Source of the DNA: Haloterrigena turkmenica DSM 5511
Lineage (GTDB): Archaea > Halobacteriota > Halobacteria > Halobacteriales > Natrialbaceae
Reading direction: 5' to 3'
Assembly: GCF_000025325.1 (NCBI RefSeq)
Contig: NC_013744.1
Coordinates: 1-64,000 of the forward strand
Length of the DNA: 64,000 nt
Part shown: positions 1 through 64,000 of the stretch, piece by piece
How the letters are laid out: each line of letters opens with the position of its first letter
How positions within the stretch are numbered: the first letter of the stretch is position 1
The notes under the pieces: model-generated
The model's database searches: none
Seen by the model: the letters and a program-made list of their open reading frames with translations, nothing else
Told to the model about the DNA's origin: nothing
Program-made: the position numbers and the translations under genes

Positions 1-91
1 ACCGGTTCGTCGGTCCCCCTCGTCCGTCGGTTTTCTCGTTGCCGCTCCTCTACGAGCGCGGTTGCCGTCTCACGGGAGCCCGCTCGTTCGA
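1..91. other. Window edge, no gene recognised
   Basis: The first 91 bases lie downstream of the first SDR gene, which is on the minus strand. No convincing reading frame or RNA is visible in this short edge. Confidence 0.5.
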
Positions 92-877
92 TTACTCCTC
101 GTGGTGGCGCGTGCGAGCGATCCGCGGCACGCCTTCGACCGTCACGGTCTCGCCGAGGATGTACTTCGACGCGGGACTCGCGAGGAACTGCGCGACGGAG
201 GCGATCTCGTCCGGAACGCCGATCTGTCGATCGACCTCCTCGAGGTCGATCTCGTCGGCGCTGATACCCATCTGACTCTCGAGGCCCTCGGTGACGATCA
301 GTCCGGGCATGATCCCGTTGACACGGACCCCGTACTCCGCCCACTCGTAGGCGAGCGTCCGCGTCAGGTTGTTCATCCCGGCTTTCGACGCGGCGTAGTG
401 GGACATCTGCGGCGCGCCGTCGCGGCCGGCCACGGAGGAGATGTTGATGACCGTCCCGCTGCCGGACTCGCGCATGTACTCGCCGACGACCTGTGTGCAG
501 TTGAAGGTGCCGTTGAGGTTGATGTCGACGATCGTTCGCCAGGCGTTCTGGCTGAACTCCTCGAACGGAGCCTGGAAACTCGCGCCCGCGTTGTTGACCA
601 GAATGTCGATTCCGCCGAACTCGTCGACGGTCGCCTCGGCGAGCGCTTCCACCGCGTCCCAGTCGGTGATATCGCACTCGACGGCGAGCGCGGTCCCCGG
701 CCGGTCGCTGTCGTTGATCGCTCCCGCGACCTCCTCGAGGTCCTCGAGCGAGCGGGAGCAGACGACGACGTCGACACCGTCGGCCGCGAACCGTTCCGCG
801 ATCGCTCGACCGATGCCGGTCGACGCCCCGGTGACGATCGCCGTCTCTCCCGATACCTCGTAGTCAGTAGTCGTCAT
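92..877 (-). CDS. SDR-family NAD(P)-dependent oxidoreductase
   Basis: This 261-residue protein is a classical short-chain dehydrogenase/reductase. The glycine-rich nucleotide motif TGASTGIG is near residue 16, NNAG follows mid-protein, and the catalytic Ser (ISSVAGRDG) and Tyr-x3-Lys (YAASK) are present. Such enzymes interconvert a hydroxyl and a ketone on an acyl-CoA or alicyclic substrate. The substrate cannot be read from sequence. The ATG at 877 is preferred over an in-frame start 15 bases upstream, because an A/T-rich box at 906-914 lies about 30 bases away. It stands next to a DUF35/thiolase pair on the same strand, which fits a role in beta-keto formation. Confidence 0.9.
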   Translation of the reverse strand: MTTTDYEVSGETAIVTGASTGIGRAIAERFAADGVDVVVCSRSLEDLEEVAGAINDSDRPGTALAVECDITDWDAVEALAEATVDEFGGIDILVNNAGASFQAPFEEFSQNAWRTIVDINLNGTFNCTQVVGEYMRESGSGTVINISSVAGRDGAPQMSHYAASKAGMNNLTRTLAYEWAEYGVRVNGIMPGLIVTEGLESQMGISADEIDLEEVDRQIGVPDEIASVAQFLASPASKYILGETVTVEGVPRIARTRHHEE

Positions 878-905
878 GGTGTGACAACACATACGAAGAA
901 AACAC

Positions 906-914
906 TTGTAAATC
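906..914 (-). promoter_or_regulatory. TATA-like box of the first SDR gene
   Basis: Read on the minus strand this is GATTTACAA, 29-37 bases before the ATG at 877. The spacing suits a leaderless or very short-leader archaeal transcript. Confidence 0.45.
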
Positions 915-1013
915 CGATTGTTTCTCCACTGATAGGTCGGGCGCGGTGCTACGGTTCGGTGGACAAGATCGAGTATGGAGAATTCGGGTGGATATCCGCT
1001 GTCGGAGGAGGCG

Positions 1014-1394
1014 CTACTGCGGCGTGAAGACGACGAATCGATGGTCGTCCGTTTCGCGGACGTCGACCGCTACCGGAAGGCCGACTTCGACGTCTCCGCC
1101 GTCGGGATCGACGTTCTCGAGGCGACCGGTCAACCGAACCGGCCCGAACGAGGCGATCGCGAGCGGGTACGGCGCGTCGGCCTCGAACTGCGGCGCCGGA
1201 ACGCGGATGATCGTGTGCGATTCGACTTCGCCGCGCTCGGGAAGCGACCGTCGCTCGAGGCTCGCGTCGCCGCAGTCCGGACACACGTGTCGCGGCGGCA
1301 GCGACGCGTGTCCGTTCGAGCACTCGAGGAAGTACCCTTCTCCGGCGGCCAGCGCGTCGACAAAGGAATCGAAGGCAGTACGAGGTTCGCTCAT
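1014..1394 (-). CDS. DUF35 (OB-fold plus zinc-ribbon) acyl-CoA-associated protein
   Basis: This 126-residue protein has the DUF35 layout: an N-terminal helix, a rubredoxin-like zinc-ribbon (one Cys and a His, then CPDC) and a C-terminal OB-fold. DUF35 proteins form complexes with archaeal-type thiolases and with SCP2-thiolase-like aldolases, where they bind or shuttle the CoA ester. The ATG at 1394 is chosen because a perfect GGAGGT lies 6 bases upstream. The gene follows the thiolase at 1441-2607 on the same strand and is almost certainly co-transcribed and translationally coupled to it. The metal site looks slightly degenerate, because the first half has only one Cys with a His nearby. Confidence 0.85.
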   Translation of the reverse strand: MSEPRTAFDSFVDALAAGEGYFLECSNGHASLPPRHVCPDCGDASLERRSLPERGEVESHTIIRVPAPQFEADAPYPLAIASFGPVRLTGRLENVDPDGGDVEVGLPVAVDVRETDDHRFVVFTPQ

Positions 1395-1406
1395 GCAACC
1401 ACCTCC
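1391..1406. repeat. 16-base direct repeat, copy 1 (copy 2 at 1441-1456)
   Basis: The sequence TCATGCAACCACCTCC occurs identically at 1391-1406 and 1441-1456. Read on the minus strand it carries a GGAGGT ribosome-binding site, the codons for EVVA and an ATGA stop/start overlap. The 50-base offset is not a multiple of three. Confidence 0.9.
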
Positions 1407-1444
1407 GGACGGTCGTCCGGCGTAGCTGCACTCACGTCGTTCAT
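1391..1444 (-). CDS. Possible 17-residue minigene between thiolase and DUF35 genes
   Basis: An ATG at 1444 overlaps the thiolase stop (ATGA) and opens a 17-codon frame ending in EVVA and TGA. That stop in turn overlaps the ATG of the DUF35 gene. Its Shine-Dalgarno sequence (1451-1456) and its own end are copies of the same 16-base unit. It may be a real small peptide or only a translational-coupling relay created by a short duplication. No homolog is recognised. Confidence 0.35.
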   Translation of the reverse strand: MNDVSAATPDDRPEVVA

Positions 1445-2607
1445 GCAACCACCTCCAGTACGTGCACGGTCACACTGGCGACGGTTCCGCCGGCGTTGTG
1501 CGTGATCGCCGTCTCGGCATCACTAACGGCGTCGCTGTTGACGTGGTCGCCGCGGAGCAACTTCGTTAACTCCACGATCTGTGCCGTCCCCGTCGCGCCG
1601 ACCGGGTGTCCCTTCGCCTTCAACCCGCCCGATAGGTTGACGGGCAGGTCGCCGTCGCGGGTCGTCTCGCCGTCGCGCGCCGCTTGATACCCCGTCCCCC
1701 GGTCGTAGAAGCCGAGCGACTCGAGCGCCAACACCTCAGCGATGGTGAAGCAGTCGTGGACCTCCGCGAGGTCGACGTCGTCAGGTCCGATCGACGCGTC
1801 GGCGTACGCCTCTTCGGCCGCTCGCTCGGCGGCCGGAGTCCGCGTGAGCGAGGCCCGGTCCTGCAGCGCGAGCTGATCCGTCCCCTGTCCGGTCCCCGTG
1901 ATCGAGACCGGCGCGTCGAGGTCGCGCTCGCGAGCGTACTCGTCGCTGACCAGCACCGCCGCGCTCGCACCGTCCGTAATCGGACTCGCGTCGTAGACCC
2001 CGATCGGGTCGGCGACCAGCGGCGCCTCGAGGACGTCGTCGACGCTGATCTCCCGCTGGTACTGCGCGAGTTCGTTCTCGAGCGCGTGGGCGTGGTTCTT
2101 CACCGCGATTTCGGCGAGGTCGGCTCTGGTCGCGCCGTGCTCGGCGAAGTACGCGTTCGCCATGAGCGCGTAGGCGCCGGGGAAGGTCATCCCGGCTCGC
2201 CCCTCGTACAGCTCGTCGCCGGCCGTCGCGAGCGCCTCGGTGACGAACGACGTCGGCTCGTTCGTCATTCGCTCCATGCCGCCGACGAGCAGGACGTCGG
2301 CTTCGCCGCCGCGGATCTTCGACACCGCCTCGCGGACGGCGACGCCGCTCGACGTGCACGCGCTTTCGAATCTCGTTGCCGGTACCGATAGCCCGGCGGC
2401 GTCGGCCATTAACGGCCCCTGGTGGTTCTGCCCCTCGGCGAACGCGCCCATGAAGTTCCCGTAGAACAGCGCGTCGATGTCGCCTCGAGGAACGTTCGAA
2501 TCATCGATCGCCTCGTTGCTCGCCGAACCGAACAGTTCGCGTCCGGTCCGTTCGGGATGGCTGTCGAACGGAGTCATCCCTACGCCCGCAATTCTTACGC
2601 TTGTCAT
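1441..2607 (-). CDS. Thiolase family protein (acetyl-CoA acetyltransferase type, catalytic Cys present)
   Basis: This 388-residue thiolase-fold protein keeps the nucleophilic cysteine at about residue 84 (ESACTSSG) and the GHP motif near the C-terminus (KAKGHPVGATG). The second catalytic position has HNAGG instead of the bacterial CxG, as is usual in archaeal thiolases paired with DUF35. It should cleave beta-ketoacyl-CoA to acetyl-CoA and a shortened acyl-CoA, or run the reverse condensation. The ATG at 2607 is preferred to a GTG six bases upstream. The DUF35 partner follows directly. No HMG-CoA synthase is adjacent, so a catabolic role is more likely than mevalonate synthesis. Confidence 0.9.
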   Translation of the reverse strand: MTSVRIAGVGMTPFDSHPERTGRELFGSASNEAIDDSNVPRGDIDALFYGNFMGAFAEGQNHQGPLMADAAGLSVPATRFESACTSSGVAVREAVSKIRGGEADVLLVGGMERMTNEPTSFVTEALATAGDELYEGRAGMTFPGAYALMANAYFAEHGATRADLAEIAVKNHAHALENELAQYQREISVDDVLEAPLVADPIGVYDASPITDGASAAVLVSDEYARERDLDAPVSITGTGQGTDQLALQDRASLTRTPAAERAAEEAYADASIGPDDVDLAEVHDCFTIAEVLALESLGFYDRGTGYQAARDGETTRDGDLPVNLSGGLKAKGHPVGATGTAQIVELTKLLRGDHVNSDAVSDAETAITHNAGGTVASVTVHVLEVVA

Positions 2608-2795
2608 AGCCACACACGGTTAGTGACCGCGGGACGTCTTGAGCGTTCCGACTACGGGACCGATCGAGGACGTCGAATGTCGCCCTCAACGGCCGGAGAC
2701 GGCTCCGAACGGGTACGTGCCGCCGCCCGGCGGACGAGTCACGAAGATGATCGGTACCCCACGAATTTTTGTCGCTTGAGCGCGCTAGCAAGCAT

Positions 2796-3080
2796 ATGTC
2801 TGATCGAAACGAGCAGCGCGTCGTCCACGAGTCCGGCTGGGATCCGGACTCGGAGACGGATCCGACCGTCGCGGTCGTCTCGACGGTCGCGGCCGCCGAA
2901 GAATGCGACCCCCTGGAGTTACCGCCGCTGTACGAAACGATCGATACGAACGCACTGAATCGGCTTGTATCACCGACCGCCAATGGCGGTGCGGATCGGA
3001 TCATGTTCCGCTACTGCGGATACGAGGTACTCGTTCGCAGATCGGGAGTGCAGCTTCGGACGTTAGCGGCCCAGTCGTAA
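2796..3080 (+). CDS. HalOD1 output domain protein
   Basis: This 94-residue haloarchaeal protein matches the HalOD1 pattern: a helix with VAAAEECDPLELPPLYE, then a short beta region ending in FRYCGYEVLV. HalOD1 domains occur alone or at the end of haloarchaeal signalling proteins, with no known biochemical activity. The ATG at 2796 is the natural start; the nine codons before it in frame look non-coding. It is divergent from the thiolase operon and stands alone upstream of the acyl-CoA dehydrogenase. A regulatory role is possible, but nothing here shows its target. Confidence 0.8.
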   Translation: MSDRNEQRVVHESGWDPDSETDPTVAVVSTVAAAEECDPLELPPLYETIDTNALNRLVSPTANGGADRIMFRYCGYEVLVRRSGVQLRTLAAQS

Positions 3081-3232
3081 TCGAAACCGTGAGGCGCTGC
3101 CACGAGCACCGGCCGGTTCTCGGAGCGTCGTCCCGCCGGCGGAGCGGCGTCGTCCGCACAGCGCCGTCTTTCGTCGCTCGCGATCGAGTCCGCGACCGTC
3201 GCAACGCCGTACTGTAACCGACAGCACAGGAA

Positions 3233-3240
3233 AGTTTAAC
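3233..3240 (+). promoter_or_regulatory. TATA-like box of the acyl-CoA dehydrogenase gene
   Basis: AGTTTAAC lies 25-32 bases upstream of the ATG at 3265, the spacing expected for a leaderless haloarchaeal transcript. Confidence 0.5.
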
Positions 3241-3264
3241 TTCGGACGGGAAAACAGTAGACTC

Positions 3265-4401
3265 ATGCTTGCGCTATCGGACGAACAGCAGATGGTAGTC
3301 TCTTCACTCGAGCAACTCGCCGAACAGGAGTTCGCGGACAAGGCGTTTACCTGGGAGGGCGAACCACCGATGGAGAACGTCGAATTACTCGCCGAACAGG
3401 GATTTCTCGGAATCAACATCGCCGAAGAGTACGGCGGCGGCGGCATGAGTGAGTTCGAAGCCATGCTGACGATCGAGGCCGTCGGACGAGTCTGTCCCGA
3501 CACGGCCGAGTACCTCTACAACCAGCAGATGGTGGCCCCCCGCGCCATCGAGATGTTCGGCAGCGAAGCGGTGAAGGAACGGTACCTCCCCGGCGTGACG
3601 GCCGGCGAAACGAGCGTCGCGGTGGCGATTTCGGAACCGGAAGCCGGCTCCGACGTCGGATCGATGTCGACGACGGTCGAAGAACGCGACGGCGAACTCG
3701 TCCTCAACGGGGAGAAAATCTGGGTCAGTCACGTCGAACAGGCCGACGCGGCGGTCGTTTGGGCGAAGTTCCCCGAGGGACTGGGCTCGCTCGTCCTCGA
3801 TCTCGACGACGACGGCGTCGAGATCGCCCAACACTACACCAACATGGCGGATCACGTCCAGACGCAGTTCTACATGGAGGACATCGTCGTCCCCGAGGAG
3901 AACGTCCTCACGCGCGGCAAGGAGGGATTCAAGGACCAGCTCAAGGCGCTCAACTGGGAGCGACTCGGCAGCGCGACCCTCTCGAACGCGATCGCCGGCT
4001 GCGCGATCGACCACGCGCTCGAGTACGCCCAGCAGCGCGAGCAGTTCGGGCAGCCGATCGGCGACTTCCAGGGCATCGAGTGGAAGCTCGCGGACATGGT
4101 CAAGCAACTCGAGGGGTCGCGCGCGCTGACCTACCGCGCGGCGGTCAACGCCCACGAGCAGGGACGGATCCCGGATCGCCTCGACGCCTCGATCGCGAAG
4201 CTCACCTCCGGAGAGATGGTCGAAGACGTCGTCAGCGAGGCGCTGCAGATCCACGGCGCGAACGGCTACCAGCGCGAGCACCCGCTCGAGTACCTGTACA
4301 GGGTGGCTCGCGGTCGCCGTCTCGCCGCCGGAACCGACGAAATCCAGAAGAACACGATCGCCAGCGTGCTGAAAAGCGACGGGCTGCCGTCGCTGACGTA
4401 G
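3265..4401 (+). CDS. Acyl-CoA dehydrogenase family flavoprotein
   Basis: This 378-residue protein has the full acyl-CoA dehydrogenase layout: N-terminal helical domain, middle beta domain with the FAD/substrate motif ISEPEAGSD at about residues 122-130, and C-terminal helical domain ending in AAGTDEIQ. It should introduce an alpha,beta double bond into an acyl-CoA and pass electrons to Etf. The Glu of the usual EGT motif is Ala here (LAAGT). A candidate base is Glu232 in NWERL, the position used by isovaleryl-CoA dehydrogenase and by many actinobacterial FadE enzymes acting on branched or steroid acyl-CoAs. It is monocistronic, with its own TATA-like box. Confidence 0.93.
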   Translation: MLALSDEQQMVVSSLEQLAEQEFADKAFTWEGEPPMENVELLAEQGFLGINIAEEYGGGGMSEFEAMLTIEAVGRVCPDTAEYLYNQQMVAPRAIEMFGSEAVKERYLPGVTAGETSVAVAISEPEAGSDVGSMSTTVEERDGELVLNGEKIWVSHVEQADAAVVWAKFPEGLGSLVLDLDDDGVEIAQHYTNMADHVQTQFYMEDIVVPEENVLTRGKEGFKDQLKALNWERLGSATLSNAIAGCAIDHALEYAQQREQFGQPIGDFQGIEWKLADMVKQLEGSRALTYRAAVNAHEQGRIPDRLDASIAKLTSGEMVEDVVSEALQIHGANGYQREHPLEYLYRVARGRRLAAGTDEIQKNTIASVLKSDGLPSLT

Positions 4402-4544
4402 GCGAACCGATACCGACCGACGCCTCACCGGCGTCGTGCGTCGAACCCGCCTTTTCCGGTCGCATCGCGGACTACGGAGACGGCACCGCCGCACACGTGC
4501 GTCGTGGAGACGGAATCAGACTCGAGAGAATGACGTCCGAAAAA

Positions 4545-4677
4545 TCAGGAGTCGTCGCTGGTCGTCCTCGGGCGCTCGGCGTTCGCTGAACGCCGCGACG
4601 GCTTTCTCGTGTCCGTCGTTGACGCACTGCCACTGATACTCGATCGCCCGCTCGCAGTACTCCTCGACCGTCGAGTT
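4545..4677 (-). pseudogene. Remnant of an enoyl-CoA hydratase/isomerase C-terminus
   Basis: Translated on the minus strand, this stretch gives VEEYCERAIEYQWQCVND followed by AVAAFSERRAPEDD. It closely matches the last 45 residues of the intact crotonase at 8049-8828 (FEEYCERAIEYQWECVND and AVAAFGERREPEYD). A one-base insertion near the end shifts the original stop out of frame, and nothing upstream resembles the remaining 210 residues. It is therefore a truncated, frameshifted copy left by a duplication or rearrangement. Nucleotide similarity to the intact gene is still obvious by eye, so the event may be fairly recent. Confidence 0.85.
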
Positions 4678-4808
4678 GTGGTAACCACGCCGACCGAAAG
4701 CGGTCGGCTACCGGCGCTCGATATCCCGGCGATAGTCGGTCGTTCACGCCTCTCGGCTCCGTCGCCGTGACTGTAGGCACGCTGTCCAGAATGTCGTTTG
4801 AGGGAAGA

Positions 4809-4818
4809 TTTTTATATG
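4809..4818 (+). promoter_or_regulatory. TATA-like box of the DUF35/thiolase-like operon
   Basis: TTTTTATATG lies 26-35 bases before the ATG at 4844. It is one of the clearest archaeal promoter elements in the window and heads the three-gene DUF35/thiolase-like module. Confidence 0.6.
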
Positions 4819-4843
4819 TCGACTCCGAGGTACCATCCGTAGC

Positions 4844-5341
4844 ATGCCCGACGAATTAGACCCATCAGTTCAGACAGACGAGGTAAACGCGGAGTTCAAG
4901 TATCCGTTCCACTGGGATCTCGACTTCTCCCTCAACATCGGCGAGGACAACCGGAAGTTCTTCGAAGCGATCGAGGACAAGAAGATTCTCGGGAAGAAGT
5001 GCCCCGAGTGCGGTGCGACATTCGTCCCGCCGCAGGAGGTCTGCGTCGAGTGCTACGTCGAGACCGAGGAATGGGTCGAGGTCGAACAGCACGGCGTCGT
5101 CGAGAGTTACACGGCGTGTTTCTTCGAGTTCGGTGACCTGCCCGAGCCGCCGTACATCACCGCGGCCATTCGGGTGGCCGACTCGGACATCTGCATGCTG
5201 CACTTCATCGACGACATCGAGTACGAGGGCCACGACGAGCTAGTCGAGAAACTCCACAAGGGCACCGAAGTGGAGCCGGTCTGGGCCGATGAGCGCGAGG
5301 GCCACATCAAGGACATCACGCACTGGCGACCGGTGGAGTGA
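4844..5341 (+). CDS. DUF35 (OB-fold plus zinc-ribbon) partner of thiolase-like proteins
   Basis: This 165-residue protein has an N-terminal helical segment, a complete four-cysteine zinc-ribbon (CPECG and CVECY, about residues 53-70) and a C-terminal OB-fold. Proteins of this shape bind thiolases or SCP2-thiolase-like aldolases. The known bacterial example is the DUF35 half of ChsH2, which partners the aldolase Ltp2 in cholesterol side-chain cleavage. Here it heads an operon with two thiolase-fold proteins that lack the thiolase nucleophile. It is longer than the DUF35 protein at 1014-1394 and has an intact metal site. Confidence 0.9.
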   Translation: MPDELDPSVQTDEVNAEFKYPFHWDLDFSLNIGEDNRKFFEAIEDKKILGKKCPECGATFVPPQEVCVECYVETEEWVEVEQHGVVESYTACFFEFGDLPEPPYITAAIRVADSDICMLHFIDDIEYEGHDELVEKLHKGTEVEPVWADEREGHIKDITHWRPVE

Positions 5342-5342
5342 G

Positions 5343-5429
5343 ATGTTCGAGGACACGCGAGTGAATACGGTCAACCCACCGGGATACATGAACGAGAATT
5401 ACCAAGCGGAGGAACGAACGGATGTCTAG
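5343..5429 (+). CDS. Possible 28-residue small ORF between DUF35 and thiolase-like genes
   Basis: An ATG two bases after the DUF35 stop opens a 28-codon frame whose TAG at 5427-5429 overlaps the first codons of the next gene (ATG at 5422). It has a believable composition (start MFEDTRVNTVNPPGYM) but no recognised family. It could be a real small subunit, or a leader that carries ribosomes from one gene to the next. Confidence 0.3.
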   Translation: MFEDTRVNTVNPPGYMNENYQAEERTDV

Positions 5430-6564
5430 AGTAGCGATCGCCGGGCACGGCACGGTCGGCTTCGCGGAAGACACGAAGGGACGGTCCGACTCCGAGATGG
5501 TGCTCGAAGCGTCCATGGCCGCCCTCGAGTCGGCGGACGTGAGCCACGAGGAGGTCGACGCCATCATCTACACCGGTCAGGACGCCTACGACGGGTCCGC
5601 GATCAGTGACGGGCAGCGGGTGTCCGCCGCGGGCGGGTACCGGAAACCGTTCATGCGGATCCAGAACGGTGGCGGCACCGCGATCCACCAGGCGGCGGCG
5701 AAGATCCGCTCCGGGAAGGCGGACGTCGTCTCGATCGTCGCAGCCGATTCGGTACGGGCCGATCCGAGCGCGCTCAGTTGGACGTCTCACGAGGCGCTGT
5801 ACCACCGCCCGTTCGGGCAAAACCACAACCAATCGCTCGGCCTGCTCGCGACCGCCCACCAGGAGGAACGCGGTGTCACCGCCGAACAGTTCGCCCAGGT
5901 CGCGGCGAAGAACTACGAGGCCGCGGCGGACAACGACGTCGCCCACAGGCAAGAGGCCTACTCGGTCGACGACGTGCTCGATGCCGAGCCGGCGGCCAGC
6001 CCGCTCACTGAATTGATGCTCCGGCCGAACTCCTTCGGGGCCGCCGTCTGCGTCCTCGTCAGCGAGGAAGTCGCCGAGGAGAAGGGGAACGCCCGCTCTT
6101 GGATCACCGGGACGGGCCTCGCCACGGGTAAGTACTGGTACCGAGACATGAGCGACCGGCTCGGCCAGCCAACGCTCGCCCAGGCGGCCGACGCCGCGTT
6201 CGACGAATCGGGCGTCACCATCGACGACGTCGACGCGGCGGAGCTCGCCGCGTACTCGCCGACGCTCGAGCTTACGGCGTACGAGGCGATGGGCCTCTGT
6301 GATGAAGGCGAAGGCATCGAACTCGTCGAAGACGGCGTCACCGCGCCGGACGGCTCGTTCCCGGTGAACCTCTCCGGCGGACCGCTAGCGACGAGTCCAC
6401 CGAATTCAGGTGGCATCTACCGGGCGATTGCCGCCTCGCAGGTCGTCGAAGGCGACCTGGGTGACGACTCTGCCGAACGCGTCCTCCTCGCAGACAACGA
6501 CATGCATCTGGGCGAACCGGGTCGCACCGACGCCGTCGTGATCCTGGAAGGTGGTGCCGCATGA
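5422..6564 (+). CDS. Thiolase-fold protein lacking the catalytic cysteine (SCP2-thiolase/aldolase-like), copy A
   Basis: This 380-residue protein has the two-half thiolase fold, but the nucleophilic Cys position is Gln81 (RIQNGGGTAIH). The C-terminal GHP motif is also lost; the region reads NLSGGPLATSPPNSGG. It cannot run a normal Claisen thiolysis. With the DUF35 protein just upstream, the best analogy is the Ltp2 type of retro-aldolase, which splits a beta-hydroxyacyl-CoA formed after side-chain hydration. The gene overlaps the next one by four bases (ATGA), so A and B probably form a heteromer. Alternatives are a non-catalytic scaffold or a different C-C lyase. Confidence 0.85.
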   Translation: MSRVAIAGHGTVGFAEDTKGRSDSEMVLEASMAALESADVSHEEVDAIIYTGQDAYDGSAISDGQRVSAAGGYRKPFMRIQNGGGTAIHQAAAKIRSGKADVVSIVAADSVRADPSALSWTSHEALYHRPFGQNHNQSLGLLATAHQEERGVTAEQFAQVAAKNYEAAADNDVAHRQEAYSVDDVLDAEPAASPLTELMLRPNSFGAAVCVLVSEEVAEEKGNARSWITGTGLATGKYWYRDMSDRLGQPTLAQAADAAFDESGVTIDDVDAAELAAYSPTLELTAYEAMGLCDEGEGIELVEDGVTAPDGSFPVNLSGGPLATSPPNSGGIYRAIAASQVVEGDLGDDSAERVLLADNDMHLGEPGRTDAVVILEGGAA

Positions 6565-7730
6565 GCCGGGACGTCGCCGTGGTCGGCGTCGGCTACTCCG
6601 AGCCCGAGAGCTTCACGGACTACCGGCTCTCGACCCAGACGAAAGAGGAACAGGCGTTCACGGCAGTGAGCAACGCCCTGGAGCACGCCTCGGTCGAGGC
6701 CGACGACGTCGACGCGACGATGTTCTGCACCGTCGACGGCTTCGAGGGCACGTTCCGCGTCGAGCGGACCCTCGAGGTACTCGGCCTGGGCAACGACGTC
6801 CCGGTCCTGAGCGTCAACACCGGCGGCACCGCCGGCGGGAGCGGCGTCAAGGTCGCCCACGAGTACATCGCATCGGGCAAGTACGACGTCGCCGTCGTCT
6901 ACGGCTCGCCGTCGTTCGACTCGGTCGTCGAGGCCCAGCCCGTGATGAACACGAACGCTGATCCGCAGTTCGAGCGCAACTTCGTCACGGCGATCCAGAT
7001 GGGCGCCCTGCCCAGTTCGGGCTACATGGAGATCTCGGGTGCGACCGAGGAGGACCTCGCGGAGGTCGCCGCGAAGAACTACCGGGCGGCTGCCCGCAAC
7101 CCCTACGCGCACCGCAACGAGGAGCGGTCGGTCGAGGAGATCCTCGACTCGCCGATGGTCTGCTGGCCGCTCCGCCGGGCGATGACCTGCCCGGTCTCCT
7201 CGGGCTCGGCGGCGATGGTCGTCGCGAGCGAGGACGTCGCCACCGAGGTTCGGGACAACCCCGTCTGGATCGATGAGATCGACAGCACGAGCAACACGTT
7301 CTGGACCGGCTACCGGACCTACGACTGGTTCCCGAAGCTGAAGGAACTGTCCGACCAGGTCTACGAGAACGCCGACATCGACGATCCGCTCGAGGAGTTC
7401 GACGTCGCCGAGACGTTCAACCCGTACATCCCGTTCGAGATGATGGAGTACGAGGCGCTGGGCCTCTGCGAGAAGGGCGAGGCCAAACACCTCGTGCGCG
7501 ACGGCGTCACCGACGCCGACGGCGACCTCCCGGTCAATATGTCCGGGGGCACCCTCTGTACGAACTCCGGGATCTGCGCGTCGCTCTCGCGACACTCCGA
7601 AGTCGTCTTACAGCTGATGGGCGAGGCCGGCGACCGCCAGGTGGAGGGCGCCGAGAAGGGGCTCTCTCACTCCTGGGGAGCCAATCTCGGCCAGTTCCAC
7701 CAGATGGCGATCTTCTCGACCGAGCGGTAG
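6561..7730 (+). CDS. Thiolase-fold protein lacking the catalytic cysteine, copy B
   Basis: This 389-residue thiolase-fold protein starts inside the stop of copy A. The Cys position is Ala91 (NTGGTAGGSGVKV). The GHP motif is replaced by NMSGGTLCTNSGICAS, and the last conserved block reads SHSWGANLGQ. Like copy A it belongs with SCP2-thiolase-like proteins, not with true acetyltransferases. The two are clearly homologous but diverged, which suggests complementary subunits. The gene ends at a perfect 7-base hairpin and is followed by a convergent crotonase gene. The substrate is unknown; a beta-hydroxy- or beta-ketoacyl-CoA of cyclic or branched type is the natural guess. Confidence 0.85.
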   Translation: MSRDVAVVGVGYSEPESFTDYRLSTQTKEEQAFTAVSNALEHASVEADDVDATMFCTVDGFEGTFRVERTLEVLGLGNDVPVLSVNTGGTAGGSGVKVAHEYIASGKYDVAVVYGSPSFDSVVEAQPVMNTNADPQFERNFVTAIQMGALPSSGYMEISGATEEDLAEVAAKNYRAAARNPYAHRNEERSVEEILDSPMVCWPLRRAMTCPVSSGSAAMVVASEDVATEVRDNPVWIDEIDSTSNTFWTGYRTYDWFPKLKELSDQVYENADIDDPLEEFDVAETFNPYIPFEMMEYEALGLCEKGEAKHLVRDGVTDADGDLPVNMSGGTLCTNSGICASLSRHSEVVLQLMGEAGDRQVEGAEKGLSHSWGANLGQFHQMAIFSTER

Positions 7731-7748
7731 TCGACGAGCGATCGTCGA
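7731..7748 (+). terminator. Hairpin directly after the thiolase-like operon
   Basis: TCGACGA and TCGTCGA form a perfect 7-base stem around a 4-base loop, starting at the base after the stop codon at 7730. No clear T-run follows, so a terminator role is only possible. Confidence 0.3.
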
Positions 7749-8048
7749 CCGGTCGGGTTCGTTCTCGACGTGTTCGTTCTATCGCTCTTCCGTAGGAGAT
7801 CATTGATACTGGAGAGCTATCGCTGGAGAGTCGAAGAGGACGAGGACACCACGTCAGCGGTATCCGATACGAACGATTCCGCTCGATGTGTTTGGGCCGG
7901 AATCGGTCACAGCGGACCTGCTCTACCGAGTTTGCTGGCGTGAAGCCGAGCGGCGTCGAAACTCCCCGGACACCGGGCAGAACCCGAAGGCCGATAGCAC
8001 GATCCGCCCGCCGGTTTCGGTCACGAGACCGCCACCGAACCGGGTTCG
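7731..8048. other. Convergent intergenic stretch
   Basis: These 318 bases lie between two converging genes. Apart from the hairpin at its left end and a CGACCGGTCG palindrome just beyond, nothing recognisable is present; short frames on both strands look like GC-rich noise. Confidence 0.5.
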
Positions 8049-8828
8049 TCAGGAGTAGTCGCGGTCGTACTCGGGTTCGCGCCGCTCGCCGAACGCGGCG
8101 ACGGCCTCCTCGTGTTCCTCGTCGTTCACGCACTCCCACTGGTACTCGATCGCCCGCTCGCAGTACTCTTCGAACGAGAGCGAGGGGTCGATCAGCGCCT
8201 TCGTCCTCCGGACGGCGTGGGCGGGGTTGTCGAGCAGTTCGTCGACCAGTTCGTACGCGCCGTCGAGCGGCTCCTCGTCGACGTCGACGGCGAGGCCGAG
8301 GTCTACGGCATCGTCGGCCGTAATGTCTCGGCCGGTGAGCAGGTACTCGCGGGCCTTCGACTCGCCGATGAGTTTGGGCAGGAGCCAGGCCCCGCCATCG
8401 CCGGGAACCAGGCCGACCTTCACGAACCCCTGTCGCAGTTTCACGTCGGGGTCGACCACCCGAAGGTCACAGCCCAGCGCGAAGTCACAGCCGGCGCCGA
8501 TCGCGGGGCCGGCGACGGCCGCAACCGCGGGTATCTCGATCGAGCGGAGCTGGCGAACCACGTTCTGGGCTTTCCAGAGAAACCCGGCGTAGGCTTCCTT
8601 CGAGCCGTCGCTCCAGTCGGGCATCGATCGCACGTCGGCGCCGGCACAGAACGCGTCGCCGGCGCCGGTCAGGACGAGCGCGTAGACGCCCTCGTCCTCG
8701 TCGGCCCGACGGACGGCGTCGTTCAGTTCGTCGAGCGTCGCCTCCCGGAACGCGTTCTTGACGTCCGGGCGGTCGATCGTCAGCGTCGCGACGCCATCCT
8801 CGACGTCGTAGCCGATGTCCTCGTACAT
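8049..8828 (-). CDS. Enoyl-CoA hydratase/isomerase family protein, PaaG-like
   Basis: This 259-residue crotonase has the oxyanion-hole regions (CAGADVRSM and AGPAIGAGCDFA). The two hydratase glutamates are absent: the first site is Asp in GAGCDFA, and the second site reads RQGFVKVGLVPGDGG, with Phe where hydratases have Glu. This pattern resembles PaaG-type isomerases and related crotonases that move double bonds or open epoxide/oxepin rings on CoA esters, and argues against simple hydration. Its C-terminal 45 residues are duplicated as the pseudogene at 4545-4677. It is the first gene leftward of a region holding a spaced TGATCA inverted repeat. Confidence 0.87.
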   Translation of the reverse strand: MYEDIGYDVEDGVATLTIDRPDVKNAFREATLDELNDAVRRADEDEGVYALVLTGAGDAFCAGADVRSMPDWSDGSKEAYAGFLWKAQNVVRQLRSIEIPAVAAVAGPAIGAGCDFALGCDLRVVDPDVKLRQGFVKVGLVPGDGGAWLLPKLIGESKAREYLLTGRDITADDAVDLGLAVDVDEEPLDGAYELVDELLDNPAHAVRRTKALIDPSLSFEEYCERAIEYQWECVNDEEHEEAVAAFGERREPEYDRDYS

Positions 8829-8919
8829 CCTCAGGCCTCCCGCCGACTGTCATCGGTGTTCCGGCCCGAGCGACTCGACGGATCCTCGCTGGAAACGTTC
8901 CTCACGGGGCACGTGCGTT

Positions 8920-8971
8920 TGATCATACCGTTCGCGTATGTGGATGACACGCAGCAAAAGTGTTATGATCA
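8920..8971. promoter_or_regulatory. Candidate operator: inverted TGATCATA / TATGATCA
   Basis: TGATCATA (8920-8927) and its exact reverse complement TATGATCA (8964-8971) flank an A/T-richer stretch about 90-145 bases upstream of the PaaG-like gene. Each half contains the palindrome TGATCA. The arrangement looks like a regulator-binding site, but the regulator is unknown. Confidence 0.35.
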
Positions 8972-9056
8972 GTAGTGTCGAGCCACGTTTCAGAAGTCCT
9001 CGAAGGAGCATTCAAGAAGACGTCTGCGGCTCCTAGAGCCGCCGAGGCCCGGACGC

Positions 9057-9998
9057 TCAGTCGATGTCGAAGAGCCGGGCTGCGTTCTCGCCGAGGAGTG
9101 CATCGATTTCGTCGCGGGTGAACCGCTGCCCGCTCGTCCGTTCGCCGAGCGCACGGACGTTCTCGATCCACTCTTCTTTGGGGTGAACCGGATCGAACGC
9201 CGGGTCGTCGGTTCCCCACAGCATCCGATCCGAGCCGACGGCGTCCGTGAGTCGGCGGACGGCGGTGGCGAACTCCTTGGGGCGTTCTTTCGCGCGCTCT
9301 TGCCACGCGCTAATGTCGACGTGCAGCCCGCAGTTCGGTTTGCTGTCGGCGATGGCGTAGAGGTCGCGCCACCACCCGAAGGACATGTGGGCGGCGATGA
9401 TGTCGAGGTCCGGGAAGTCCGCGAGCGCTCGGTCGAGGTGGTTGGGGTGGGAACACTCGCTGTACAGCGGCGCGAAGATCGGTCCGGTGTCGGTGAGGAC
9501 GCGCTTGTCGTGATCCTGGACGACCTCGAGGAGTTCGTAGGTCTCCTCGTCGTGGATGTAAAAGCCCGCCGTCGGGTGGAGTTTCAGCCCGTCCATGTCC
9601 CACTCGCCGAGGGCGGTGTCGATGTGCTCGACCGCGTTCTCGCGCCGGGGGTCGATCGTCGCGAGGACGGAGATCCGGTCCGGATTATCGTCCCGGAAGT
9701 CGGCGATCGCCCGGTTGACCTCCTCGATCGGCGTCTCCGGTTCGCCGAGCGCCAAGCCGAAGTCCACGCCGAACACGACCTGGTGGTCGATGTTCGCCTC
9801 GTCCATTCGCTCGAGGAGTTTCTCTCCGGTCGGATCCCAGTACGTCGGGATGTACTTCGATCGGATCGTCTCGGGATCGACCGTCTTCCCCCGTTTCTCG
9901 TTTTGTCGAACGGCGATGTCTACGAACGCGTCCCAGAAGGCCGGCGGCAGCCAGTCCTCCGCCCAGAGGTGGGAGTGTACGTCGATGATCGGTGCCAT
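9057..9998 (-). CDS. Amidohydrolase-family (amidohydrolase_2, ACMSD-like) metal-dependent hydrolase or decarboxylase
   Basis: This 313-residue TIM-barrel protein begins with the metal-binding HSH motif (residues 8-10 of MAPIIDVHSHLW). It has further ligand candidates in LKLHPTAG, in IIAAHMSFG and in the Asp of WGTDDPAFD. Family members hydrolyse C-N or C-C bonds or decarboxylate aromatic and alicyclic acids. The ATG at 9998 is chosen because the family normally begins just before the HxH; a start 15 bases upstream would also be in frame. In this island it could open a ring or act on a cleavage product. No specific substrate can be assigned. Confidence 0.82.
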   Translation of the reverse strand: MAPIIDVHSHLWAEDWLPPAFWDAFVDIAVRQNEKRGKTVDPETIRSKYIPTYWDPTGEKLLERMDEANIDHQVVFGVDFGLALGEPETPIEEVNRAIADFRDDNPDRISVLATIDPRRENAVEHIDTALGEWDMDGLKLHPTAGFYIHDEETYELLEVVQDHDKRVLTDTGPIFAPLYSECSHPNHLDRALADFPDLDIIAAHMSFGWWRDLYAIADSKPNCGLHVDISAWQERAKERPKEFATAVRRLTDAVGSDRMLWGTDDPAFDPVHPKEEWIENVRALGERTSGQRFTRDEIDALLGENAARLFDID

Positions 9999-10168
9999 GC
10001 GTATGCAACCCATTCGATAGCGGGGGCCGAATAACTTCCGATGCGACCCGAAACTCCCGCTCGATCGGAACGGTCGCTCGAGTGTGGTGTCGCTTCTCGG
10101 TCGGTGTCGTCGGTCCCGTACTCTCGGCTGCATATTGGTCCGTCGGCTGCGCAAACGCGAGCGGCGTA

Positions 10169-10176
10169 GTTATTTA
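10169..10176 (+). promoter_or_regulatory. TATA-like box of SnoaL-like gene 1
   Basis: GTTATTTA lies 28-35 bases before the ATG at 10204 and fits a leaderless transcript starting at that codon. Confidence 0.5.
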
Positions 10177-10203
10177 CCCCGGCGCGAACAACCTTCTCGT
10201 GTC

Positions 10204-10674
10204 ATGCCATCAAATGCTACTCTCGCGCGGCTCGCCGATCGAATCGCTATCCAGGACCTCCGATCGAACTACTGTTACGCGATCGACGATCGGGACTTCG
10301 AATCGCTCCCGCACCTGTTCACCGAGGACGTTTCCCTCGACTACGGCGCGCTGGGAACGTATCAGGGTCGCGACGGCGTCCGGGAGTTCGCGGACTTCGT
10401 CGCCGAGTCCCTCGAGCGGACGACGCACCTCCTCGCGAATCCGACGGTTTCGGTCGGCGTCGACGGCGACCGCGACCGCGCGACGGGTCGTCTGTACGTC
10501 ATCGCGTCGATCACGTATGCGGACGGAACCGGCGGGTGGCGAATCGGCGAGTACCGCGACGAGTACCGGCGCGTCGACGACGAGTGGCGCATCGCCGACG
10601 CAACGATGCGCTTTACCCACTCGATGGATTACGACGCTGAAAACGGTTGGCCCGACTTCACCGCTCACGAATAA
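10204..10674 (+). CDS. SnoaL/NTF2-like protein 1 (possible dehydratase or isomerase)
   Basis: This 156-residue protein has the SnoaL_4-type NTF2 fold signature, with an N-terminal helix (IQDLRSNYCYAIDDRDFE) and a C-terminal DEYRRVDDEWRI strand pair. Tyr23, Asp28 and His75 match a Tyr-x4-Asp...His pattern also seen in the two other SnoaL proteins of this window. It recalls the Tyr/Asp/His sites of scytalone-dehydratase-like and bile-acid-dehydratase-like enzymes. A dehydratase or isomerase of a cyclic hydroxy-ketone is therefore plausible but unproven. The ATG at 10204 is fixed by the upstream TATA-like box; a longer in-frame extension has non-coding composition. Confidence 0.82.
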   Translation: MPSNATLARLADRIAIQDLRSNYCYAIDDRDFESLPHLFTEDVSLDYGALGTYQGRDGVREFADFVAESLERTTHLLANPTVSVGVDGDRDRATGRLYVIASITYADGTGGWRIGEYRDEYRRVDDEWRIADATMRFTHSMDYDAENGWPDFTAHE

Positions 10675-10764
10675 CCGTGCGAGGACGAGTAGCCGTGCAC
10701 GGAAGATGAGTCTCGGAAACGACGATACGCGATCAGACGGACGGATTCAGGCGAGTCGCGGCGC

Positions 10765-11619
10765 TCAGTCGTCGTCCCACTCGTAGAACCCTTGACCCGT
10801 CTTCACGCCGTAGTCGCCCGCGCGGACCATTTTCTTGACGTTCTGGGGCGGACGGTACACCTCGCGGCCGAACTCCTCGGCGAGGTACTCGCCGACTTCG
10901 ACCCGGACGTCCCAGCCGTTGTGATCCCCGAGTTTCAGCGGTCCGATCGGGAAGTTGTACCCCATCTCCATCGCCGTATCGATGTCCTCGGCGGACGCGA
11001 CCCCCTCCTGGACCATTCGCGCGGCCTCCATGCCGAGCACGAGACCGAGACGCGACGTCGCGAATCCCGGGTAGTCGTCGACGAGGATCGACTCGCGATC
11101 GACTGCGTCGGCGAACGCTTCGATGCGGTCGATCGTCTCCTCGCTCGTGTGGTGGCCAGTGACTACCTCGAGCAGCTTCATCTTCACTGGCGGATTGAAG
11201 AAGTGCGTTCCGATGACCCGCTCGGGGTTGTCGGTGACGCTGGCGATCTCGGTGACCGAGAGCGACGAGGTGTTCGTTCCGAGTACGACGTCCGGATCGG
11301 CGTGTTCGTCGAGTTCCTCGAACACCGCCTTCTTGATCTCCATTTCTTCGGGCGCCGCCTCGACGATGAACGTCGCCTCGTCGGTCACGTCCGCGATCTC
11401 GGTCGTCCCCTCGACCCGCTCGAACGCGGCGTCGGCGTCGTCGATGATGTCCCGTTCTTCGGCCTCCTCGAGACCGGTCCGGACGTCGTCGAGCCCCTGC
11501 TCGACGAGATCGCTCTCGATGTCGCGGATGACGACGTCGAACCCGTACTGGACGGCCAACTGTGCGATACCGCTTCCCATGGTGCCGGCGCCGATCACAC
11601 CGATGGCTTGCTCTGCCAT
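10765..11619 (-). CDS. 3-hydroxyacyl-CoA dehydrogenase
   Basis: This 284-residue stand-alone dehydrogenase has the Rossmann motif GAGTMGSGIA near the N-terminus, the catalytic His in GTHFFNPPVKM, the Asn-Thr-Ser-Ser block (LGTNTSSLSV) and the family C-terminus GVKTGQGFYEW. It oxidises an L-3-hydroxyacyl-CoA to the 3-keto form with NAD. Length is normal for the single-domain family. It precedes and points away from an acyl-CoA ligase on the same strand, with about 80 bases between them. A second, fused HCDH is encoded at 17823-19772, so the island has two enzymes for this step. Confidence 0.93.
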   Translation of the reverse strand: MAEQAIGVIGAGTMGSGIAQLAVQYGFDVVIRDIESDLVEQGLDDVRTGLEEAEERDIIDDADAAFERVEGTTEIADVTDEATFIVEAAPEEMEIKKAVFEELDEHADPDVVLGTNTSSLSVTEIASVTDNPERVIGTHFFNPPVKMKLLEVVTGHHTSEETIDRIEAFADAVDRESILVDDYPGFATSRLGLVLGMEAARMVQEGVASAEDIDTAMEMGYNFPIGPLKLGDHNGWDVRVEVGEYLAEEFGREVYRPPQNVKKMVRAGDYGVKTGQGFYEWDDD

Positions 11620-11699
11620 ACGCTACCAGTGTCCGAGCATCCTAATAAGAGTACGGTCCCCGAACGCCGCTCGCGGCCGCGGCGGCGGTCGCGCCTCGA

Positions 11700-13331
11700 T
11701 CAAACCTCTCGAACGCGCTCCTCGCTCGAGACGTCCCAGTCCTCGATCTCCTCGCGAACGATCTTCCCGGTCGTGCTCCGCGGGAAGTCCTCGGGACGGA
11801 CGATATCCACGTAGTGGGGGAGCTTGTAGCTCGCGATCTCGTCCCGAAGCAGCGTCATGAGTTCGTCCTCGGAGACGGCCGAGGGGTCCTCCGTTCCGAC
11901 GACCGCTCGCGGCACCTCTCCCCACTTCTCGTCCGGAACGCGTACGACTACCGCGTCGTCGATCTTCTCGTGAGTGAGCAGCGTGGTCTCGATCTCCGCC
12001 GGATAGATGTTCTCGCCACCGCTCTTGATGAGGTATTTGCGCCGGTTGACGAAGCTGTAGGTCCCGTCCTCGTTTTTGATGAAAATATCACCCGTCCTGA
12101 ACCAGCCGTCGTCGAACTCGTCCTCGTTCGCCTCGGGGTTCTCGATGTAGCCGCTACAGAGCGACGGGCCTCGCGTCGCGAGTTCGCCCTTCTCGCCGAC
12201 CCCCACCTCGTTCCAGTCCTCGTCGATCAGCTTGCAGTCGGTGTACGCCGACTCCTCCTTGGCCAGTTCGTCGTCGGTCGGGCGGACACCGATGGGGATG
12301 TCGTTGCCGCCGCTGAGCACGTTCCCGTTCTCGGTCGCGCCGTAGGAGTTCTTGTACGGCTGGTCGAACCGCTCGGTCACCCGCTCTACTTTCTTCGGAT
12401 CGATCAGGTCGACGAGCGCGCCGACGTTGCGACACTCCCGGAACTCGTCGACGCTGACGTCGTTCTCGTCCATGTACTCGAGGAACCGCTGGATGACGCC
12501 CGGCAGCAGGACGAGCCAGCCGATTGGCGAGCCGTTTTCGCGGAGCACGTCGACGACGGCCTCGTTGTCGAAGCCGTCGACCGGGTAATACGTCCCCCCG
12601 AGGATCGTCACCGTCGGGATCCAGTCTGCCGAGACGATATGGAACATGGGCGGCCACGCCAGCTGCGAGTCCCCCTTCTCGAGCCCGAAGTCCGTGATCG
12701 TCTTGAACGCGCGAGCGATCCACGTGCGGTGGCTGATGACGACGCCCTTCGGGAGGCCGGTCGTGCCCGACGTGTAGAGGACGACCAGCCCCTGTTCGGG
12801 ATCGATGCGCTGGTCCGGAAGCGGTTCCGACGCGTCCCGTTCCTCGAGGACCGACTCGTAGCCCGCGTCGTCGGTCCCGTCGAAGAAGACGAACTCCGGA
12901 TCCGACTCGGCGCCGTCCTCGACCCACGAACGGCGATCGGCGAACCGCTCCGAGACGAACAGCACGTCCGGCTCCACGAGGTCGATACAGTGCAGCAGTT
13001 CCTCCCGCTCGAGACGCCAGTTGAGCGCCGGGACGAGACAGCCGAGCTTCGCCCCCGCGTACATCACCTCGACGACCTCCGACCGGTTCTCCGAGATGAT
13101 TCCGATCGTCGTCTCGTTCGGTCGGTAGCCTCGCTCGAGGAGCGCGTTCGAGAGTCGATTCACCCTGTCGTCGAGTTCGGCGTACGTCCGCGTCACGCTG
13201 GGTTCGCTGACCGCGACGCGGTCGCTGTTCGTCCGAGCCGCCTTGCGGAGGAGGTCGCCGACGTTGAACGCTCGCGACCGATCGACAAACGAGCCCTGAT
13301 CCTCGATACCGAGATCGAAGTTGTACTCCAT
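11700..13331 (-). CDS. AMP-dependent acyl-CoA ligase (FadD-like), paralog 1
   Basis: This 543-residue adenylate-forming ligase has the P-loop YTSGTTGLPKG, the hinge-region KSGGENIYPAEIE and the C-terminal catalytic Lys in STTGKIVRE. It activates a carboxylate with ATP and CoA. Two close paralogs in the window (33361-34992 and 52509-54152) share the N-terminal block M-x-x-NFDLG. The ATG at 13331 is preferred over one 21 bases upstream, because it aligns with the paralogs and because GTTTAAG at 13358-13364 lies 27-33 bases away. The start codons of all three paralogs are placed this way, so the N-termini are consistent. The substrate is unknown. Confidence 0.92.
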   Translation of the reverse strand: MEYNFDLGIEDQGSFVDRSRAFNVGDLLRKAARTNSDRVAVSEPSVTRTYAELDDRVNRLSNALLERGYRPNETTIGIISENRSEVVEVMYAGAKLGCLVPALNWRLEREELLHCIDLVEPDVLFVSERFADRRSWVEDGAESDPEFVFFDGTDDAGYESVLEERDASEPLPDQRIDPEQGLVVLYTSGTTGLPKGVVISHRTWIARAFKTITDFGLEKGDSQLAWPPMFHIVSADWIPTVTILGGTYYPVDGFDNEAVVDVLRENGSPIGWLVLLPGVIQRFLEYMDENDVSVDEFRECRNVGALVDLIDPKKVERVTERFDQPYKNSYGATENGNVLSGGNDIPIGVRPTDDELAKEESAYTDCKLIDEDWNEVGVGEKGELATRGPSLCSGYIENPEANEDEFDDGWFRTGDIFIKNEDGTYSFVNRRKYLIKSGGENIYPAEIETTLLTHEKIDDAVVVRVPDEKWGEVPRAVVGTEDPSAVSEDELMTLLRDEIASYKLPHYVDIVRPEDFPRSTTGKIVREEIEDWDVSSEERVREV

Positions 13332-13357
13332 CGACGTGAGGGTTGTTGGCATATCAC

Positions 13358-13364
13358 CTTAAAC
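13358..13364 (-). promoter_or_regulatory. TATA-like box of ligase paralog 1
   Basis: GTTTAAG on the minus strand, 27-33 bases before the ATG at 13331. It would overlap the leader if the upstream ATG at 13352 were used, which argues for 13331. Confidence 0.55.
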
Positions 13365-13408
13365 GTTGCCGGCACCGGCCGCTGATTCGATCCCGTCTCG
13401 AGACTACC

Positions 13409-13415
13409 GTTTAAC
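13409..13415 (+). promoter_or_regulatory. TATA-like box of the hotdog gene pair
   Basis: GTTTAAC lies 33-39 bases before the ATG at 13448, allowing a leader of roughly ten bases. Confidence 0.4.
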
Positions 13416-13447
13416 TAGGAGGACCTCGTACGCGGAGACGACGGCTC

Positions 13448-13903
13448 ATGGAAGTACAACAGCTGAACGGTCAGGAACTACCGACCGGAGAGATTTCGGT
13501 CGAACGGTGGAAGGCGTTCCTCTGGGCGGACGCGACGAGGAACGACGAGGACGCGTACCGATACGAGGAACGAGCGGCCGAACTCGGGGAAGACGGACAG
13601 CTCGTCCCGCCGACGCTCTGCCAACACGTCGCCTTCGAGGCGACGGGCGGGATCGAAGCGACGCTCGGACAGGTCAGCGACGACTGGAAGTCCGGCGCCG
13701 CGCTCGGCCAACTGCGCGTCGAGTTCCACGCGCCGATGCATGTCGACGAACCCTACAGGGTGACCGGCGAGATCGCGAACATCGAGCAGAAGGACGGCTC
13801 ACAGGGAAAGTTGACGATCATCACGTACGCCTACGAGGTGACGACGACCGACGACGAACCGGTGTACGACCTCGAAGCGGACCTCATCCTCATGGACACA
13901 TGA
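13448..13903 (+). CDS. Hotdog-fold protein, MaoC-like N-terminal partner (non-catalytic half)
   Basis: This 151-residue hotdog protein resembles the N-terminal half of double-hotdog hydratases (MaoC_dehydratase N type). The hydratase Asp/His pair is absent; the corresponding helix region reads NDEDAYRYEERAAELG followed by LVPPTLCQHVAF. It overlaps the next gene by four bases (ATGA), and that partner does carry the catalytic pair. The layout matches two-subunit enoyl-CoA hydratases of the ChsH1/ChsH2 kind, where one chain builds the acyl pocket and the other supplies catalysis. Such enzymes take bulky acyl groups. Transcription probably starts at the TATA-like box at 13409. Confidence 0.82.
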   Translation: MEVQQLNGQELPTGEISVERWKAFLWADATRNDEDAYRYEERAAELGEDGQLVPPTLCQHVAFEATGGIEATLGQVSDDWKSGAALGQLRVEFHAPMHVDEPYRVTGEIANIEQKDGSQGKLTIITYAYEVTTTDDEPVYDLEADLILMDT

Positions 13904-14337
13904 ACTACGACGACCTCTCGGAGGGGGACTCCCTCCCGACGCGGACGATCGAGAACATCCGACGGGAAGACACGAAACTGATGGCCGCGATCCTGCAGGA
14001 TCCGTACCCACCGCACTTCGATCACGAGCGCTGCGACGAACTCGACTTCCCCGGCCTGCTCCATCAGGGGCCGGCAAACCTCTCGTACGTGCTTCAGGCG
14101 GTCTCCGAGACCCTCGAGTCGCCGGCCGACGTCCGGTCAATCGACGTCCGCTACCAGGAGATGGTGTTCGCGGATCAGACAGTGCACGCGGAGGCGGTCG
14201 TCGAGGAGAAGCGGATCGACGGCGACGACGGGGTCGTCACCTTCTCGGTCGAACTGAAAACTGCGGCCGACGATATCGTGATGGCCGGTACCGTCGACGC
14301 GACCGTCCCGCGAACCGACGAGGCGTCGATCGAATGA
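13900..14337 (+). CDS. Hotdog-fold enoyl-CoA hydratase subunit (MaoC-like, catalytic half)
   Basis: This 145-residue protein starts at the ATGA overlap with the preceding gene. Its hydratase-2-like motif reads LQDPYPPHFDHERCDEL, with Asp and His in the positions of the catalytic D-x-N-P-x-H motif. LHQGPANLSYV follows, matching the central hotdog helix. With the partner at 13448-13903 it should form a heteromeric (R)-specific enoyl-CoA hydratase. Each chain is about half the size of a eukaryotic MFE2 hydratase. The frame extends upstream without stops, but that part is a shadow of the first gene; the ATG at 13900 is clear. Confidence 0.85.
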   Translation: MNYDDLSEGDSLPTRTIENIRREDTKLMAAILQDPYPPHFDHERCDELDFPGLLHQGPANLSYVLQAVSETLESPADVRSIDVRYQEMVFADQTVHAEAVVEEKRIDGDDGVVTFSVELKTAADDIVMAGTVDATVPRTDEASIE

Positions 14338-14395
14338 CCGGCGAGCGGTTCGGATCGATTGAGTAGGCACGCACTCCCAGTCGAACGGATGATGC

Positions 14396-14418
14396 TTATT
14401 CCGCTTCCGCGGGAATAA
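14396..14418. promoter_or_regulatory. Candidate operator: inverted repeat TTATTCC-N9-GGAATAA
   Basis: A perfect 7-base inverted repeat (14396-14402 and 14412-14418) lies about 90-110 bases upstream of the ligase at 14506. It is followed by a near-repeat, ACTTCTGTGG and ACGTCTGTGG (14423-14453). This suggests a regulator site, but the regulator is unknown. Confidence 0.35.
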
Positions 14419-14505
14419 ATACGACTTCTGTGGAGTAAAATAATACGTCTGTGGCGCTGTCCTCGAGCGTTGACTATATGTGCGCCAGCCGTATTGTGTG
14501 AGTTG

Positions 14506-16164
14506 ATGGCAACCTACGAGGATTACGATAGCTTCGAGCTCACGTGGGAGGACCAGGAAGACTGGCTCCTCCCGAAAGTGCTGGAGCACCAGGCCGAGCA
14601 GCGGGGCGACGAAACGTTCCTTCAGTGGGAGACGACGGACCGAACGGTGAGCTTCGCCGAGACGAACCGCATCGTCAACCGACTCGCACACGGGCTCAGA
14701 GACCACGGGATCGAGAAGGGGGATCACGTCCTCCTCATGTTGCCGAACTCGCCGGAGTACCTCTTCCTCTGGTTCGCCCTCAGCAAGATCGGCGCGGTGG
14801 AGGTTCCGGTGAACACGAGTTACAAGCGCGACACGCTCACGCACGTCGCGAACCTGACCGAGGCCGAGTTCGGCGTCTTCCACGAGGACTTCGTCTCCCG
14901 AATCGACGAGGTGGAATCGGAGCTGACCCACCTCGAGTCCGTCGCCGTCCTGGGCGACGATTCCGCGAGCGCGCCGTCCGATTCCGGCCTCGAGTTCATG
15001 CCCTACGAGGAACTCGAATCCGAAGATGAGGCGAACCCCGACACGGACCTCGCGTACCACGACGTCGCGTCGATCATCATGACGTCGGGGACCACGGGGC
15101 CGTCGAAGGCGATCCAGAAGACCTACGCCCACCAGTATTTCTTCTCGGAGCAGTGCGTGAACCTCGTCCAGCTCACCGAGGACGACGTCTACATGACAGG
15201 GAACCCGCTGTTTCACAGTAACGCGCAGGTGTTGGTGGTGTTCCCGGCGCTGATCGCGGGGGCGAAGGTGTGCCTGTTCGAGAAGTTCAGCGCGTCGAAC
15301 TGGGTCGATCGCCTGCACGAAACCGGAGCGACGGTCTGTAACTTCCTCGGGTCGATGATGGACTTCGTCTACCAGCAGCCCGAGCGGGAGATCGACGATC
15401 GGAACGAGTTGCGGTGTCTGTTCGCCGCGCCCACCGCGTACGGCATTCAGGAGGAGTTCGAAGAGCGCTACGGGATCGAGTACACCGCGGAGGTGATCGG
15501 GACGACGGAGACCTGCATGCCCGTGATGTCGCCGTACGGCGTCGACCGCCCCGAAGGCGCCGCCGGGTTGTTGCTGTCTGAGTACTTCGACGTCCAGTTG
15601 GTCGATCCCGAGACGGATCAGCCGGTCGAAGACGGACAGATGGGCGAGTACGCCATCCGGCCGAAAATTCCGTGGATCATGACGCCCGGCTACTACGGCA
15701 TGCCGGAGAAGACCGAGGAGGCGATGCGGAACTGCTGGTTCCACACGGGCGACGGGCTGCGCCGGGACGAGGACGGGTGGTTCTCCTTCGTCGATCGCAT
15801 CGGCGACACCCTCCGCCGGCGCGGCGAGAACATCTCCACGTACGAAGTCGAGCAACCGATCCTCGAGCACCCGGCCGTCGAGGAGTGCGCCGTCGTCGGC
15901 GAATCCGCGGCCGAAGAGGGCGGCGAGGACGAGGTCAAAGCGTTCGTCGTCTTCAAGGAGGGACGCTCCGCGACGCCGAAGGAACTCACCGAGTGGTGCA
16001 ACGATCGGATGCCGTACTTCATGATCCCGCGATTCCTCGAGTTCGTCGACGAACTCCCGAAGACGTCCAACGAGAAGATCCAGAAGGAGAAGCTCCGCGA
16101 CCGCGGCAACTCCGAGGCGACGTGGGACCGGACCGAGTCCGAGGTCATGATCTCCAAGGACTGA
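14506..16164 (+). CDS. AMP-dependent acyl-CoA ligase (CaiC-like subgroup)
   Basis: This 552-residue ligase has the P-loop MTSGTTGPSKA, the hinge RRRGENISTYEVE and the C-terminal Lys in TSNEKIQKEKL. The GPSKA loop and the TYEVE hinge place it nearer the crotonobetaine/carnitine-CoA ligase-like subgroup than the three FadD-like paralogs of this window. It should activate a distinct carboxylate. The ATG at 14506 is chosen; TATATG at 14475-14480 is about 26-31 bases upstream, and the in-frame ATG 36 bases earlier would leave no room for a promoter. The inverted repeat at 14396-14418 may control it. Confidence 0.9.
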   Translation: MATYEDYDSFELTWEDQEDWLLPKVLEHQAEQRGDETFLQWETTDRTVSFAETNRIVNRLAHGLRDHGIEKGDHVLLMLPNSPEYLFLWFALSKIGAVEVPVNTSYKRDTLTHVANLTEAEFGVFHEDFVSRIDEVESELTHLESVAVLGDDSASAPSDSGLEFMPYEELESEDEANPDTDLAYHDVASIIMTSGTTGPSKAIQKTYAHQYFFSEQCVNLVQLTEDDVYMTGNPLFHSNAQVLVVFPALIAGAKVCLFEKFSASNWVDRLHETGATVCNFLGSMMDFVYQQPEREIDDRNELRCLFAAPTAYGIQEEFEERYGIEYTAEVIGTTETCMPVMSPYGVDRPEGAAGLLLSEYFDVQLVDPETDQPVEDGQMGEYAIRPKIPWIMTPGYYGMPEKTEEAMRNCWFHTGDGLRRDEDGWFSFVDRIGDTLRRRGENISTYEVEQPILEHPAVEECAVVGESAAEEGGEDEVKAFVVFKEGRSATPKELTEWCNDRMPYFMIPRFLEFVDELPKTSNEKIQKEKLRDRGNSEATWDRTESEVMISKD

Positions 16165-16329
16165 GCCGCTCGCCGAGCCACTCGTCGGTCGGAACGAGAG
16201 CGCCCACCGCCGTTCGAGGCGGACGGAACGACGGTGGCTTTATGTACCACCTCGACGAACGAATCCTATACGTCCCGTGTCAACAACTGACAGAGGCGGG
16301 GCGCGACGGATCCCACTACCCGAACAGCC

Positions 16330-17532
16330 ATGACGCTATACGATCACTACCCCGACGGAACCCTCGAGCGGGTCCGGTCGCAGCTCGCCCACCTCGAGGA
16401 GACCGATCTGTACGGACCGATCTTCGAGGAGGCCGGGCTCGATCCGGACGAGATCGACTCCTGGAAAGAGTTCCGACGGCTTCCGTACACGACGACCGAA
16501 GAACTGCTCGCCGACGTCGACGAGAACCCGCCGCTCGGCTCGTTACACGAGCCGGGATCGATGATCTCGTTCACGCCCGCGAAGGATCGCCAACTGCCGG
16601 TGTTCGAATCCGCCGACGATCACGTCCGGTCCGCCGAAATCCACGAGACGATCTTCGAGCGGTTGGGAATCGAACCCGGAGACAGAGCGGTCATCACGCT
16701 CGCGTACCACGGGTTCGGAACCGGCTACCTGCTCCACCGCGCGCTCGAGCACTACGGCTGCGAAGTGATTCCGGCCGGACCGGGCGACTCCGAGGAGACC
16801 GCTCGAATCATCGACAAGTACGACGCCGACGTCCTCTGGGGGAATCCGAGCTTCGCGCTCGAGATCGCCGAACACGGCGGCGACGCGCTCGACGTCTTCA
16901 TCGGCGGCGGGGAGCCGTTCACCAGCATCCCCGGTCGCCGCGAGTCGGTCCACGACGCGTTCGGCGGGCTCGACTGCGCGATCGACTACTTCGGCCTCCG
17001 ACAGGCGTGGCCGGTCTCGGTCGAGTGCGCCGGCGAATCGGGCCTCCACGTCGTCGACGACTACATGCTCGCGGAAATCATCGACCCGGAAACCGGCGAG
17101 GTGCTCCCGCCTGGCGAGCGCGGCGAGGTCGTGCTGACGCATCTCGACCGCGAGGCCGGCGCGCTCCTCCGGTACCGAACCGGCGATCTCAGCGTGATCG
17201 AAGTCGAGGAGTGCGACCACTGTGACGCGACGATCACGATGCCCCGCGGCGTCTTCGGCCGGACCGACGAGCGCCACAAGGTGAAAGGGGTGAAGATGTA
17301 CCCCGAAGGCGTCGCGCTCGTTCTCGCCGGATTCCCCGACCTGACGATGAACCACCGAATCCGGGTGAGTCGATCGGGCAACACCGACGAACTGACCGTC
17401 ATTTGCGAGGGAGACGCCGACAGAGACGCCCTGGAAGAGGAGCTGACGAAACAACTGCAGATCCGGCCGGACGCCGTCGAACTCGTCGACGAACTCGAGG
17501 ACGGACCGACCGTCGTCGACGATCGATACTAA
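16330..17532 (+). CDS. PaaK-like adenylate-forming protein with degenerate P-loop
   Basis: This 400-residue protein is related to phenylacetate-CoA ligase: it has the N-terminal entry helix, the central IGGGEPFTS block, the YRTGDL motif and GRTDERHKVKGVKMYP, which stands for the usual GRxDDxxxxRGxNxFP. The ATP-binding loop that normally reads SSGTTGKP is missing; this region is SFTPAKDRQLPVFES. The C-terminal domain is present. It could be a ligase with altered nucleotide binding, or a protein that has lost adenylation and only binds an acyl or CoA group. Length is a little below the usual 430 residues. Confidence 0.8.
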   Translation: MTLYDHYPDGTLERVRSQLAHLEETDLYGPIFEEAGLDPDEIDSWKEFRRLPYTTTEELLADVDENPPLGSLHEPGSMISFTPAKDRQLPVFESADDHVRSAEIHETIFERLGIEPGDRAVITLAYHGFGTGYLLHRALEHYGCEVIPAGPGDSEETARIIDKYDADVLWGNPSFALEIAEHGGDALDVFIGGGEPFTSIPGRRESVHDAFGGLDCAIDYFGLRQAWPVSVECAGESGLHVVDDYMLAEIIDPETGEVLPPGERGEVVLTHLDREAGALLRYRTGDLSVIEVEECDHCDATITMPRGVFGRTDERHKVKGVKMYPEGVALVLAGFPDLTMNHRIRVSRSGNTDELTVICEGDADRDALEEELTKQLQIRPDAVELVDELEDGPTVVDDRY

Positions 17533-17566
17533 GCCGGATCGCTACACACCACCCGCGACTACGATA

Positions 17567-17809
17567 ATGCCACTCAAACCCGAACCGACCGCGAACCGAA
17601 TCGATCCGCAAACGATCCCGCCGGAGACGACCGTTTGTCACTTCGACGAACTCGACGACGGAGCGAAAGACTGCCTGTTAACGTTGCTCGACGAACGGGA
17701 CTCGGACACGCCCGAATTCATCGATATCGAGGGGCTCACCGCGTGCGACGTCGTCAAGTACGTCGACTACTACGACCTCGACCTGCCGGAGATTCGCGTC
17801 GCCGACTGA
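17567..17809 (+). CDS. Small conserved-looking haloarchaeal protein, function unknown
   Basis: This 80-residue acidic protein has no recognised domain. It contains CHFDELDDGAKDCL followed by a helix-rich tail with EGLTACDVVKYVDYYDLD. The acidic composition is typical of an expressed haloarchaeal soluble protein. It begins 34 bases after the PaaK-like stop, probably in the same transcript, and converges with the HCDH/crotonase fusion gene. Confidence 0.65.
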   Translation: MPLKPEPTANRIDPQTIPPETTVCHFDELDDGAKDCLLTLLDERDSDTPEFIDIEGLTACDVVKYVDYYDLDLPEIRVAD

Positions 17810-17822
17810 TCGAGTCGAGACG

Positions 17823-19772
17823 TTACTTCCCCGTGAATTCGGGATCGCGATCGTTTCTGAACGCCGCAATTCCCTCCGTGAGATCGTCGGTCGTCATGAG
17901 GTGTCCGAACGCCTGCGCTTCGATCTCGAGCCCGGCGTCGATGTCGCGACGGCCGGCGGCCATTGCCCGCTTGGTGAACCGCTGGGCGATCGACGGCCCC
18001 CCCGCCAGCGATTCCGCGCGCTCGATCGCCCGGTCATCGAGCTCGTCGCTGCCGACGAGTTCGTTGACGAAGCCGTACCGCTCCATGGTTTCGGCGTCGT
18101 AGTTGTCGGCGGTGAAGATGATCTCCTTCGCTCGGCTCTCCCCGAGCAGGTGGGAGAGCCGCTGGGTTCCGCCCCAGCCGGGGAGTAGCCCGAGGTCGTG
18201 CTCCGGTTGGCCGAACGTCGAGCGCTCGCTCGCGATCCGGAGATCGGCGCATGTCGCCAGCTCCATGCCGCCGCCAAGGCAGAAGCCGTCGATCGCGGCG
18301 ACGACCGGTACGTCGCAGGACTCGAGTTTACCGAAGACGCGTTGCCCTCGCTTCGAGACCTCGATCGACGCGACCGGATCGCTCTCATCGACGACGGACT
18401 GGACCTCCGCCCCAGCCGAGAACGCGCGGTCGCCCTCGCCGTCGATCAGCAGCGATCTCGCGCCCTCCTCGACGAGCGAGTCGACGGCGGTCTCGAGTTC
18501 CGCGAGGACGGTCGGCGTGATCGTGTTCATCCGATTCGGTCGATCGATGCTGATCCGACCGACGTCTTCGGCGGGGTGGTCGACGCGAATCGTCTCGAAT
18601 CCGTCGTCGTCATCGAGAAAACCGCCTTCGACGGCCCGCTCGCGGAGGTACGACGTCGGCTCGTACCGCGGGTGACCGGCGCCCTCGCGCGCGGACTCAA
18701 GGGTCGACTCGAGTTCGGCGAGGTCGTACTCGTCCGCGAGCCGACACGGGCCAGTCGGGAAGCCGCCGCCCAGCGTGACCGCTTCGTCGATCGTTTCCGC
18801 GTCGGCGACGTCGTTTTCGATCAGTTTCGCCGCCTCGTTCGCCATCACGGCGACCAGCCGCCGTTCGACCGCCTCGTCGCCGCTGTCCGGCGGGATCTCT
18901 GCCCCGCCGTCCTCGTACTCGTAGAATCCCTCGCCGGTTTTCTTCCCGAACGCGCCGGAGTCGACCTGCTCGACGAGCAGCGGACTCGGTTCGTACGGGT
19001 CGCCGAGCGTCGCGTGGAGGTGCTCGACGACGTCGAGGATGACGTCGACCCCGATCTGGTCGGCGAGTTCGAACGCGCCCATCGGGAGCCCGAGATCGAA
19101 CTTCGCGCTCGAGTCGACCGTTTCGATCGTCGCGGTCCCGTCGTCGACGAGCCAGGCGGCCTCGTTCAGCAGCGGGACGAGGATCCGGTTAACGATGAAC
19201 CCCGGCGAGTCCTTCGAGACTAAGATCGGCGTCTTCTCAATCGAGCGAACGAACTCGACCGCCGCGTCGAGGGTCTCCTCGTCCGTCTCCGCCCCCGAGA
19301 CGACCTCCACGAGTTCCATCCTGACCGGCGGGTTGAAGAAGTGTAACCCGCAAAATTTCGCGGGCCGGGTCGTGTTCGACGCCAGGTCCGTAATCGAGAG
19401 GCTGGACGTGTTCGACGCGAAGATCGCGTCGTCCGGCGCGTGTTCCTCGAGTTCGCCGTACACCGCCTCCTTAATCTCCATTCGTTCCGGGACGGCCTCG
19501 ATGACCAGGTCGGTGTCCTCGACCGCGCGATCCATCTCGACGACCGGGACGACCCGCTCGAGAACCCTCTCGACGGTCTGGTCCCCGAGGTGACCGCCCT
19601 CGGCCAACTTCTCGAGGCTCCACTCGATCTGGTCGTAGCCGTCCCGAACGAGGTCCTCCTCGATGTCGCGAAGCCGGACGTCGTACCCTGCGATCGCCGC
19701 GACCTCCGCGATACCGTGACCCATGCTACCTGCGCCTAACACGGTCACCGTATCGATGGTTCTAGGTGCCAT
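17823..19772 (-). CDS. 3-hydroxyacyl-CoA dehydrogenase / enoyl-CoA hydratase fusion
   Basis: This 649-residue bifunctional beta-oxidation protein has an N-terminal HCDH domain (LGAGSMGHGIAEV, catalytic His in GLHFFNPPVRM), a second HCDH C-terminal-like segment and a C-terminal crotonase domain from about residue 400. The crotonase half keeps both hydratase glutamates (GGGMELATCADL and FGQPEHDLGLLPGWGG), so it should be an active hydratase. The domain order is the archaeal/bacterial type with HCDH first, the reverse of E. coli FadB. The ATG at 19772 is supported by a GATTAAC box at 19797-19803. It provides hydration and oxidation in one chain. Confidence 0.93.
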   Translation of the reverse strand: MAPRTIDTVTVLGAGSMGHGIAEVAAIAGYDVRLRDIEEDLVRDGYDQIEWSLEKLAEGGHLGDQTVERVLERVVPVVEMDRAVEDTDLVIEAVPERMEIKEAVYGELEEHAPDDAIFASNTSSLSITDLASNTTRPAKFCGLHFFNPPVRMELVEVVSGAETDEETLDAAVEFVRSIEKTPILVSKDSPGFIVNRILVPLLNEAAWLVDDGTATIETVDSSAKFDLGLPMGAFELADQIGVDVILDVVEHLHATLGDPYEPSPLLVEQVDSGAFGKKTGEGFYEYEDGGAEIPPDSGDEAVERRLVAVMANEAAKLIENDVADAETIDEAVTLGGGFPTGPCRLADEYDLAELESTLESAREGAGHPRYEPTSYLRERAVEGGFLDDDDGFETIRVDHPAEDVGRISIDRPNRMNTITPTVLAELETAVDSLVEEGARSLLIDGEGDRAFSAGAEVQSVVDESDPVASIEVSKRGQRVFGKLESCDVPVVAAIDGFCLGGGMELATCADLRIASERSTFGQPEHDLGLLPGWGGTQRLSHLLGESRAKEIIFTADNYDAETMERYGFVNELVGSDELDDRAIERAESLAGGPSIAQRFTKRAMAAGRRDIDAGLEIEAQAFGHLMTTDDLTEGIAAFRNDRDPEFTGK

Positions 19773-19796
19773 ATGACATCCTCGTTCCAGAACACC

Positions 19797-19803
19797 GTTA
19801 ATC
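19797..19803 (-). promoter_or_regulatory. TATA-like box of the HCDH/crotonase fusion gene
   Basis: GATTAAC on the minus strand, 25-31 bases before the ATG at 19772. Confidence 0.4.
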
Positions 19804-19859
19804 TTCATCTTTCGGTGATCGGCGAGACCATCGTCCCGGGCGGAGTTCGCACTCGGTTC

Positions 19860-19867
19860 AGATTTAT
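19860..19867 (+). promoter_or_regulatory. TATA-like box of the metallo-hydrolase gene
   Basis: AGATTTATG-type box, 25-32 bases before the ATG at 19892. It is separated from the divergent fusion-gene box by about 60 bases. Confidence 0.5.
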
Positions 19868-19891
19868 GTCGATCGACGACGACGTTCCGGT

Positions 19892-20866
19892 ATGAACGAA
19901 ACCGCGTTCGAACGGATCGAGATCCCGACGCCGTTTCACATCGGGTCGATGAACTGCTACGCCTTCCTCGGAGCGGACATCACGCTCGTCGATCCCGGAC
20001 CCGCGACCGACGAGGCGTACGACACGCTCCGTTCCCGCCTCGAGGCGGAGGGGTACGGACTCGACGACATCGACCGCATACTCGTCACGCATCCGCACAT
20101 GGATCACTTCGGTCTCGCGAGCCGACTCAAGGCCGTTTCGGACGCGGAACTCCTCGCACACGAGGACGCGGTCGACCAGCTCGCGGATCCGGACGGCTAC
20201 CTCGCTCGGGAGCAGGCGTTCTTCGAGCCGTTCCTCGCGTCAATGGGAATGCCGGAGCAGGTCGCCGGGACGACGGTCGAGCTCCCCGAACCGTACGCCA
20301 CGTTTCGCGAGCCGGTGACGGTCGACGAGACCTTCACCGAAGGCGAGCGCGTCGACGTCGGCGACGAGCTGGAGATCGTTCACACGCCCGGCCACTCGCC
20401 CGGATCGGCGTGTTTCGTCGACCCGGTCGACGGAACCGCGTTCACGGGCGATCACGTCCTCGCCGAAATATCGCCGAACCCGCTGCTCACTCTCGAGCCC
20501 GGAACATCGGAGCAACGGACGCGGAGCCTGCCCACGTACCTCGAATCGCTGCGGAGACTCCGCAAGCTCGATATCGACGTCGGCGTCGGGTACGCCGGCC
20601 ACCGCGGGACGATTCCGGACGTCGTCGAACGCGCCGTCGAGATCGTCGACCACCACCACGACCGAAAGGAGGCGTTCGCCGACGTGCTCGAGGCCGACGG
20701 CCCGATGACGGCCTACCAGTTGATGCGAGATCGGTTCCCCGATCTCCCAGCGACGGAGATGTTCCCGGGCATGTGCGAAGTGATCGGTCACCTCGACCTG
20801 CTGGAGGACGAAGGGAGAGTCGAAATCACCGAGACCGACGGCGTCCGCCGCTACGAACTGGCCTGA
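19892..20866 (+). CDS. Metallo-beta-lactamase fold hydrolase
   Basis: This 324-residue protein has the full MBL-fold metal set: THPHMDH (His67, His69, Asp71, His72), a His in HTPGHSPGS, an Asp in FTGDHV and a late His in YAGHRG. The C-terminal 80 residues form a helical, winged-helix-like tail, as in LACTB2/glyoxalase-like hydrolases. Possible substrates include thioesters or lactones; a CoA-thioesterase role would fit the neighbourhood, but sequence alone cannot decide. It has its own promoter, divergent from the HCDH/crotonase fusion. Confidence 0.87.
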   Translation: MNETAFERIEIPTPFHIGSMNCYAFLGADITLVDPGPATDEAYDTLRSRLEAEGYGLDDIDRILVTHPHMDHFGLASRLKAVSDAELLAHEDAVDQLADPDGYLAREQAFFEPFLASMGMPEQVAGTTVELPEPYATFREPVTVDETFTEGERVDVGDELEIVHTPGHSPGSACFVDPVDGTAFTGDHVLAEISPNPLLTLEPGTSEQRTRSLPTYLESLRRLRKLDIDVGVGYAGHRGTIPDVVERAVEIVDHHHDRKEAFADVLEADGPMTAYQLMRDRFPDLPATEMFPGMCEVIGHLDLLEDEGRVEITETDGVRRYELA

Positions 20867-21001
20867 GTTGCGTATTACTTATTGCACTTGTTCTACAATG
20901 TCACGCATGGTCAGTCAGCCAGGGCGGAGACCCGTGTCCGATCCGACGGACGGCCGGTCGAGCGAGTCAACCGTTCGCGGCAACGAGGTGACGACGCCGT
21001 G

Positions 21002-21493
21002 ATGGACGAAGACTCGAGCGGCGGCGAAGAGACGTCCGTCGGCTTCACGCCGCGCGGCTCGGAGTCCGAGATCGTCGACCAGTTGAACGCGCACGTGCGG
21101 GAGCACGAGTTCCTCGCCGAACTGGGGTTCGCGGTCGAAACCATCGAAGACGGCCGCTTGCGGGCGTCGGTACCGCACGACGAGAAGTACGCCAACCCCG
21201 GTATGGGAGGGCGACTCCACGGCGGAATCGTCGTGTCCGCGCTCGACAGCGTGATGGGGTTTACGCTGATGGCGGCGCTCGGCCGCACCGAAACGCGGAA
21301 GGTCGGTCCGACGGTCAACCTGACCACTAACTTCGTCTCCTCGGCCGACGAGGCGCTCGACGCCACCGGTGAAATCGTTCGAATCGGCTCCTCGACGGCG
21401 GTCGTCGACGGGGAACTGCGCGGTCGGGACTCCGACCGAGTCATCGCGACCGGACAGGGCGTGTGGCGAGTCTACGACGACTCGGAGCGCTAG
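21002..21493 (+). CDS. PaaI-type hotdog thioesterase
   Basis: This 163-residue hotdog protein has the PaaI/HGG motif GGRLHGGIVVSALDSVMGF, in which the HGG glycine-rich turn and the following acidic residue form the thioesterase site, and a C-terminal strand block TTNFVSSADEALDATG. It should release CoA from stalled acyl-CoA esters. The ATG at 21002 is chosen because GAGGTG lies 12-17 bases upstream and the preceding in-frame sequence is arginine-rich and non-coding in character. A TATTACTTATTG stretch near 20873-20884 suggests a leader of roughly 100 bases. Confidence 0.82.
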   Translation: MDEDSSGGEETSVGFTPRGSESEIVDQLNAHVREHEFLAELGFAVETIEDGRLRASVPHDEKYANPGMGGRLHGGIVVSALDSVMGFTLMAALGRTETRKVGPTVNLTTNFVSSADEALDATGEIVRIGSSTAVVDGELRGRDSDRVIATGQGVWRVYDDSER

Positions 21494-21640
21494 TGCGCCG
21501 GCCGCTCTCTTCTCGGTCGATTGCGCCCGGACGGTCGGCGGTGTCGCACGCTTAACGTCGAACGGACTGACTCGAGTCCGACCCGTAGCCAATGATGTGT
21601 GGTAGCGATACACCTATGGGAGAGGACGCGGATGGATACA

Positions 21641-22825
21641 ATGTCGACTATGGAGTACGAGCTATCCGAAGAGCACGAACTGATGAAGAACGCGGTGACG
21701 GACATCGCCTCGCAGTACGGGAACGACTACTGGCAGGACGTCCACGCGAAACACCGCGTTCCCGAGGAGATCTTCGAAGACCTCGCCGATGGCGGCTGGT
21801 TCGGCATTCCGCTTCCCGAAGAGTACGGCGGCCACGACCTCGGACTCCTCGATACGGTCATCGTCATGGAAGCGCTCTGTGAAGAACACTGCTGGGAGAC
21901 GACCTTCCGGTTCACGATGAGCACCGTGTTCGGCGGCATTTCGCTGGTCGAGCACGGGAACGAGGAACAGAAGGAGCGGTATCTCCCCTCGATCGCCGAC
22001 GGCGGGGACGTCTGGGCGCTCGGCATGACCGAACCCGACGCGGGGCTGAACTCCGCGCGCATCTCGACTGCCGCCGAGAAGGACGGCGACGAGTACGTTA
22101 TCAACGGCCGGAAGCAGTGGATCTCGGGCATGGAGTTCGCCGACCACCTCCTGTTGATGACCCGGACGACGCCCTACGAGGAGGCCGAGTCCCGATTCGA
22201 AGGACTGACGATGTTCATCGTCGATCCGGAGGCCGACGGAATCGAGTACAGCGAGATCCCGCTCGACATGTACTACACGGAGCCGACGTACGACCTCTTC
22301 ATCGACGATCTGCGCGTCCACGAGGATCAAGTCCTCGGCGAGGTCGGCGCCGGAATGTACCAGGTGTTCAGCATGCTGAACGTCGAGCGGATCACCGCGG
22401 CGCTCTCCGCGTGGGGAGCGGGCAAAGAAGCGCTGGATAAGGGCGTGCAGTACGCGAAGGACCGCGCCGTCTGGTCGGAGCCGATCGGCGCCCATCAGGC
22501 GATACAGCACCCGCTGGCGGAAGCGCACATGAAAATGGAGTCGGCGCGAACGCAGCTTCGGAAAGCCGCCTGGCAGTATGACAATCAGGTCGGTGACGTC
22601 GGCGAGGTGTCGAACATCGCTAACTACCTCGCGTGTCAGGCCGCGTGGGAGGCCTGCGAGGCGTCGATGACGACCCACGGCGGGATGTCGGCCAGCCAGG
22701 AGATGGGGATCGCCGCCTGCTGGGGCGTCGCCCGCCACCAGCGGACCGGTCCGGTCTCGGAGGAGATGATCCTGAACCACATCGGGCAGAACGTGCTCGG
22801 CCTCCCCCGATCGTACAGTTCCTGA
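21641..22825 (+). CDS. Acyl-CoA dehydrogenase family flavoprotein, second copy
   Basis: This 394-residue protein shows all three acyl-CoA dehydrogenase domains, with MTEPDAGLNSARIS at about residues 129-142. Instead of a C-terminal EGT it ends with MILNHIGQNVLGLPR. A candidate base is Glu249 in LNVERI, the isovaleryl-CoA-dehydrogenase position, as in the dehydrogenase at 3265. The MEALCEEHCWETTF region is cysteine-richer than its paralog. Starts at 21641 and 21650 are both possible; the exact start is uncertain by three codons. The two dehydrogenases are too diverged to be recent duplicates and may serve different chain steps or pair as a heteromer. Confidence 0.9.
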   Translation: MSTMEYELSEEHELMKNAVTDIASQYGNDYWQDVHAKHRVPEEIFEDLADGGWFGIPLPEEYGGHDLGLLDTVIVMEALCEEHCWETTFRFTMSTVFGGISLVEHGNEEQKERYLPSIADGGDVWALGMTEPDAGLNSARISTAAEKDGDEYVINGRKQWISGMEFADHLLLMTRTTPYEEAESRFEGLTMFIVDPEADGIEYSEIPLDMYYTEPTYDLFIDDLRVHEDQVLGEVGAGMYQVFSMLNVERITAALSAWGAGKEALDKGVQYAKDRAVWSEPIGAHQAIQHPLAEAHMKMESARTQLRKAAWQYDNQVGDVGEVSNIANYLACQAAWEACEASMTTHGGMSASQEMGIAACWGVARHQRTGPVSEEMILNHIGQNVLGLPRSYSS

Positions 22826-23029
22826 ATCAAGTCGATCGGTCTTCGGTCGCTCGAGGAGGTTTCGAATCGCGGTCGCCCCGTTACCGTGAACCGTCGCCGC
22901 TGAGCACCCGTTGATGGTCCCACTAGCTCGGCGGTAGTACCGCGGTAGAAAAACGACAACGCCGCAGAGCGACGGTCGAACCGCCTGCAGAAGGCTCGTC
23001 CGTTCTCGCCGAGGAACCCGTTCGTACGA

Positions 23030-23785
23030 CTAGCGACTGAGATAGCCACCCTCGACGCCGAACGCCTCTCCGGTGACGAACGACGCTTCGTCGCTACACA
23101 GCCACACTACGGCGTTCGCGACCTCTTCGGGCGTCCCGAGTCGATTCATCGCGTGCATACCCGCGATCTGGTCGCGCTCCTCCTCGGTCATGTTCTCCTC
23201 GAGCAGTGGCGTCTCGATGAAGCCGGGGCAGACGCTGTTGATCCGAACGCCGGTTTCGCCGTTCTCGAGGGCGGCGCTTTTCGTGAGCCCCAATACGCCG
23301 TGCTTGGCCGCGGCGTACGCCGAGGAGGTTTCGAACCCGACCTTTCCGAGGACCGAGGAGTTGTTCACGATCGCACCGCCCGACTCCTGTTCCCGCATGC
23401 GGCTGATTTCGGCTTTCATGCAGTTGAAGACGCCCGCTAGATTTACGTCAATGACGCGTTGCCAGCTCTCCGCCGGGTACTCGTCTACCGGAACCTGTTC
23501 GCCGCCGATACCGGCGTTGTTGAACGCGCAGTCGAGACGTCCGTACTCCTCGACGGCGGTGTCGACCATCGCTTGCGCCGATTCCAGATCGGTCACATCC
23601 GCCTCGACGAAGATCGCGTCGCCGCCGTCGTCCTCGATCGTCGCGACCGTTTCCTCGCCGCCCTCGACGTCCAGATCCGCGATGACGACGCTCGTTCCGC
23701 GGTCAGCGAACTCGATCGCGGTCGTTCGGCCGATTCCCGAACCGGCGCCCGTTATCAGTGCGACTGATTGGTCGGTTGAGACCAT
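23030..23785 (-). CDS. SDR-family oxidoreductase, paralog 2
   Basis: This 251-residue classical SDR carries TGAGSGIG, NNAGIGG, a Ser in NNSSVLGKV and YAAAKHG. Its C-terminus has the usual substrate loop and VEGGYLSR. Aspartate after the second beta strand (IADLDVEGG) points to NAD preference. It resembles the SDRs at 32344 and 37256 (shared EGGxETVxxIEDD block), so these three likely arose by duplication. It converges with the second acyl-CoA dehydrogenase. The likely reaction is oxidation of a ring or chain hydroxyl; the substrate is unknown. Confidence 0.9.
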   Translation of the reverse strand: MVSTDQSVALITGAGSGIGRTTAIEFADRGTSVVIADLDVEGGEETVATIEDDGGDAIFVEADVTDLESAQAMVDTAVEEYGRLDCAFNNAGIGGEQVPVDEYPAESWQRVIDVNLAGVFNCMKAEISRMREQESGGAIVNNSSVLGKVGFETSSAYAAAKHGVLGLTKSAALENGETGVRINSVCPGFIETPLLEENMTEEERDQIAGMHAMNRLGTPEEVANAVVWLCSDEASFVTGEAFGVEGGYLSR

Positions 23786-23809
23786 AGTCGTGTATAACTA
23801 CACAACCGG

Positions 23810-23818
23810 ATAAAATAC
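23810..23818 (-). promoter_or_regulatory. TATA-like box of SDR paralog 2
   Basis: GTATTTTAT on the minus strand, 25-33 bases before the ATG at 23785. Confidence 0.5.
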
Positions 23819-23999
23819 TGTGGGACGGTACCACACCGTTTACCGGTTTCGCTCTTCGGTCGTCTCCGGCGGGAACTGATCGCCGTCTGGAAGCCGATCG
23901 TGTCGCACCGCGATCGCAGCGACCGCGCCCCGGACGCGACGGCGCAGTCGGTGGCCCTCGTCTCGCGTCCGGTTCAGGGGCTCGTCGACGAGAGCCGCG

Positions 24000-25136
24000 T
24001 CACTCCCGCCGGAACTCGTCGGCGGGAACGAGATTCGACCTGGCGCGGCGGAGGGGCTGTACGAAGTCCTCGGGGGGAAGCCACGGAATTTCGATATCGT
24101 CGTCATCGTATACGGTTTCGACCGCGTTCAAGAGGGCGTCGTCGTCGCCGATGTCGCGGCCGGCCACCGCCTCGTTGAGCCGCTCGACGGCGTCGAACCC
24201 GGGCCGGTGGAACATGTCGCCGGTGTACTGCACGGCGACGATCTCGTCGGACGGGTCGACGCGAACGCTGGCTTTGATCAGTTTCCGGCCTTTGTACGCG
24301 ACCTCGGCGACCCGATCGTCGGGGTCGGCCTCGTCGATGAGGCGCTGCGTCGAGTACCGTTCGAACCACTCCTCGGAACCGTAGAACTCGCGGTGGTCCT
24401 CGATTGTCTGCCGCTCTTCGTCGGTGAGCGATCCCGGTTCGGGGTCGCCGCCCGCCAGCAACGCGAGATTCTCCGTCGCCGCGTCGATCACCGCCTCGAG
24501 GTCGAGGTCGGGAGCGACCTCCTCGATCGACGTCATCCGCCCCTCCGCGCTGTCGGTGTCCTTGTCCTCGAACTTCTCCTTCGGAAGCCGGAGGACGTCG
24601 TCGATGATCTCGAACTCGTCGGGGCCGTAACTCCGGTAGATGACGTTGGCGAAGACGCCCCAGACGCCGTCCTGGTAGCCCGCTCCGGAAACACCGATCT
24701 TGAGCAGCTGTCCGTCGTCTTCCGGGACTAGCTCGACGTCGCCCCCGTCCCGATACGTGGCGTTCTCGATGCCGGCGTCGCGAAGCGCGCCGGCCATCGC
24801 CTCGCCGGCGAGGTCGATGTATTCGGACATCGTCCGTTCGCCTCGGTCCGGGAAGAACGCGTACAACACGGGCGTGTGATCGTCGCGGAAGAATCCCGTC
24901 CCGCCGCTGACGTTAAATCTGCGGCCGTAATCGACGCCGTACTCCGCGGCGCGCTCGCGGTCGATGAGCGCCGCGTCTTCGACGGGACCGATCTCGAGGA
25001 ACAGATCGGAGTCGAACGTCCACTGCATGATCGTCGGCGGCGATTCGCCGTCGGCGACGGCGTCGAGGACCGTTCGTTCGATCGCGGGATACGTGTCGGG
25101 TCCGATCTGAACGTCGAGTGTGCGTACTGTGGTCAT
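24000..25136 (-). CDS. Lipoate-protein-ligase-like (BPL/LplA/LipB family) protein, copy 1
   Basis: This 378-residue protein has the LplA catalytic-domain signature: RRFNVSGGTGFFRDDHTPVL resembles the RRxSGGGAVxHD motif, and LLKIGVSGAG is near the expected catalytic Lys. From about residue 290 it has an LplB-like C-terminal domain (YKGRKLIKASVRVD, then YTGDMFHRPG). It should bind or transfer lipoate or a related acyl group through an adenylate. No lipoyl-domain protein (GcvH, E2) is encoded nearby. A paralog at 40772-41932 shares KFEDKDTDS and overall architecture. Its location beside an SDR and a crotonase is unusual for a cofactor ligase. Confidence 0.78.
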   Translation of the reverse strand: MTTVRTLDVQIGPDTYPAIERTVLDAVADGESPPTIMQWTFDSDLFLEIGPVEDAALIDRERAAEYGVDYGRRFNVSGGTGFFRDDHTPVLYAFFPDRGERTMSEYIDLAGEAMAGALRDAGIENATYRDGGDVELVPEDDGQLLKIGVSGAGYQDGVWGVFANVIYRSYGPDEFEIIDDVLRLPKEKFEDKDTDSAEGRMTSIEEVAPDLDLEAVIDAATENLALLAGGDPEPGSLTDEERQTIEDHREFYGSEEWFERYSTQRLIDEADPDDRVAEVAYKGRKLIKASVRVDPSDEIVAVQYTGDMFHRPGFDAVERLNEAVAGRDIGDDDALLNAVETVYDDDDIEIPWLPPEDFVQPLRRARSNLVPADEFRRE

Positions 25137-25222
25137 GACTCGTGAGAATCAATCGCACATTCCCGGGACAGCGCCATATAGCTCACGGTTCACCTAGCCG
25201 ACACTCGATGGCGCAGGCGACC

Positions 25223-26035
25223 TCAGCGGCCGTTCCACTCCGGCTCTCGGTCCTCGAGGAACGCGCTGATCCCTTCGCTGCTGTCCTCTGAGGCGAGCAC
25301 CTGCGCGAACAGTTCGGCCTCGTAGTCGATCCCGTCCTCGAGGCCGAGCTGCGAGCTGGCTTTCACCGCGCGCTTCGCGAACTCGAGGGCGACCGGGCTG
25401 CGATCGGCGATCGACGAGGCGAGATCGGCGACTTCGTCGTCGAGTTCGTCCGGTTCGCAGACGATATCGACGAGTCCGAGCTCCCGCGCTTCGGTCGCGT
25501 CGATCGGGTCGCCCGAGAGGATCATTCGCATCGCTTGCCCCTCGCCGATCAGACGGGGGAGTCGCTGCGTGCCGCCGCCGCCGGGAATGAGCCCGAGCGA
25601 GACCTCCGGCAGGCCGAACTTCACGTCCGCGCGGGCGATGCGGACGTCACACGCCATCGCGAGCTCGCAGCCACCGCCGAACGCGTACCCGTTGACGCGA
25701 GCGATGACCGGCTGCCTGAGGTTCTTGACCCGTTCGTAGATCCGAGGGCGCTTGCTCCGTTCGCGCTGTTCGAGCGCCGTCCGCTCTTGCAGATCGCCGA
25801 CGTCGGCGCCGGAGACGAACGAGTGAGACTCGTCCGAGCCGGTGAGCACGACGACGCGAGCGTCCGACTCCTCGATCCGATCGACGAGGAGGGCGAACTC
25901 GTCGCGGAGTCGCTGGTTCATCGCGTTCCGAGCGTCCGGCCGGTCGAACGTCACGGTGACGCAGTTTTCGACGTCGTCGCCGACGGAGACGTCGATCGTC
26001 TCGAGTTCCGCGCCGACCGCTTCCAGATCGGCCAT
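25223..26035 (-). CDS. Enoyl-CoA hydratase (crotonase)
   Basis: This 270-residue crotonase keeps both active-site glutamates: GGGCELAMACDV and GLPEVSLGLIPGGGG. The oxyanion region is SFVSGADVGD, and the C-terminal helix ends with SAFLEDREPEW. It is thus a good candidate for ordinary 2-enoyl-CoA hydration, unlike the PaaG-like paralog at 8049. It lies downstream of livF on the same strand with 253 bases between, so it probably has its own promoter; GATTAAACG near 26190 is a distant candidate. Confidence 0.9.
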   Translation of the reverse strand: MADLEAVGAELETIDVSVGDDVENCVTVTFDRPDARNAMNQRLRDEFALLVDRIEESDARVVVLTGSDESHSFVSGADVGDLQERTALEQRERSKRPRIYERVKNLRQPVIARVNGYAFGGGCELAMACDVRIARADVKFGLPEVSLGLIPGGGGTQRLPRLIGEGQAMRMILSGDPIDATEARELGLVDIVCEPDELDDEVADLASSIADRSPVALEFAKRAVKASSQLGLEDGIDYEAELFAQVLASEDSSEGISAFLEDREPEWNGR

Positions 26036-26288
26036 CAGCGATCCCTCCGCGGCGGCGCGCTCGAGAACCGAACGCCGCTCGCGGCGATCGGTAACGGTTG
26101 TCCGCTGTGGCTACGCGACCGACTGTACAACGTCTCTTCGTGCGCCAATTGGTACCGAGACTGCATAGTCATCGATGTCGCTCGTCAGGGGATTAAACGT
26201 TACGCTCGGACGCAGAATCTCGAGGAATCCGGCAGAACGAGGAAACACGCCCGTACGGGGCGTCGGTCGGACCGACTGCGCTCGATCG

Positions 26289-27032
26289 TTACCCGCCGAG
26301 GTACGTCTCGCGGATGTAGTCGTCGCCTTTCATCTCGTCGGCCGCCCCTGATTTGACGACCCGGCCGTTTTCGAGGAGGTGGATCGTGTCCGCGTGGTTG
26401 AGCGCGAAGGTCGCGTTCTGTTCGGTCAGGAGGACGGTGACGCCGCGGTCCAGAATCGGTTCGAAGGCGTCGCTGATGTCGTCGATGATGACGGGCGCGA
26501 GCCCGATCGTCGGTTCGTCGAGGATCAGCAGTTCCGGATCGCCCATCAAGCCCCGGCCGAGGGCGAGCATCTGCTGTTCGCCGCCGGACATCGTCCGCGC
26601 TTCCTGGTCCCTGCGCTCCTCAAGTTTCGGGAAGACGTCGTAGACGAACTCGAGGTTCTCCTCCAGGGAATCTCGACTCCGGTACGCTCCTAACCGGAGG
26701 TTCTCTTCGACGTCCATGAAGGGGAACAGATCCCGCTTCTCGGTGCAGTAGATCATTCCCCGTTCGACCAGCGTCGATCGTTTCACGTCGGCCACTTCCC
26801 GCCCGTCGTACGTGATCGACCCGTCGTACGGGAGGTGGCCCGCGACGGTGTCCGCGAAGGTGGTCTTCCCGGCGCCGTTCGGGCCGATGATCGAGGCGAT
26901 CTCTCCCTCGCGGACCGTCAGATTGACGTCGCGAAGCGCCGACACCTGTCCGTAGGAAACCGACAGCGAACTCGCCTCGAGAATCCGACCGTCTGTCTCG
27001 CGGTCACGGTCGGGGAGCGCCTGTTCGCTCAT
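26289..27032 (-). CDS. livF: Branched-chain amino-acid-type ABC transporter ATP-binding protein LivF
   Basis: This 247-residue ATPase has Walker A (GPNGAGKTT), the Q-loop, the ABC signature MSGGEQQ and Walker B (LLILDEP), in the short LivF form. It powers uptake through LivH/LivM together with LivG. It starts four bases inside livG (ATGA overlap) and is the last gene of the livHMGF operon. In this island the transporter may carry a carboxylate growth substrate instead of leucine-type amino acids; Liv-type systems for aromatic and cyclic acids are known in bacteria. Confidence 0.93.
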   Translation of the reverse strand: MSEQALPDRDRETDGRILEASSLSVSYGQVSALRDVNLTVREGEIASIIGPNGAGKTTFADTVAGHLPYDGSITYDGREVADVKRSTLVERGMIYCTEKRDLFPFMDVEENLRLGAYRSRDSLEENLEFVYDVFPKLEERRDQEARTMSGGEQQMLALGRGLMGDPELLILDEPTIGLAPVIIDDISDAFEPILDRGVTVLLTEQNATFALNHADTIHLLENGRVVKSGAADEMKGDDYIRETYLGG

Positions 27033-27814
27033 ATCTCTTCACCCCCCAGGTAGGCCTCCTGGACGGTCTCGTCGGCGATGATCTCCTCCGGACTCCCCTC
27101 GGCGATCTTCGAGCCGAAGTTGATGACGACAGCCCGGTCGATGAGTTCCAACAGCCCTCGCATGTTGTGATCCACGATGATCAGCGTCGTTCCGTCGTCG
27201 CGAAGTTCCCTGAACAGCCTCGAGAGGCTCTCGATCTCGCCGCTGGAGAGGCCGGCGAACGGCTCGTCGATGAGGAGGAAGCTCGGTTCGGTCGCGAGCG
27301 CTCTGGCGACCTCCAGCCGAATCATTCCTTCGTGGGGCAACTCGCTCGGCATCTTGTGCAGGTCGTCCTCGAGACCGACGCGTCGACACACCGCTTCGGC
27401 GTTCGAGGAGGACTGGCCGAACAGCCCGGAGAGCGTGAACAGGCTGTCCGACACGCCGGCGAGTTCCACATTCGCGAGCACGTCGCGGTCGGGGAGCGGC
27501 CGAAACGTCTGGAACGTTCTCGCCATTCCCCGTTTCACCATTTTGTACGGCGGCAGCCCAGTGACGTCGTCGCCGTTGAACGTGACCGTTCCGCTAGTCG
27601 GCGAATACGTCCCGAAAATGCAGTTGAACGTCGTCGATTTGCCGGCCCCGTTCGGGCCGATAAATCCGAGTATCTCCTCGTTCCGGACGGCGAACGAGAG
27701 GTCGTCGACGGCGACCAGACCGCCGAACTTCTTGGTCAGGTGCTCTACCTGCAGTACCGTCTCCTCTGACTGTGCGGATCGTTCGTCCATCTGCTGTGTG
27801 GTCTCTGTAGTCAT
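27029..27814 (-). CDS. livG: Branched-chain amino-acid-type ABC transporter ATP-binding protein LivG
   Basis: This 261-residue ATPase has Walker A (GPNGAGKST), Walker B (FLLIDEPFAGL) and the LivG-type C-terminus. The signature motif, usually SYGQQ or SGGQ, is replaced by LPHEGMIRLEVARAL, an unusual loss of the conserved Ser-Gly-Gly core. The ATG at 27814 follows the LivM coding end by overlap. An in-frame extension of 17 codons upstream is a shadow of livM. It pairs with LivF as the second ATPase of the transporter. Confidence 0.9.
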   Translation of the reverse strand: MTTETTQQMDERSAQSEETVLQVEHLTKKFGGLVAVDDLSFAVRNEEILGFIGPNGAGKSTTFNCIFGTYSPTSGTVTFNGDDVTGLPPYKMVKRGMARTFQTFRPLPDRDVLANVELAGVSDSLFTLSGLFGQSSSNAEAVCRRVGLEDDLHKMPSELPHEGMIRLEVARALATEPSFLLIDEPFAGLSSGEIESLSRLFRELRDDGTTLIIVDHNMRGLLELIDRAVVINFGSKIAEGSPEEIIADETVQEAYLGGEEI

Positions 27815-28971
27815 CGGTCGTCGTTTGTGAACTGATCGAGTAGTTCGACGCAACTCTCGTAGCACCGGTGTAGCGTCCGATTCTCCGACGTTCGACCGCC
27901 GTCCGCCACGGCATTCGGTTCATCGTCCCGGTTGCGCGTGCGTAACTGCGTCCCCTTCTCCGTCAGCCACGGGACCAGCCCCTCCGAGAGGTACAGGAGC
28001 ATCAGCAACAACAGGGTGAAGAATAGCAGGTTGTGTATCGAACCGACGGTCACGTCGATCACGGGAATCGTCCAATCGAGTCTGCTGAACCACTCGAGCC
28101 CCCAGTAGATGAGGAAGCCGCCGACGACGGCACCGGTGATCGTCCCGAATCCGCCGATGATACCGGCCAGCAGGATCTCGATCATAACGCTCAGTTCCAG
28201 CAGCTGGGACGGAGACGCGCTTCCGGCGGGCGTGTGGACGAAGAGGGCCCCGGCGAACCCGCCGATCGCGGCGCTCACGACGAACGCGTAGACCTTGAAC
28301 TTGTTCGGATTGATCCCGACGCTAGTGACGGCGTCTTCGCTCTCTTTGACCGCCGTGAAGATCGCCCCGGTATCGGACCGCGTAATGACCCACGTGACGC
28401 CGAAGACGAGGACGAACGCGGCGAGCGTGAGGTAATAGCTCGCGTTCGCCGTCGCGACGAAGTCACCCGCGTCGATCAGCGGCTCGGCGTTTCGAAGCCC
28501 CTGCGAACCGCCGAACGTGTCGCGATACATCTGGAAGACCTGCAACAGGATCAGCGGCGGCAGAAGGGTGAACAGAGCGAGGTAGTGCCCCTCGATCCGG
28601 AGCGCCGGGAGCGATAGCAGGAGTCCCGCGATCGCCGCCAGAGCGACGCCGACGACGACGCCGACGGCCGGAGCGACGCCGTACTCGAGGTTGAGGAGCG
28701 TCGTCGCGTACCCCCCGATGGCGAAGAACAGCGTGTGACCGAAACTGACCTGCCCCGTGTATCCGGAGACGAAGTCCCAACTGATCACGAACATCACAAA
28801 GTAGAGCGCGGCGACCATTTGCAGAACGGTCAACACCGGGAACACGGACGGGAACAGTGCAAGGGAGATGAACGCCAGTACCGCGATGTAGTATCGGATC
28901 GGCAGCCCGGTGAGGGTAGCTATCGACAATCGCTCCGTCACTCGTTCCGCGAGACTGGATTCGTTGGACAT
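27811..28971 (-). CDS. livM: ABC transporter permease LivM
   Basis: This 386-residue permease has about nine to ten membrane helices and the LivM motif GYTGQVSFGHTLFFAIGGY in the first third. It ends with a hydrophilic, charged tail of roughly 50 residues that is longer than usual. It starts at the ATG at 28971, two bases after the livH stop. The frame stays open for hundreds of bases upstream, but that part lies antisense to nothing useful and inside livH in another frame. It forms the membrane channel with LivH. Confidence 0.92.
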   Translation of the reverse strand: MSNESSLAERVTERLSIATLTGLPIRYYIAVLAFISLALFPSVFPVLTVLQMVAALYFVMFVISWDFVSGYTGQVSFGHTLFFAIGGYATTLLNLEYGVAPAVGVVVGVALAAIAGLLLSLPALRIEGHYLALFTLLPPLILLQVFQMYRDTFGGSQGLRNAEPLIDAGDFVATANASYYLTLAAFVLVFGVTWVITRSDTGAIFTAVKESEDAVTSVGINPNKFKVYAFVVSAAIGGFAGALFVHTPAGSASPSQLLELSVMIEILLAGIIGGFGTITGAVVGGFLIYWGLEWFSRLDWTIPVIDVTVGSIHNLLFFTLLLLMLLYLSEGLVPWLTEKGTQLRTRNRDDEPNAVADGGRTSENRTLHRCYESCVELLDQFTNDDR

Positions 28972-28973
28972 GA

Positions 28974-29837
28974 TCACTCCTCCCCCGGCCGACCCATGAG
29001 GCCGTGCGGGCGGACGATGAGGATCAGGAACAGTACTACCAGCGCCGTCATACCCGTCATGCGTGGACTGATCATCGTTATCGTAACTGTCTCGAGCGTT
29101 CCGACGATGTACGCGCCGATAACGCTTCCCTTGATCGACCCCATCCCGCCGAGAATGACGATGGCGAACGCGGTCAAGAGAGGCTCGAGGCCCATATTGT
29201 ACTGAACCCCTTGCGTGATCCCGAAAAACAGCCCGCCCAATCCGGCGAGCGCTCCCGCGATCGCGTATGTGTAGATCGTCGTGCGCTCGTGGTCGACACC
29301 GACCAGCGACGCGCCGCGCTCGGACATGCTGAGCCCCTCGATTCCCCTGCCGATCCACGTCCGGTTTATCAGCAGGAACAGCGCGATGATCGCGATCCAC
29401 GAGATCACGAAGAGGAGGATCGAATTGTTCTGAGCAGTGATCGGCCCGACCGTAGTCCGCCCCGAGAGGAGCAGCGGGAGGGATCGAGACGTCGTGCCTT
29501 CTACGAAACGGAAGAAGTACTCGACGATCAGGAGCACGACCAGCGTGACGATCACGACGAAGATTTCGTCGTCCTCGACCGGCTTGACGAGGAGTTTGTA
29601 CACGGCGACGCTGAAGAGCGCCGGAAGCACCAACGCTGCGAGGACCCCGACCCAGATACTGAGGCCGAGCGAGTTGTAGACGTAGTACGCCGAGAATCCG
29701 CCGATGATTATCGCCGCTCCGTGCGCGATATTCAGTATGTCCGCGACACCGAATATCATCGTGAACCCGATCGCTATCAGCGCATATAGCGCACTTAGCG
29801 TAAGCGCGTTTATGGCTAACAGTCCTACATCGACCAT
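28974..29837 (-). CDS. livH: ABC transporter permease LivH
   Basis: This 287-residue permease has about eight membrane helices. The N-terminus (NALTLSALYALIAIGFTMIFG) and the block MSERGASLVGVDHERT are typical of LivH. It is the first gene of the operon livH-livM-livG-livF. An A/T-rich box in TACTATGTATTC at about 29859-29870 is 22-33 bases before its ATG. The substrate-binding gene livK is divergent and has its own promoter. Confidence 0.92.
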   Translation of the reverse strand: MVDVGLLAINALTLSALYALIAIGFTMIFGVADILNIAHGAAIIIGGFSAYYVYNSLGLSIWVGVLAALVLPALFSVAVYKLLVKPVEDDEIFVVIVTLVVLLIVEYFFRFVEGTTSRSLPLLLSGRTTVGPITAQNNSILLFVISWIAIIALFLLINRTWIGRGIEGLSMSERGASLVGVDHERTTIYTYAIAGALAGLGGLFFGITQGVQYNMGLEPLLTAFAIVILGGMGSIKGSVIGAYIVGTLETVTITMISPRMTGMTALVVLFLILIVRPHGLMGRPGEE

Positions 29838-30221
29838 GTGTTACAATGCCAACGCAGAATACATAGTAGTATCGGTCAGGATAACGCCTCCCGTCGCCTG
29901 CGGCGAGTATTCGGTTAAATCGAATGATAGTACAGACGTGGATCACTGACCACTCCTGTGCCACGGCTAGATGAATACGATCAGGACGGAAATCGAGAAC
30001 CACTTGACAGAAACGACGATACCTCACCGAGTGAGTCCGAGCCTGGGAAACGCTGACGGTCACGGACCGATTCGAAGTCCTCTCGAGCGGCCCGAAGCGC
30101 TTCCGAAAGCGATAGCGATGACTCGCCGCGGAACGTCGCTCCGTGGCTATCCGATGTCAGTGGTCGCTACCAGCGAGCGACCCATGATTTATATATGCCC
30201 TCGCCTATGTTACAGACCGTC
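29838..30221. other. Divergent promoter region between livH and livK
   Basis: These 384 bases hold the promoters of livH (left end) and livK (right end). The middle has short frames on both strands without family resemblance. A TACATAGTAGTATC stretch near 29862 has partial dyad symmetry and might be an operator, but no regulator is encoded nearby. Confidence 0.5.
30188..30197 (+). promoter_or_regulatory. TATA-like box of livK
   Basis: TTTATATATG, 25-34 bases before the ATG at 30222. It is among the strongest TATA-like boxes in the window, which suits an abundant binding protein. Confidence 0.6.
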
Positions 30222-31511
30222 ATGGTAGATAGTGGCAAAAGAGGCTCGAGAACCGCTGGGAGACGGCCCGATATCGACCGACGATCGTTCCTCACGGCGT
30301 CCGGCGCGAGTGCATTGGCAGCAACGGCGGGTTGCCTCGGTGGCGGCGGCGGAAGTAGCGACGGTATCACGATCGGCGGCCTCTTCGGACTGCCCGGCGA
30401 TCACCCGGCCGGGACCGGGATGAAGCAGACGACCGAAGTGCTAGTCGAGAATCTCAACGCAGACGGTGGACTCCTCGGTGAAGAAGTCGAACTGGTCACT
30501 CGGGACACCGAGTTCGATCCGGCGACCGCTCGCGACGGCTACCGGGAACTGATTCTCGACGAGAGCGTCGACGTAACGACGGGAATCTACTCGACCGAGG
30601 TCGGAACGGCGATCTTCGACGAGGTACCCGAGTTCGAAACCATCCACCTAACCGGTGGCTCCGCGCCGGATCGTCCGATGGAGAACTACGACGACTACAA
30701 GTACTGGTTCCGCGGCATTCACGGGGGGTACCTGGGTCGGGCGACGGCGAACTACGCCGCGTCACATTTCGAGGATCTGGGTATTACGGAGGTCGGCATC
30801 GCGGCCGAGGACGTCGACGGATTCGATCCGGTCCTCGAGGAATTCGCTGCCGGCCTTCCGAGTTCCGTCAACGTCCACTTCGAAGAGCGGTTCTCGTCGG
30901 ACACGAGCGATTTCAGTCCGATCCTCGACCAGGGCGAACAGAACGACATCCAGATGATGGTCGGGTTCGTCTCCCAGGGCGGCTCCGCCCTCATGAGTCA
31001 GTGGGCCCAGCGCCAGCCGAACTACATGTTCGGCGGCGGGGACGTCTTCTCCTCGAATCCGGACCGGTGGGAGAACACGAGCGGCGAGGTCGAATACGTC
31101 TGGTCGTACATCGGCGGTGCCGCTCCGGGGCTCGAGGTCACTGAGACGACCAGCCAGCTCATCGAAGACCACAGATCGATGTTCGACGGGGCGGCCCCGC
31201 CTCACGCCCAGTCGTACACGCAGTACGACGCGATTCTGACGTGGGCCGAAGCGGTGAAGGAGGCGGAGACGACGGACATTGACGAGGTCGTTTCGACCAT
31301 CGAAGAGATGACGCTCGAGGGATCGACCGGCACGCTCGACTGGTACGGCGAGGACGGTGAACTCCCGCACACGCCTCAGTTCGGCGAGGAATACGTCCAT
31401 CCGCCAGTCATGCAGTGGCAGGAAGTCGATGGCGAGGGTCGGCAGATCGGGCTCTACCCCGATACCGTTCGGAGCGGCGAGTTGCAGATCCCGCCGTGGG
31501 TAAGTCTGTAG
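30222..31511 (+). CDS. livK: Tat-exported substrate-binding lipoprotein of the Liv-type transporter
   Basis: This 429-residue periplasmic-binding-protein type I has a twin-arginine signal (Arg20-Arg21 in DRRSFLTASG) and a lipobox ending at Cys38 (ATAGCLGG). It would be exported folded and anchored by lipid outside the cell, as is usual in haloarchaea. The mature part fits the Leu/Ile/Val-binding family (GGLFGLPGDHPAGTG, then YDAILTWAEAVKEAET). It delivers substrate to LivHMGF, encoded divergently. The ATG at 30222 is set by the signal peptide and the TATA-like box; a start nine codons upstream would bury it. Confidence 0.9.
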   Translation: MVDSGKRGSRTAGRRPDIDRRSFLTASGASALAATAGCLGGGGGSSDGITIGGLFGLPGDHPAGTGMKQTTEVLVENLNADGGLLGEEVELVTRDTEFDPATARDGYRELILDESVDVTTGIYSTEVGTAIFDEVPEFETIHLTGGSAPDRPMENYDDYKYWFRGIHGGYLGRATANYAASHFEDLGITEVGIAAEDVDGFDPVLEEFAAGLPSSVNVHFEERFSSDTSDFSPILDQGEQNDIQMMVGFVSQGGSALMSQWAQRQPNYMFGGGDVFSSNPDRWENTSGEVEYVWSYIGGAAPGLEVTETTSQLIEDHRSMFDGAAPPHAQSYTQYDAILTWAEAVKEAETTDIDEVVSTIEEMTLEGSTGTLDWYGEDGELPHTPQFGEEYVHPPVMQWQEVDGEGRQIGLYPDTVRSGELQIPPWVSL

Positions 31512-31618
31512 ACCGTCACTGGCCGAAACGAACCGACGTCGGCCAGTATCCTCAGTGGCGTCGTACCTTCGTTGACTCGATATGCACCTCGAATTCGGTC
31601 GGCCGTTAACGATTGGGG

Positions 31619-32071
31619 TCAGATCGCCATCGGTTCCTCGGCCCAACCGTCGTCGTAGGGGCTGAAATACTTCGCATCGTACGTGAGTTCGGTTATGAGC
31701 CAATCGTCTCCCTCGCGGCCGAACTCTACCGTATAAAATCCGACGAGCCAGACGGCACCCATATCCTCGAGCGTGTCCAGGCCGAGATAGTGCCATCGCC
31801 CCGTCGCTGTATCGCCATCGACCTCGATGTGCGGATTAGCAGTCAGATGAATAGAGTCAACGATTCCCGTTTCGCCTTCGATGTATCCCTCGAGGAACTC
31901 GGTTACCTCCTCCTTCCCGTCGTAGTAGCCGAAGTCTCCGTAGTCGATTGCACAGTCCTCATGGAGTAACTCGAGGAGTCCATCGAGGTCGTGTTTATCC
32001 ATTCGGCGCGCGTACGCGGACATGACGTTCGATACCGACAATACGGCGGTGGGGTTGTCGATTTCCTTCAT
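31619..32071 (-). CDS. SnoaL/NTF2-like protein 2 (possible dehydratase or isomerase)
   Basis: This 150-residue protein has a SnoaL_4-type NTF2 fold. Tyr20, Asp25 (MSAYARRMDKHD) and His75 (IHLTANP) repeat the pattern of the SnoaL proteins at 10204 and 36577. The C-terminal strands include VEFGREGDDWLITEL. It converges with livK and is divergent from an SDR; the pairing of a dehydratase-like and a dehydrogenase gene recurs at 36577/37256. Promoter ATAAATAGC at 32100-32108 supports the ATG at 32071. Confidence 0.82.
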   Translation of the reverse strand: MKEIDNPTAVLSVSNVMSAYARRMDKHDLDGLLELLHEDCAIDYGDFGYYDGKEEVTEFLEGYIEGETGIVDSIHLTANPHIEVDGDTATGRWHYLGLDTLEDMGAVWLVGFYTVEFGREGDDWLITELTYDAKYFSPYDDGWAEEPMAI

Positions 32072-32099
32072 AATGCAAGTACGGTAACGTATGCCACGG

Positions 32100-32108
32100 A
32101 TAAATAGC
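32100..32108 (-). promoter_or_regulatory. TATA-like box of SnoaL-like gene 2
   Basis: GCTATTTAT on the minus strand, 29-37 bases before the ATG at 32071. The 50 bases beyond it are markedly A/T-rich. Confidence 0.5.
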
Positions 32109-32306
32109 TTTACGATATTATAAATATTCTTTATTTTTAGAGAAGGAATGAACAGAGCGGACGGTTCAGTACGTGGTTCCGGCCACGTGGCTTCGACCGT
32201 GCACCCGCAAAGCGAGTTCCGATGTTACCGCTGCTCTACTCCCATTCGTGCCGCCACGACCGCCCCGAGTTGATTTCTGCCCACATTTATCACAATTAAC
32301 GGAGAC

Positions 32307-32316
32307 ATTTAATATG
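32307..32316 (+). promoter_or_regulatory. TATA-like box of SDR paralog 3
   Basis: ATTTAATATG, 28-37 bases before the ATG at 32344. A second similar stretch (ACATTTATC) lies about 24 bases further upstream. Confidence 0.5.
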
Positions 32317-32343
32317 TCTTCGGGTTAAAGATCGGGCTGCGAC

Positions 32344-33108
32344 ATGAAACTAGCTGAAGACAAATCGACGGTTATCACTGGCGCAGCATCCGGAATCGGG
32401 CGAGCAACTGCCAAGGTATTCGCCGAGCACGGAGCGAACGTCGTGGTTGCCGACGTGGACGTCGACGGTGGCAACGAGACGGTCGAAGCGATCGAAGACG
32501 ACGGTGGCACGGCGACGTTCGTCGAGACCAACGTCGCCGACCAAGACGACGTACAGAACATGATCGATACTGCCGTCGAGGAATACGGTGGCCTCGACGT
32601 GCTTTACAATAACGCCGGCATCGACGGCCCGCACACGGAAATCGCCGAATACGACGTAGACGGCTTCGACCAGGTCGTCGACGTCAATCTCAAAGGGGTC
32701 TTTCTCGGCATGAAATACGGTATCAGCGCGATGCTCGAGGACGGCGGTGGATCAATCGTCAGTACGTCGTCGATCGGCGGTGTGAACGCTGTCGAAGGGT
32801 ACAGCGGCTACGGGGCTACGAAGGCTGGCGTAAGTCTCATGACCAAAACGGCAGCCGTCGAATACGCTGACCAAGGGATCCGGGCAAATGCCGTCGCACC
32901 GGGCCTCGTCAACACGCAGATGGTTCAGAACATTATCGAAGAGGAGCCAGAGATGGAAGAGGAGTTCCTCGCGTACGAACCGATGGACGGCTTTTCCGAC
33001 CCTCGAGAGATCGCGAACGCGGTCCTCTTTCTCACGTCAGATCTCGCGTCCCGCGTTACTGGCGTAACGTTGCCGGTAGAGGGCGGGTTTTTGGCTAGCA
33101 ATTCGTAG
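32344..33108 (+). CDS. SDR-family oxidoreductase, paralog 3
   Basis: This 254-residue classical SDR has TGAASGIG, VADVDVDGG (acidic residue after the second strand, suggesting NAD), NNAGIDG, a Ser in STSSIGGV and YGATKAG. It ends with VEGGFLAS. It is similar to the SDRs at 23030, 37256 and 38089 and probably belongs to one expanded subfamily. It converges with ligase paralog 2 and is divergent from SnoaL-like gene 2. The expected reaction is NAD-dependent oxidation of a secondary alcohol; the substrate is unknown. Confidence 0.9.
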   Translation: MKLAEDKSTVITGAASGIGRATAKVFAEHGANVVVADVDVDGGNETVEAIEDDGGTATFVETNVADQDDVQNMIDTAVEEYGGLDVLYNNAGIDGPHTEIAEYDVDGFDQVVDVNLKGVFLGMKYGISAMLEDGGGSIVSTSSIGGVNAVEGYSGYGATKAGVSLMTKTAAVEYADQGIRANAVAPGLVNTQMVQNIIEEEPEMEEEFLAYEPMDGFSDPREIANAVLFLTSDLASRVTGVTLPVEGGFLASNS

Positions 33109-33360
33109 CGGGACTGATCTCATCTTTTCCGCTCTCGAGTGCGTTCAGCCGTCCGTAATCGACCACTCGTCGGGGTGAGTATAGAGAGACGCTCAGCGGA
33201 CCAGATCTCGAAGGCGTCCGCTTCGGAACGAGGGCTGACACCGAATGGTACAGCGTTCATCGTACAGACGACAGCATCGCCGGACAGAGGCGTCGAGTGA
33301 GGAAGACAGCGGAGGAGCGGTGAGCGCAGCGAGTAGCAATGAGAACGGTGAGGTGATCGG

Positions 33361-34992
33361 TTACACTTCCCGAACTCGATTCTCCTCGTCGGGCTCCCAG
33401 TCTTCGACCTCTTCGCGAACGATTTTCCCGGTCGCTGAACGAGGGAGGTCGTCGGGATGGACGATTTCGACGTAGTGCGGTAGCTTGTAATTCGCGATTT
33501 CGTTCCGAAGCATTTCCATCAGTTCGTCAGTAGTGACTTGCTCCGGATTATACGTGCTGACGACTGCTCGCGGCACCTCACCCCATTTCTCGTCAGAGAC
33601 CCGGACGACAGTTGCGTTTTCGATTTCCTGGTGTTGCAGGAGGACTTTTTCGATTTCAGCGGGATAGATATTCTCCCCGCCGCTCTTGATCAGATACTTT
33701 CGTCGGTTGACGAAGCTGTAAGTGCCGTCCTCTTCGTTGTAGACGAATATATCGCCCGTTCGGAACCACCCGTCGTTGAAATCCTCTCGGTTCGCTTCGG
33801 GATTGTTGATGTAACCGCTGGACAGCGTCGGGCCGCGCGCTGCGAGCTCACCGCGACCTTCGACCTCGTTCCACTCCTCATCGATCAGCTTCAGATCGAC
33901 GAAGGACGATTCGGCTTTCGCGAGGTCGTCGTCATCGGGAAGGACGCCGACCGGGATATCATTTCCAGCACTGAGGACGTTCGCGTCTTCAGTCGCTCCG
34001 TAGGAGTTCTTGAAGGGCATATCGAACATTTCAGTGACGCGCTTTACTTTCTTCGGGTCGACTAAATCGACGAGAGCACCGATCGCTCGGATATCGCGCA
34101 TCTCGTCCACGTCGACATCGTTTTCCTCGATGTAGTCGAGGAAGTCGTTGATCACGCCAGGAAGCAGATAGAGCCAGCCGATACCGCCACCGTCTTCGAG
34201 CAGAATGTCGACGATACGTTCGGTATCGAAGCCGTCCGTCGGATAGTAGGTTCCGCCCAGCGTCAGCACCCCGGGCATCGCGTCGACCGCGATGATGTGG
34301 AACATCGGCCCCCATCCGAGCCACCCGTCACCCTCCTGCATCTCCCAGTCGATAACGTACGTGTAGCCGCGAGCGAGCCACGCCCGATGACTGATAACCA
34401 CACCTTTCGGGAGACCGGTCGTCCCGGACGTGTAGAGCACTACCAGCCCCTGTTCGGGGTCGACGTCATAGTCGGGTGCGGGTTCGTCCGTCGATCCGTC
34501 GTCGATGAGCGTCTCGTACTCCAAATCACCGTCACCACCGTCGAGGTGAATGATCTCCGGCGGCTCGTCCATCTCCTCTTCGATCCAACCGGCCTTCTCC
34601 CGATATCTGTCAGAGACGATGAGCGCGTCGGGGTCAACGAGTTCGGCGCAGTGAATGAGTTCCTCTCGCTCGAGACGCCAATTGAGTGCAGGGACGAGGT
34701 AGCCGAGCTTTGCACCTGCGAAGATGGGTTCGAGGAACTCGCCGCGGTTTTCAGAGAGGACGGCCACTTTTGCCTCTCCCTTTTCGTATCCCCGCTCGAG
34801 AAGGGCATTTGCGAGCGAGTTTACCCGCTCGTTGAACTCTTCGTAGGTCACATCTCGCCCGGGCTCGCTAACGAGAACTCGATCGGAATACATCCGAGTG
34901 GCCTTCCGGAGGAGATCTCCGACATTCAACTGCTTCGTTTGTTGTATGAACGACTCCTGGTCAGGCACCCCAAGGTCAAAGTTGAACTCCAT
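33361..34992 (-). CDS. AMP-dependent acyl-CoA ligase (FadD-like), paralog 2
   Basis: This 543-residue ligase is close to the paralog at 11700-13331 along its whole length: YTSGTTGLPKGVVISHR, KSGGENIYPAEIE and SATGKIVREEVEDWE are shared or nearly so. It should activate a related carboxylate; differences cluster in the central acyl-pocket region. The ATG at 34992 opens MEFNFDLG, matching the paralogs. TAATAAATAT at 35018-35027 is the probable promoter. Directly upstream lies a decayed ligase of another subgroup (35039-35476). Confidence 0.92.
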   Translation of the reverse strand: MEFNFDLGVPDQESFIQQTKQLNVGDLLRKATRMYSDRVLVSEPGRDVTYEEFNERVNSLANALLERGYEKGEAKVAVLSENRGEFLEPIFAGAKLGYLVPALNWRLEREELIHCAELVDPDALIVSDRYREKAGWIEEEMDEPPEIIHLDGGDGDLEYETLIDDGSTDEPAPDYDVDPEQGLVVLYTSGTTGLPKGVVISHRAWLARGYTYVIDWEMQEGDGWLGWGPMFHIIAVDAMPGVLTLGGTYYPTDGFDTERIVDILLEDGGGIGWLYLLPGVINDFLDYIEENDVDVDEMRDIRAIGALVDLVDPKKVKRVTEMFDMPFKNSYGATEDANVLSAGNDIPVGVLPDDDDLAKAESSFVDLKLIDEEWNEVEGRGELAARGPTLSSGYINNPEANREDFNDGWFRTGDIFVYNEEDGTYSFVNRRKYLIKSGGENIYPAEIEKVLLQHQEIENATVVRVSDEKWGEVPRAVVSTYNPEQVTTDELMEMLRNEIANYKLPHYVEIVHPDDLPRSATGKIVREEVEDWEPDEENRVREV

Positions 34993-35017
34993 GCATCGTT
35001 CGCTATAACCCCCATGG

Positions 35018-35027
35018 TAATAAATAT
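35018..35027 (-). promoter_or_regulatory. TATA-like box of ligase paralog 2
   Basis: ATATTTATTA on the minus strand, 26-35 bases before the ATG at 34992, the same placement as in the other FadD-like paralogs. Confidence 0.55.
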
Positions 35028-35038
35028 CACATCCTCAC

Positions 35039-35476
35039 TTAAATATGCCGGGCGGTAGCATTCATCAGTTGGGCCAGTCGGTCCTTGATATACTCCTGTG
35101 GCCGTTCTCGCAGCGAGTCGGACGCGAGGAGAACGAACGCCTTCGGAACCTTCCCGCGAGTCTCGTCGGGGACGCCGATGAGGTCGGCGTCGGCAACCGC
35201 CTCGTGAGTCGATAATTTCTCTTTCAGCTCCTCCGGACTGACCCGATAGCCCGAACAGATAATGACGTCGTACTTGCAGCTGTGGAACGCGAAGGAGTCG
35301 TCCCCGTCTTCAATCCCGAGGTCCTCGGTCAGCGACCAGCCGTTCGCGAACTTCGAGTCGATCCGCTCCGGCATGTTCTAGTAGCCATTGGAAATCGCCG
35401 GATAGTTCACGTCGTACCGGTCCGCGTCCTCGACCTGCATCATCATCCGAATGACCGTCGGCGGTGCGGACATCGT
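35039..35476 (-). pseudogene. Decayed AMP-dependent acyl-CoA ligase (ACSM/acetyl-CoA-synthetase-like) with internal deletion
   Basis: Two pieces of one gene are visible on the minus strand. The upstream piece (35408-35476) reads MSAPPTVIRMMMQVEDADRY, typical of the middle of medium-chain ligases. The downstream piece (35039-35374) reads NGWSLTEDLG, then YDVIICSGYRVSPEELKEKL and ADADLIGVPDETRGKVPKAF, the C-terminal domain of the same family. The roughly one hundred residues between them and the whole N-terminal half are gone, with a stop at 35378. It is a relic, not a functional small protein, although the C-terminal frame of 111 codons is intact. Confidence 0.83.
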
Positions 35477-35652
35477 CGAGTGATCGAGATCCGTCGACAG
35501 TTCCCGTCTGTGACGAACCCTACGGTTCGTCGTCTCGGATTCCCGGGCTGATTCTGACCGCGTCAAGCGGTAGAGTCACATCGCGTTTTCCGCCCCTTTC
35601 GTCCCGTACGAACCGGAACACCGATTCGTCTCGACGGTGTAGACGGTGACCG

Positions 35653-36111
35653 ATGCCGAAGTACTACGAAGACCTCGAGCCCGGCGCGACGCGGACGTGC
35701 GGCAGCCGAACGCTGACCAGAGACGAGATCGTCGAGTTCGCCGAACGATTCGATCCGCAGCCGTTTCACGTGGACGAAGCCGCGGCGCAGCGGTCGATAT
35801 TCGGCGGGATCGTCGCGAGCGGGTTGCACACGATGTGCGCTTCGATGCGACTGTACACCGACGACTTTCTGGACGACATCGCCCTTGTCGCCGGACGCGG
35901 ACTGGACGAGGTCCGCTTTCCGAACGCGGTCTACCCCGGCGATACGCTGTCGGTTCGAATCGAGGGACTCGAGAAATCGCCGTCGCCGTCCGATCCGTCG
36001 TGGGGCGAGGCCGACGTGTCCCTGACGACGGTCACCCGGGACGGCGAGACAGTCCTCTCCCTGTCCAACGTCTTCGTCGTAGAACGACGCCCCGCTGACG
36101 ACTCCGAGTAG
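35653..36111 (+). CDS. MaoC-family enoyl-CoA hydratase
   Basis: This 152-residue hotdog protein carries the hydratase-2 motif FAERFDPQPFHVDEAAA, with the catalytic Asp and His both present, followed by GIVASGLHTM. It should hydrate an (R)-specific enoyl-CoA on its own, probably as a homodimer, unlike the two-subunit pair at 13448-14337. Length is normal for the single-domain family. It stands alone with non-coding DNA on both sides. Confidence 0.88.
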   Translation: MPKYYEDLEPGATRTCGSRTLTRDEIVEFAERFDPQPFHVDEAAAQRSIFGGIVASGLHTMCASMRLYTDDFLDDIALVAGRGLDEVRFPNAVYPGDTLSVRIEGLEKSPSPSDPSWGEADVSLTTVTRDGETVLSLSNVFVVERRPADDSE

Positions 36112-36576
36112 CGGCAGGGACGCCCGGCCGTTTCTCGAGAACGGACTCGAGCGATGGGAGTCCGTCAGTCAACAACGTCGATCACGGCGCCAATACGGCT
36201 GACCGTTGGACGACATGTGATCGTCGAGCGGGTTCACCTCGTCGACGTACGAGACGTCGTGATTCGTCTCCGCTAAAATACCGGATTCGAACCCTCGCTC
36301 GCTATCTCGAACCGCCTGCTCGAGATCGATCCTCCCGACGGCACGATCCTTGGAAGCGTTCAAGGACAAGTGGTTCAGACGAGGTATGAACACTCTAGGT
36401 TACCTGTGCCGCTCGTGAGGAGACAGCCCGGATCCCTTGCTAACGGGGCGCGTTCCTCTTCATAGTCGCCGTACTCACCCTGAAGTTAGAACGACAGCAC
36501 GGTCTGCGCATCGAGTACGGATCACGGGAATCCTGCCGTCCAGTGCATTTATGCCGCACTCAGTAGATGTCCACCT
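36112..36576. other. Intergenic stretch, possible worn coding remnant
   Basis: In these 465 bases no intact gene is recognised. On the minus strand 36169-36393 gives a short acidic frame with DLEQAVRDSERGFESGIL and DEVNPLDDHMSS, which has protein-like composition but matches no family I know. It may be a gene relic. The promoter of SnoaL-like gene 3 is at the right end. Confidence 0.4.
36546..36553 (+). promoter_or_regulatory. TATA-like box of SnoaL-like gene 3
   Basis: CATTTATG, 24-31 bases before the ATG at 36577. Confidence 0.5.
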
Positions 36577-36993
36577 ATGTGCTCAGCCGAGCAGGCGGTT
36601 CGAGACAGACTCGAGATTCACGAGCTCCGTGGTGCGTACGCTCGAGCGATCGATTACGGGAACTACGAAGAGGCGACCGAGATCTTCACCGACGATGCGG
36701 TCGTGAACTACCGCGGCGGGACGTGTCACGGCGGCGAGGAGGTGGCGGCATATTGGTGCGAGAACGTCGCCTACGAGTTCAGCATGCACACAGTGCAGAT
36801 GCCCGAACTATCGATCAACGGAGACGAGGCGACCGGACGATGGTACATGATCGTGTTTTACGTGACGCCGGACGGCGACGACGGCCACGTTCTGGGCTGG
36901 TACGAAGACAAGTATCGACGCGTCAACGGAAAGTGGATGATCGAGAAACTGGACATGGACGTGACGTACGATACGACCAACTATCACGTCTAG
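36577..36993 (+). CDS. SnoaL/NTF2-like protein 3 (possible dehydratase or isomerase)
   Basis: This 138-residue SnoaL_4-type protein is the third in the window. Tyr21 and Asp26 (GAYARAIDYGNYEE) and His71 (SMHTVQMPEL) repeat the shared pattern. The C-terminal pair DKYRRVNGKWMIEKL closes the NTF2 cone. It sits just upstream of an SDR on the same strand, with a 262-base gap and a separate promoter, so the two may act in sequence. A dehydratase or ketone isomerase is the best guess; some family members are non-enzymatic. Confidence 0.82.
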   Translation: MCSAEQAVRDRLEIHELRGAYARAIDYGNYEEATEIFTDDAVVNYRGGTCHGGEEVAAYWCENVAYEFSMHTVQMPELSINGDEATGRWYMIVFYVTPDGDDGHVLGWYEDKYRRVNGKWMIEKLDMDVTYDTTNYHV

Positions 36994-37221
36994 TTCGATC
37001 CGAAGATTCGGGTACGTGGAGATTGGATGCGTACAGTGGGTGCGACGCGTCGTGAAGTACAGCATCGAGTCCGGCGACGATGGCAGAATCGGTTTCACCT
37101 CCACTCTTCGGGAAGACCCGTACTGAGGACCCGGACGAGATGCACCCGAAGGCGCTGGCTCGAACGCGCTAACGAAGCGATACGCTGAAATCGATACTGT
37201 GCCATGTGATATCGAGACGTG

Positions 37222-37229
37222 GTTTTATG
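37222..37229 (+). promoter_or_regulatory. TATA-like box of SDR paralog 4
   Basis: GTTTTATG, 27-34 bases before the ATG at 37256, which settles the start against an in-frame codon 57 bases upstream. Confidence 0.5.
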
Positions 37230-37255
37230 CGAGGGCAACACGTCATATAGAGCGC

Positions 37256-38017
37256 ATGTCGTACAACATCGACGGGAAGACAGCGATAGTGACCGGAGCG
37301 GCGTCCGGTATCGGCCGAGCGACGGCCGAGCGACTGGCGGCGGAGGGCGCGAACGTTGCCGTCGTCGACATCGATATCGAGGGCGGTGAGGAAACAGTCG
37401 CACGCATCGAAGACGACGAAGGCGTCGCACGCTTCATCGAAACGGACGTCTCGGACGAAGCGGACGTTGAGCGAATGGTCAAGGCGACCGTCGACGAGTT
37501 CGGCTCGCTCGAGTTGGCGCACAACAACGCCGGCATCGAGGGCGAGAGCGCGACGACCGCCGAGCACACCAAAGCGAACTGGGATCGGGTCGTCGACACG
37601 AACATGAAGGGCGTCTGGCTCTGTATGAAACACGAGATTCCGGCAATGCTGGAGGGCGACGGCGAAGGCGCGATCGTCAACACCTCGTCGATCTCCGGCC
37701 AAACGGGAGCCGGAGATGCCCCGTACGTCGCGACCAAACACGGAATTCTCGGACTCACCCGCACCGCTGCCGTGGAGTACGCTCAGGAAGGAATCCGAGT
37801 CAATGCTGTCGCACCCGGTGTCATCGACACGCCAGTGTCCAATCGATTCCGCGAGGAGAACCCCGAGGAGTTCGAGCAGTTCGTCCAGATGGCACCCGTG
37901 GGTCGCATGGGAGAACCGATGGAGATCGGGAACGCGGTCGCGTGGCTCCTGTCTGAGGAAGCGTCGTTTGCGACGGGAGGACTGTTCCAGATCGACGGCG
38001 GGTTCATGGCTCTGTAG
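37256..38017 (+). CDS. SDR-family oxidoreductase, paralog 4
   Basis: This 253-residue classical SDR has TGAASGIGRATAERL, VDIDIEGGEE, NNAGIEGE, a Ser in TSSISGQTG and YVATKHG. The acidic residue after the second strand suggests NAD. It shares the EGGEETVARIEDD block with the SDR at 23030. The ATG at 37256 fits the promoter. It converges with the SDR at 38089, placing two related dehydrogenase genes tail to tail just before the KstD-like genes. Confidence 0.9.
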   Translation: MSYNIDGKTAIVTGAASGIGRATAERLAAEGANVAVVDIDIEGGEETVARIEDDEGVARFIETDVSDEADVERMVKATVDEFGSLELAHNNAGIEGESATTAEHTKANWDRVVDTNMKGVWLCMKHEIPAMLEGDGEGAIVNTSSISGQTGAGDAPYVATKHGILGLTRTAAVEYAQEGIRVNAVAPGVIDTPVSNRFREENPEEFEQFVQMAPVGRMGEPMEIGNAVAWLLSEEASFATGGLFQIDGGFMAL

Positions 38018-38088
38018 TGGGCGATACTGCGATCGGGACCCGGAATCTCAGCGACCAGATAGCAGTCGAGCGACGGTGCAAACGAGTA

Positions 38089-38847
38089 CTACGGCCCGGC
38101 GAGGAACCCACCGTCGACGGGTAACTCGACGCCGGTCACTCGAGCTGACAGGTCGGAGCCGAGGAAGAGCACCGCGTCGGCGAGGTGTCGCGGTTGACCT
38201 CGTCCCTCCATCGCATCGCTCGTGTTCAGTTGGAGTCGGTCGGTGTCGCGTTCCTGGTCGGACCGACGGATCATCGGCGTGTCGGTCGTCCCGGGAAGGA
38301 CCGAGTTCACCCTGATGTCGTCTTCGGCGTACTCGACGGCGGCGGTCCGCGTCAGTCCGTTCACTCCCGCTTTCGTCGCACAGTACATCGACCGACCGTT
38401 GATTCCGGTCGCGGCCCCGACCGAAGAGGTGTTGATGATCGACCCGCCGCCGGTGGCTAGCATCGCCTCGATACCGTACTTCAACCCGTAAAAGACGCCT
38501 TTGAGGTTGACGTCGATGACCGGCTCGATCGCCTCGTCGTCCCACTCGGCCAGTTCGTTCAGGGATCCCTCGATACCGGCGTTGTTGAAGAGGACGTCGA
38601 GATCACCGTACTCGTCGACGGCGGTTTCGATCGCGGTACGGACCTCGGTGGGGTCCGTGACGTCCGTCTCGACGAACGTCGCTTCGCCACCGTCGTCCGA
38701 GATGCGCTCGACTGTCTCCGCTCCCCCCTCGGCGTCGACGTCCGCGACGACGACCGACGCGCCGTGCTCTGCGTAGCGACACGCTGTCTTGCGGCCGATT
38801 CCAGACGCTGCGCCGGTAATGACTGCCACTTTGTCTTGGACTACCAT
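38089..38847 (-). CDS. SDR-family oxidoreductase, paralog 5
   Basis: This 252-residue classical SDR has TGAASGIGRKTACRY, VADVDAEGGAE, NNAGIEGS, a Ser in TSSVGAATG and YCATKAG. The C-terminus ends VDGGFLAGP. It is another member of the same subfamily. Its gene is divergent from the KstD-like flavoprotein at 39037, with A/T-rich DNA (AACTTTATC near 38884-38892) in between. Hydroxysteroid-type or alicyclic alcohol oxidation would suit that neighbour, but nothing in the sequence proves a substrate. Confidence 0.9.
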   Translation of the reverse strand: MVVQDKVAVITGAASGIGRKTACRYAEHGASVVVADVDAEGGAETVERISDDGGEATFVETDVTDPTEVRTAIETAVDEYGDLDVLFNNAGIEGSLNELAEWDDEAIEPVIDVNLKGVFYGLKYGIEAMLATGGGSIINTSSVGAATGINGRSMYCATKAGVNGLTRTAAVEYAEDDIRVNSVLPGTTDTPMIRRSDQERDTDRLQLNTSDAMEGRGQPRHLADAVLFLGSDLSARVTGVELPVDGGFLAGP

Positions 38848-39002
38848 TGTTCGACAGACGTCCCCGACTGCGTGTCGTGCAGTGATAAAGTTAATTTAGA
38901 GTACGTGAGAATTTGTCCGAGCAGGGTCGAACGAGAGATCGCAGTGGGCGCGTACAATCGACGTGTTTCGGCCTGATCCGGCAGCGAGACGGTTCGGAGG
39001 AC

Positions 39003-39011
39003 AAATTTATG
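39003..39011 (+). promoter_or_regulatory. TATA-like box of KstD-like gene 1
   Basis: AAATTTATG, 26-34 bases before the ATG at 39037. Confidence 0.55.
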
Positions 39012-39036
39012 CCAGTGGTACACATTATCGAACATC

Positions 39037-40674
39037 ATGGTAGCGAATAGCCCAGAGGAGTGGGATCGAGAAGCCGACGTCGTGATCGTCGGTTCCGGCG
39101 GTGCGGGTCTCGTCGCCGCACTCGCAGCCGAGTCGGAAGACATACTGGTTCTGGAAAAAGCGGCATCCATCGGCGGCACGACCGCCGTCTCCGGTGGGGG
39201 CCTCTGGTTGCCGAACAGCAGACCGGTCCTCGAAGAAGCCGGCGAACAACCGGCCGAGCAGATTCACGCCTACATCCGACGGTGCGCCGGCGAGCGAGTC
39301 GACGACGAACTGATCGAGACGTTCGTGGAACTCGCCCCCGACGTCGTCGACTTCGTCGAGTCCGAGACGGCCCTCGAGTTCCAGTTCGCCGGCTATCCCG
39401 ATTACCACACGGACTGGGAGGAAGCGAGCGACGAGGGGAACATGATCGAGCCGACGCTGTACGACGGGACGCGCCTCGGTGAGAACCTCGACGACATCCG
39501 GGACGATCCCCACCACACGTTCCCCGTCCCCGCCAGCGAGATCTACGAGGCCGGAGGCCACGCGAAGTTCGCCACCGTCGCCGACTTCGACGAACTCGAG
39601 CGGCGAAACGAGGCGGACCTGCTCGCCACCGGCGAGGCGCTGGTCGCCGGCCTCTACGAGGCCTGTCTGGACGCGGGCGTGGCGTTCGAAACGGAGGCCC
39701 CGGCCCGCGAACTCGTCGTCGACGACGGCGAGGTCGTCGGCGTGGTCGCGGCGGTCGACGAGGAGGAGACGTTCGTCCGCGCCGGAGCCGTCGTCATCGC
39801 CGCCGGCGGGATGGACTGGGACGAGGACATGCGCGAGAACTTCCTCCGTGGGCCGGTCACCGGACCGGCCACGCCGCCGCAGGTCGAAGGCGACGGCATC
39901 AAACTGGGGATGGACGTCGGCGCCGACCTCGGCAACACCAACGAGGCGTGGTGGTTCCCGACGGCGCACGTGCCCGGCCAGCGCTGGGAGGACGGCTCGC
40001 CGCTGTACAGCATGGTCTGGGGTCGAACACTTCCCGGGTCGATCATGGTCAACGAGGACGGCGAGCGCTTCTGTAACGAGGCCGGCAACTACCACGATCT
40101 CGGAAAGCGATTCCACACGTTCGATCCGGAGACGTACGAGTACGAGAATCTGCCCGCCTATCTCGTGGTCGACAGCGGCTATCGGGAACAGTACAGCCTC
40201 CTCACGGTAGCGCCGGGCGAAGAAGCTCCTGACTGGGTCGCCGAGGGCGAGACGCTGCGGGACCTAGCCGTGGAACTCGATGTCGATCCCGACGGCCTCG
40301 AGGCGACCGTCGAGGCGTTCAACGAGCACGCCCGCGAGGGCGTCGATCCGGCATTCGGTCGCGGCGAGACCGCGTACGACAATTTCGTCGGCGACCCCGA
40401 CACCGACCATCCGAACCTGGCGCCCCTGAACGAACCGCCCTTCTACGCCGTCGAGGTCCACAGCGGCATCATCGGGACGAAAGGCGGACTGATCACGCGG
40501 TCGGACGGAACGGTTCTCGACGTCGACGCCGATCCGATCGACGGATTGTACGCCGCGTCGAACAGCACGGCCCACGTGATGGGAATGGGATACGCCGGTG
40601 CGGGCGCCACGCTCGGGCCGAACGTTGTTTTCGGCTATCAGGCCGGGAAACACGCGAGCGAGTTCGCGGACTGA
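39037..40674 (+). CDS. 3-ketosteroid-1-dehydrogenase-like FAD-dependent oxidoreductase 1
   Basis: This 545-residue flavoprotein has an N-terminal FAD Rossmann motif (VVIVGSGGAGLVAAL), then GGTTAVSGGGLWLPNS and GYPDYHTDW, both typical of KstD-like enzymes. The C-terminus reads MGMGYAGAGATLGPNVVFGY. Tyr519 and Gly523 match the Tyr-x3-Gly pair that binds the keto group in Rhodococcus KstD1 (Tyr487/Gly491). It should dehydrogenate a cyclic ketone next to the carbonyl. Fumarate-reductase-like homologs are the main alternative, but the PDYH and GYAGAG blocks favour KstD. It precedes a lipoate-ligase-like gene by 97 bases. Confidence 0.85.
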   Translation: MVANSPEEWDREADVVIVGSGGAGLVAALAAESEDILVLEKAASIGGTTAVSGGGLWLPNSRPVLEEAGEQPAEQIHAYIRRCAGERVDDELIETFVELAPDVVDFVESETALEFQFAGYPDYHTDWEEASDEGNMIEPTLYDGTRLGENLDDIRDDPHHTFPVPASEIYEAGGHAKFATVADFDELERRNEADLLATGEALVAGLYEACLDAGVAFETEAPARELVVDDGEVVGVVAAVDEEETFVRAGAVVIAAGGMDWDEDMRENFLRGPVTGPATPPQVEGDGIKLGMDVGADLGNTNEAWWFPTAHVPGQRWEDGSPLYSMVWGRTLPGSIMVNEDGERFCNEAGNYHDLGKRFHTFDPETYEYENLPAYLVVDSGYREQYSLLTVAPGEEAPDWVAEGETLRDLAVELDVDPDGLEATVEAFNEHAREGVDPAFGRGETAYDNFVGDPDTDHPNLAPLNEPPFYAVEVHSGIIGTKGGLITRSDGTVLDVDADPIDGLYAASNSTAHVMGMGYAGAGATLGPNVVFGYQAGKHASEFAD

Positions 40675-40740
40675 AGATAACCCCGCGGTTCTCGGCGTCC
40701 GACCCTGCGGGAATTGCCATCTGGACGGTTCGGTGAGAGG

Positions 40741-40749
40741 AAATAAATA
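40741..40749 (+). promoter_or_regulatory. TATA-like box of the Lpl-like/KstD-like operon
   Basis: AAATAAATA, 23-31 bases before the ATG at 40772. The operon may therefore be transcribed separately from KstD-like gene 1. Confidence 0.45.
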
Positions 40750-40771
40750 GCCGGCCGTGGAGTGAGTTATC

Positions 40772-41932
40772 ATGGTACGGAGAATCGACGTTCGCGGGGA
40801 GACCGTCGGGTACTGGGATGCCATTGACGAACTGATGGCGAAACAGATGCACGAAGGGACGTTCGAGCCCACGCTCGTGGTCATGCACTGGGATGTGGAG
40901 ACGCCGTGTCTCGATCTCGGTACGTACGAGGACGCCGATCGGGTCGACGTCGACCTGGCGCGCGAGCGCGGCTTCACCGTCGGCAGGCGGTACGCGTTCG
41001 CGGGAGGAACCGCAGTCCACACGCCGGACTTCCCCAATTACATGCTGTACTACCGGAAGGAGGACACGAGTATCCTCGAGGAGGCCGATGCCAGCGGTCT
41101 CGCGGACGTCGCCGGCCTCGAGTCGATCGGGTTCGAAGCCGAGTACGACTCCATCGGCGACGTCGAGATCGTCAAGGACGACGCGAAGGTGAAGGTGATG
41201 GCCGGAGCGGCCGCGACGATTCACGTCCCCGACTACTGGGTCGCGACGCTGTCGGTCATCTGGGACTTCCCGGAGGAGGGAGCGATACTCGACGACGCGG
41301 TGAGCATTCCGCGGGAGAAGTTCGAGGACAAGGACACCGACTCGCTCACCGGTCGCATGCAGCCACTCTCCGAGGTTCTCGAGGAGGTAGAGATCGACGC
41401 GACGAAAGAGGAGGTGATCGACGCGATCGCCCGGGCGAACGTCGATCGGCTGATCGGTCCGGACGCCGAACTCGTCGACGACGAGTGGACCGACGAGGAG
41501 CGGGCGTTCCTCGATCGGATGGCCCCCTTCTTCGAGAGCGACCCGTGGATCAATCGAGTATCGACGGCGCGGATGTGCCGGCGAGCGCCCGCGGACTACG
41601 CGCTCGGCCAGGCCGCCTACAAGTCGCGGAAACTGATCAACGTCAGTGCGATTATCGACGACGACGAGAAAATCCACGATATCATCATCGGCGGTGACCT
41701 CTACATCCGACCCCAGCCGACGATCACCTCGGGCGGCGTCCTCGAGGAGCTGGCGTCGGAGTTAGAGGGGGTTCCGATAACCGACGAGGACGCGCTTCTC
41801 GAAACCGTAGAACGCGTGTTCGATCGGCCGGAAACCGAAGCGCCGGGAATCGAACCGAGAGATATCGTCGAACCGATCCACCGAGCGAACAGCAATACGA
41901 TGCAGGTCTCCGAGTACCTGGCCGACCGCTGA
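40772..41932 (+). CDS. Lipoate-protein-ligase-like protein, copy 2
   Basis: This 386-residue protein is paralogous to the one at 24000-25136, with the same two-part layout. The LplA motif is worn: GRRYAFAGGTAVHTPDF replaces RRxSGGGAVxHD, and KVKVMAGAAATIHV stands near the expected Lys. The C-terminal LplB-like domain (YKSRKLINVSAIID, IIGGDLYIRP) is kept. It is six bases upstream of the second KstD-like gene, so the two are clearly co-transcribed. A ligase for a lipoyl domain is the default, but no acceptor is encoded here. It may act on an unusual acyl group or only bind it. Confidence 0.75.
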   Translation: MVRRIDVRGETVGYWDAIDELMAKQMHEGTFEPTLVVMHWDVETPCLDLGTYEDADRVDVDLARERGFTVGRRYAFAGGTAVHTPDFPNYMLYYRKEDTSILEEADASGLADVAGLESIGFEAEYDSIGDVEIVKDDAKVKVMAGAAATIHVPDYWVATLSVIWDFPEEGAILDDAVSIPREKFEDKDTDSLTGRMQPLSEVLEEVEIDATKEEVIDAIARANVDRLIGPDAELVDDEWTDEERAFLDRMAPFFESDPWINRVSTARMCRRAPADYALGQAAYKSRKLINVSAIIDDDEKIHDIIIGGDLYIRPQPTITSGGVLEELASELEGVPITDEDALLETVERVFDRPETEAPGIEPRDIVEPIHRANSNTMQVSEYLADR

Positions 41933-41938
41933 TCGCCC

Positions 41939-43603
41939 ATGGCCACAAAAGATACTCCCTCGAACGCGAGCGAGACGGTCCACGTCGACGTCGTCGTCGT
42001 GGGTTCGGGCGTCGGCGGCCTCGCCGCGGCGGTGACCGCCGCGGACGCCGATCTCTCAGTCGTCGTCCTCGAGAAGGGATCGGTCTTCGGCGGCTCGAGC
42101 GGACTCTCGGGTGCGCAGCTGTGGATGCCGACGAACCGTCATATGGACGACGTCGGCGTCGACGACTCCGTCGAGGAAGGCATCGACTACATGGCCGCAC
42201 TCGCCGGCGATTTCTACGCGAACCGCGGCGCAGCGCGGCGCTACATCGAGTCCGCCACAGAGGCCGTCGCGTACTTCGAGGACGAGATCGGTCTCGAACT
42301 GCAGGTGATCGGCGGGATGCCTGACTATCACACGTCGTATCCCGGAGCGAAAGCAGAGGGACGGTACCTCGAGCCGCGACCGCTTCCGCGAGACGAGATC
42401 CCGGCGACACTGCCGAACTCGCCGCACCTGCCGGGCGGCGCGACCAACGACGAACTCCTGACGTGGGGCGGCGCGTTCACGGTCGGAGCGTGGGACTGGG
42501 ACGTGATCGACCGTCGTCGCGAGGAGAACGTCGCGACGATGGGGACCGCCCTCATTGGGTACTTCCTCCGCGCGGCGGACGAACGGGGCGTCGACTACCA
42601 TACGAACGCGACCGTGACCGACCTCGTAGACGACGGCGACGACGTCGTCGGCGTCGAAGTAGCGCACCGATCGCTCCCGTCGGAAATCCGGGCGCGCGAG
42701 GGCGTCGTCCTCGCGACCGGCGCCTACGACTGGAACCCGGATATGGTCGAGTCGTTCGAGGACACGCCGTCCGAACACGTGGTCTCCGCGGCCGTGCCGA
42801 CCGCGACCGGCGACGGCCACCGACTGGCCGCGAACCGCGGCGCGAAGCTCGGGACCTATCCGCCGATCGGCGGGGCGAAGGGGTTCTTCATCGCCGTTCC
42901 CGACCGGGAGTTCCTCGGCGAGCCGCTGTACCGCTACTGTTACAACGTCGGCCTCCCGCACGCCATCGCGATCAATGCCGACGGGGAGCGGTTCTGCGAC
43001 GAGTCGTTCTACCCCGATCAGGCCGCCGAACTGTACGATCCGACCGGAGAGTACCCGCAGTTTCCCTCGTACATGGTGTTCGACGAATCGTATCGCCGGC
43101 GGTATCCGCTCGGGAACACGAAGCCGGGCGACTCGTATCCGGACGAGTTTCTCGCGGCGAAAGCGACCGATCTCGAGGGACTCGCCGAACAGCTGAACAT
43201 CGACGGCGCGACGCTGCAGTCGACGGTCGAGCGATTCAACGAGGGCGCTCGCCGCGGCGAGGACCCCGAGTTCGGATGCGGCGAAAACGAGTGGGCTAAC
43301 CTGTGGTGTGGTGATCCAACCCACGACCCGAACCCGAACCTCGGTCCGATCGACGAGCCGCCGTTCTACGCCGTTCGCCTCTACGTCGGACTCTCGAGCA
43401 TGAGCAACACCGGTCTGGTGACCGACGATCACGGGCGAGTCGTCGACTGGAACGAGCGACCGATCGACGGCCTCTACGCCACCGGTTCAGTTTGCGCGCC
43501 GGTCGAATGGGGAATCGGATACCAGAGCGGCCTTCAAAACGGACGGTCGCTCACGTACGGGTTCCTCGCCGGTACCCATCTCAGTTCACGGGCTGACGGC
43601 TAA
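41939..43603 (+). CDS. 3-ketosteroid-1-dehydrogenase-like FAD-dependent oxidoreductase 2
   Basis: This 554-residue flavoprotein resembles the one at 39037: VVVVGSGVGGLAAAV, GGSSGLSGAQLWMPTN and GMPDYHTSYPGA are present. At the C-terminus the motif is WGIGYQSGLQNGRSL; the Tyr (528) is kept but the Gly of the KstD Tyr-x3-Gly pair is Leu532. The oxyanion-like site for the ketone may therefore differ, suggesting another substrate or reaction. It is translationally close to the upstream Lpl-like gene (gap of six bases). Electron transfer to Etf or quinone is not visible from sequence. Confidence 0.82.
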   Translation: MATKDTPSNASETVHVDVVVVGSGVGGLAAAVTAADADLSVVVLEKGSVFGGSSGLSGAQLWMPTNRHMDDVGVDDSVEEGIDYMAALAGDFYANRGAARRYIESATEAVAYFEDEIGLELQVIGGMPDYHTSYPGAKAEGRYLEPRPLPRDEIPATLPNSPHLPGGATNDELLTWGGAFTVGAWDWDVIDRRREENVATMGTALIGYFLRAADERGVDYHTNATVTDLVDDGDDVVGVEVAHRSLPSEIRAREGVVLATGAYDWNPDMVESFEDTPSEHVVSAAVPTATGDGHRLAANRGAKLGTYPPIGGAKGFFIAVPDREFLGEPLYRYCYNVGLPHAIAINADGERFCDESFYPDQAAELYDPTGEYPQFPSYMVFDESYRRRYPLGNTKPGDSYPDEFLAAKATDLEGLAEQLNIDGATLQSTVERFNEGARRGEDPEFGCGENEWANLWCGDPTHDPNPNLGPIDEPPFYAVRLYVGLSSMSNTGLVTDDHGRVVDWNERPIDGLYATGSVCAPVEWGIGYQSGLQNGRSLTYGFLAGTHLSSRADG

Positions 43604-43813
43604 CCGGGTCGCGCTCTCCGGTGATCCGAACGAACCTGCCCATCGTCGCGGCAACTTCCTCGCCGCTGCGTTCGAAACTTCTTCAATTCTGTCTAAATAC
43701 AAACGGAATATTTTCTACTTGGATTTATCATTAAAGTTTTCCCCTTCGCGCGATAATCACCGATTGAGAAGTCGTTTTACCAACACCCGTGATGAGACGT
43801 AGCACAGTATCAT

Positions 43814-45595
43814 ATGAAAGGCCGTAGATTAGCGACGATAGACGAAATTATCGCCATCGAAAGTCCGAACAGTGACGAAACGCTCGCCCGACTGGAGACT
43901 TGGGCCACGGATCGAGGTATCGGGCTCTCGACGGTCGACGTCGGAGACGATATCAGCGACGTTTACGACGAGACCAGCGCCACGCTCGGCGTTACGCTCG
44001 GCGGTGACGGAACCTTCCTCGAAGGTATCAAAACGTTCGCGCCACGGAATATCCCCCTAATAGGGGTTAACACGGGAACGCTCGCGTTCCTCGCTCGCGT
44101 CGAACCCGACGATCTCGAAGCGGCCCTAGACGAGACGATCCGCGGACGAGCGTCGGTTGACAGTCGCCAACAGGTGCGCGTTGATGCACCAGACGTCGAG
44201 GCGACGGGGATCAACGACGTGATGCTCCAACAGGTTCCCCCGGAGAATCCGATCGACCGCAAGATCACCCGACTGGACGTCTACGCCGACGACGAGTACG
44301 TCGGCGAGTTCGACGGGACCGGCCTGGCCGTTTCGACGCCGACGGGATCGACGGGCGTCTCGCTGTCGGCCAACGGTCCGGTTCACTACCCCGTCAACAA
44401 CCACACGCTACAGATCGTCCCGCTGCACACCCACAAACTCGGCGTCCGTCCGATCGTCGTCTCACCGTCGACGGAGATTCGGATCGAGACTCAGGGTCAG
44501 GCGAGTATGCTCGTCGACGGCGGACGCGCCCACACCGTTCTGAGCCAGGGAGACGAGATCGTCGTTACCGGTGCGGAGCAACTCGCTCACGTCGTCCGGA
44601 CCAGCTACGACGATCATTTCTTCACAGCGATCTCGAAAAAACTCGGCTGGGGTATTCGCGACGCAGGTGTTCCGGAGGCGAAAGCCCGCGACGGAACTGA
44701 CGGCGCGGCGAGCGCGACCGATCCAACGGCCGAAGAGGGCGTAGATACCATCGAGCGCGCGCTGACGATCGCCACCGAGGCGGCCGAGGCCGCCGGCGAA
44801 CCGTTACGCGAACTCCACGGGCAGGTCGAGTCGATCGACGTCAAGAGCGACAAGTCCGACATCGTCACCGAAGCCGACCATCAGGCCGACCGCGTCATCA
44901 CTACCGTCATTCGGAACGAGTTCCCCGATCACGCGATTTTCTCGGAGGAAAGCGTTCGACAGACGAACGCGGACGGCGACTACACCTGGGTCGTCGACCC
45001 GCTCGACGGAACCGGCAACTTCGCTCACGGCAACCCGAACTACTCGATCTCGATCGGGCTCCTCGAGGACGGCGTTCCGGTGATGGGAGTCGTCTACATC
45101 CCCGAAACCGACGAGCTGTTCTCCGCGATCGCAGGCGGGGACGTTCGGAAAGACAGCGAACCGATCGTGACGACCGACCGGGACTCCTTAGACGAGAGCA
45201 TGCTCATCTCCGGGTACGATCCGGACGGAACATTCCTCACACATTTCTACCAGGAGTCTCGCGGCGTCCGCCGGCTCGGTTCGGCCGCGCTCAATCTGTG
45301 TTACCTCGCGAGCGGCAGCGCCGATGCCGTCTGGGAGCGCGACACCTACCCCTGGGACATCGCTGCCGGACTCGTTATCGCGCGCGCTGCCGGCGCCGAG
45401 TTCACCGACGAAACGGGCGAACCGTTCGAGTTTAGCCTCGACACCGATGAACAGCGGACGTTACTGGGATCCAACGGGTCGCTGCACCCCGAAATTCTCG
45501 ACCACCTCGAGTCGGGACTCGCCGTTCCAAATCGTTCCAAATCAGTAGACTTCGCTCAAGACGGTCCGACGGAAGCGGTAGCAGACGATCAGTAG
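43814..45595 (+). CDS. nadK: NAD kinase - inositol-monophosphatase-family phosphatase fusion
   Basis: This 593-residue protein joins two complete domains. Residues 1 to about 285 are an NAD kinase (GGDGT at 63-67, then TPTGSTGVSLSANGP). A short acidic linker follows, and from about 315 there is an IMPase/FBPase-family phosphatase with VDPLDGTGNFAHGNP (near 395) and YPWDIAAG. The pair could make NADP and also dephosphorylate it. Methanocaldococcus MJ0917 is a known NAD kinase/NADP phosphatase fusion; as I recall its domains are in the opposite order. The gene is a stand-alone housekeeping unit between the island and the aldehyde dehydrogenase. Confidence 0.9.
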   Translation: MKGRRLATIDEIIAIESPNSDETLARLETWATDRGIGLSTVDVGDDISDVYDETSATLGVTLGGDGTFLEGIKTFAPRNIPLIGVNTGTLAFLARVEPDDLEAALDETIRGRASVDSRQQVRVDAPDVEATGINDVMLQQVPPENPIDRKITRLDVYADDEYVGEFDGTGLAVSTPTGSTGVSLSANGPVHYPVNNHTLQIVPLHTHKLGVRPIVVSPSTEIRIETQGQASMLVDGGRAHTVLSQGDEIVVTGAEQLAHVVRTSYDDHFFTAISKKLGWGIRDAGVPEAKARDGTDGAASATDPTAEEGVDTIERALTIATEAAEAAGEPLRELHGQVESIDVKSDKSDIVTEADHQADRVITTVIRNEFPDHAIFSEESVRQTNADGDYTWVVDPLDGTGNFAHGNPNYSISIGLLEDGVPVMGVVYIPETDELFSAIAGGDVRKDSEPIVTTDRDSLDESMLISGYDPDGTFLTHFYQESRGVRRLGSAALNLCYLASGSADAVWERDTYPWDIAAGLVIARAAGAEFTDETGEPFEFSLDTDEQRTLLGSNGSLHPEILDHLESGLAVPNRSKSVDFAQDGPTEAVADDQ

Positions 45596-45736
45596 GATCG
45601 GTTCTCCGACGACCTTCCGTCACGGCTCGATCGGTCCCTCGCTTGATTAGCGGAAAGTCTGTCGGTCCGGTTCAATTACTCGATAGTGAGTGCGGAAGCG
45701 TAAATGAGAAACGAGGACCAATCCCGACAGGCTCGC

Positions 45737-47302
45737 TCACATGCGCGGCCAAGTATCGGAGAGGTTGATGTTGACCGTCTTCGTCTGGCGGTACTCGTGG
45801 TATGCCTGTCGGTTCATCTCGCGGCCGGCGCCGCTCTGTTTGTAGCCGCCGTGGGGAACGCCCGTCTGGAACGCGTTGTAGCAGTTGACCCAGACGACGC
45901 CGGCTTCCAGTTCGTCGCTCACGGTGTGGGCGGTCTGTAGGTCCTGGGTCCAGATTCCGGAGGCGAGCCCGTACTCGGTGTCGTTAGCCAACTCGAGCAT
46001 CTCCTCGCGGTCGCTCCACTTCAGAACGGTCAGGACGGGGCCGAACACCTCTTCGCAGGCCACCGTATCGTCGTTGTCGACGTCCGTGAGGATGGTCGGC
46101 TCGAAGAACGGCGCGCCGCCGAGCCCCTCGATATCCTGACTCTCGCCGCCCATGTACAACGTCGCTCCGTCCTCGACGGCCTCGTCGACGTACGACTGCA
46201 CCCGGTCGAGGTGCTTGTGATCGATCAGGGGACCGAGCATCGTCCCGTCGTCGAGCGGATCGCCCATCTGGAACATCTGTTCGGCCGTCGCCGACAGGGT
46301 CTCGAGGAACTCGTCGTAGATGTCCTCGTGGAGGAACAGTCTCGACCCGGCCGTACAGACCTGCCCGTTGAAGCCGTAGATACCCATGGCGACGCCCTGC
46401 GCGGTCGTCTCGAGGTCCGCGTCGGGGAAGACGATGCTCGGGGATTTCCCGCCGAGTTCCAGCGAGATGGCCTTGATGTTCGACGCCGCGCTCTTCATCA
46501 CCGACTGGCCGGCGGCCGTCGACCCGGTGAGCGATACCTTCCGAATCCGCGAGTGGGAAGAGATCGCTTCCCCGACCTCGGGCCCGGTGCCCGGAACCAT
46601 GTTCACCGTGCCGTCGGGCAGGACGTCGTCGATGATGTCCATCGCCTCGAACGACGAGACCACCCCGCGCGGCGAGGGCTTGTAGACGACGGTGTTCCCG
46701 GCCGCGAGCGCGGGCGCCAGCTTCACGCCGAGGTTCCCTAGCGGGCCGTTCCACGGCGTGATGAGGCCGACGACGCCGTAGGGTTCCTCCTGCGTGTAGA
46801 TGTGGTGGTGTTTCTCCATCTCGCCGGTCGACGGGACGGCGCCCTTGTCCGTCGACCGCGCTACCGACGCGAAGTACCGCAACTGGCCGGCGGTCTGCTG
46901 AGCGAGCGCCGGCGTCGTCAGTATCGGAAATCCGGTCTCCAGCGTATCGATAGTCGACAGCAGTTCGGCTTTCTCTTCGATCGCGTCCGCGAGCTCCTCG
47001 AGGTACTCCGCGCGCTCCGAACTCGAGAGTTCGCCCCACTCGCTCCGATACGCTTCTTCGGCCGCGTCGACGGCCCTGTCGACGTCCGCCGCGGTGCCCT
47101 GCTGGTACTCCGCGAGCGTCTCACCGGTGATGGCGTCTAACGACTCCACGACGTCTCCACCGTCGCTCTCACTCCACTCGCCGCCGATGTAGAGGTCGTA
47201 GCGCTCTTGAATCGGCGCCGCCGCCTCGCGGTGGCGCTCGAGTACGTCTTCGCTCACGGCGTCCGGTTCTCCTCGGTAGTTCTCGGATTGCATCGATGAC
47301 AT
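45737..47302 (-). CDS. Aldehyde dehydrogenase (NAD(P)-dependent)
   Basis: This 521-residue ALDH-superfamily enzyme has the Rossmann region (LTGSTAAGQSV), the general-base Glu in LELGGKSP and the nucleophile in GQVCTAGSRL. It oxidises an aldehyde to a carboxylate. The ATG at 47302 is preferred; TATTTATTTC at 47335-47344 is the promoter, leaving about an eight-base leader. The gene directly upstream on the same strand encodes a winged-helix protein that may regulate it. With the aldehyde:ferredoxin oxidoreductase at 59666, this is a second aldehyde-handling enzyme in the window. Confidence 0.92.
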   Translation of the reverse strand: MSSMQSENYRGEPDAVSEDVLERHREAAAPIQERYDLYIGGEWSESDGGDVVESLDAITGETLAEYQQGTAADVDRAVDAAEEAYRSEWGELSSSERAEYLEELADAIEEKAELLSTIDTLETGFPILTTPALAQQTAGQLRYFASVARSTDKGAVPSTGEMEKHHHIYTQEEPYGVVGLITPWNGPLGNLGVKLAPALAAGNTVVYKPSPRGVVSSFEAMDIIDDVLPDGTVNMVPGTGPEVGEAISSHSRIRKVSLTGSTAAGQSVMKSAASNIKAISLELGGKSPSIVFPDADLETTAQGVAMGIYGFNGQVCTAGSRLFLHEDIYDEFLETLSATAEQMFQMGDPLDDGTMLGPLIDHKHLDRVQSYVDEAVEDGATLYMGGESQDIEGLGGAPFFEPTILTDVDNDDTVACEEVFGPVLTVLKWSDREEMLELANDTEYGLASGIWTQDLQTAHTVSDELEAGVVWVNCYNAFQTGVPHGGYKQSGAGREMNRQAYHEYRQTKTVNINLSDTWPRM

Positions 47303-47334
47303 AGTGCGACCCGTGCGAACGATCATCACGATTA

Positions 47335-47344
47335 GAAATAAATA
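47335..47344 (-). promoter_or_regulatory. TATA-like box of the aldehyde dehydrogenase gene
   Basis: TATTTATTTC on the minus strand, 33-42 bases before the ATG at 47302. Confidence 0.5.
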
Positions 47345-47386
47345 CCCACTATAAGATATCTTATACGAGGCGACGAGCGCAGGCGG

Positions 47387-48232
47387 TCACGCCTCGAACG
47401 GGAGGTCGCCGAGGAAGTCGTCGCTCTGGTAGTCGAGGTGATCCAGCCGCGAACCCAGTAGCTCGCGGGTCAGGACCACCAGGGGATTCGCTTCTCCCTC
47501 ACCGATCATCGCCACCTCCGTTTTCGTTCCGTCGTCCGACTCCTCCCAAAGGCCCACGACGACCGTCTCGCGGTCCGCGAAAATCAGTCGACTGACCTTC
47601 GGATACCTGCCCCCGTCGTTCATCCAGTCCACCTGCGGCTCCCAGACCGTCGCCTCGGGGAGCGCGTCCCGAAAAAACGTTCGGGCGCCCCGGCTTTTCG
47701 CTCCGGCGTAGAGTTCGACGCCGCGCTCGAGCGCGTTTCTCGCGTGTGGGAGACACGCCTCGTCGAGCAGGTCGTCGGACGCGTAGATGAGAAAGAGTTC
47801 GTTCTCAGCCGCATCGGCTAGCTCTCGGCCGTATTCGTACACGGCCTCGCATCCCTCGAGTACGCCGATGGCGCTCCCGTCGGCCCGCTCCCTCGATCCG
47901 AACCGCGTGAGCAGTTTGTCGATCGCCCCGACGTCCTTCCACTCGGCGTCGCACGAGGGAATATACGCGGACGTGACGACGCTTTGCTCGGAGTCGTAAT
48001 CGACTAAACCCGCCTCGTCGAGTCGCGGAAGCGTTGCGTGGTGAAGCGAGAGTACAGTCCGCGTGACGTCGTCCTCGCCGGTCGACGAGACCGGAGCGAC
48101 GTCCTGCGAAACGAGGTGGTCGGCTATCTCGGTAGTGGTGACCTCGCCGTCGGTTTCGAGAAGGTGGGTAACGACAGCTCGATTGGTCTCGTCCGCCAGC
48201 AGTCGAAGTAGATCATCATCGGATGGTACCAT
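47387..48232 (-). CDS. Haloarchaeal winged-helix transcriptional regulator with C-terminal sensor-like domain
   Basis: This 281-residue protein has an N-terminal winged helix (LLADETNRAVVTHLLETD, then LHHATLPRLDEAGLVDYD) and a C-terminal domain with FLIYASDDLLDEACLPHARN, like the phospholipase-D-like sensor part of TrmB/MrpR-type haloarchaeal regulators. It probably binds DNA and senses a small ligand. The neighbouring aldehyde dehydrogenase gene is the nearest candidate target; it lies downstream on the same strand with its own promoter. The ATG at 48232 is supported by TTTTAATAA at 48255-48263. The ligand is unknown. Confidence 0.78.
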   Translation of the reverse strand: MVPSDDDLLRLLADETNRAVVTHLLETDGEVTTTEIADHLVSQDVAPVSSTGEDDVTRTVLSLHHATLPRLDEAGLVDYDSEQSVVTSAYIPSCDAEWKDVGAIDKLLTRFGSRERADGSAIGVLEGCEAVYEYGRELADAAENELFLIYASDDLLDEACLPHARNALERGVELYAGAKSRGARTFFRDALPEATVWEPQVDWMNDGGRYPKVSRLIFADRETVVVGLWEESDDGTKTEVAMIGEGEANPLVVLTRELLGSRLDHLDYQSDDFLGDLPFEA

Positions 48233-48254
48233 ACGGAGGTTATTGTCAGAGTAG

Positions 48255-48263
48255 TTATTAAAA
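48255..48263 (-). promoter_or_regulatory. TATA-like box of the winged-helix regulator gene
   Basis: TTTTAATAA on the minus strand, 23-31 bases before the ATG at 48232. Confidence 0.45.
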
Positions 48264-48387
48264 GTGATCCATACTAGCACCCTGAAGAACAGGTGAAAAG
48301 CCAGCGCGACGGATACCTGGTACCGTCCACTGAGATCGATTCGAAACGCGCCACCGCAATGTGGCCGAGATTCCCGTCGGGGATCGG

Positions 48388-50574
48388 CTAGTCAGCGGCG
48401 GCTTCGACCCTCGCTTCGTCTTCTTTCCCGATCGCTTCGACGATGAGTTCGGCGACGTCGACGATCTCGATCTCGTCCTCGTAGCCACCGGTCTTGCGCC
48501 CGTCCTCGTACATCGTCATGCACATCGGACAGGCGACGACGAACTTCTCGACCCCGCTCCCGGCGTCCGTGTCCTCGAGGGCTTCGCGGATGCGTTCCTC
48601 GCTGGGTTTGGGCTCTTCCTCGAAATCCATCCAGAGGCCGCCGCCACCCCCGCCACAGCAGAAGGAATTGCTGCGGTTGCGGGGCATCTCGTCGAGTTCG
48701 CAGCCCGTCGCCTCGATGAGTGCGCGCGGGGCTTCGTACTCGTCGTTGTACCGGCCGAGATGACACGGGTCGTGGTAGGTGACCGTGTAGTCGAGTTCGG
48801 AGCCGTTCAGCTCGAGTTTGCCCTCGTTGACCAGTTCTTCGACGGCTTGGGTCCAGTGGTAGACCTCGATTTCGCTGTCTTCGTTCCACCGTTCGTCGTA
48901 CTCGAAGGGCATCATCGGGTCGTCGGCGAACTCGTCGAAGTCGACCTCCGGATACTCGTTCTTGAACGTGTTGTAGGAGTGCGGATCTGTACAGACGATC
49001 GTGTCGAACTCACAATCCTCCCAGGTCTCGACGTGGTGGCCGGCGAGTTCGATGTAGAGGAACTCCTCGCCGACCCGGCGGATGTCGTTGCCGTCGTACT
49101 TCTCGTCGTCGAAGAGGATGCCGAAGCTGACGTCCGCCTCTTCGAGGATCGTCGCTAGCGAGCGCGCGACCTGCTTGTTGCGCTCGTCGTAGCTCGGGAA
49201 GTCCCCGACGTACCAGAGGTAGTCGACTTCCTCCTCGCGAGCGTCGGGCACGTCGAACGCGAGATCCTCGCTCCAGTCGCCCCGATTGCGCGGCGAGTCG
49301 CCGAACGTGTTACCGTTCTGCATGACGTTCTGGAAGACGTCCTGCATGCTCGAGTCGATGTCACCCTGATCGGTCAGCTGGCGGTTGAGTCGGGTGAAGC
49401 TCTTGAGATGTTCGATCTCGACGGGACAGGCGTCCATACAGGCCATACAGGCCATGCAAGACTCCATCGTCTCGGCATCGATCACCGAGGTGCCGCCATC
49501 GGCGATAATCGGTTGTTCTTCACTACCGGACTCGAGGCCCTCCCGATAGGACTTCAGATCGAGGATGACGTCTCGCGGATCGAGCGGACGGTCGGAGGCC
49601 TTCGCGGGGCAGACCGACGAGCAGCGACCGCACTTGGTGCAGGCGTCCTGATCGAGCAGTTCCTTCCAGGTGAAGTCGTCGATGGACTCGGCGTTGGTCG
49701 CGTCCAGATCCGAGGGGACGTTCGGAAGCCGCCGACCGGCCTTCTCGTCGCGCGTGACGACGTTCGCGAACGACGAGAGCATGTGAAACGGCTTCGCGTA
49801 AGGGATCCACGCGATGAAGAAGAACGCGAGCAGCGAGTGCGACCACCACGCGAGCCAGTGGAGGTTCTCGACGTTCAGCCCAGACGCGTTGAGGCCGGCC
49901 TGCTCGGGCCCGAGCGTCGGGAGTCCGACGGCTTCGAAGCCGAGCGCCATCCCGTAGGCGACAAAGCTGACGACCTCGTGGTCCGGGATCCCGGCGCTGT
50001 AGACGCGCAACCCCTCGAGGAGGAAGCCGCCGACGCCGAGGCCGAACAGCGTCCAGACGAAGAGGTCGTCCTCGCTTGAGGTGTGACGACCCCAGAGGCG
50101 GTGATTCCGGACCCAGTAGCGCCGGTAGATCGCCATTCCGAGGCCGACGACGAAGAGTAGCCCCATTGCGTCGACCGCGAACTGGTAGGCGAGGTAGAAG
50201 TCGCCCTCCCAGAACGTCGTGTGCAACACCGCCTGAGCGGCGTACTCGTCGATCATCAGGATCGTCGTCGCGATGAACAGCGTCAGGAATCCCCAGAGGA
50301 TAAACGCGTGCATCAGACCGCCGTAGAGGTCCCGGTTGAACTGCTTCTCGTTCGAGAGGGCGATCTTGGACGCGCTGACGATGCGCTTCGACAGATCGTC
50401 GACCCGCGGGGACGACTCATCGTCCCCGCGGGAGTAGCGCGCGAACCGCCGGTAGACACCGTACGCGAAGACGGCGACCGCCGTGAACGCGAGGAAGTAG
50501 AACACGGCGTACTCGACGCTCGTGATTCCCCAGTACGTCTCCCTCGCCACGGTAGATTGGGCTACAGCATCCAT
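48388..50574 (-). CDS. etfD: Membrane Fe-S oxidoreductase, EtfD/FadF-like ETF:quinone oxidoreductase
   Basis: This 728-residue protein has five to six N-terminal membrane helices (nitrate-reductase-gamma-like). Two 4Fe-4S motifs follow (CTKCGRCSSVC and CMACMACMDAC, about residues 310-390). The C-terminal part has two CCG-type cysteine clusters (DPCHLGRY, NSFCCGGGGGG, then CPMC), as in heterodisulfide-reductase-like proteins. This layout matches EtfD/FadF, which passes electrons from reduced Etf to menaquinone. The etfA and etfB genes lie directly upstream on the same strand, forming a complete route from acyl-CoA dehydrogenases to the membrane. Confidence 0.9.
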   Translation of the reverse strand: MDAVAQSTVARETYWGITSVEYAVFYFLAFTAVAVFAYGVYRRFARYSRGDDESSPRVDDLSKRIVSASKIALSNEKQFNRDLYGGLMHAFILWGFLTLFIATTILMIDEYAAQAVLHTTFWEGDFYLAYQFAVDAMGLLFVVGLGMAIYRRYWVRNHRLWGRHTSSEDDLFVWTLFGLGVGGFLLEGLRVYSAGIPDHEVVSFVAYGMALGFEAVGLPTLGPEQAGLNASGLNVENLHWLAWWSHSLLAFFFIAWIPYAKPFHMLSSFANVVTRDEKAGRRLPNVPSDLDATNAESIDDFTWKELLDQDACTKCGRCSSVCPAKASDRPLDPRDVILDLKSYREGLESGSEEQPIIADGGTSVIDAETMESCMACMACMDACPVEIEHLKSFTRLNRQLTDQGDIDSSMQDVFQNVMQNGNTFGDSPRNRGDWSEDLAFDVPDAREEEVDYLWYVGDFPSYDERNKQVARSLATILEEADVSFGILFDDEKYDGNDIRRVGEEFLYIELAGHHVETWEDCEFDTIVCTDPHSYNTFKNEYPEVDFDEFADDPMMPFEYDERWNEDSEIEVYHWTQAVEELVNEGKLELNGSELDYTVTYHDPCHLGRYNDEYEAPRALIEATGCELDEMPRNRSNSFCCGGGGGGLWMDFEEEPKPSEERIREALEDTDAGSGVEKFVVACPMCMTMYEDGRKTGGYEDEIEIVDVAELIVEAIGKEDEARVEAAAD

Positions 50575-50592
50575 ATCAAACGGGCACCTGTC

Positions 50593-51546
50593 TCATTGGA
50601 ACTCCTCGGTGAGTGCGGGAACGACGTCGAACAGGTCGTCGACGATCGCGTAGTCGGCGATGTCCATGATCGGCGCGTTGGGGTCGGTGTTGATCGCGAC
50701 GATCGTATCGGAGCCCTTCATGCCGGCGACGTGCTGGACCGCTCCGGAGATGCCGATCGCGATGTAGACGTCCGGCGTCACCACTTTGCCGGACTGACCA
50801 ACCTGTCGGTTCTTGGGCAGCCAGCCGTTGTCGACGATCGGTCGCGAGGACGAGACCGTCGCGCCGAGGGCGTCCGCGAGCTCCTCGATGAGCGGGAGGT
50901 TGTCCTCCTCTTCGATCCCGCGGCCGACGCTCACGAGGACGTCCGCTTCGCTGATGTCGACGTCGCCGCCGCCGATCTCCTCGAAGCCGTTGACGGTCGA
51001 ACCGATCGCGTCCTCGTCGATCGCCGCGTCGAAGGCCTCGATCGCGGCGTCGCCGGTCCCCTCGGCCTGGGGCCACTCGGCGCTGCGGATCGTCGCGACC
51101 GCGCTCCCCTCGAGTTCGGTGGTGGTTTCGACCTTCCCGCCGTACATCTCGCGGGTGGCGATCAGGGTCTCGCCGTCGGTCGCTAAGTCGATCGTGTCGG
51201 TGACGATCGGTAGCTCGAGTCGGGTGGCGACGGCGGGGGCGTAGTCGAGGCCGTTGACGCTGTTGGGCGCGAGGACGTACTGCGGAGCGAGCTCGTCGTA
51301 GAGCTGGGTGATCGCCTGTGCGTAGACGTCGTGGTTAAACTCCTCGCCGTGGTCGACGGTGTGGATGGCATCAACGCCCTCGCGGTTCAGTTTCTCTGCG
51401 AACTCGTCGACGGTGCCGCTGATGACCGCCAGATGCAGGTCGCCGCCGGTCTCATTGGCTAGCTGACGGCCCGCGGTGATGATCTCGTAGCTGACGTCGC
51501 GCAGTTCGCCACGGCGGTGGTCGGTGATTGCGAGGATATCCGTCAT
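50593..51546 (-). CDS. etfA: Electron transfer flavoprotein alpha subunit
   Basis: This 317-residue EtfA has the C-terminal FAD-binding domain block [20 protein letters not shown] and [14 protein letters not shown], preceded by [14 protein letters not shown]. It carries electrons from acyl-CoA dehydrogenases as a dimer with EtfB. It overlaps etfB by four bases, and its stop lies 18 bases before the EtfD-like start, so the three genes form an operon etfB-etfA-etfD. Confidence 0.95.
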
Positions 51547-52334
51547 TGTGCCACCCCCTTATCGCGGAGCATCTCGGCTAACTGCCCGGCCGTTTCGTCG
51601 GAACTACCCTCCCAGGTCGTCACGTCGCTCTCGCTTTCGGGCTCGTACATGTCTGTCAGCTCGAGTTCGGACTCGATCGCACCTTCGTCGATGCCGAGTT
51701 CGGCAAGGTTCTGGACGTCGAGCGGTTTCTGCTGGGCCTGTCGGATTCCACGCAGGCTGGCGTACCGGGGCTCGTTTATGCCGGTCTGGATCGTCAACAC
51801 GGCCGGCAGTTCGATGTCGGTCAGCTCCTCGACCCCGCCCTCGAGTTCGCGGTGCACCGAAGCGATACCGCCCTCGAAGTCGTGCTCGAGGTGGTTGACG
51901 ACGGCGCCCCACTGGTAGCTGAGGTTCTCGGCGACGGAGACGCCCGTCGCGCCGAAGCTGTCATCACCGGCCTGGACGCCGGTCAACACAAGGTCGGGAT
52001 CCTCCTCCTCGACGACGGCGCTCAGAATCTCCGTTTTGGCGCCGACGTCCAGTAGGTCAACGCCCTCGAGGGCGTCGTCCCAGATCCGGACGGCGCGGTC
52101 GGCACCCTTCGCGAGCGCCTGCCGGATGGTCTGTTCGCACTCTTCCGGCCCGATCGTGACCGTCACGACTTCGTCGGCAACGCCATCCTCCCGGAGCTGG
52201 ACGGCCTCCTCGATGGCGTAATCGTCCCACTCGTTGAGGTCGGCACCGAGGTACTGTTCAGCGATCTCGGTGCCGTCGATTTCGAACTCGTCTTCGACGG
52301 TCGCCACTTCTTTGACCGGTACTAGGATTCGCAT
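51543..52334 (-). CDS. etfB: Electron transfer flavoprotein beta subunit
   Basis: This 263-residue EtfB has the AMP-binding-type fold typical of the family, with GVQAGDDSFGATGVSVAENL and the C-terminal region ELPAVLTIQTGINEPRYASL. It forms the heterodimer with EtfA. It is the first gene of the operon; its ATG at 52334 lies downstream of an A/T-rich run (ATTTTATGTGG on the minus strand near 52358-52368) that may be the promoter. Flavoprotein supply could be linked to the riboflavin genes two genes away, but no regulatory link is visible. Confidence 0.94.
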   Translation of the reverse strand: MRILVPVKEVATVEDEFEIDGTEIAEQYLGADLNEWDDYAIEEAVQLREDGVADEVVTVTIGPEECEQTIRQALAKGADRAVRIWDDALEGVDLLDVGAKTEILSAVVEEEDPDLVLTGVQAGDDSFGATGVSVAENLSYQWGAVVNHLEHDFEGGIASVHRELEGGVEELTDIELPAVLTIQTGINEPRYASLRGIRQAQQKPLDVQNLAELGIDEGAIESELELTDMYEPESESDVTTWEGSSDETAGQLAEMLRDKGVAQ

Positions 52335-52508
52335 CGTCTAACTACGTGTGCTGTTACCACATAAAATTTCTACATTGAGGAAGGGGTATCCGGCAGTTTC
52401 GCGGCGATGGCGTCCGCTCGCCAGTCTCGGCGTCTCGTGTCGGCTACCGTGGCGGCGCTCCCCGAACGGGTTTCTACCGTCGTTCGCCGTTGAGACCGAG
52501 AGCGACGC

Positions 52509-54152
52509 TTACACGTTTCGGACGCGGTCCTCGTCCGAGAGCGGCCACTCTTCGACCGTCTCGCGGACGATCTTCCCGGTCGTACTCCGCGGGAACTCCG
52601 ACGGCTCGACGACCTGAATGTAGTGAGGGAGTTTGTAGTTCGCCAGTTCCTCGCGAACCAACTCGAGGAGTTCCGTTTTCGAAACGGCGTCCGGATCGTC
52701 GGCGCCGACGACCGCTCGAGGGACCTCCCCCCACTTTTCGTCCGGCGTTCGAACGACGATCGCATCGTCGACCAGTTCGTGCTCGAGCAGCGCCGTTTCG
52801 ATCTCGGCGGGATAGATGTTCTCTCCGCCGCTCTTGATCAGATACTTTCGCCGGTTGACGTAACTGTAGGTTCCGTCCTGGTTCCACGTCACGAGATCCC
52901 CGGTGTGGAACCAGCCGTCCTCGAACTCGTCTCGGTTCGCGTCTCGGTTATCGAGATAGCCGCTGCATAGCGTCGGTCCGCGTACTACCAGCTCTCCCGA
53001 TTCACCCCGTTCGACGCGGCTCCCGTCCTCGTCGACGAGTTTTACCTGAATGAACGGTGATTCGGCCTTGTCCAGTCGAGAGCCGGTCGGCTCTACGCCC
53101 GGCGGGACCTTGTTCCCCGACGTGGCGTGCCCGACCTCGGTCGATCCGTATGTGTTCTGGGCGGGCGCGTCGAGGATCTCGGTGATGTGCGCAAGCCGCT
53201 CGGCGTTCATCAGATCCAAGAGCGCGCCGACGGACCGAATGTCCTGATAGTCCGCTGGATCGGTCGAGGCTGACTCCAGCCGATCGAGCAGCCGTTCTAA
53301 CATTCCGGGGAAGAGAATCAGCCAGCTGAGCGGAGACTCCGCCGTCTGGAGGACCTCGACGATCCGCTCCCCGTCGAAGCCATCGATCGGATAGTACGTG
53401 CCGCCGAGGACGGCGGTCGTGACGATCCAGTCGATTCCGCCCATGTGGAACATCGGCGCCCAGCTCGGGTACGAATCGCCCTTCTCGAGGTCGTAGTCGA
53501 GGATGACTTGGTGTGCTCGGGCGAACTCGGCCCGATGGCTGAGCACGGCGCCTTTCGGGAGCCCGGTCGTCCCGGAAGTGTACATGACGACGTACCCCTG
53601 CTCCGGGTCGATCCGTCGCGACGGAAGCGGCGTCGACGAGGCGCCCGACTCGAGAAGTCGCTCGTAGGCGACCGTCGATTCCGGTTCGTCGGGCGCGTCG
53701 TCGAAGACGACGTACTCCGGATCGGTTTCGTCGCCGTCTTCCATCCACTCGATCTTGTCGGCGTGCTGGCTCGAGACGAACACGACGTCGGGATCGATCG
53801 TCTCGACGCAGTGGACGAGTTCCGTCCGTTCGAGGCGCCAGTTCTGGGCGCCGATGAGGCAGCCGAGCTTCGCGCTCGCATACATCACTTCGACGAACTC
53901 GGAGCGGTTCTCCGAGAGGATCGCGAACGTCGACTCTTCGGGTTCGTAGCCCCGGTTCAGCAGCGCGTTGGCGAGTCGATTGACTCGAGCGTCGAGTTCG
54001 GCGTACGTGAGCTCGCGGTCCGATTCGCGGACCGCGACCGCATCGGAATCGGTTCGAGCCCGTTTCTCGAGTAGATCGCCGACCGTAAACCGGCTGGTCG
54101 AATCGACGAACGTCGCCTGGTCGCTGATCCCGAGATCGAAATTATACTGCAT
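52509..54152 (-). CDS. AMP-dependent acyl-CoA ligase (FadD-like), paralog 3
   Basis: This 547-residue ligase is the third of the FadD-like set, with YTSGTTGLPKGAVLSHR, KSGGENIYPAEIE and STTGKIVRETVEE. It differs more in the middle (acyl pocket) than at the ends, so it may take a different acid. The ATG at 54152 (MQYNFDLG) is preferred to one 18 bases upstream, since it matches both paralogs and is 27-36 bases from TTATAAATTA. Its place beside etfBA suggests general beta-oxidation use. Confidence 0.92.
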   Translation of the reverse strand: MQYNFDLGISDQATFVDSTSRFTVGDLLEKRARTDSDAVAVRESDRELTYAELDARVNRLANALLNRGYEPEESTFAILSENRSEFVEVMYASAKLGCLIGAQNWRLERTELVHCVETIDPDVVFVSSQHADKIEWMEDGDETDPEYVVFDDAPDEPESTVAYERLLESGASSTPLPSRRIDPEQGYVVMYTSGTTGLPKGAVLSHRAEFARAHQVILDYDLEKGDSYPSWAPMFHMGGIDWIVTTAVLGGTYYPIDGFDGERIVEVLQTAESPLSWLILFPGMLERLLDRLESASTDPADYQDIRSVGALLDLMNAERLAHITEILDAPAQNTYGSTEVGHATSGNKVPPGVEPTGSRLDKAESPFIQVKLVDEDGSRVERGESGELVVRGPTLCSGYLDNRDANRDEFEDGWFHTGDLVTWNQDGTYSYVNRRKYLIKSGGENIYPAEIETALLEHELVDDAIVVRTPDEKWGEVPRAVVGADDPDAVSKTELLELVREELANYKLPHYIQVVEPSEFPRSTTGKIVRETVEEWPLSDEDRVRNV

Positions 54153-54178
54153 TATGCTAGCGATCAGCACCTCTTTCC

Positions 54179-54188
54179 TTATAAATTA
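54179..54188 (-). promoter_or_regulatory. TATA-like box of ligase paralog 3
   Basis: TAATTTATAA on the minus strand, 27-36 bases before the ATG at 54152. Confidence 0.55.
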
Positions 54189-54237
54189 TCGTTCCACTGA
54201 GCGTCGTCGCGATATCGTACCTAAACTCGACGCTCCG

Positions 54238-54921
54238 CTATCCGAGGTGCTCGATAACAGTCTGCCCTTCCAAGTACGCGAAGTCGTGCTCGTCGGCATA
54301 CGCGCGGGCGTCGGCCGGGGTGAGGGCTTCGCCGGTCTCGGCGTCTAACATCTCGCAGACGACGACGGCGGGAGGGAGGTCGGCGGCCTCGGCCAGTACG
54401 AGGCCGAGTTCGGTGTGGCCCTCCCGCTGTGCGAGCAGATCGGGAGCCCCCTTCAGGAGATGAACGTGACCCGGAACGCGGAACTCCTCTGAGAACGCCG
54501 TCTCTTCGGGCGTCTCGGCCGCCTCGCCGAGCGCACGGATCGTCGTCGACCGATCGGTATCGGTGATCCCGGTGTACGTATCGCGGTGGTTGACCGTCAG
54601 CGAGAACGACGAGCGCTCGTCGTAACCGAGATCGTGGTCGGCCGTCGCGGGATGATCGACCGCTTCCGAGTAAAACGGCAGATCGAACGCCTCGGCGACT
54701 TCGTGACCGAGCGCAACGCAGATCAATCCGCCCGCATCGCGACGCAATCGAACGACGGCGTCGGCCGTGACGGAGCGAGCGGGATAGATCAGATCGGTTT
54801 CCCCCTCGCGATCCGCCGCGTCGTGAACGAGGACCGGGTCGCCGCGGCCGAACGCCTCCAGTGCGCGATCGAGCGTGCTGTTCGCCACCGATTGACCGAG
54901 GTGTTCAGTTCTCTTCGACAT
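54238..54921 (-). CDS. ribB: 3,4-dihydroxy-2-butanone-4-phosphate synthase
   Basis: This 227-residue RibB converts ribulose 5-phosphate to the four-carbon precursor of riboflavin. The family motif DAADREGETDLIYPA is near the N-terminus, and the C-terminal part contains REGHTELGLVLAE. It overlaps ribK by 17 bases, giving an archaeal ribK-ribB operon. The product feeds FMN/FAD supply for the many flavoproteins of this region, though the pair is also ordinary housekeeping. Confidence 0.95.
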   Translation of the reverse strand: MSKRTEHLGQSVANSTLDRALEAFGRGDPVLVHDAADREGETDLIYPARSVTADAVVRLRRDAGGLICVALGHEVAEAFDLPFYSEAVDHPATADHDLGYDERSSFSLTVNHRDTYTGITDTDRSTTIRALGEAAETPEETAFSEEFRVPGHVHLLKGAPDLLAQREGHTELGLVLAEAADLPPAVVVCEMLDAETGEALTPADARAYADEHDFAYLEGQTVIEHLG

Positions 54922-55561
54922 GGATTATGAGTGGATCGTCGTCGGCGATCTCGAGGTCGGTGCGTAGTTTCGTCGGTGCGATGATCTCGAGTTGATCCTC
55001 TTCGTGATGCGTTCGTTTCGGGACAATCGCGTAGGCGGCATCACAGGTCGCACCGTCGTCGGTTTCGATCGTTACGGGATAACAGAACGCGGAACCGTAC
55101 GTTCGATCGTCGCCCTCCCAGCCGTCGATCGGAATCGGATCGAGCCCGGAGAGGGCGCTGCGGCGACGGATACTATCGTCGTCAAGAGCCACGTTCAGCG
55201 TCCCGGGATGGGGCTCGTAGTCGAGCCGGTCCCGGAACTGCCGTGCGTATCCCGTTAACGAAACGTAGTGCTGTCCTTCGCCTATCCCGCTCGTGAGCGT
55301 TCCTCGTAGTTCGACGTCGGCCTCACTGTCGAAGATGCGTTGGTAATCACCGTACTCCGACCGGAGGGATTGCTCGCCCGCCTCGGTGATCGCGACCCAC
55401 TGGCCGTCGCTGACTGTCTCGCGTTCAACGAGACCCGCAGCGTCGAGGTCCGCGCCGAGGTCGGGACACGTCGTTTTCACGTCGCGATCGAGCCCGCCCT
55501 CGAGCGCGAGCAGTTTGAGAACGGTGAGTTCACCTCGGTGAGCAATTTCTACGCGTGTCAT
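54905..55561 (-). CDS. ribK: CTP-dependent riboflavin kinase with N-terminal winged helix (RbkR-like)
   Basis: This 218-residue archaeal riboflavin kinase uses CTP instead of ATP. It has an N-terminal winged-helix domain (ELTVLKLLALEGG and QWVAITEAGEQSLRSEY) and a C-terminal kinase barrel with EPHPGTLNV, matching the RbkR architecture in which the helix domain also represses riboflavin genes. The ATG at 55561 is fixed by TATAAAAC-like DNA 28-35 bases upstream. A self-regulating operon with ribB is likely, but no operator is identified. Confidence 0.92.
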   Translation of the reverse strand: MTRVEIAHRGELTVLKLLALEGGLDRDVKTTCPDLGADLDAAGLVERETVSDGQWVAITEAGEQSLRSEYGDYQRIFDSEADVELRGTLTSGIGEGQHYVSLTGYARQFRDRLDYEPHPGTLNVALDDDSIRRRSALSGLDPIPIDGWEGDDRTYGSAFCYPVTIETDDGATCDAAYAIVPKRTHHEEDQLEIIAPTKLRTDLEIADDDPLIIHVEEN

Positions 55562-55588
55562 TCCCACACTCGAAGTTCCAGATGGCAG

Positions 55589-55596
55589 TATAAAAC
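55589..55596 (-). promoter_or_regulatory. TATA-like box of the ribK-ribB operon
   Basis: GTTTTATA on the minus strand, 28-35 bases before the ATG at 55561. Confidence 0.55.
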
Positions 55597-55722
55597 TGTA
55601 ACGCACACGTGATGCGTAACGTTATTCAGAGAGTGAGCGGGAGCCGTTCGGGCAATCGAAACGCGTACAGCGGGGACAGTCGATCGAGAACGAGGGCCGG
55701 CGCGTGAACCGCACCGGAACTC

Positions 55723-56688
55723 TCACTCGGCCGAGAGGTCAGCAGCGACGTCGTCAATCATCTCCTCGCCACGCGTCACTCGCATCGGATCGACGATGAG
55801 TTGAATGGCGCCGTGGATGCAGTCGTCGTACTGAAGGTGATTCACGTCGACACCGTCGTTTCGGAGTTCCTCGGCGTAGGCGGCGCCCTCGTCCCGCAGC
55901 GGGTCGAATCCGCACGTCACGACGGTTGCGGGTGGTAAGTCGCTGAAATCGTTCGCTTGCAGCGGGGCCGCGTAGGGGTTCTTCCCGTCAATTTCGTCGC
56001 GAAGGTACTGGTCCCAGAACCACTCCATGTCCGACTTCGAGAGGAGGTATCCCTCTGCGTTCTCCTCGTAGGAGTCGGTGTCGAACGAGTAGTCGGTGAC
56101 GGGATAGATCAAGACCTGTCGCGCGATCGAAGGACCGTCCCGATCGCGGGCCAACTGCGCGACCGCCGCCGCCAGATTGCCGCCGGAACTGTCGCCGCCG
56201 ACGGCGATGTCGTCGGCGTTGATCTGCATCGCCTCGGCGTTTGCCGCGGCCCACTCGACCGCGGCGTAGGAATCCTCGAGCGCCGCGGGGAACTCGTGTT
56301 CCGGCGCGAGGCGGTAATCGACCGAGATCACCATGCGGTCGGCTTCGTTCGTGATCGCGCGGCACGTCGGATCGAACATGTCGATATCGCCGAGGACCCA
56401 GCCGCCGCCGTGGAGGTAGACCAACGCCGGATGCGGTCCCTCGCTGTCGGGAACGTAGACGCGAACCGGGACGTCCCCGTTGGGGCCCTGAATTTGGAGA
56501 TTCATGACGTCCCCGACCGGCTCGGGTTCCTCCGGCATCGGGAACATGCCGGCAGCGGCCTCCCGCGCCCCCGTCGGTGAGAGCGACCCGAGCGGCGGCG
56601 CCGGCATCGACCCCATCATGTCGAGCAGCCCTTTGATTTCCGGATGCGGTTCGTCCATCGTCGAAGTGTCAGCTTCTTCTGTCGCCAT
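55723..56688 (-). CDS. Alpha/beta hydrolase, HSL-like esterase family
   Basis: This 321-residue hydrolase has the HGGGW oxyanion motif, the nucleophile elbow GDSSGGN and the late catalytic His in DDCIHGAIQLI; the acid is probably in GFDPLRDEG. It should hydrolyse a short carboxylic ester. An N-terminal 80-residue cap with a Met/Pro-rich stretch (DMMGSMPAPPLG) is typical of HSL-like enzymes. The ATG at 56688 is chosen because GCTTAAG at 56714-56720 is 26-32 bases upstream; a start 15 bases earlier is also in frame. It may release an acid for the ligases. Confidence 0.88.
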   Translation of the reverse strand: MATEEADTSTMDEPHPEIKGLLDMMGSMPAPPLGSLSPTGAREAAAGMFPMPEEPEPVGDVMNLQIQGPNGDVPVRVYVPDSEGPHPALVYLHGGGWVLGDIDMFDPTCRAITNEADRMVISVDYRLAPEHEFPAALEDSYAAVEWAAANAEAMQINADDIAVGGDSSGGNLAAAVAQLARDRDGPSIARQVLIYPVTDYSFDTDSYEENAEGYLLSKSDMEWFWDQYLRDEIDGKNPYAAPLQANDFSDLPPATVVTCGFDPLRDEGAAYAEELRNDGVDVNHLQYDDCIHGAIQLIVDPMRVTRGEEMIDDVAADLSAE

Positions 56689-56713
56689 CACAGCAGGTTT
56701 CATCACCACCGCT

Positions 56714-56720
56714 CTTAAGC
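56714..56720 (-). promoter_or_regulatory. TATA-like box of the esterase gene
   Basis: GCTTAAG on the minus strand, 26-32 bases before the ATG at 56688. Confidence 0.4.
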
Positions 56721-56850
56721 CTATGGGAGATATACCCACGCCACCATCTATTAATGAAGCAGTTGCGCATCTCATGGCAGTCGAACTACCGAGATCGACG
56801 GGACGAAAGAGACCGGCGAAGACGGCGGTTACCGTACCGTCGGAGACTGT

Positions 56851-58551
<1,701 letters not shown>

Positions 58552-59665
58552 CAACGGTAGATAACCAGCGAGATTCTAAAGTCTTGTTATCAGAACGGGG
58601 GTAAGTCGACCGGCTTTTCGAACGCCGGGCGGAGGTGATACACGAACAACCGGTAGCGGATCGCACGAACCGACGGAGGGCAGTACGTTCGTCACAGGAG
58701 GGGTCGAGCGACGCCGTAACGATCGATCGCATGAGTACGTGGTGCCGGTATGTGCAAGCACCGACTCCGCTATCGCTGAACGACTATACTAGCTATATCT
58801 CCTTAAATTGTCTTACCACCACCCACATCGGTCGTTACGCAGCTATGCTGGTAGATCCGGGATATCCGGAAATCGAAGTTCCGAAGGATAGACGCAGTGA
58901 TGTTCAGTTCTTCGCTCGATCGTCGAGTATTGCCGCATGATATCGGTCCGGAATACCCGTCGAGAGCGAGAATCGTCGTGTAACACATTAGACTAACAGC
59001 AGTACTATTGTTACACGATGTGTGCCAACATATGGCACTAGTGGTTTCGCAGTTCTAGATAACAGTAGTACTATCGTTATATCATAGGGGAGAGACGATC
59101 AAATCACATCAGATGGTAGCACAGTGCCAGCCCGGAGATGCTACACTGATACGAGAATATCGAACGGATTACGAGCACTGGCCGAACAGAAGATCCAGCT
59201 CACACGGTAACTACCGCGTTATCGCTGCTATTCCGCCAGTTCAGCGATACCGGAGTGAATATCATAGTTGATTATCACCTATACTGTTGTTTGTCAATTA
59301 ACGTTTCCAGCACCAGTCGCTGAACTTCGAACCCTGTTACGTAGTTCATACCAATAATATCCAAATCCATCCGGGAAAGTTAGAAGAGTTAGAGATGGAG
59401 GTCGGCAACCGATAACTCGTATAGTTGTCGTGTGACAGCGGGTATGGTCCGTACTTTCGCTCCGGAACGGAGTAGACCGCTCGAGGGACGGAAACGGTCG
59501 ACGAGTGCATTGTCGAACGAGAACGCCGATCGAAACGATCGACAAGGCCGACGTCGGAGAGCGCCCTCGGCAGCTATTTCTACGGGAATTCGACAAATAA
59601 ATGTTACCTAATCAGCATATCGAGAAAACGGCAGCAGTTATATCGCTTCGCGAAGACGGACAATT
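58552..59665. other. Gene desert, A/T-richer, with twin near-palindromes
   Basis: In these 1114 bases no convincing protein or RNA gene is found, and base composition is less GC-rich than elsewhere. Two 20-base near-identical dyads lie at 58994-59013 and 59060-59079. The left end holds the mutase promoter (ACTTTAGAA at 58574-58582) and the right end the promoter of the aldehyde:ferredoxin oxidoreductase gene (GTTATATCG at 59638-59646). The stretch may be an erased gene or insertion site, or a long regulatory region. Confidence 0.5.
58994..59079. repeat. Pair of 20-base imperfect palindromes
   Basis: TAACAGCAGTACTATTGTTA (58994-59013) and TAACAGTAGTACTATCGTTA (59060-59079) agree at 18 of 20 bases. 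Both are centred on AGTACT with TAAC/GTTA arms. Copies are offset by 66 bases, about six helix turns. Confidence 0.75.
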
Positions 59666-61321
59666 ATGCTTCACGCATCAGGGCCATTGCTATCAATTGA
59701 CGTCGGGCGACGAGAGTACGAGGTCGAGGAGATAGACGACGTCCTCGAGGCGTACGTCGGCGGCCGCGGCCTCGGGACGAAACTCGCACACGACCGGACG
59801 CCGTTCGACGCCGATCCGCTCGGCCCGGAAAACCGGCTTTACCTGACCTCGGGGCCGATGCAACACTCGCAGATGAGCTTCACCGGCCGGATGAACATCA
59901 CGAGCGTGTCGCCGTTGACGGACGGCCTCGCGTCGACTAACGCCGGCGGCTTTCTCTCGCGAAACTTCACGTCGACGGGATACAGCGCCGTCGAAATCAC
60001 CGGACAGAGCGACGAGTTGATCGCGGTCCACGTCACCGACGACGGCGTCGAGTTCGAAGCGGTTCCGGAACTCGAGGAAGCCCGCGTCTCGGCGGTAACC
60101 GAGGAGTTGAACGACCGTCGCGGCCTCGAGAGCGAACACCTCGCCACGGTCGGGCCGGCCGGCGAGAACCGCGTCCGATTCGCCTCGGTGATGACGAGCG
60201 ATTCGCGGGCGTTCGGCCGCGGCGGGATGGGCGCCGTCCTCGGAGCGAAGAACGTGAAGTGTCTCTCGTTCCGCGGGGAGTCGACGCCCGACGTCGAAAT
60301 TCCGGAGGACGTCCAATCCGAGGTCCACGAGGGCGCGGCGACGTCGGACAGCATGCTGAAACAACAGGGAACGGCCTTCGCGACCGACGTCATTCACGAC
60401 AACTTCTCGCTCCCGACGCGGTACTTCAGCGAACAGTCCTTCGAAGGTGTCGAGGCGATCAGCGGGAACGCCGTCACGGAGAAAAAGTACAAGAAAGGGA
60501 CCTGTTCGTCCTGCGCGTTCGCCTGCAAGTTGCCGACGCGCGACGAAGAGACGGGGCTCGAGACGGAGGGACCGGAGTTCGAAACGATATTCTCGTTCGG
60601 CTCGAGCGCCGGGGTCGGCGACATCGTCGACGTGATGAAATCGAACGAGCTCTGCGACGAGTTGGGGATGGACACCATCTCCTGTGGCGTCGCCGTGTCG
60701 GCGTACCTCGCCGCGGAAGACGAGTTCGGGAACGCCGACCTCGTCCACGACCTCGTCGAGAAGGTTGCGCGGCGAGAGGGGATCGGAGACACGCTCGCGG
60801 AGGGCGTCGACCGCTTCCACGACGAACTCGGCGTCGAGAACTGGACCGTGAAGGGGCTCGAGTTCGCCGGCCACGACGGCCGCGTGATCCACGGGCAGGG
60901 ACTCTCCTACGCGGTCGCCAACCGCGGTGCGGACCACATGTACTCGACGCTGCTCGAGCAGGAGTACTTCGGCGAACTCGAGCAGGAGGGACTGGACGGG
61001 AAACCGCCCGCGCTCGTCCGAGCGGAGAACTGGCGGGCGTTCCAGGACAGCGCGATTATCTGTTCGCACTCCGCGTCGTCCGGAGAGATGATGGAGACGC
61101 ACGCCGAGCGGTTGTTCCAGTCCGATGTCGACGAACTGCTAGCGGTCGGCGAGCGAGTGGTCGAACACGAACGTCACTTCAACAACGAACGCGGGATGGA
61201 TCGCGAGGACGATACGCTACCGTACGAGATCCCGGATTTCGAAGCGGGACTCGACGAGTACTACGACCTGCGGGGCTGGACCCAGAACGGGACGATCTCC
61301 GACGAACAACTCGGCGACTGA
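59666..61321 (+). CDS. aor: Aldehyde:ferredoxin oxidoreductase family protein (tungsten/molybdopterin)
   Basis: This 551-residue protein has the AOR N-terminal domain (AYVGGRGLGTKLA, NITSVSPLTDGLASTNAGG) and the 4Fe-4S cysteines CSSCAFAC near residue 280, with a further Cys in IICSHSAS. The pterin-contact block AFGRGGMGAVLGAKN is intact. It would oxidise an aldehyde to an acid and reduce ferredoxin. A MoaD/SAMP-like protein is encoded tail to tail. The protein is shorter than the 600-residue hyperthermophile enzymes. Aldehyde or hydroxyaldehyde oxidation in the catabolic route is a reasonable inference. Confidence 0.9.
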   Translation: MLHASGPLLSIDVGRREYEVEEIDDVLEAYVGGRGLGTKLAHDRTPFDADPLGPENRLYLTSGPMQHSQMSFTGRMNITSVSPLTDGLASTNAGGFLSRNFTSTGYSAVEITGQSDELIAVHVTDDGVEFEAVPELEEARVSAVTEELNDRRGLESEHLATVGPAGENRVRFASVMTSDSRAFGRGGMGAVLGAKNVKCLSFRGESTPDVEIPEDVQSEVHEGAATSDSMLKQQGTAFATDVIHDNFSLPTRYFSEQSFEGVEAISGNAVTEKKYKKGTCSSCAFACKLPTRDEETGLETEGPEFETIFSFGSSAGVGDIVDVMKSNELCDELGMDTISCGVAVSAYLAAEDEFGNADLVHDLVEKVARREGIGDTLAEGVDRFHDELGVENWTVKGLEFAGHDGRVIHGQGLSYAVANRGADHMYSTLLEQEYFGELEQEGLDGKPPALVRAENWRAFQDSAIICSHSASSGEMMETHAERLFQSDVDELLAVGERVVEHERHFNNERGMDREDDTLPYEIPDFEAGLDEYYDLRGWTQNGTISDEQLGD

Positions 61322-61330
61322 TCGCGGCCC

Positions 61331-61612
61331 CTATCCGCCGTGAATGGGCGGCGTGATCAGGAGTTCGTCGCCCTCTTCGACCGGCGTGGCGAGCCCCTCG
61401 CGCTGAGAGATATTCGTCCGGTTCGTGAGCACGCCGATCGATTCGCGAAGCGTCCCGTCGTCGGCGTACAGCGACTCCTCAAGGGCCGGATGCGTTTCGA
61501 TCGCCGTCTCTAAGACGTCCTCGACAGTCGCACCGGTTTCGACGTCGTAGCGCACCCGTTTCTCCCCGACGGCTTCTCGCGGCGGACCGTACAGCTTGCA
61601 GACGACTTCCAT
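61331..61612 (-). CDS. MoaD / SAMP-like ubiquitin-fold protein with C-terminal GG
   Basis: This 93-residue beta-grasp protein ends in IHGG, the di-glycine needed for thiocarboxylation or conjugation. It resembles MoaD (small subunit of molybdopterin synthase) and haloarchaeal SAMP proteins. The ATG at 61612 is preferred; GTTTTAACA-like DNA near 61636-61646 gives a promoter. Its stop lies 10 bases from the end of the aor gene, a tail-to-tail arrangement, so a role in tungstopterin cofactor supply is plausible but not shown. Confidence 0.87.
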   Translation of the reverse strand: MEVVCKLYGPPREAVGEKRVRYDVETGATVEDVLETAIETHPALEESLYADDGTLRESIGVLTNRTNISQREGLATPVEEGDELLITPPIHGG

Positions 61613-61743
61613 ACGCGAGTATGGTCGCTGAAGGGTGTTAAAACTGCGCTCTCGAGAACCAGTCGGCCGAACCTGCAGCGGGAAGTGCATCGACTCGTAT
61701 CGCAGTCAAACGGCAGTATGTGTACCGATTATTGCACGGAACA

Positions 61744-61752
61744 CTTTTATAG
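61744..61752 (+). promoter_or_regulatory. TATA-like box of the ABM-domain gene
   Basis: CTTTTATAG, 25-33 bases before the ATG at 61777, which favours that start over an ATG 18 bases upstream. Confidence 0.5.
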
Positions 61753-61776
61753 CGGTCCATGATTGTCCAAGACGTC

Positions 61777-62082
61777 ATGTTCGTGGTAAATGCTACCGTG
61801 CCAGTTAACCCAGAGGACCGTGACGAAGCGAAGGAACTGTTCGCCGACGTCGCCGAGAAATCTCGGACCGAAGACGGGATTATCGACTATCGCGTCTCGA
61901 CGGACGTCGACGATCCCAATCTCTTCCGGATCTTCGAACAATACGAAGACGACGAGGCGTTCGAGACGCACATGCAAACCGACCATATCGACGAGTTCAT
62001 GGCTCAGCTACCGGACCTGCTCGGCGGTGAGGTCGACGCGACTCGCTTCGACGTCGAGTCGTCGTCCGAACTCGAGTTCTAA
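61777..62082 (+). CDS. Antibiotic-biosynthesis-monooxygenase (ABM) fold protein
   Basis: This 101-residue ferredoxin-like alpha/beta protein of the ABM type starts with a strand (FVVNATVPVN), then an acidic helix (EAKELFADVAEKS), YRVSTDVDDPNLFRIFEQY and a closing helix-strand pair. Such proteins form dimers and act as cofactor-free oxygenases, heme-degrading enzymes or decoys of unknown function. The ATG at 61777 is set by the TATA-like box. It lies between the MoaD-like gene and the mutase small subunit. The function is unknown. Confidence 0.82.
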   Translation: MFVVNATVPVNPEDRDEAKELFADVAEKSRTEDGIIDYRVSTDVDDPNLFRIFEQYEDDEAFETHMQTDHIDEFMAQLPDLLGGEVDATRFDVESSSELEF

Positions 62083-62325
62083 ACGCGAGTAAGCGACGGA
62101 GGGCCGGCCCTCCGCACCGCTCCGAAATCCTGCCCGAATGGGCCGATATTTTCGGGGAGTATCGCTCGTCTATCGGTCGATCCGTTCACCGTTCGATAAG
62201 TGGTAGCTCGGACCGCGTACCCGGACACACCGGTCGCGGTGGTCACGGAGCGGGGGCCGGATCCAAAGCCGACGGTGACCCGGTCCTCCGATAGAATCAT
62301 ACTCCTTCCGATAAACCGTTAGAGC

Positions 62326-62742
62326 GTGAGTACTGAGAGCGATCAACGGACGATTCGGTGTATGGTTGCGAAAGTCGGTCTCGACGGGCACGACCGCGGC
62401 GCTCACGTCATCGCACGGGCGTTCCGAGACGCTGGCTTCGAGGTCGTCTACTCCGGACTACACAAAGCACCCGAAGAGATCGTTCAGGCGGCGGTCCAAG
62501 AGGACGTCGACGTGCTCGGCATCTCCATCCTCTCGGGTGCGCACAATACCCTCGTCCCGAAGATTACGAACGGTCTCGAGGGGTACGGTGCCGCGGACGA
62601 CACGCTCGTGCTCGTCGGCGGCGTGATACCGGACGGGGATCGCGAACAGTTGCGGGCGGAGAGCGTCGACGCGATTTTCGGTCCCGGGACGTCCATCGAG
62701 GAGACGATCGAGTTCGTTCGAGAAAACGTTCCCGAACGGTGA
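62326..62742 (+). CDS. Cobalamin-binding small subunit of acyl-CoA mutase
   Basis: This 138-residue Rossmann-like protein has the B12 motif DxHxxG (KVGLDGHDRGAHV), then SILSGAHN and GPGTSIEETIEFVREN. It supplies the cobalamin for the barrel subunit at 56851-58551, which lacks this domain; archaeal mutases are commonly split this way. It starts at a GTG at 62326, which keeps the usual N-terminal extension; an ATG 36 bases later would cut into the first strand. The two subunit genes are 3.8 kb apart on opposite strands. Confidence 0.9.
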   Translation: MSTESDQRTIRCMVAKVGLDGHDRGAHVIARAFRDAGFEVVYSGLHKAPEEIVQAAVQEDVDVLGISILSGAHNTLVPKITNGLEGYGAADDTLVLVGGVIPDGDREQLRAESVDAIFGPGTSIEETIEFVRENVPER

Positions 62743-63028
62743 GACGGGCGGAGAGTCGACGAATCTACCGCTACCTCGAAAACGGTTGCCGTCGACGACG
62801 GGAACGACTGCCTCGTCAACAAACGCTGAGACCATCTCGGTGACCCGGCGCTGTCCATCAGTGGGACGAAGCCCGTCAGACCTCATTTGTCCGTCGCTAC
62901 TGTCGAGTTCGCTCTGACCCCCGCAGGCTCCGAGAGTACCGCGCGTCGCGACGCCTGCCGAAGCCGATCGACCGCGCCGTCCGTAATCGGTGGCTCGAAG
63001 AAGGCGTCAGCGAGCGGATCGCTTCGGA
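62743..63028. other. Intergenic stretch without recognised features
   Basis: These 286 bases between the mutase small subunit and the partial MFS gene show only short GC-rich frames and no clear promoter or hairpin. Confidence 0.45.
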
Positions 63029-64000
63029 TTAGTCGGCCGGAATCTGCGTGGCGAGGAGAACCATGAGACCCGCGAGGCCGGCCAACAGCAGGAACACTTC
63101 GTCGAAGAACCCACGGTCGGCCGCTGCACCGAAGAGGACGGGACTCGCCGCGCCGAGTCCGAAGCTGATCGTCCGGAGCAGCCCGAACCCAGTGCCCGCG
63201 ACGTCGTCGGGAAGCGCGTCAACGAGGTACGACTCCGTCGCCGTCCCGAACGCGAGGAGGGCGCTCAGCGGAACGGTGAGCGCGACCAGTGACCACAGCC
63301 CCTCGACGACGGGCAAGAGCGCGAGGGCGACGACGGAGACCCCGACCAGCAGGAACGTGTACCGAAGCCCCCAGCGGTCGTAAATCGTCCCCGAGATCGG
63401 GTGAACGAACGCCGCCAGTGCGAAGTAGAGGCCGAAGACGCCGCCGGCGGCCGTCGAGGAGAGCCCCTTCACCTCGACCAGATACGTCGGGTAGAAGCCG
63501 GTGAAGGCCTGCCAGATGGAGATTCCGAGGACGAATATCGCCGTTCCGCGGACGATCGACGGTTGGGACAGCTGCGAGCAGAGATACCTGCCGGTCTCGA
63601 GGGAGAGCGCATCGTCGGCGTTCGTCTCGGTCGGGGAACGCTGTGGAACGTAGATCCAGAGCGCACACGCGACGAGGACGAACAGCGGAACCGTAAATCC
63701 GAACCCGTACTGCCAACCGAGCGCGACGGCGAGAAAGCCGGCGACCGGCGGCAACGCCGCCTGTCCGATCTCCGACGCGGAGTTCGTGACGCCGATCGCC
63801 GTACCGAAGTGCTCCGAGTAGACGTTGTCGAGCGCGGTGAACCTGGCGATCGCGTACAGTCCGATCCCGAATCCGTACACGGCCGTCGAGGCGTACAGAA
63901 ACAGCGTCGAACCGGCGGTAACGATCAGTACGATCGCCGCTGCCGAGACGCCCATACTCACGACGAGCGTCGCGACCTCGCCGATGCGGTCGGTGAGCAC
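63029..64000 (-). CDS. MFS transporter (partial, N-terminus outside the window)
   Basis: At least 323 residues with about nine membrane helices are visible, ending with the stop at 63029. The loop NSASEIGQAALPPVAG and the cytoplasmic motif FVHPISGTIYDRWGLRYT resemble the central part of major-facilitator permeases. The start lies beyond base 64000, so the full length is not known. It might import or export a small organic acid, but the substrate is unknown. It is on the opposite strand from the mutase small subunit. Confidence 0.85.
   Translation of the reverse strand: MLTDRIGEVATLVVSMGVSAAAIVLIVTAGSTLFLYASTAVYGFGIGLYAIARFTALDNVYSEHFGTAIGVTNSASEIGQAALPPVAGFLAVALGWQYGFGFTVPLFVLVACALWIYVPQRSPTETNADDALSLETGRYLCSQLSQPSIVRGTAIFVLGISIWQAFTGFYPTYLVEVKGLSSTAAGGVFGLYFALAAFVHPISGTIYDRWGLRYTFLLVGVSVVALALLPVVEGLWSLVALTVPLSALLAFGTATESYLVDALPDDVAGTGFGLLRTISFGLGAASPVLFGAAADRGFFDEVFLLLAGLAGLMVLLATQIPAD

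Follow-up and report, generated by a model that had tools for sequence, protein, structure and literature searches.

A DUF35 protein and two thiolase-fold proteins that lack the catalytic residues of thiolases form a rare trio in haloarchaea and Actinobacteria: a putative heteromeric carbon–carbon lyase

Introduction

What reaction might be catalysed by two adjacent thiolase-fold proteins when neither has retained the cysteine of a thiolase? This question is raised by a locus in Haloterrigena turkmenica DSM 5511 (contig NC_013744.1), where a gene for a DUF35 protein is followed by two thiolase-like genes, here named TL1 and TL2. The first 64,000 nucleotides of the contig, referred to here as the window, were analysed. 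The original prediction saw in the three products a lyase resembling the steroid side-chain aldolase Ltp2 and its DUF35 partner, and a three-chain archaeal enzyme of this type was considered new.

The trio and its gene neighbourhood

The genes considered here are as follows.

1014–1448, minus strand: second DUF35 protein, outside the trio (OB_ChsH2_C, 44.7 bits)
1441–2607, minus strand: true thiolase of the archaeal type that has both the Cys and the GHP His, used as a control and outside the trio (PRK06064, 439.6 bits, above the cut-off)
3265–4401, plus strand: acyl-CoA dehydrogenase just upstream of the trio, presumed to catalyse a neighbouring step (Pfam Acyl-CoA_dh)
4844–5341, plus strand: DUF35 protein of the trio, zinc ribbon and OB fold (zf-ChsH2, 33.7 bits; OB_ChsH2_C, 26.4 bits)
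5422–6564, plus strand: TL1, thiolase-fold partner on the Ltp4 side (Thiolase_C_1, tree, alignment columns, AlphaFold)
6561–7730, plus strand: TL2, thiolase-fold subunit on the Ltp3 side, presumed from its sequence to be catalytic (tree, invariant columns, AlphaFold)
13448–13903, plus strand: MaoC-type FAS1_DH_region half of a split hydratase (PF13452)
13912–14337, plus strand: MaoC_dehydratas half of the split hydratase (PF01575), with the D..H pair in DPYPPH

The three ORFs of the trio were found where they had been predicted and in the order DUF35–TL1–TL2, with the stop of TL1 and the start of TL2 sharing the ATGA at 6561–6564, and all three are intact and conserved. Both TL1 and TL2 matched Thiolase_N/Thiolase_C_1 in Pfam. 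The OB_ChsH2_C match of the trio DUF35 protein was slightly below the Pfam gathering score. This protein, which we propose to be the scaffold subunit, contains the predicted four-cysteine ribbon (CPECG...CVECY), but the ribbon is not a general trait of the module. All four Cys have been lost from the trio DUF35 protein of L016, L017, L018, L039, L046, L050, L052, L054 and L056, which include several Rhodococcus-type loci and one haloarchaeal locus (L039). As such partners exist, zinc binding must be dispensable for the module.

Orthologues of the upstream acyl-CoA dehydrogenase (69–89 %) were found near the trio in four other loci (L013, L036, L037 and L020). In L020, homologues (59 % in each case) of the FAS1_DH_region and MaoC_dehydratas halves of the hydratase lie about 1.5 kb and about 1 kb downstream of TL2, respectively. 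No D..H hydratase pair was seen in the sequence of the FAS1_DH_region half, which is probably the inert one, and the MaoC_dehydratas half with its D..H pair is probably active. CoA ligases are also encoded in the window. The second DUF35 gene overlaps the true thiolase gene on the same strand, and its product is the probable partner of that thiolase.

The actinobacterial clusters that include the trio contain acyl-CoA dehydrogenases, MaoC hydratases, SDRs and CoA ligases. Some are ordered dehydrogenase–dehydrogenase–MaoC–trio, and Rhodococcus operons have paired acyl-CoA dehydrogenases and a MaoC gene beside the trio or a trio-like set. These neighbours support a pathway in which dehydrogenation and hydration precede C–C cleavage, and the context supports a branched or cyclic substrate without fixing which.

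Two further families recur in haloarchaeal loci. An orthologue (72–77 %) of an Amidohydrolase_2 protein (9057–10004, minus strand) lies close to the trio at five further haloarchaeal loci. The products of 24000–25136 (minus strand) and 40772–41932 (plus strand) are paralogues that are 34 % identical, one matching LplA-B_cat (42.6 bits) and the other without a family match. Homologues occur at three trio loci (L014, L039 and L040), and in L038 the gene follows TL2 directly; a lipoate-ligase-fold protein accompanies the trio in haloarchaea.

Active-site residues of TL1 and TL2

In alignments, the nucleophile Cys, the His of the HDCF motif and the His of the GHP motif were all missing from TL1 and TL2, and all three were present in the true thiolase at 1441–2607. 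The predicted loss of the nucleophile and the GHP His, and their retention in the true thiolase, was therefore confirmed; the residues named as replacing the nucleophile need correction. Ala91 had been assigned to this position in TL2, but Gly89 occupies it in the multiple alignment. TL1 has a nucleophile loop that is about three residues shorter, so that no residue aligns with the nucleophile and Gln81, the residue originally chosen, is not its equivalent but merely adjacent.

The Cys position is Gly in every row of TL2 (17/17), Ltp2 (7/7) and Ltp3 (6/6), and Cys in 12/12 rows of SCP2-type thiolases. The HDCF-His position is Phe in 17/17 TL2 rows, and both G89 and F286 are invariant across 35/35 TL2 sequences. 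Because both are fixed, chance or sequencing error can be excluded as the source of the loss and, judging from the alignments, the Cys/His replacement in TL2 is an old, fixed change.

The catalytic Tyr residues of Ltp2 are also absent. The position of Tyr294, a His in Cys thiolases, is occupied by Tyr in all rows of Ltp2 (7/7) and Ltp3 (6/6) as well as in two intermediate proteins, and by His in Ltp4; it is Phe286 in TL2, in the motif variants FNPY, FAPY, FSPY, FVPY and FNPL, and Ala276 in TL1, where the residue is inconsistent between sequences. The position of Tyr344, equivalent to the GHP His, is Asn335 in TL2 (Asn in 17/17 rows) and Ser325 in TL1. With no equivalents of Tyr294 or Tyr344, direct carry-over of the Ltp2 mechanism was ruled out. 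The bile acid aldolase CtSal requires Tyr302 and Cys304 within a YDCY motif (PMC12329534). As residues of both kinds have been replaced, neither thiolase chemistry nor that of a known aldolase can be read from TL2.

There are 49 invariant columns in TL2 over 26 sequences, compared to 17 in TL1 over 23, and this suggests that the active site is on TL2. Conserved residues of TL2 that are candidate proton-transfer groups, on the basis of sequence, are Asn335, His370 (Gln in 3/35), His184, Thr87/Thr90 and Gln378.

The AlphaFold monomers of TL1 (pLDDT 85.8) and TL2 (pLDDT 82.5) both gave thiolase-fold matches, including Ltp2 (6ok1) and Sal (9myr) for TL2, and PhlC and MucABC chains were also among the structural matches. 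The TL2 loop 126–142 was modelled with low confidence, yet it carries the invariant N130, T131 and E138. Part of the equivalent loop is disordered in both Ltp2 and Sal (PMC12329534).

Phylogeny of the thiolase-fold proteins

In a tree that included PDB sequences, TL1, TL2, Ltp3 and Ltp4 formed a single clade (100/99), with a sister group made up of Ltp2, Sal and 4u4e (98/94) and the Cys thiolases outside. In the tree without PDB sequences, TL1 grouped with Ltp4 (96/97) and TL2 with Ltp3 (96/93); support for these pairings fell to 75/93 and 76/91, respectively, when the PDB sequences were added. PhlC and TbSLP were not included in the trees. The suspected relationship to Ltp2 was thus upheld, as TL1 and TL2 fall in the aldolase branch, closest to Ltp3 and Ltp4 and then to Ltp2 and Sal, apart from the Cys thiolases, a placement that is well supported by the sequences. 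When PDB sequences were ranked by score, Cys thiolases were above Ltp2; kinship with them on this ground was set aside, as the trees place the clade elsewhere. In the thiolase-like genome paralogues L025, L027, L029 and L030, the nucleophile Cys is replaced by Ser (QTSS); the three that were included in the tree (L025, L029 and L030) cluster with Sulfolobus ST0096 (4yzo).

In the NCBIfam search, every match of TL1 and TL2 was below its cut-off, including TL2 to PRK08313 on the Ltp3 side (233 bits, cut-off 514) and TL1 to PRK07937 on the Ltp4 side (59.4 bits, cut-off 419), so no curated NCBI family names either protein. At L097, which is in the same genome as the trio locus L056, a PRK07937/PRK08313 pair adjoins members of FadA5, EchA19 and F420_Rv3520c, each above its cut-off. 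As this matches the published gene order Rv3520c-Rv3521-ltp4-ltp3 (PMC6429209), PRK07937 is taken here as Ltp4 and PRK08313 as Ltp3, on the basis of synteny and gene names rather than published sequences. A Tsukamurella plasmid carries a DUF35–thiolase–thiolase set close to genes for a P450 and a steroid thiolase, and the two thiolase-fold products score above the PRK07937 and PRK08313 cut-offs.

Distribution and origin

The trio is a rare accessory module. TL1 was found in 5 of 292 Halobacteria genomes (E ≤ 1e-70) and TL2 in 3 of the 297 actinobacterial genomes sampled (E ≤ 1e-110). Further loci in both haloarchaea and Actinobacteria came from plasmid records and a genome-wide scan using the TL2 alignment, and TL1, TL2 and DUF35 were adjacent in all 25 scan loci, contigs ending early aside. 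The actinobacterial hosts include Rhodococcus, Gordonia, Nocardia, Klenkia, Frankia, Pseudonocardia, Williamsia and Arthrobacter, amongst others, which rules out a system confined to archaea. As Actinobacteria share the trio and the related Ltp4/Ltp3 system already combines two Ltp proteins with DUF35, the view that the lyase is of a new, archaeal kind is unsupported.

It is plausible that the archaeal copies came from bacteria, given that the Ltp2, Ltp3 and Ltp4 relatives found here are bacterial. In the trees, however, the archaeal TL1 and TL2 were not nested within the actinobacterial copies.

Proposed function

We consider it most likely, with a probability of roughly 55 %, that the trio is a heteromeric enzyme catalysing the retro-aldol cleavage of a β-hydroxyacyl-CoA. 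We infer a physical complex in which TL1 and TL2 would form a heterodimer of thiolase fold held by the DUF35 subunit, with TL2 providing a remodelled active site that binds the CoA thioester and TL1 serving as a degenerate partner chain. The β-hydroxyacyl-CoA would be made by the acyl-CoA dehydrogenase and the split MaoC hydratase, and its β-hydroxyl would probably be tertiary, on a branched substrate. Thiolysis is barred for such a substrate, because a tertiary hydroxyl cannot be oxidised. Retro-aldol cleavage would release a ketone or aldehyde and a short acyl-CoA. As both Tyr of Ltp2 have been replaced, the proton-transfer groups of TL2 must differ. The idea of an Ltp2-like C–C lyase is thus retained for the aldolase-branch placement, the DUF35 neighbour at every locus and the dehydrogenase/hydratase context, but not for the Tyr mechanism or the steroid substrate.

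Some observations weigh against this best explanation. All TL2 have Phe where Ltp2 and Sal have their catalytic Tyr, and no residue was found that would serve as base instead; the MaoC pair is 6 kb from the trio in the window and is not near the trio at all loci; and many trio clusters also carry ordinary thiolases, SDRs or 3-hydroxyacyl-CoA dehydrogenases. In a literature search, no assay of any member of the TL1/TL2 clade was found.

Since the Tyr has been lost from all TL2, the chemistry may have changed, and the complex could act on CoA thioesters by retro-Claisen cleavage with water, by decarboxylation or by acyl transfer like that of PhlABC/MucABC. The PhlC and MucABC chains among the structural matches are in keeping with the last of these. 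However, PhlC retains its catalytic Cys (a C88S variant of a homologue is named among the matches of TL2) and TL2 does not, and TL1 groups with Ltp4 in trees from which PhlC itself is absent, and we regard such chemistry as unlikely, if worth serious consideration. A specific role as a steroid side-chain aldolase is more doubtful still. It would suit the kinship with Ltp3/Ltp4 and Ltp2, and the window encodes two flavoproteins (39037–40674 and 41939–43603, both plus strand) resembling KstD and 4-oxocyclohexanecarboxylate dehydrogenases, but both score far below the family cut-offs, and the actinobacterial trio clusters differ from the sterol clusters with FadA5 and EchA19 in which Ltp4/Ltp3 are found. 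No study of steroid side-chain degradation in haloarchaea came up in a literature search. That TL1 and TL2 are both catalytically dead and form a scaffold or regulatory assembly would account for the absence of known thiolase and aldolase catalytic residues from both, but is improbable given that the invariant columns of TL2, N130, T131 and E138 included, span two domains of life and that the module is a rare accessory set within catabolic clusters. A Cys-dependent thiolase with a displaced nucleophile is hardly credible, as C210, though invariant in TL2, is in a column outside the nucleophile loop where Ltp2 and Ltp3 have Cys as well and Cys thiolases vary, and the frequent Cys at position 332 is Ala in L020/L021, so that neither fits.

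Thiolase-fold aldolases are being redefined residue by residue (Tyr/Tyr in Ltp2, Tyr/Cys in Sal). The TL1/TL2 clade still has the thiolase fold, a DUF35 partner and, probably, the place in the pathway, yet all of those residues are missing, and it is therefore a natural test of which groups are required. This clade would also extend the two-subunit enzymes of the Ltp type to archaea, where it points to a way of degrading branched acyl-CoA. A heteromeric C–C lyase without Tyr or Cys, with the base and acid replaced by groups new to the superfamily and a dead second chain retained as partner, common to haloarchaea and Actinobacteria, is a possibility that we advance only tentatively.

Comparison with known systems

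The PhlABC/MucABC acyltransferases resemble the trio in having three components, two thiolase-superfamily chains and a DUF35 protein. PhlC depends on Cys for catalysis, and PhlA resembles KAS III. The benzoylsuccinyl-CoA thiolase BbsAB (7pxp) and the archaeal thiolase/HMG-CoA synthase/DUF35 complex (6esq) also combine a thiolase fold with DUF35, but both are true Cys thiolases and fall outside the clade.

The bile acid aldolase Sal-Shy(DUF35) (9myr; PMC12329534) shares with the trio the thiolase fold, the DUF35 partner and the lack of a nucleophile Cys. Sal belongs to the sister clade and is a single-chain homodimer with a catalytic YDCY motif, where TL2 reads FNPY. The steroid aldolase Ltp2-ChsH2(DUF35) (6ok1) has the same fold and partner, likewise carries Gly where thiolases have Cys, and occurs in a dehydrogenase–hydratase–aldolase gene context like that of the trio. 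It differs in that Ltp2 is a homodimer of one thiolase-fold chain, compared to the two chains of the trio, and has Tyr294 (in YDHF) and Tyr344, both lacking from the trio.

The closest counterpart is Ltp3-Ltp4 (Rv3523/Rv3522) with its Rv3521-type DUF35 protein, which a review describes as a heteromeric aldol-lyase that acts on branched sterol side chains (PMC6678751). Here too, two adjacent genes for Cys-less thiolase-fold proteins accompany a DUF35 gene, the gene order DUF35–TL1–TL2 corresponds to DUF35–Ltp4–Ltp3, and Asn at the GHP-His position is common to TL2, Ltp3 and Ltp4. However, Ltp3 retains Tyr at the Tyr294 position (IYVPF) where TL2 has Phe (FNPY/FAPY), the FadA5/EchA19 sterol neighbourhood was seen with Ltp3/Ltp4 only, and TL1 and TL2 fall in strongly supported sub-clades separate from those of Ltp4 and Ltp3.
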